NCBI GenBank assembly: GCA_046760705.1 | Contig: JBHIER010000084.1 | Span: forward strand, 1-9,842 | Reading direction: 5' to 3' | DNA length: 9,842 bases | From: JBHIER01 sp046760705 [NCBI: bacterium] | GTDB taxonomy: Bacteria > JBHIER01 > G020348925 | In this document: piece by piece, positions 1 through 9,842 of the stretch | Numbering within the stretch: position 1 is the stretch's first letter | How the letters are laid out: every line of letters begins with the position of its first letter | Program-made: the position numbers and the translations under genes | Notes under the pieces: model-generated | The model's database searches: none | The model's input: the letters and a program-made list of their open reading frames with translations, nothing else | What the model was told of the DNA's origin: nothing

Positions 1-585
1 CTTAATTGAGCTTGTTATCTAACGGGTAAAAAGTGCAAAGTGCAAAAGTCAAAATGGCATGAGCAGTCTCCAAATCCTCTTTTTAATGGGCTCATTTTCC
101 ACTGTGCCTCACCCTGGGCTTGCGCCGATCAAAATCTTTGTTTTATAGAAATGAATAAGCGAAATCCATGCCAATTTTTCAGATGACTCCTCATTCCAAA
201 AGTTCCAAATGGTTTGGGCAAAAAGAGATTTTGGACCTTTCCCGACCCCCCCTATCCAATAAGTTGAAGTGTGTCAATGTGATACTTCCCTATTATGCCC
301 CTCAAAGCTCGATTGTCCACCCTTCTTCATGTCGTCCTCTCTTTAAAGTTTGGTTAAACAATCAATTAGCTCCTGAGAAAAAAATCCCCAAACACAAATT
401 TATCCATCCAACCTGTGCTGGGGACGATGAAAGGGTGTATTTCCCCTCAGGATAATTACCCCATATTTGCCGGGGGGTAGTCTGACTCTAAAACAGCATT
501 CATCATGGACATCCTCCTTAAAGTTCAATTGCCAATATACAAAACGAAAATTTGAATGTCAAGCAAAGAATGCAATTTTTCGTAA
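1..585. other. AT-rich region without a convincing gene
   Basis: No reading frame here has a credible protein. The open frame at 168-455 has no good ribosome binding site and no recognisable motif, and its composition looks like translated non-coding DNA. The stretch is richer in A and T than the genes from 1914 onward and has runs such as ATTTTTC and AAAACGAAAA. It begins with a short heptamer repeat (30-57) and runs into the transposase remnant. It may be decayed mobile DNA upstream of that remnant, but no terminal inverted repeat could be identified. Confidence 0.6.
30..57 (+). repeat. Short in-phase heptamer repeat
   Basis: Four consecutive 7-base units are in register: AAAGTGC, AAAGTGC, AAAAGTC and AAAATGG. 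The first two are identical and the others are diverged. The 7-bp period matches the CAGTNNN repeats at 4111-4194 and 9807-9841, although the unit differs. It lies in non-coding DNA. It could be chance, but the shared period makes it worth recording. Confidence 0.5.
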
Positions 586-660
586 TCCATCAGTGACGAG
601 TGGACAAGGCGTGTATATAAAATTGGCATTGGGCATTTTTCGCCTGGCCCGACTTTTGGA

Positions 661-1268
661 TACAGTACCGCGGACCGAATCAGTATCTTCCAATTCCACA
701 ACACTCGCTCTGCTCGTGTCCCCAGAGCGGTGTTCCGGGAAAAGAGGTTGCCGGGTGTGCTCGTTGTGGACCGCTACGCAGGATATAACAAAATGCCCTG
801 GAGATTCAATATTGTTATGAGCATCTTTCCCGTGAGGTTGAGGACCTGGAAAAGGAGTTCCCCAATTCTGAGGAGGTGAAAACGTTTGTCAGCACCTTGG
901 TTCCGTTGTTGTCCCAGGCGATGAATTTGAGGACGCAAGACCTATCGGACAAAGAGTTCTACCGACAGGCAAGCCGAGTCAAGTCACAGATTCTTGTGGT
1001 AGTGAACAGCCCGACCAAACACCCTGGTATCCAACATATCCAGGACATTTTCCGGGAGCATACAGATCGCATGTATCACTGGGCTGCAAACAGACGTGTT
1101 CCAGCGGAGAACAATTTGGCTGAGCGGGACTTGAGACCCACCGTTATCGCCCGCAAGGTGAGTTTCGGCTCTGCATCTGACACACGGCTGAAAGCTACCG
1201 GACTCTTTCCTTGGCTTACATCGAAGACTACTTACGACTACATCGGCTACCTGTATTCCCACTCATGA
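661..1268 (+). pseudogene. IS66-family transposase remnant (frameshifted)
   Basis: This is the C-terminal half of an IS66-type transposase in two frames. Frame one, up to about 804, reads HNTRSARVPRAVF and then GVLVVDRYAGYNK, the conserved acidic stretch around the catalytic region of IS66 proteins. Frame two continues with YCYEHLSREVEDLEKEF and runs through HPGIQHIQDIFREHTDRMYHWA to NNLAERDLRPTVIARK and VSFGS, the hallmark IS66 C-terminal motif carrying the last acidic residue. The join at 802-806 is repaired by adding one base (AGATTC to AGAATTC). After VSFGSAS the similarity stops, and the frame ends at 1266-1268 without the usual C-terminal tail. The N-terminal half and the tnpA and tnpB partners are not visible. 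It is a dead fragment; family assignment is confident, exact limits are not. Confidence 0.85.
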
Positions 1269-1570
1269 CTGAAGGATTACAATTTTTCCATGATCTAGGC
1301 AAATTTTTTCCCATTGCTGGAGAGCCCGTCCCTACGGGGCACCCGACCCCACAGCCATGGAGCCAATGGGGGCGGGAGCATAATTTTCACCCGAGCAGAG
1401 AAGGAGCCCTGCCGAGATTGAGAAGGTGCTGTTTCAAAATCACCGCGCCAATAAGCGGTTCTGAAGGAATCGCCCTACGTACTTCGGCCCCTGTTGAATT
1501 GGTTGGGGAGTCCGGTGTCTGACCAAAGATCCCACTGGAATCGAAAAAATGGCCACCCAAATTAAATGAC

Positions 1571-1620
1571 TTGACAGAAGGGTGTCCCCGTCATATCTTT
1601 TGTCAAAGAACGGTGGGGAC
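1571..1620. repeat. REP-like nested inverted repeat
   Basis: Two nested or crossing dyads occur within 50 bases: TTGACA (1571-1576) with TGTCAA (1601-1606), and GTCCCC (1584-1589) with GGGGAC (1615-1620). The wording, with GTCCCCGTC and GGGGACGGG arms, resembles short interspersed palindromes seen in many bacterial intergenic regions. The TTGACA followed 17 bases later by TATCTT (1594-1599) could also act as a weak sigma70 promoter, but it would start more than 300 bases before the gene at 1914. Confidence 0.45.
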
Positions 1621-1786
1621 GGGTCTCAAAAAAATTGTGTTGAGAAGTCCGCAAACCGGAGAGACACGAAAGAGCATTCATACCATAAGGGCGATCCCTC
1701 CGTGAATTTTTATTTTGGAGCATCGCAGAAGAGGGTGTCCCAGATATGTTTCTCACAGCCCTTCTTCTTATACTTGCAAGCCTGTT

Positions 1787-1801
1787 CCGTCCAGGGGACG
1801 G
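1787..1801. repeat. Small perfect hairpin
   Basis: CCGTCC and GGACGG flank a three-base loop AGG. There is no following T-run, so it is not an intrinsic terminator. It lies about 110 bases upstream of the secreted-protein start at 1914 and could form in the leader RNA if transcription starts upstream. No function is assigned. Confidence 0.35.
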
Positions 1802-1913
1802 GCTGTACATCTGGGTTTTCGACCCGGGTGCCGAAGATGAAGGGGGCCTTAGCAACTGCATTTTTGCCCGAGGGCTCCTGTGAGCCTTCGATTTAGAAAA
1901 GGAGACGTGGACG

Positions 1914-2270
1914 ATGAAAGAATGGCAGAAGGTTCTGGTGATCTCTTTTCTGGTTACTGTCCCCCCCGTACCTGCGACAGCACAACACATTGTCAAGGAG
2001 TTCGATGTCCCGGGTCCTGAGTCGAGGGGCTTAGCCTGGGACGGGACGTACCTCTGGTGCGCCGATGCCGGGGAGGATTCCATATTCAAGATCGATCCGG
2101 CTTCGGGCCAGGTGACACACACCATCTTTTTCGACCTTAACCCCGCATACGGAGGGGGGATTACCTGGAGTGGGGATGGGGCCCTGTGGGTGACCCGCGT
2201 CCAGTATTTCTATAAGCTGAACGCCAATACCGGCCAGCAGGTTACGAACTTTCACTGTCCCGGGGGGTGA
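1914..2270 (+). CDS. Secreted beta-propeller protein, N-terminal part
   Basis: The ATG is preceded by a good ribosome binding site, AAGGAG at 1899-1904, nine bases away. Residues 1-24 form a Sec signal peptide: MKEWQK, a hydrophobic core, then a likely cleavage after PATA before QHIV. Residues 25-118 contain the first blades of a beta-propeller with the repeated pattern GLAWDGTYLW, F.KIDP.SGQV and GITWSGDGALWV, close to the NHL or YVTN style of extracellular propeller. The frame ends at an in-frame TGA (2268-2270) in the middle of a blade. The same reading frame continues straight on in the feature at 2289-4397, where further blades follow, so this is almost certainly the front part of one 827-residue protein rather than a separate gene. 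As it stands, translation would release only a short exported fragment. Confidence 0.85.
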   Translation: MKEWQKVLVISFLVTVPPVPATAQHIVKEFDVPGPESRGLAWDGTYLWCADAGEDSIFKIDPASGQVTHTIFFDLNPAYGGGITWSGDGALWVTRVQYFYKLNANTGQQVTNFHCPGG

Positions 2271-2288
2271 GGTGCCCGCCCCGCGGGC
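2262..2288 (+). other. In-frame TGA with adjacent G-run and GC hairpin
   Basis: Six Gs (2262-2267) precede the in-frame TGA (2268-2270). Three bases later comes a perfect hairpin: GCCCGC (2274-2279), loop CCC, GCGGGC (2283-2288). Removing one G from the run and adding one G in the hairpin's GGG replaces the stop with a reading PGGEVPAPRGVTREG. That matches the preceding-blade pattern PGPESRGLAWDG better than the present reading does. This points to compensating indels or sequencing error at a hard template, not to programmed recoding. Confidence 0.6.
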
Positions 2289-4397
2289 GTGACCCGCGAA
2301 GGGAACTACCTCTGGTTCTCCGATCAAAATTACCATTACATCGGTAAGACGACCACCGGCGGGAGTCTGATGGCCGACTTCAACCCGAACGACAACACCA
2401 TCAAGGATCTGACCTGGGATGGTACAAACATTTGGACCATCAACACCTCGGGGACGATCAAAAAATTTAGCCCATCCGGTGCTCTCGTGGAGACCATCTC
2501 CGGCCTACTCACCGGAGGGTGGGGACTGACTTATGACGGCCAGTATCTCTGGGCTTCCGACCCGGGAGCGGACAAGATTTACCAAATATCCCTATCTGAG
2601 GACACCGCGCCACCTGGGCCACCATCTGTTGTGTGTGCTACGCACCCTATTGAGTCGGTTTGGTACAGCAATCCCGATCCGCTCTTTCATTGGACACCGC
2701 CGGCCGATCCTTCTGGCATCGCCGGCTACAGTTACCTTTTGGATACTGCTGCCGAGACGCTTCCTGATACCACCGTTGAGGGGACGGACACGACGGCCAC
2801 GTATCTCTCTCTCCAGGATGGGATATGGTACTTCCACTGTCGGGCCCAGGATGGGGCCGGCAACTGGGGGGAGGCAAGCCACTACAAGATTCGAATCGAT
2901 ACAACCCCCCCGGTAGAGGGGACGATCGTCATCGCCGGTGGTGCCGATACCACCAGTTCGTTGACGGTCAGCTTGAGCGATTTGGGCGCGGAAGACGAAC
3001 ATTCCGGCATGGGTCAGGGGGCAGCCATGAGGTTCTCAAACGATGGGGTCTCCTGGTCAGAAGCGGAACCGTTTGCCAGCTCTCGGACGGATTGGGACCT
3101 GTCCCAGTACGGCGGGAACCATTCTTCAGGCCTGAAGAAGGTCTATGTGGTCTTCAGCGATGTGGCCGGCAACTGGTCGGCCCTCTTCTTCGACGAGATC
3201 GTGTACAGTGCGCCGCTCCGCGTGGTGACCGAATCGCTGGCTGGTGGCACGGTGGGATTTGCCTATGCAGAGACCCTTTCGGCCGCCGGTGGCTGGGCGC
3301 CGTACGAATGGGAGTTGGTGACCGGAGCATTACCACCCGGTCTGGCCCTGGATGCGAGCGGGGTCATCTCCGGCGATCCGGATTCCGCCGGGACATTTCC
3401 CTTCACGGTGAGGGTGACCGATTCCAATATGAGCTCTGCTACGAGGGATCTGTCCATCACCATCCTGGTTGAAGCCGTGAAGGGTGATGTGAACGGCGAC
3501 GGGGTTATCAACGTCCTCGATCTGGTTACCGTTGTTCGATATATCCTCGGTTTGGAGGAGTTTAGCCCCCTTCAACTGTGGGCCGCCGACGTCCAGCCCG
3601 ACGGGGCCATCAATGTTCTGGACGCGCTCGGCATCGTGAACATCATCCTCGGGATGCCGCCTGCCGCCAGGCCAACTTCACCCGGGCGCGCCGTTGTCAG
3701 TATCAAGAGAGACTCAGGTTCCTCAGGGGAACGAGGCTCCTTTTCCATAACCTTAGAGAGTCAGGTCCCGGTGGCCGGTATCCAACTCCATATCCGGGTG
3801 ACCCAGGGATCGGAGCTGGCAGGTCCGCCGCAGCTTGCGCCGTGGAGCCAGTCCCTGCAATTCGCTCACAGGGCAGAAGGGGATCGTATCACCCTCCTCA
3901 TGTACAGTCTGTCGAACGAGACAATCCCCCCCTCAGAGTCCGCACCTATCGTGACCCTCCACCTTGGAGAAGGAGCCGCACCTGTCCAAATTGAAAATGC
4001 GATCTTAGCGGACTCAGACGGTGAAGCCATTCCGGTGGAGATCAAAGCGGAGGCCCTTTCTTCGCAGGCAGGTTGGGCACTTCTTCAAAACTATCCCAAT
4101 CCCTTCAACCCAGTGACCAGTGTTCAGTATTCAGTGATCAGCGCTCAGGCCCCTACAACCAGTAGCCAGTATTCAATAGACAGTGAACAGTCCCTGCCCC
4201 GCATCACCCTCAAGATTTACAACATCTTGGGGGAGGAGGTGCGGACGCTGGTGAATGAGCCTAAGAGACCAGGATATTACACTGTCACCTGGGATGGTCG
4301 CGACCGGGCAGGCGCACCGCTGCCCAGCGGCGTCTATTTCTGCCGGATGGAAGCAGACGGTAGATCGCAGACGGTCCAAATGACGCTGACTAAATAG
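2289..4397 (+). CDS. Modular secreted protein: propeller, Ig-like, dockerin, cohesin-like and sorting-tail domains
   Basis: This is the remainder of the gene begun at 1914, in the same frame. The GTG at 2289 has no clear ribosome binding site and lies inside a blade, so it is unlikely to be a true start. Domains by residue of this part: 1-101 propeller blades (LTWDGTNIW, LTYDGQYLW); about 105-208 an Ig/fibronectin-like module (DGIWYFHCRAQDGAGNWGE); 209-307 a second Ig-like module (VYVVFSDVAGNWS); 308-395 a putative-Ig module (TGALPPGLALDASGVISG); 396-457 a dockerin with two calcium loops (GDVNGDGVIN and DVQPDGAIN); about 465-590 a cohesin-like beta domain (VAGIQLHIRV, PIVTLHLGEG); 597-702 a sorting tail (NYPNPFNP, LKIYNILGEEVRTLV, SGVYF). 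Such tails belong to type IX-like export or surface attachment in FCB-group bacteria. A cell-surface or extracellular role in adhesion or polymer binding is inferred; no catalytic domain is seen. Confidence 0.88.
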   Translation: MTREGNYLWFSDQNYHYIGKTTTGGSLMADFNPNDNTIKDLTWDGTNIWTINTSGTIKKFSPSGALVETISGLLTGGWGLTYDGQYLWASDPGADKIYQISLSEDTAPPGPPSVVCATHPIESVWYSNPDPLFHWTPPADPSGIAGYSYLLDTAAETLPDTTVEGTDTTATYLSLQDGIWYFHCRAQDGAGNWGEASHYKIRIDTTPPVEGTIVIAGGADTTSSLTVSLSDLGAEDEHSGMGQGAAMRFSNDGVSWSEAEPFASSRTDWDLSQYGGNHSSGLKKVYVVFSDVAGNWSALFFDEIVYSAPLRVVTESLAGGTVGFAYAETLSAAGGWAPYEWELVTGALPPGLALDASGVISGDPDSAGTFPFTVRVTDSNMSSATRDLSITILVEAVKGDVNGDGVINVLDLVTVVRYILGLEEFSPLQLWAADVQPDGAINVLDALGIVNIILGMPPAARPTSPGRAVVSIKRDSGSSGERGSFSITLESQVPVAGIQLHIRVTQGSELAGPPQLAPWSQSLQFAHRAEGDRITLLMYSLSNETIPPSESAPIVTLHLGEGAAPVQIENAILADSDGEAIPVEIKAEALSSQAGWALLQNYPNPFNPVTSVQYSVISAQAPTTSSQYSIDSEQSLPRITLKIYNILGEEVRTLVNEPKRPGYYTVTWDGRDRAGAPLPSGVYFCRMEADGRSQTVQMTLTK
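4111..4194 (+). repeat. Twelve in-phase CAGTNNN heptamers inside the coding sequence
   Basis: The stretch divides exactly into twelve 7-base units: CAGTGAC, CAGTGTT, CAGTATT, CAGTGAT, CAGCGCT, CAGGCCC, CTACAAC, CAGTAGC, CAGTATT, CAATAGA, CAGTGAA and CAGTCCC. Most begin CAGT; the middle ones are worn. The array is 84 bases, a multiple of three, so the frame is kept. It encodes a Ser/Gln-rich linker (SVQYSVISAQ, then SSQYSIDSEQS) between the YPNPFNP motif and the LKIYN strand of the sorting tail, where related tails normally have only a few residues. Confidence 0.85.
4209..4297 (+). repeat. Sorting-tail DNA repeat, copy 1
   Basis: This 89-base segment encodes LKIYNILGEEVRTLV through TVTWDG. 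It aligns without gaps to the reverse complement of 9704-9792; by eye about 73 of 89 bases match. Both copies follow directly on a CAGTNNN heptamer array. The two genes therefore share recent or gene-converted sorting-tail DNA in inverted orientation. Confidence 0.8.
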
Positions 4398-4422
4398 TAT
4401 CCCTGCCCTCTCAATCTGTCAG

Positions 4423-4450
4423 AAAGTGAGAAAGGGATTGGCCACTTTTT
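4423..4450 (+). terminator. Possible weak terminator after the secreted-protein gene
   Basis: AAAGTG (4423-4428) pairs with CACTTT (4443-4448), and the T-run continues to 4450. It sits 26 bases after the stop at 4397, between two convergent genes. The stem is short and AT-rich with a 14-base loop, so it would be weak. Confidence 0.35.
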
Positions 4451-4496
4451 GTCGTGAGGCCAACCAAGTTGTGAGGCGATCAGAGAGAGGGGGGAG

Positions 4497-4517
4497 AAAA
4501 GGAGCCTGTCCCCTTTT
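4497..4517. repeat. REP-like palindrome between convergent genes
   Basis: AAAAGG and CCTTTT flank the core AGCCTGTCC in a 21-base imperfect palindrome. The same kind of word (AAAAGG...CCTGTCCCCTTTT) is familiar from short interspersed repeats in many environmental bacteria, often linked to REP-associated Y1 transposases. No such transposase is in this window. On the minus strand it could also serve as a weak transcription end for glnA. Confidence 0.5.
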
Positions 4518-4569
4518 GTTCACAGAGCCCCGGTGAGTAACCATTCTACGGGGTGGACCTCTTTTCGGA

Positions 4570-5898
4570 TCATAAGTATTGCTCTATCTCCCAGGGGGTA
4601 ACCTGGGTGAGAAACTCCCGCCACTCCCTCCGCTTGGTCCCGATGAACTGTTCGGTCAGGTGGTCTCCCAGGGCCTTCTTGAGGACAGCATCCCCTTCCA
4701 ATTCGCCCACAGCCTCTTCAATATTCTCAGGGAGAGTGGCTATGCCGAGTTCTGCCAGCCTCTCGTCGCTGAAACCGTAGACATTCTCCTCGGCGGGTTC
4801 AGGTGGTGTCAACTTCCTTTCGACACCGTCCAGCCCGGCTGCGAGCATACAGGCAAAAGCCAGGTAAGGGTTGCACGATGGGTCCGGGCACCGCAGCTCC
4901 ACTCGGGCCCCGACCCGAACTTTTCCCCTGCTCACTTGAGGAATCCGGATGAGGGCCGATCGATTCACCCGTCCCCAGCAGACATAGATGGGGGCCTCAT
5001 AGCCGGGCACGAGGCGTTTGTAGGAGTTCACCGTGGGAGCTACCACGGCGGCCAAAGCCCTGGCATGCTCGATCTGCCCGGCGAGGAACCGATAGGCCAG
5101 ATCCGAAAGGCCGTACTTGTCCTTCGGCGAGTAGAAGAGGTTCTTCCCCCTTCCGTTTCCCAAGCTCTGATGGACGTGCATACCGTTGCCGTTGATCCCA
5201 AAGATGGGCTTGGGCATGAAGGTCACCTTGAGCCCGCTCCCGATGGCGTGGGTCTTCAGTACCTGCTTCAGAGAGACGACGGCATCGGCAACCTTGAGAG
5301 CATGGTCATAGGAGATGTCAATCTCGTGCTGGCCCTGGCTCACCTCATGATGATATGACTCACACTTGATCCCCAACTGGGCCATGCTCGTCATGGTCTC
5401 CTGACAGATTTTTACCGCTCGGCTTTGGGCCCCTAAGTCAAAGTATCCCTTTCGGTCGTGAGGAACAAGGGAAGGGAGCTCGCTCCGCTCCAGGAGAAAA
5501 AACTCGATCTCAGGCCCGGCGTAGTAAACGAATCCCATCTCCTTGGCCCGCTCCGTGACCCGCCTTAAAACCCCCCGGGGATCACCCTCGAAGGGCTCTT
5601 CCTCAGGGGTGTAGACGTCGCAGATGATCTGGGCGACCCTTCCCCCTTCATTGGACCAGGGGAGGGTGGAAAAGGTCGTCGGATCCAGCCGGAGGAGCAT
5701 GTCCGACTCGTAGATTCGGGCAAACCCCTGGATGGAGGAACCGTCGAACCAGACTCCGTGTTTTAAGGCAGAACCCACCTGATCGGCAGGGATGGTGACC
5801 TTTTTGGGCTTGCCGGTGATGTCGGTAAAAAGTAGATAGAGGAATTGGATCTGCTCCCTCTTGATCCTCTGAAGCAGTGCACCTTTCTCAGCGTCCAT
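4570..5898 (-). CDS. glnA: Glutamine synthetase, type I (alpha-like)
   Basis: This enzyme makes glutamine from glutamate, ammonia and ATP in the cytoplasm and is the main route of ammonium assimilation. The 442-residue length fits the short GSI-alpha enzymes. Visible landmarks are FDGSSIQGFARIYESD (51-66), the metal-site glutamates in AGPEIEFF (127-134), EVSQGQHEID (185-194), the ATP-site signature KPIFGINGNGMHVHQS (230-245), and RVELRCPDPSCNPYLAF (332-348). The adenylylation tyrosine motif NLYDLPPEE of GSI-beta enzymes is replaced by ENVYGFSDERLAELGI (371-386), so control by adenylylation is unlikely. Arg61 lies where the feedback-linked arginine of Bacillus GlnA sits. The start is supported by AAGGAGG at 5904-5910, and a strong promoter lies at 6090-6118. 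It is convergent with the secreted-protein gene and divergent from the transporters. The gene looks intact. Confidence 0.97.
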   Translation of the reverse strand: MDAEKGALLQRIKREQIQFLYLLFTDITGKPKKVTIPADQVGSALKHGVWFDGSSIQGFARIYESDMLLRLDPTTFSTLPWSNEGGRVAQIICDVYTPEEEPFEGDPRGVLRRVTERAKEMGFVYYAGPEIEFFLLERSELPSLVPHDRKGYFDLGAQSRAVKICQETMTSMAQLGIKCESYHHEVSQGQHEIDISYDHALKVADAVVSLKQVLKTHAIGSGLKVTFMPKPIFGINGNGMHVHQSLGNGRGKNLFYSPKDKYGLSDLAYRFLAGQIEHARALAAVVAPTVNSYKRLVPGYEAPIYVCWGRVNRSALIRIPQVSRGKVRVGARVELRCPDPSCNPYLAFACMLAAGLDGVERKLTPPEPAEENVYGFSDERLAELGIATLPENIEEAVGELEGDAVLKKALGDHLTEQFIGTKRREWREFLTQVTPWEIEQYL

Positions 5899-6050
5899 CT
5901 TCCCCTCCTTTCATTAAGTGGAGCTCTCACCAAGCGACAACAAAGTTTCACCTGAAGACAGAAAGCTGACCGATCCTATCGAATGCAATAACAGACACCC
6001 CAGTCACAATTATGAGAATATTCGGCCTGTCCTGTAAAATTTCCGAGATT

Positions 6051-6075
6051 CTTTAGGGATCGAACAACCCTAAGG
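6051..6075. promoter_or_regulatory. Inverted repeat at the 5' end of the glnA leader
   Basis: TTAGGG (6053-6058) and CCCTAA (6068-6073) are a perfect dyad, extended by a T:G and a C:G pair to 6051 and 6075, around a nine-base centre ATCGAACAA. On the minus strand it begins a few bases after the predicted transcription start near 6083. It could be a regulator's operator or a protective 5' RNA hairpin. Confidence 0.4.
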
Positions 6076-6089
6076 CAAAATGAATCGAA

Positions 6090-6118
6090 ATAATAACCAC
6101 TTTATCATAAGATGTCAA
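6090..6118 (-). promoter_or_regulatory. Sigma70-type promoter for glnA
   Basis: On the minus strand, TTGACA (6118-6113) is a perfect -35 box, followed by a 17-base spacer and TATTAT (6095-6090) as the -10 box. The predicted start is near 6083, giving a leader of about 185 bases before the glnA ATG at 5898. Position, orientation and spacing all fit. Confidence 0.7.
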
Positions 6119-6168
6119 GCTGTTTTTTGATAGTGGGAACGATCAATTAAAGAAATCCCATTTACTGC

Positions 6169-6195
6169 TTGAATTTTGGATTGGAATTGTATAAT
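6169..6195 (+). promoter_or_regulatory. Candidate promoter for the NSS transporter genes
   Basis: A perfect TATAAT (6190-6195) is preceded by TTGAAT (6169-6174), but the spacer is only 15 bases, shorter than ideal. It would leave a leader of about 150 bases before the ATG at 6352. It is the best plus-strand candidate in an AT-rich region where chance matches are common. Confidence 0.4.
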
Positions 6196-6351
6196 TTTAA
6201 CAAATTTTCGGCTGGCTGTTTTGGAAGGACGAGCAGTGTGGAATGAACCGGGGCTTTCAGTCTGAGTATCAACTGGTAGTTGACGACATACTGAGGAAAC
6301 TTCCATTGATCAAGAGAAAGGTAGAAGACGCGCATACACTGAGGGGGAGGT

Positions 6352-7866
6352 ATGCGGGCTGAACGGGAACGTTGGGCCAGTCGGGGGGTGTTCATCGTGG
6401 CGGCCGCGGGGGCCGCCATCGGTCTGGGCAACGTCTGGAGGTTTCCATACAAAGTCTACCAGTCTGGGGGCGGAGCCTTTCTGATTCCTTACTTCGTGGC
6501 CCTTTTTGTGGCCGGCATCCCTCTGCTCATCATGGAGTTCGGACTGGGCCAATACTTCCAGGGGGCCGCACCGAAGGCCTTCCGTCGAATCGGTCCCTCT
6601 TTTGAGGGGATCGGCTGGTGGGCCATCGGTGTGAGCACCTTGATCGCCATTTATTATTGCGTCATCTTGGCCTACGCCTGGAACTACCTCTTTCTCTCCT
6701 TGGGGAAAAGCTGGGGATCGGATCCAGGAGGCTTCTTCTGCGACGTCTTTCTCAGAAAGACGCCCGGCCCTCAGGTTCAGGGAAAACTCTGTCTCCCAAT
6801 TGTAGGTGGGTTGGCCCTTTCGTGGATCGCCGTTGGTCTGAGTATCCATAAGGGCATCTCGCGCGTGGGCAAGGTGGTCATGGTCACTGTCCCCCTTCCG
6901 GCCCTGCTGTTGGTGGTCATGTTCTTTCGAGGCATCAGCCTGCCTGGGGCCGGTGAGGGCATCGCCTTATATCTCAACCCTGACTTCTCACGCTTGGTCG
7001 ACGCTCATATATGGCTGTTGGCCTTCAGCCAGGTCTTCTTCTCCGTGGGGCTCGGGTGGGGGATCATGATCGCCTACGCCAGTTACCGGACCAAAACCGC
7101 GGAGATCAACAACAGTGCCTTCATCACCTGCCTTTCCGATGTAGGGCTCTCCTTCTTCGGCGGATTCGCCGTCTTCAGCGCCCTGGGATTCTTGACGCAC
7201 GGGCTGAGCGGTCCTGAGCTGGCAGCAAGATTGGAGGCCATCGGTTCCGGGAGCTCCTTGGCCTTCATCGCTTACCCCCTCCTCATCAACGAACTGGGGC
7301 CGTTAGGCTCTCTCTTCGGGGTCATTTTCTTTCTGATGCTGCTCACCCTGGGTATCGATTCGGCCTTCGCTATGGTTGAGGCGGCCGTAGCCGGGATTAC
7401 GGACAAATGGCCGTTCCCCAAAGGGAGGAGCGTCGTCATCTTTTGCGTCTTCGGCTTCTTGTTGGGTATTCCCCTGACCATGGGCTCCGGGTCGCACTGG
7501 ATCGATATTGTCGATCACTGGATCGGTGATGTGGGCCTGGTGGCCGTGGCCCTGCTCCAGTGTATCGCTGTCGGCTGGTTTTTCGACATCAGGGCGCTGC
7601 GCACATTCGTAAACTCAACATCCGAGATCCGAGTCGGCGTCTGGTGGGAGTGGCTGATCCGACTCGTCGTCCCGATCTGCCTGATGGCGACTCTCTTCTT
7701 CTGGTTCAAGGGGGAATTGTCAGCACCCTTCGGCTCCTCCAACAGCCCCCCATACCCGGCCTGGACGCTTTGGGTCGGCGGCTGGGGGTTAACCCTCGCC
7801 CTGGTGGTCGGGAGCTTTTTGCTGGGACGTGCCAAGTGGAGGAAACCCGTTAAGGAGGAGGAATGA
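6352..7866 (+). CDS. Sodium-dependent NSS/SLC6-family transporter, eukaryote-like subtype
   Basis: This is an inner-membrane secondary transporter that couples sodium entry to import of an amino acid or amine. The 504 residues suggest 12 membrane helices. TM1 carries GAAIGLGNVWRFPY (20-33), TM3 IYYCVILAYAWN (100-111), TM6 FFSVGLGWG (229-237) and TM8 LTLGIDSAFAMVE (331-343). By alignment to remembered family members, Asp336-Ser337 in TM8 is the Na2-site pair seen in animal SLC6 proteins, where LeuT has Thr-Ser. Ser267 falls at the chloride-site position, where LeuT has Glu290. Trp236 replaces LeuT Phe259 in the substrate pocket, and Asp263 replaces Asn286. The TM2 chloride tyrosine of animal proteins is Ile60. 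The phrase LAFIAYP (303-309) is also animal-like. The start follows GAGGGGGAGG at 6341-6350, very close to the ATG. The substrate cannot be told. Its stop overlaps the next small ORF as ATGA. Confidence 0.93.
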   Translation: MRAERERWASRGVFIVAAAGAAIGLGNVWRFPYKVYQSGGGAFLIPYFVALFVAGIPLLIMEFGLGQYFQGAAPKAFRRIGPSFEGIGWWAIGVSTLIAIYYCVILAYAWNYLFLSLGKSWGSDPGGFFCDVFLRKTPGPQVQGKLCLPIVGGLALSWIAVGLSIHKGISRVGKVVMVTVPLPALLLVVMFFRGISLPGAGEGIALYLNPDFSRLVDAHIWLLAFSQVFFSVGLGWGIMIAYASYRTKTAEINNSAFITCLSDVGLSFFGGFAVFSALGFLTHGLSGPELAARLEAIGSGSSLAFIAYPLLINELGPLGSLFGVIFFLMLLTLGIDSAFAMVEAAVAGITDKWPFPKGRSVVIFCVFGFLLGIPLTMGSGSHWIDIVDHWIGDVGLVAVALLQCIAVGWFFDIRALRTFVNSTSEIRVGVWWEWLIRLVVPICLMATLFFWFKGELSAPFGSSNSPPYPAWTLWVGGWGLTLALVVGSFLLGRAKWRKPVKEEE

Positions 7867-8001
7867 GCATATCGATCGGGGGATGGCTGACCCTCATTTC
7901 TCTACGGCGGACTCTTTGTCTGTCTGAGGATAGCCGTAAAGAGGGGGCGTCACCTCCGGTCTCAAAGAGAGTTCGATCATGAAACTCATGACCGACCTTA
8001 G
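7863..8001 (+). pseudogene. Small NSS-associated membrane subunit, apparently frameshifted (MetS-like)
   Basis: An ATG at 7863 overlaps the transporter stop as ATGA, the classic arrangement for translationally coupled partners. The first frame reads MSISIGGWLTLI; another frame then continues LYGGLFVCLRIAVKRG to a stop at 7999-8001. Deleting one T from the run at 7897-7899 joins them into one 45-residue protein with a single membrane helix (WLTLILYGGLFVCLRIAV) and a basic tail. That layout is typical of the tiny MetS-type subunits encoded just after bacterial NSS transporters. Without the correction, the first frame gives a 39-residue product ending at 7980-7982 that loses the helix. Either the gene is freshly broken or a base was miscalled. 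The link to the MetS family is by pattern and position, not by a search. Confidence 0.55.
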
Positions 8002-8009
8002 TGTCAAAC

Positions 8010-8062
8010 GTAGTGTAGCCCCTTGTGGGCGTAAATGGTACGGGGACAAGCTCCTACACTAC
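8010..8062. repeat. 53-bp interrupted inverted repeat
   Basis: GTAGTGTAG (8010-8018) and CTACACTAC (8054-8062) are perfect 9-bp arms. A second stem, CTTGT (8022-8026) with ACAAG (8046-8050), follows after a 3-by-3 mismatch. No T-run follows, so it is not a standard terminator. It lies between the small ORF and the second transporter, about 30 bases before that gene's ribosome binding site. It could be a REP-like element or an RNA structure that separates expression of the two transporters. Confidence 0.65.
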
Positions 8063-8104
8063 ATGATGTCTGGTTCACTCCCAATCTATCCAAGGAGCTG
8101 ACCC

Positions 8105-9478
8105 ATGAGCGAGCTGGAACCCACCCAGAGAGAGCACTGGGGGACGAAAATCGGATTCATCTTGGCTGCGGCCGGTTCGGCCATCGGTCTGGGCAATGTC
8201 TGGAAATTCCCTTACATCACCGGGGAGAACGGCGGGGCCGCTTTTGTCCTCGTGTACCTATTGTGCATCGTCATCATCGGTTTGCCCATCATGCTGGCCG
8301 AGCTGACCATCGGCCGCAAGACTCAGCGCAATCCCGTCGGGGCTTTCAAATTTCTCAGGCCGAACTCCCCCTGGCTTTTTGTCGGATCCCTCGGCGTCCT
8401 GGCCGGCTTTATCATCCTCTCCTATTACAGCGTCGTGGCCGGCTGGATGATAGCCTACACCTTCAAGGCCGCTACCGGGGTCTTTCAGAATCTTCTCGCT
8501 CCGGCAGATGCTGGTGAACACTTCGGCCAATTCTCTGCCAACCCGGTGTGGTCGATACTCTTCCACGCCCTGTTCATGGTCTTCTGCATCCTCATCGTCA
8601 CCAAGGGGATCAAGGGGGGCATAGAGCGGTGGAGCAAGATCCTCATGCCGGTTCTCTTTCTCATCCTCATCCTCTTGCTCCTTCGAGGGTTGACCTTGCC
8701 AGGGGCGAGCAAAGGGCTGGTCTTTCTGTTCAAACCCGATTTCGGCAGTCTCACCCCGAGGGCCGCCCTCGTCGCCCTGGGCCACGCCTTCTTCACCCTG
8801 AGTCTGGGAATGGGGGCCATGATCACCTACGGAAGCTACATGTCCCGCTCGGATAACATTCCTTACAACGGATTCATGGTCGTCTTCCTCGACACCCTCA
8901 TCGCCCTCCTTGCGGGCGTGGCCATCTTCACCTCGGTCTTCGCCATGAAACTCGACCCGGCCGCAGGTCCGGGCCTTGTCTTTCACGTGCTCCCCGCTGT
9001 CTTTCAAAAGATGCCCGGAGGGGTGATCTTCGGGACACTCTTCTTTCTGCTGATGTCCATTGCTGCCCTCACCTCAGGAATATCGCTCCTCGAAGTGGTC
9101 TCCGCCTATTTCATCGACGAGAGGGGATGGAAACGGAAAAAGGCGGTTACCGTTATGGGCACAATCATCTTTCTCATCGGCGTGCCCTCGGCCCTCTCCT
9201 TTGGGGTGATGAGTGAGATGACGTACTTCTTTAAGATGAACTTCTTCGACTTCGTCGATTTTCTGTCGGCCAATTACTTATTGCCCATCGGCGGACTGTT
9301 GATTGCCCTCTTCACGGGTTGGGTCTGGGGGAGCAAAAAGGCCATCGAGGAGATCAAACAGGGCAACCCGAAATTTCTCACTGCACCCTACTGGAGTTTT
9401 CTCATCCGTTTCATCTCTCCGCTCGCTGTCTTGATCATCATTGTGGCTGTGGTCATAGGGGGGGTACGGTTCAATTAG
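8105..9478 (+). CDS. Sodium-dependent NSS-family transporter, bacterial (MhsT-like) subtype
   Basis: This is a second sodium-driven amino-acid importer of the inner membrane, 457 residues with about 11 helices, as in the bacterial MhsT type. TM1 has GSAIGLGNVWKFPY (24-37), TM3 ILSYYSVVAGW (104-114), TM5 a Gly172-X9-Pro182 pattern as described for MhsT, TM6 FFTLSLGMG (229-237), and TM8 AALTSGISLLE (320-330). Thr323-Ser324 is the bacterial-style Na2 pair. Met236 stands where LeuT has Phe259, as in MhsT, which takes bulky hydrophobic amino acids. Asp263 replaces LeuT Asn286, and Ala267 is at the chloride position. These alignments were made by eye. AAGGAG at 8092-8097, seven bases before the ATG, supports the start. 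It lies 103 bases after the small ORF and may share the upstream promoter. A hydrophobic L-amino acid is the likeliest substrate, but this is inference. Confidence 0.94.
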   Translation: MSELEPTQREHWGTKIGFILAAAGSAIGLGNVWKFPYITGENGGAAFVLVYLLCIVIIGLPIMLAELTIGRKTQRNPVGAFKFLRPNSPWLFVGSLGVLAGFIILSYYSVVAGWMIAYTFKAATGVFQNLLAPADAGEHFGQFSANPVWSILFHALFMVFCILIVTKGIKGGIERWSKILMPVLFLILILLLLRGLTLPGASKGLVFLFKPDFGSLTPRAALVALGHAFFTLSLGMGAMITYGSYMSRSDNIPYNGFMVVFLDTLIALLAGVAIFTSVFAMKLDPAAGPGLVFHVLPAVFQKMPGGVIFGTLFFLLMSIAALTSGISLLEVVSAYFIDERGWKRKKAVTVMGTIIFLIGVPSALSFGVMSEMTYFFKMNFFDFVDFLSANYLLPIGGLLIALFTGWVWGSKKAIEEIKQGNPKFLTAPYWSFLIRFISPLAVLIIIVAVVIGGVRFN

Positions 9479-9536
9479 CACCCAGTCGTATTCTGAACGA
9501 ACAGAGCCGAAGCCTATCCAAGACCAATTCCGCACT

Positions 9537-9571
9537 AAAAAAGCCGCCCCAAGCTTTAAATCATGGCGGCT
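9537..9571 (-). terminator. Intrinsic terminator of the minus-strand gene at the right edge
   Basis: On the minus strand AGCCGCC (9571-9565) pairs with GGCGGCT (9548-9542), followed directly by a T-run (A-run 9537-9542 on the plus strand). It is 32 bases past the stop at 9604. The strong GC stem and T-tract are classic. On the plus strand there is no T-run, so it is not expected to end transcription of the transporter. Confidence 0.8.
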
Positions 9572-9603
9572 CTGCTTCAATCTTGCGCAATATGAAATCG
9601 CGT

Positions 9604-9842
9604 CTACTTCATGACAACCATGCGCTTGGTATCTGTGAAGTCACCTGCAGTCATCCTATAGAAATATACACCGCTGGGAACTTCGTCTCCTCTCTCATTT
9701 CTTCCATCCCACGTTACCGTATAGTATCCAGGCTCCTTGACCTCGTCCACCAGCGTCCTCACCTCCTGCCCCAAGATGTTGTAAATCTTGAGGATGACGT
9801 GGGGTGCGGACTGACCACTGACCACTGGCAACTGAAAACTGA
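9604..9842 (-). CDS. Sorting-tail domain of a secreted protein, 3' end only (cut by window edge)
   Basis: The frame is open to the right edge, so only the last 78 or so residues are present. They read LKIYNILGQEVRTLVDE, GYYTVTWDGRNERGDEV, PSGVYFYRM and end TKRMVVMK before TAG (9606-9604), an almost consensus FlgD-like or type IX-type C-terminal sorting tail. A YPNPFNP motif would be expected just outside the window. The segment before LKIYN is encoded by CAGTNNN heptamers, as in the gene at 2289-4397. The apparent TTG start at 9831 is not real, because the frame continues upstream through in-frame codons to the edge. The protein is likely secreted or surface-attached; its main function is outside the window. 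A terminator lies at 9537-9571. Confidence 0.9.
   Translation of the reverse strand, partial: SFQLPVVSGQSAPHVILKIYNILGQEVRTLVDEVKEPGYYTVTWDGRNERGDEVPSGVYFYRMTAGDFTDTKRMVVMK
9704..9792 (-). repeat. Sorting-tail DNA repeat, copy 2
   Basis: This 89-base partner of 4209-4297 lies in inverted orientation and encodes LKIYNILGQEVRTLV to TVTWDG. The gap-free match and the shared heptamer array next to it suggest common descent of the whole 3' cassette rather than convergence at protein level only. Confidence 0.8.
9807..9841 (-). repeat. CAGTNNN heptamer array at the right edge
   Basis: Read on the minus strand, five units are in register: CAGTTTT, CAGTTGC, CAGTGGT, CAGTGGT and CAGTCCG. The array probably continues past the window. 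It lies in the coding frame just before the LKIYN strand, the same place as the array at 4111-4194. Confidence 0.8.

Follow-up and report, generated by a model that had tools for sequence, protein, structure and literature searches.

The window, i.e. the complete 9,842-nt stretch of DNA analysed here, contains two genes, A and B, whose 3' ends encode predicted sorting tails, and in each tail the linker that precedes LKIYN is occupied by an array of 7-bp units (Table 1). Gene B extends beyond the window edge. In gene A the frame changes near positions 2270-2289, its likely 5' part lying in a different frame, so that the sequence may contain errors.

Table 1. Features of genes A and B in the window (positions are those of the whole stretch).
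Feature	Position	Strand	Description
Gene A, likely 5' part	1914-2270		Frame different from that of 2289..4397
Gene A	2289..4397	+	702 aa open frame; He_PIG, dockerin type I, FlgD_ig/CHU_C tail
Sorting-tail domain A (predicted)	4083..4394	+	YPNPFNP ... LKIYNILGEEV ... SGVYF
Array A	4111-4194	+	12 heptamer slots, 8 exact CAGTNNN
Near-identical tract after array A	4209..4253	+	DNA-level match to tail B; LKIYNILGEEVRTLV
Sorting-tail domain B (predicted)	9607..9840	-	Visible part SFQLPVVSGQSAPHVILKIYN ... MVVMK; stop 9604-9606
Counterpart tract after array B	9748..9792	-	
Array B	9807-9841	-	5/5 units exact CAGTNNN; linker position matches array A

Tail A passes the gathering cut-off of 27 bits for both Pfam FlgD_ig (45.8 bits) and Pfam CHU_C (27.4 bits) and narrowly misses the cut-off of 23 for TIGR04183, the T9SS type A sorting domain (21.2 bits, E 2e-4). 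In an AlphaFold model for which 71 tails served as input (pLDDT 82.9), the first array units form strand 1 (residues 12-18), strand 2 comprises residues 40-46, and the remaining array units make up a low-confidence loop between the two strands. A search of the PDB with this fold places FlgD on top, followed by PorZ, PorU and C-terminal domains of the T9SS, with zero matches at E<=0.001. From this model, the linker is predicted to form the strand 1-2 hairpin of a C-terminal secretion tail with a FlgD-Ig-like fold.

Heptamer arrays of the window

Array A had been described in an earlier note on this DNA as twelve in-phase CAGTNNN units; the twelve slots are present, but the exact core is retained in eight only. 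Slots 1-6 read CAGTGAC CAGTGTT CAGTATT CAGTGAT CAGCGCT CAGGCCC and slots 7-12 CTACAAC CAGTAGC CAGTATT CAATAGA CAGTGAA CAGTCCC, three of the imperfect slots having one mismatch (CAGC, CAGG, CAAT) and one being decayed (CTAC). The five minus-strand units attributed to gene B are confirmed, all being exact and located in the matching linker. Both arrays are part of coding sequence, close to the 3' ends of their genes, and their spacers are mixed. Array A encodes most of PVTSVQYSVISAQAPTTSSQYSIDSEQS, that is, strand 1 of the tail and the strand 1-2 loop, with a peptide that is periodic over 7 residues (S-V-Q-Y-S-V-I ... S-S-Q-Y-S-I-D). Contrary to the earlier statement that a 7-bp period cannot encode a simple peptide repeat, three units equal 7 codons and specify the same 7-residue cycle, S-x-Q-x-x-V-x, in every frame. 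A stop on the sense strand arises when a unit is read CAG-TNN with AA, AG or GA as the next letters or when a whole-codon spacer is TAA, TAG or TGA, and in no further case. The linker of gene A exceeds the canonical length by 17 aa (51 bp), and 51 bp is not a multiple of 7.

A scan for four-unit CAGTNNN patterns detects two places in the window, arrays A and B, and none in any of 200 dinucleotide shuffles of it. With the peptide held fixed, array A contains 5 in-phase pairs against 0.19 expected, a value reached in 0 of 5000 synonymous draws, and array B contains 3 pairs against 0.05 expected, reached in 4 of 5000. Since synonymous-codon randomisation fails to reproduce the arrays, they are a DNA-level feature and more than a peptide. 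The earlier proposal that the arrays are not obviously due to selection on the protein is thus half right: there is a codon signal at the DNA level, but the encoded peptide can nevertheless pass as a native strand.

The distance from the last CAGT to CTCAAGATTTACAAC is exactly 17 nt in gene A and gene B alike. In the 15-codon tract after the arrays (Table 1), 13 of 14 synonymously comparable codons are identical between A and B, compared with 9 of 23 over the remainder of the tail (Fisher p = 0.0016, for a tract border chosen post hoc with the alignment already seen). As the homologous 3' junction is common to A and B, the two arrays should not be taken as independent; judged from the sequence, they probably stem from one shared ancestor or from gene conversion and are counted as one event. 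The case that the earlier note had set against its own proposal, a single duplication behind both window genes, may therefore hold for A and B.

Arrays in other genomes

CAGTNNN arrays are a repeat kind already published and mostly intergenic, and the window arrays, being several in-phase heptamers with a common core, belong to it. Arrays of four units were detected in 10 of 50 genomes spanning many phyla, in 18 of 124 genomes from the phylum of a locus titled Cloacimonadota and in 116 of 296 genomes from the phylum of G007 (locus titled Bacteroidetes). In the units flanking perfect runs (89 arrays, 178 units), the CAGT positions keep their letter in 39-53%, compared with 30-35% for whichever letter is most frequent at a spacer position. 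In three genomes (G001, G082 and G083), 59 of 67 array rows are outside ORFs and the remaining 8 within ORFs of 101-136 aa. The reversed pattern TGACNNN was rejected as a null because it also picks up heptamer arrays. G001, considered as a stand-in genome on account of the best GlnA relative (L001, 80% identity), was rejected as it has no tail over the cut-off, and the other window proteins have zero matches on the 12.6-kb contig of L001.

Position relative to tails was investigated in 24 genomes containing arrays as well as tails, 74 arrays, defined by four consecutive exact cores, being read with their surroundings. Tail linkers contain 28 of the 74, all in the sense strand and all from five genomes, in which every array found by the pattern was read: 15 of 17 in G409, 6 of 6 in G467, 3 of 5 in G321, 2 of 4 in G389 and 2 of 3 in G432. 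Merging identical 65-bp copies gives 72 arrays with 26 in tails, compared with 74 and 28 when counted by place. In the other 19 genomes, 14 of which contributed one array each, 0 of the 39 arrays read is in a tail (0 of 13 in G413, 0 of 4 in G251 and 0 of 4 in G293), and none of 60 array loci from two phylum surveys is in a tail (survey rows: 64 intergenic and 11 genic, some repeated). Thus, the enrichment before LKIYN-type tails that the earlier note proposed to test is real in some genomes, five of the 24, and absent from others, and these zero counts rule out enrichment in tails everywhere. Among 120 array loci of viral contigs one tail was found, and that tail is without an array; a combined array-plus-tail pattern gave three matches in viral contigs, none of which matches the tail.

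The tail arrays are mostly located in linkers of the canonical 15 residues, so that an insertion is not visible there. This applies to every array-bearing G409 linker read, with no length variation, and to the tail arrays of G467, G389 and G432, which are canonical in length and canonical-looking in peptide. The G409 arrays belong largely to one paralogous tail subfamily and some copies are identical; the 15 arrays are therefore not 15 events. The array label changes 9 times on a poorly resolved tree of G409 tails.

The codon signal is strong in G409, whose tails, not selected for arrays, have 13 CAGTNNNCAGT pairs compared with 1.48 expected and a maximum of 5 in 500 draws. Outside G409 it is weak, 105 tails of the other 19 genomes having 3 pairs against 0.46 expected, a count also reached within 500 draws. 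Among G409 tails whose linker is of the ISW or INW type (n=17), codons at CAGT-required positions are over-used relative to background: ATC in 10 of 17 (background 0.11), AGT in 14 of 16 (0.22), GGC in 11 of 12 (0.13) and a second AGT in 10 of 11 (0.22). Many flanking codons of these tails are at background, the exceptions being AGC before and CTT and GTG after, and part of the bias is due to shared descent, the tails being paralogues. The last Q of these linkers is CAA in 15 of 16, a codon that does not continue the array. ISWQSPVGSWQT in G409 differs from the usual pattern, with SWQ recurring every 7 residues. The ISYQ-type peptide is also written in other codons, for example in L335 and L336.

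The linker as a site of other repeats

Linker lengths were surveyed in 109 tails from 20 genomes. The tail query began at LKIYN and left the linker out, so that the ranking was not biased by it. Linkers are 15 aa long in 86 tails, 16 aa in 2 and 19-32 aa in 21, with none of 17-18 aa among the 109; as the genomes come mostly from the best matches of a long-linker query, the 19% of long linkers are no population estimate. The neighbouring LxIYN-to-GxY segment is 21 aa long in 86 of 90 measurable tails (W-to-SGVY spacing: 19 of 109 tails not measurable, 2 of 90 outliers), and the SGVYF offset was measurable in 106 of 109 tails in a second pass.

On visual inspection, palindromes, hairpins or heptamers account for 17 of the 21 long linkers, the insert types comprising GTAGAGAC-type and GTAGGGTC palindromes, CCCTCTCC-type hairpins, GGATTCCCGCTTTCGCGGGAA and heptamers, and the other four (L376, L388, L415 and L430) are plain or unclear in sequence. 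Long linkers have a mean hairpin z-score of -2.6 and short ones a mean of -0.18, both calculated with mononucleotide shuffles. Heptamers of other sequence, TCAGARG in L402 (G228) and AATTCAG in L354 (G224), lengthen their linkers by exactly 7 residues each. Of 52 tails sampled from G409, 14 have linkers longer than 16 aa, six of these being the GTCATTCCG hairpin.

Two palindrome families and one heptamer were traced genome-wide, the palindromes with up to 3 mismatches (GTCATTCCGARCGRAGYGAGGAATCT in G409; GTAGAGACTCGCCATGGCGAGTCTCTAC, a GTAGAGAC palindrome, in G220, G208 and G436). GTCATTCCGARCGRAGYGAGGAATCT is present in 15 copies, 7 in tail linkers, 5 intergenic, 1 in a further gene and 2 in a loop of another protein (FEIQRS-VIPSGARNL-SWE); one of the 7 tail hosts is without the NPFNP part, and two of the 5 intergenic copies have the same flanks. 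GTAGAGACTCGCCATGGCGAGTCTCTAC is present in 10 copies over G220 and G208 and in zero copies in G436. Tails contain 7 of the 10, with 2 copies in the linker and 5 in another tail loop, the second, before SGVYF; of the others, 2 are intergenic and 1 is located in an ORF with similarity to REP-associated tyrosine transposases, which scores below cut-off against REP_Tyr_transpos (NF047646; 26.5 bits, cut-off 80) and Y1_Tnp (14.7 bits, cut-off 23). A GTAG REP is characterised by a GTAG-ended palindrome, dispersal and RAYT association; the copies in G220 and G208 show the palindrome and the dispersal and are candidate GTAG REPs. Among GTAGAGAC cores in 200 kb of G208, all six genic ones are in tails by eye and 4 are intergenic; five of these six are near-identical to one another. 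In 200 kb of G228 the GTAGAGAC core gave 3 genic matches, 0 in tails and 0 palindromic by eye. In G228, TCAGARG occupies the linkers of two tails and also occurs in three other ORFs and between genes.

A tree of 67 G409 tails, itself weakly resolved, requires 17 changes of linker type, compared with 30.3 on average and never fewer than 26 when types are shuffled on the same tree (n=100). Linker type in G409 thus appears, from these sequences, to track tail descent, but not strictly. L527 and L528, for example, are 92% identical over 165 nt of tail DNA and have different linker repeats. Ordinary homologous recombination or gene conversion suffices to explain such re-assortment of linkers and tails.

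Discussion

Repeats of related kinds are on record. TAACTGA heptamer direct repeats occur in Beggiatoaceae, cyanobacteria and Bacteroidetes (MacGregor 2015, PMC4679880). Their reverse complement, TCAGTTA, is a CAGTNNN heptamer, they are mostly intergenic in the main genome studied, and in-frame copies code SVISYQL, close to the tail strand VISYQLP; unlike the tail arrays, they are mostly directly upstream of start codons, with intragenic ones mostly near protein ends, and the accessible part of that account does not mention sorting tails (PMC4679880). Heptameric SSRs are generally over-represented in bacteria, and the GGGNATC heptamers of Xanthomonas and Nostoc are likewise degenerate, mostly intergenic arrays, but with a G-rich quadruplex-type core and an intragenic minority of 11% and 7% in two Xanthomonas (PMC4692102). 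GTAG/CGTC-tagged REPs, associated with RAYT transposases, are GTAG-ended palindromes like the GTAGAGAC and GTAGGGTC inserts, and their known intragenic copies are argued to occupy linkers or loops (PMC3733652); those copies are in diverse genes and usually at different sites, whereas in the tails a single loop of one domain family accommodates several repeat types. The palindromic elements of Rickettsia are also non-coding repeats fused in frame into proteins, but are ~150 bp long and found in unrelated metabolic genes with no single recurrent site (reviewed in PMC10969869). The neuO gene of an E. coli K1 prophage has coding heptanucleotide repeats and is full-length in multiples of three, but has one unit, AAGACTC, in its 5' region and is phase variable (PMC13001214). 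Intragenic REPs and in-frame palindromes (PMC3733652, PMC10969869) and in-frame heptamers, those of neuO (PMC13001214), are already known. Among the top matches listed for the open-access literature, no paper on repeats in sorting-tail loops was noticed.

Considering the observed arrays, their position, their DNA-level codon signal and recurrence, the other repeat types at the site and the dispersed copies, we judge it probable (roughly 0.62) that the FlgD-Ig-like tail has, in its strand 1-2 hairpin, a permissive site at which non-coding repeats become coding and then spread with the tails. Short dispersed repeats, otherwise mostly intergenic, would be the starting point in some tail-rich FCB-type bacteria, the class of the window's organism itself being presumptive. 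These repeats, CAGTNNN and other heptamer arrays as well as GTAG-type and other REP-like palindromes, would land or expand in the hairpin linker, presumably mobilised by some enzyme; no transposase tied to the heptamers was found. Inserts that keep the frame by their net length would survive, presumably as neutral changes, and become coding. CAGTNNN would be well suited because 7 bp is no multiple of 3, which gives the identical 7-residue cycle in all frames, a cycle that alternates like the native strand (ISYQLPVSS). As tails multiply and exchange segments among secreted proteins, the array would travel along, the window genes being one such pair. The earlier suggestion of an element tolerated in a loop fits well with a linker between two predicted strands, with several unrelated repeats there and with arrays concentrated in five of 24 genomes. 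A tentative extension, possible at best, is that this hairpin is a general conversion site through which unrelated mobile or expanding repeats become protein, heptamers being favoured as frame-indifferent and their beta-strand-like cycle being able to replace the native strand; were it true, part of the tail repertoire would be repeatedly rewritten from junk DNA.

The permissive-site reading links degenerate heptamer arrays and REP-like palindromes, both neglected, to one defined position in a secreted-protein family with many members, and what becomes of intergenic repeats can be tested by counting. Some genomes provide a natural experiment on secretion-tag tolerance, in which one loop occurs in many repeat-derived variants. 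Caution in annotation is also indicated, as repeat-coded linker peptides (VETRHGASL, FVIPSGARNL, ISWQSPVGS) need not be conserved motifs.

The main rival is unlikely in our estimate and holds that no element arrived: codons of the native tail strand already spelled CAGTNNN, and slippage lengthened some of the runs, as in window A. T-V-I-S-Y-Q-L-P-V-S-S written ATC AGT TAT CAG TTA CCA GTA AGC AGT does contain CAGTNNN four times, and the canonical length and peptide look of the arrays in G467, G389 and G432, the ISYQ-type peptide in other codons in L335 and L336 and the small codon excess outside G409 are as expected from such seeding. It is opposed by the large CAGT excess that persists with amino acids fixed in G409 and the window, by the off-pattern ISWQSPVGSWQT of G409 with its SWQ cycle in otherwise rare codons, subject to the caveat that some flanking codons also deviate and that the tails are paralogous, and by the unrelated palindromes that occupy the same site. 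On this evidence insertion would be preferred to growth from native codons.

The earlier note had also proposed a slippage-prone array or a recombination site that swaps tails, and neither is demonstrated by the comparison. A role of the array in exchanging sorting tails among genes for secreted proteins is quite improbable: the near-identical 45-bp tract of A and B directly after the array, followed by divergence (border post hoc), and some near-identical G409 tails with different linkers such as L527 and L528 are what exchange would leave, but linker types follow descent on the G409 tree more than expected by chance, no recombinase or fixed crossover sequence is seen at the arrays, the spot is taken by several unrelated repeats, and tails present in many copies can recombine by homology anyway. 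A phase switch, in which gaining or losing units in numbers not divisible by three would put the tail out of frame and turn secretion off and on as in neuO, which is full-length if the number of repeats is a multiple of 3 (PMC13001214), would suit the 12 slots, divisible by three, and an array upstream of the tail. The units are unequal, however, with exact cores in 8 of 12 and mixed spacers, which disfavours slippage, and the array-bearing G409 linkers read are constant in length, making a switch highly improbable. Chance or an assembly artefact has next to no credibility; sequence errors are conceivable given the frame change in gene A, but the pattern appears in 0 of 200 shuffles and the arrays recur in five other genomes.

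Heptamer arrays outside the sorting tails

Numerous intergenic CAGTNNN arrays of 4–5 units each were observed in two of the compared genomes, G082 and G083 (L265–L292). Most of these arrays terminate in a common CAGTCGC followed by TGCGCTGG-like sequence, and they look like portions of a longer dispersed element. In a further genome, G001, adjacent heptamer arrays having different cores and free spacers, for example GAACNNN, are present at two loci (L298 and L299); thus, heptamers composed of a core plus a variable spacer are not restricted to CAGT.

In two genomes, antisense CAGTNNN arrays (L485 and L487) occupy the same loop of proteins that look orthologous (FPSYEIMMDELRDYRFYAEDMLHPNQ); this loop may represent a second coding position at which arrays recur. 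At another locus (L505, G373), an array is located 3 nt past the stop codon of a sorting-tail gene.

At L637:1219-1650, a GTAGAGAC-type palindrome is located in-frame within an ORF similar to a REP-associated tyrosine transposase, making this transposase-like product a candidate mobiliser of such palindromes.

Gene A and other features of the window

The frame of the probable 5′ part of gene A, the array-bearing sorting-tail gene, stops at 2270 and the protein apparently resumes in a different frame from ∼2289, the change being adjoined by a GGGGGG run. This seems to represent a pseudogene, a sequencing error or a frameshift.

Additional features of the window
Feature	Position	Description
Further short heptamer run	30-46	AAAGTGC × 2.4
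IS66-type transposase fragment	876-1268	PF03050, E 1.2e-7
Probable 5′ part of gene A	1914-2270	Signal-peptide-like start, weak DUF6923 match
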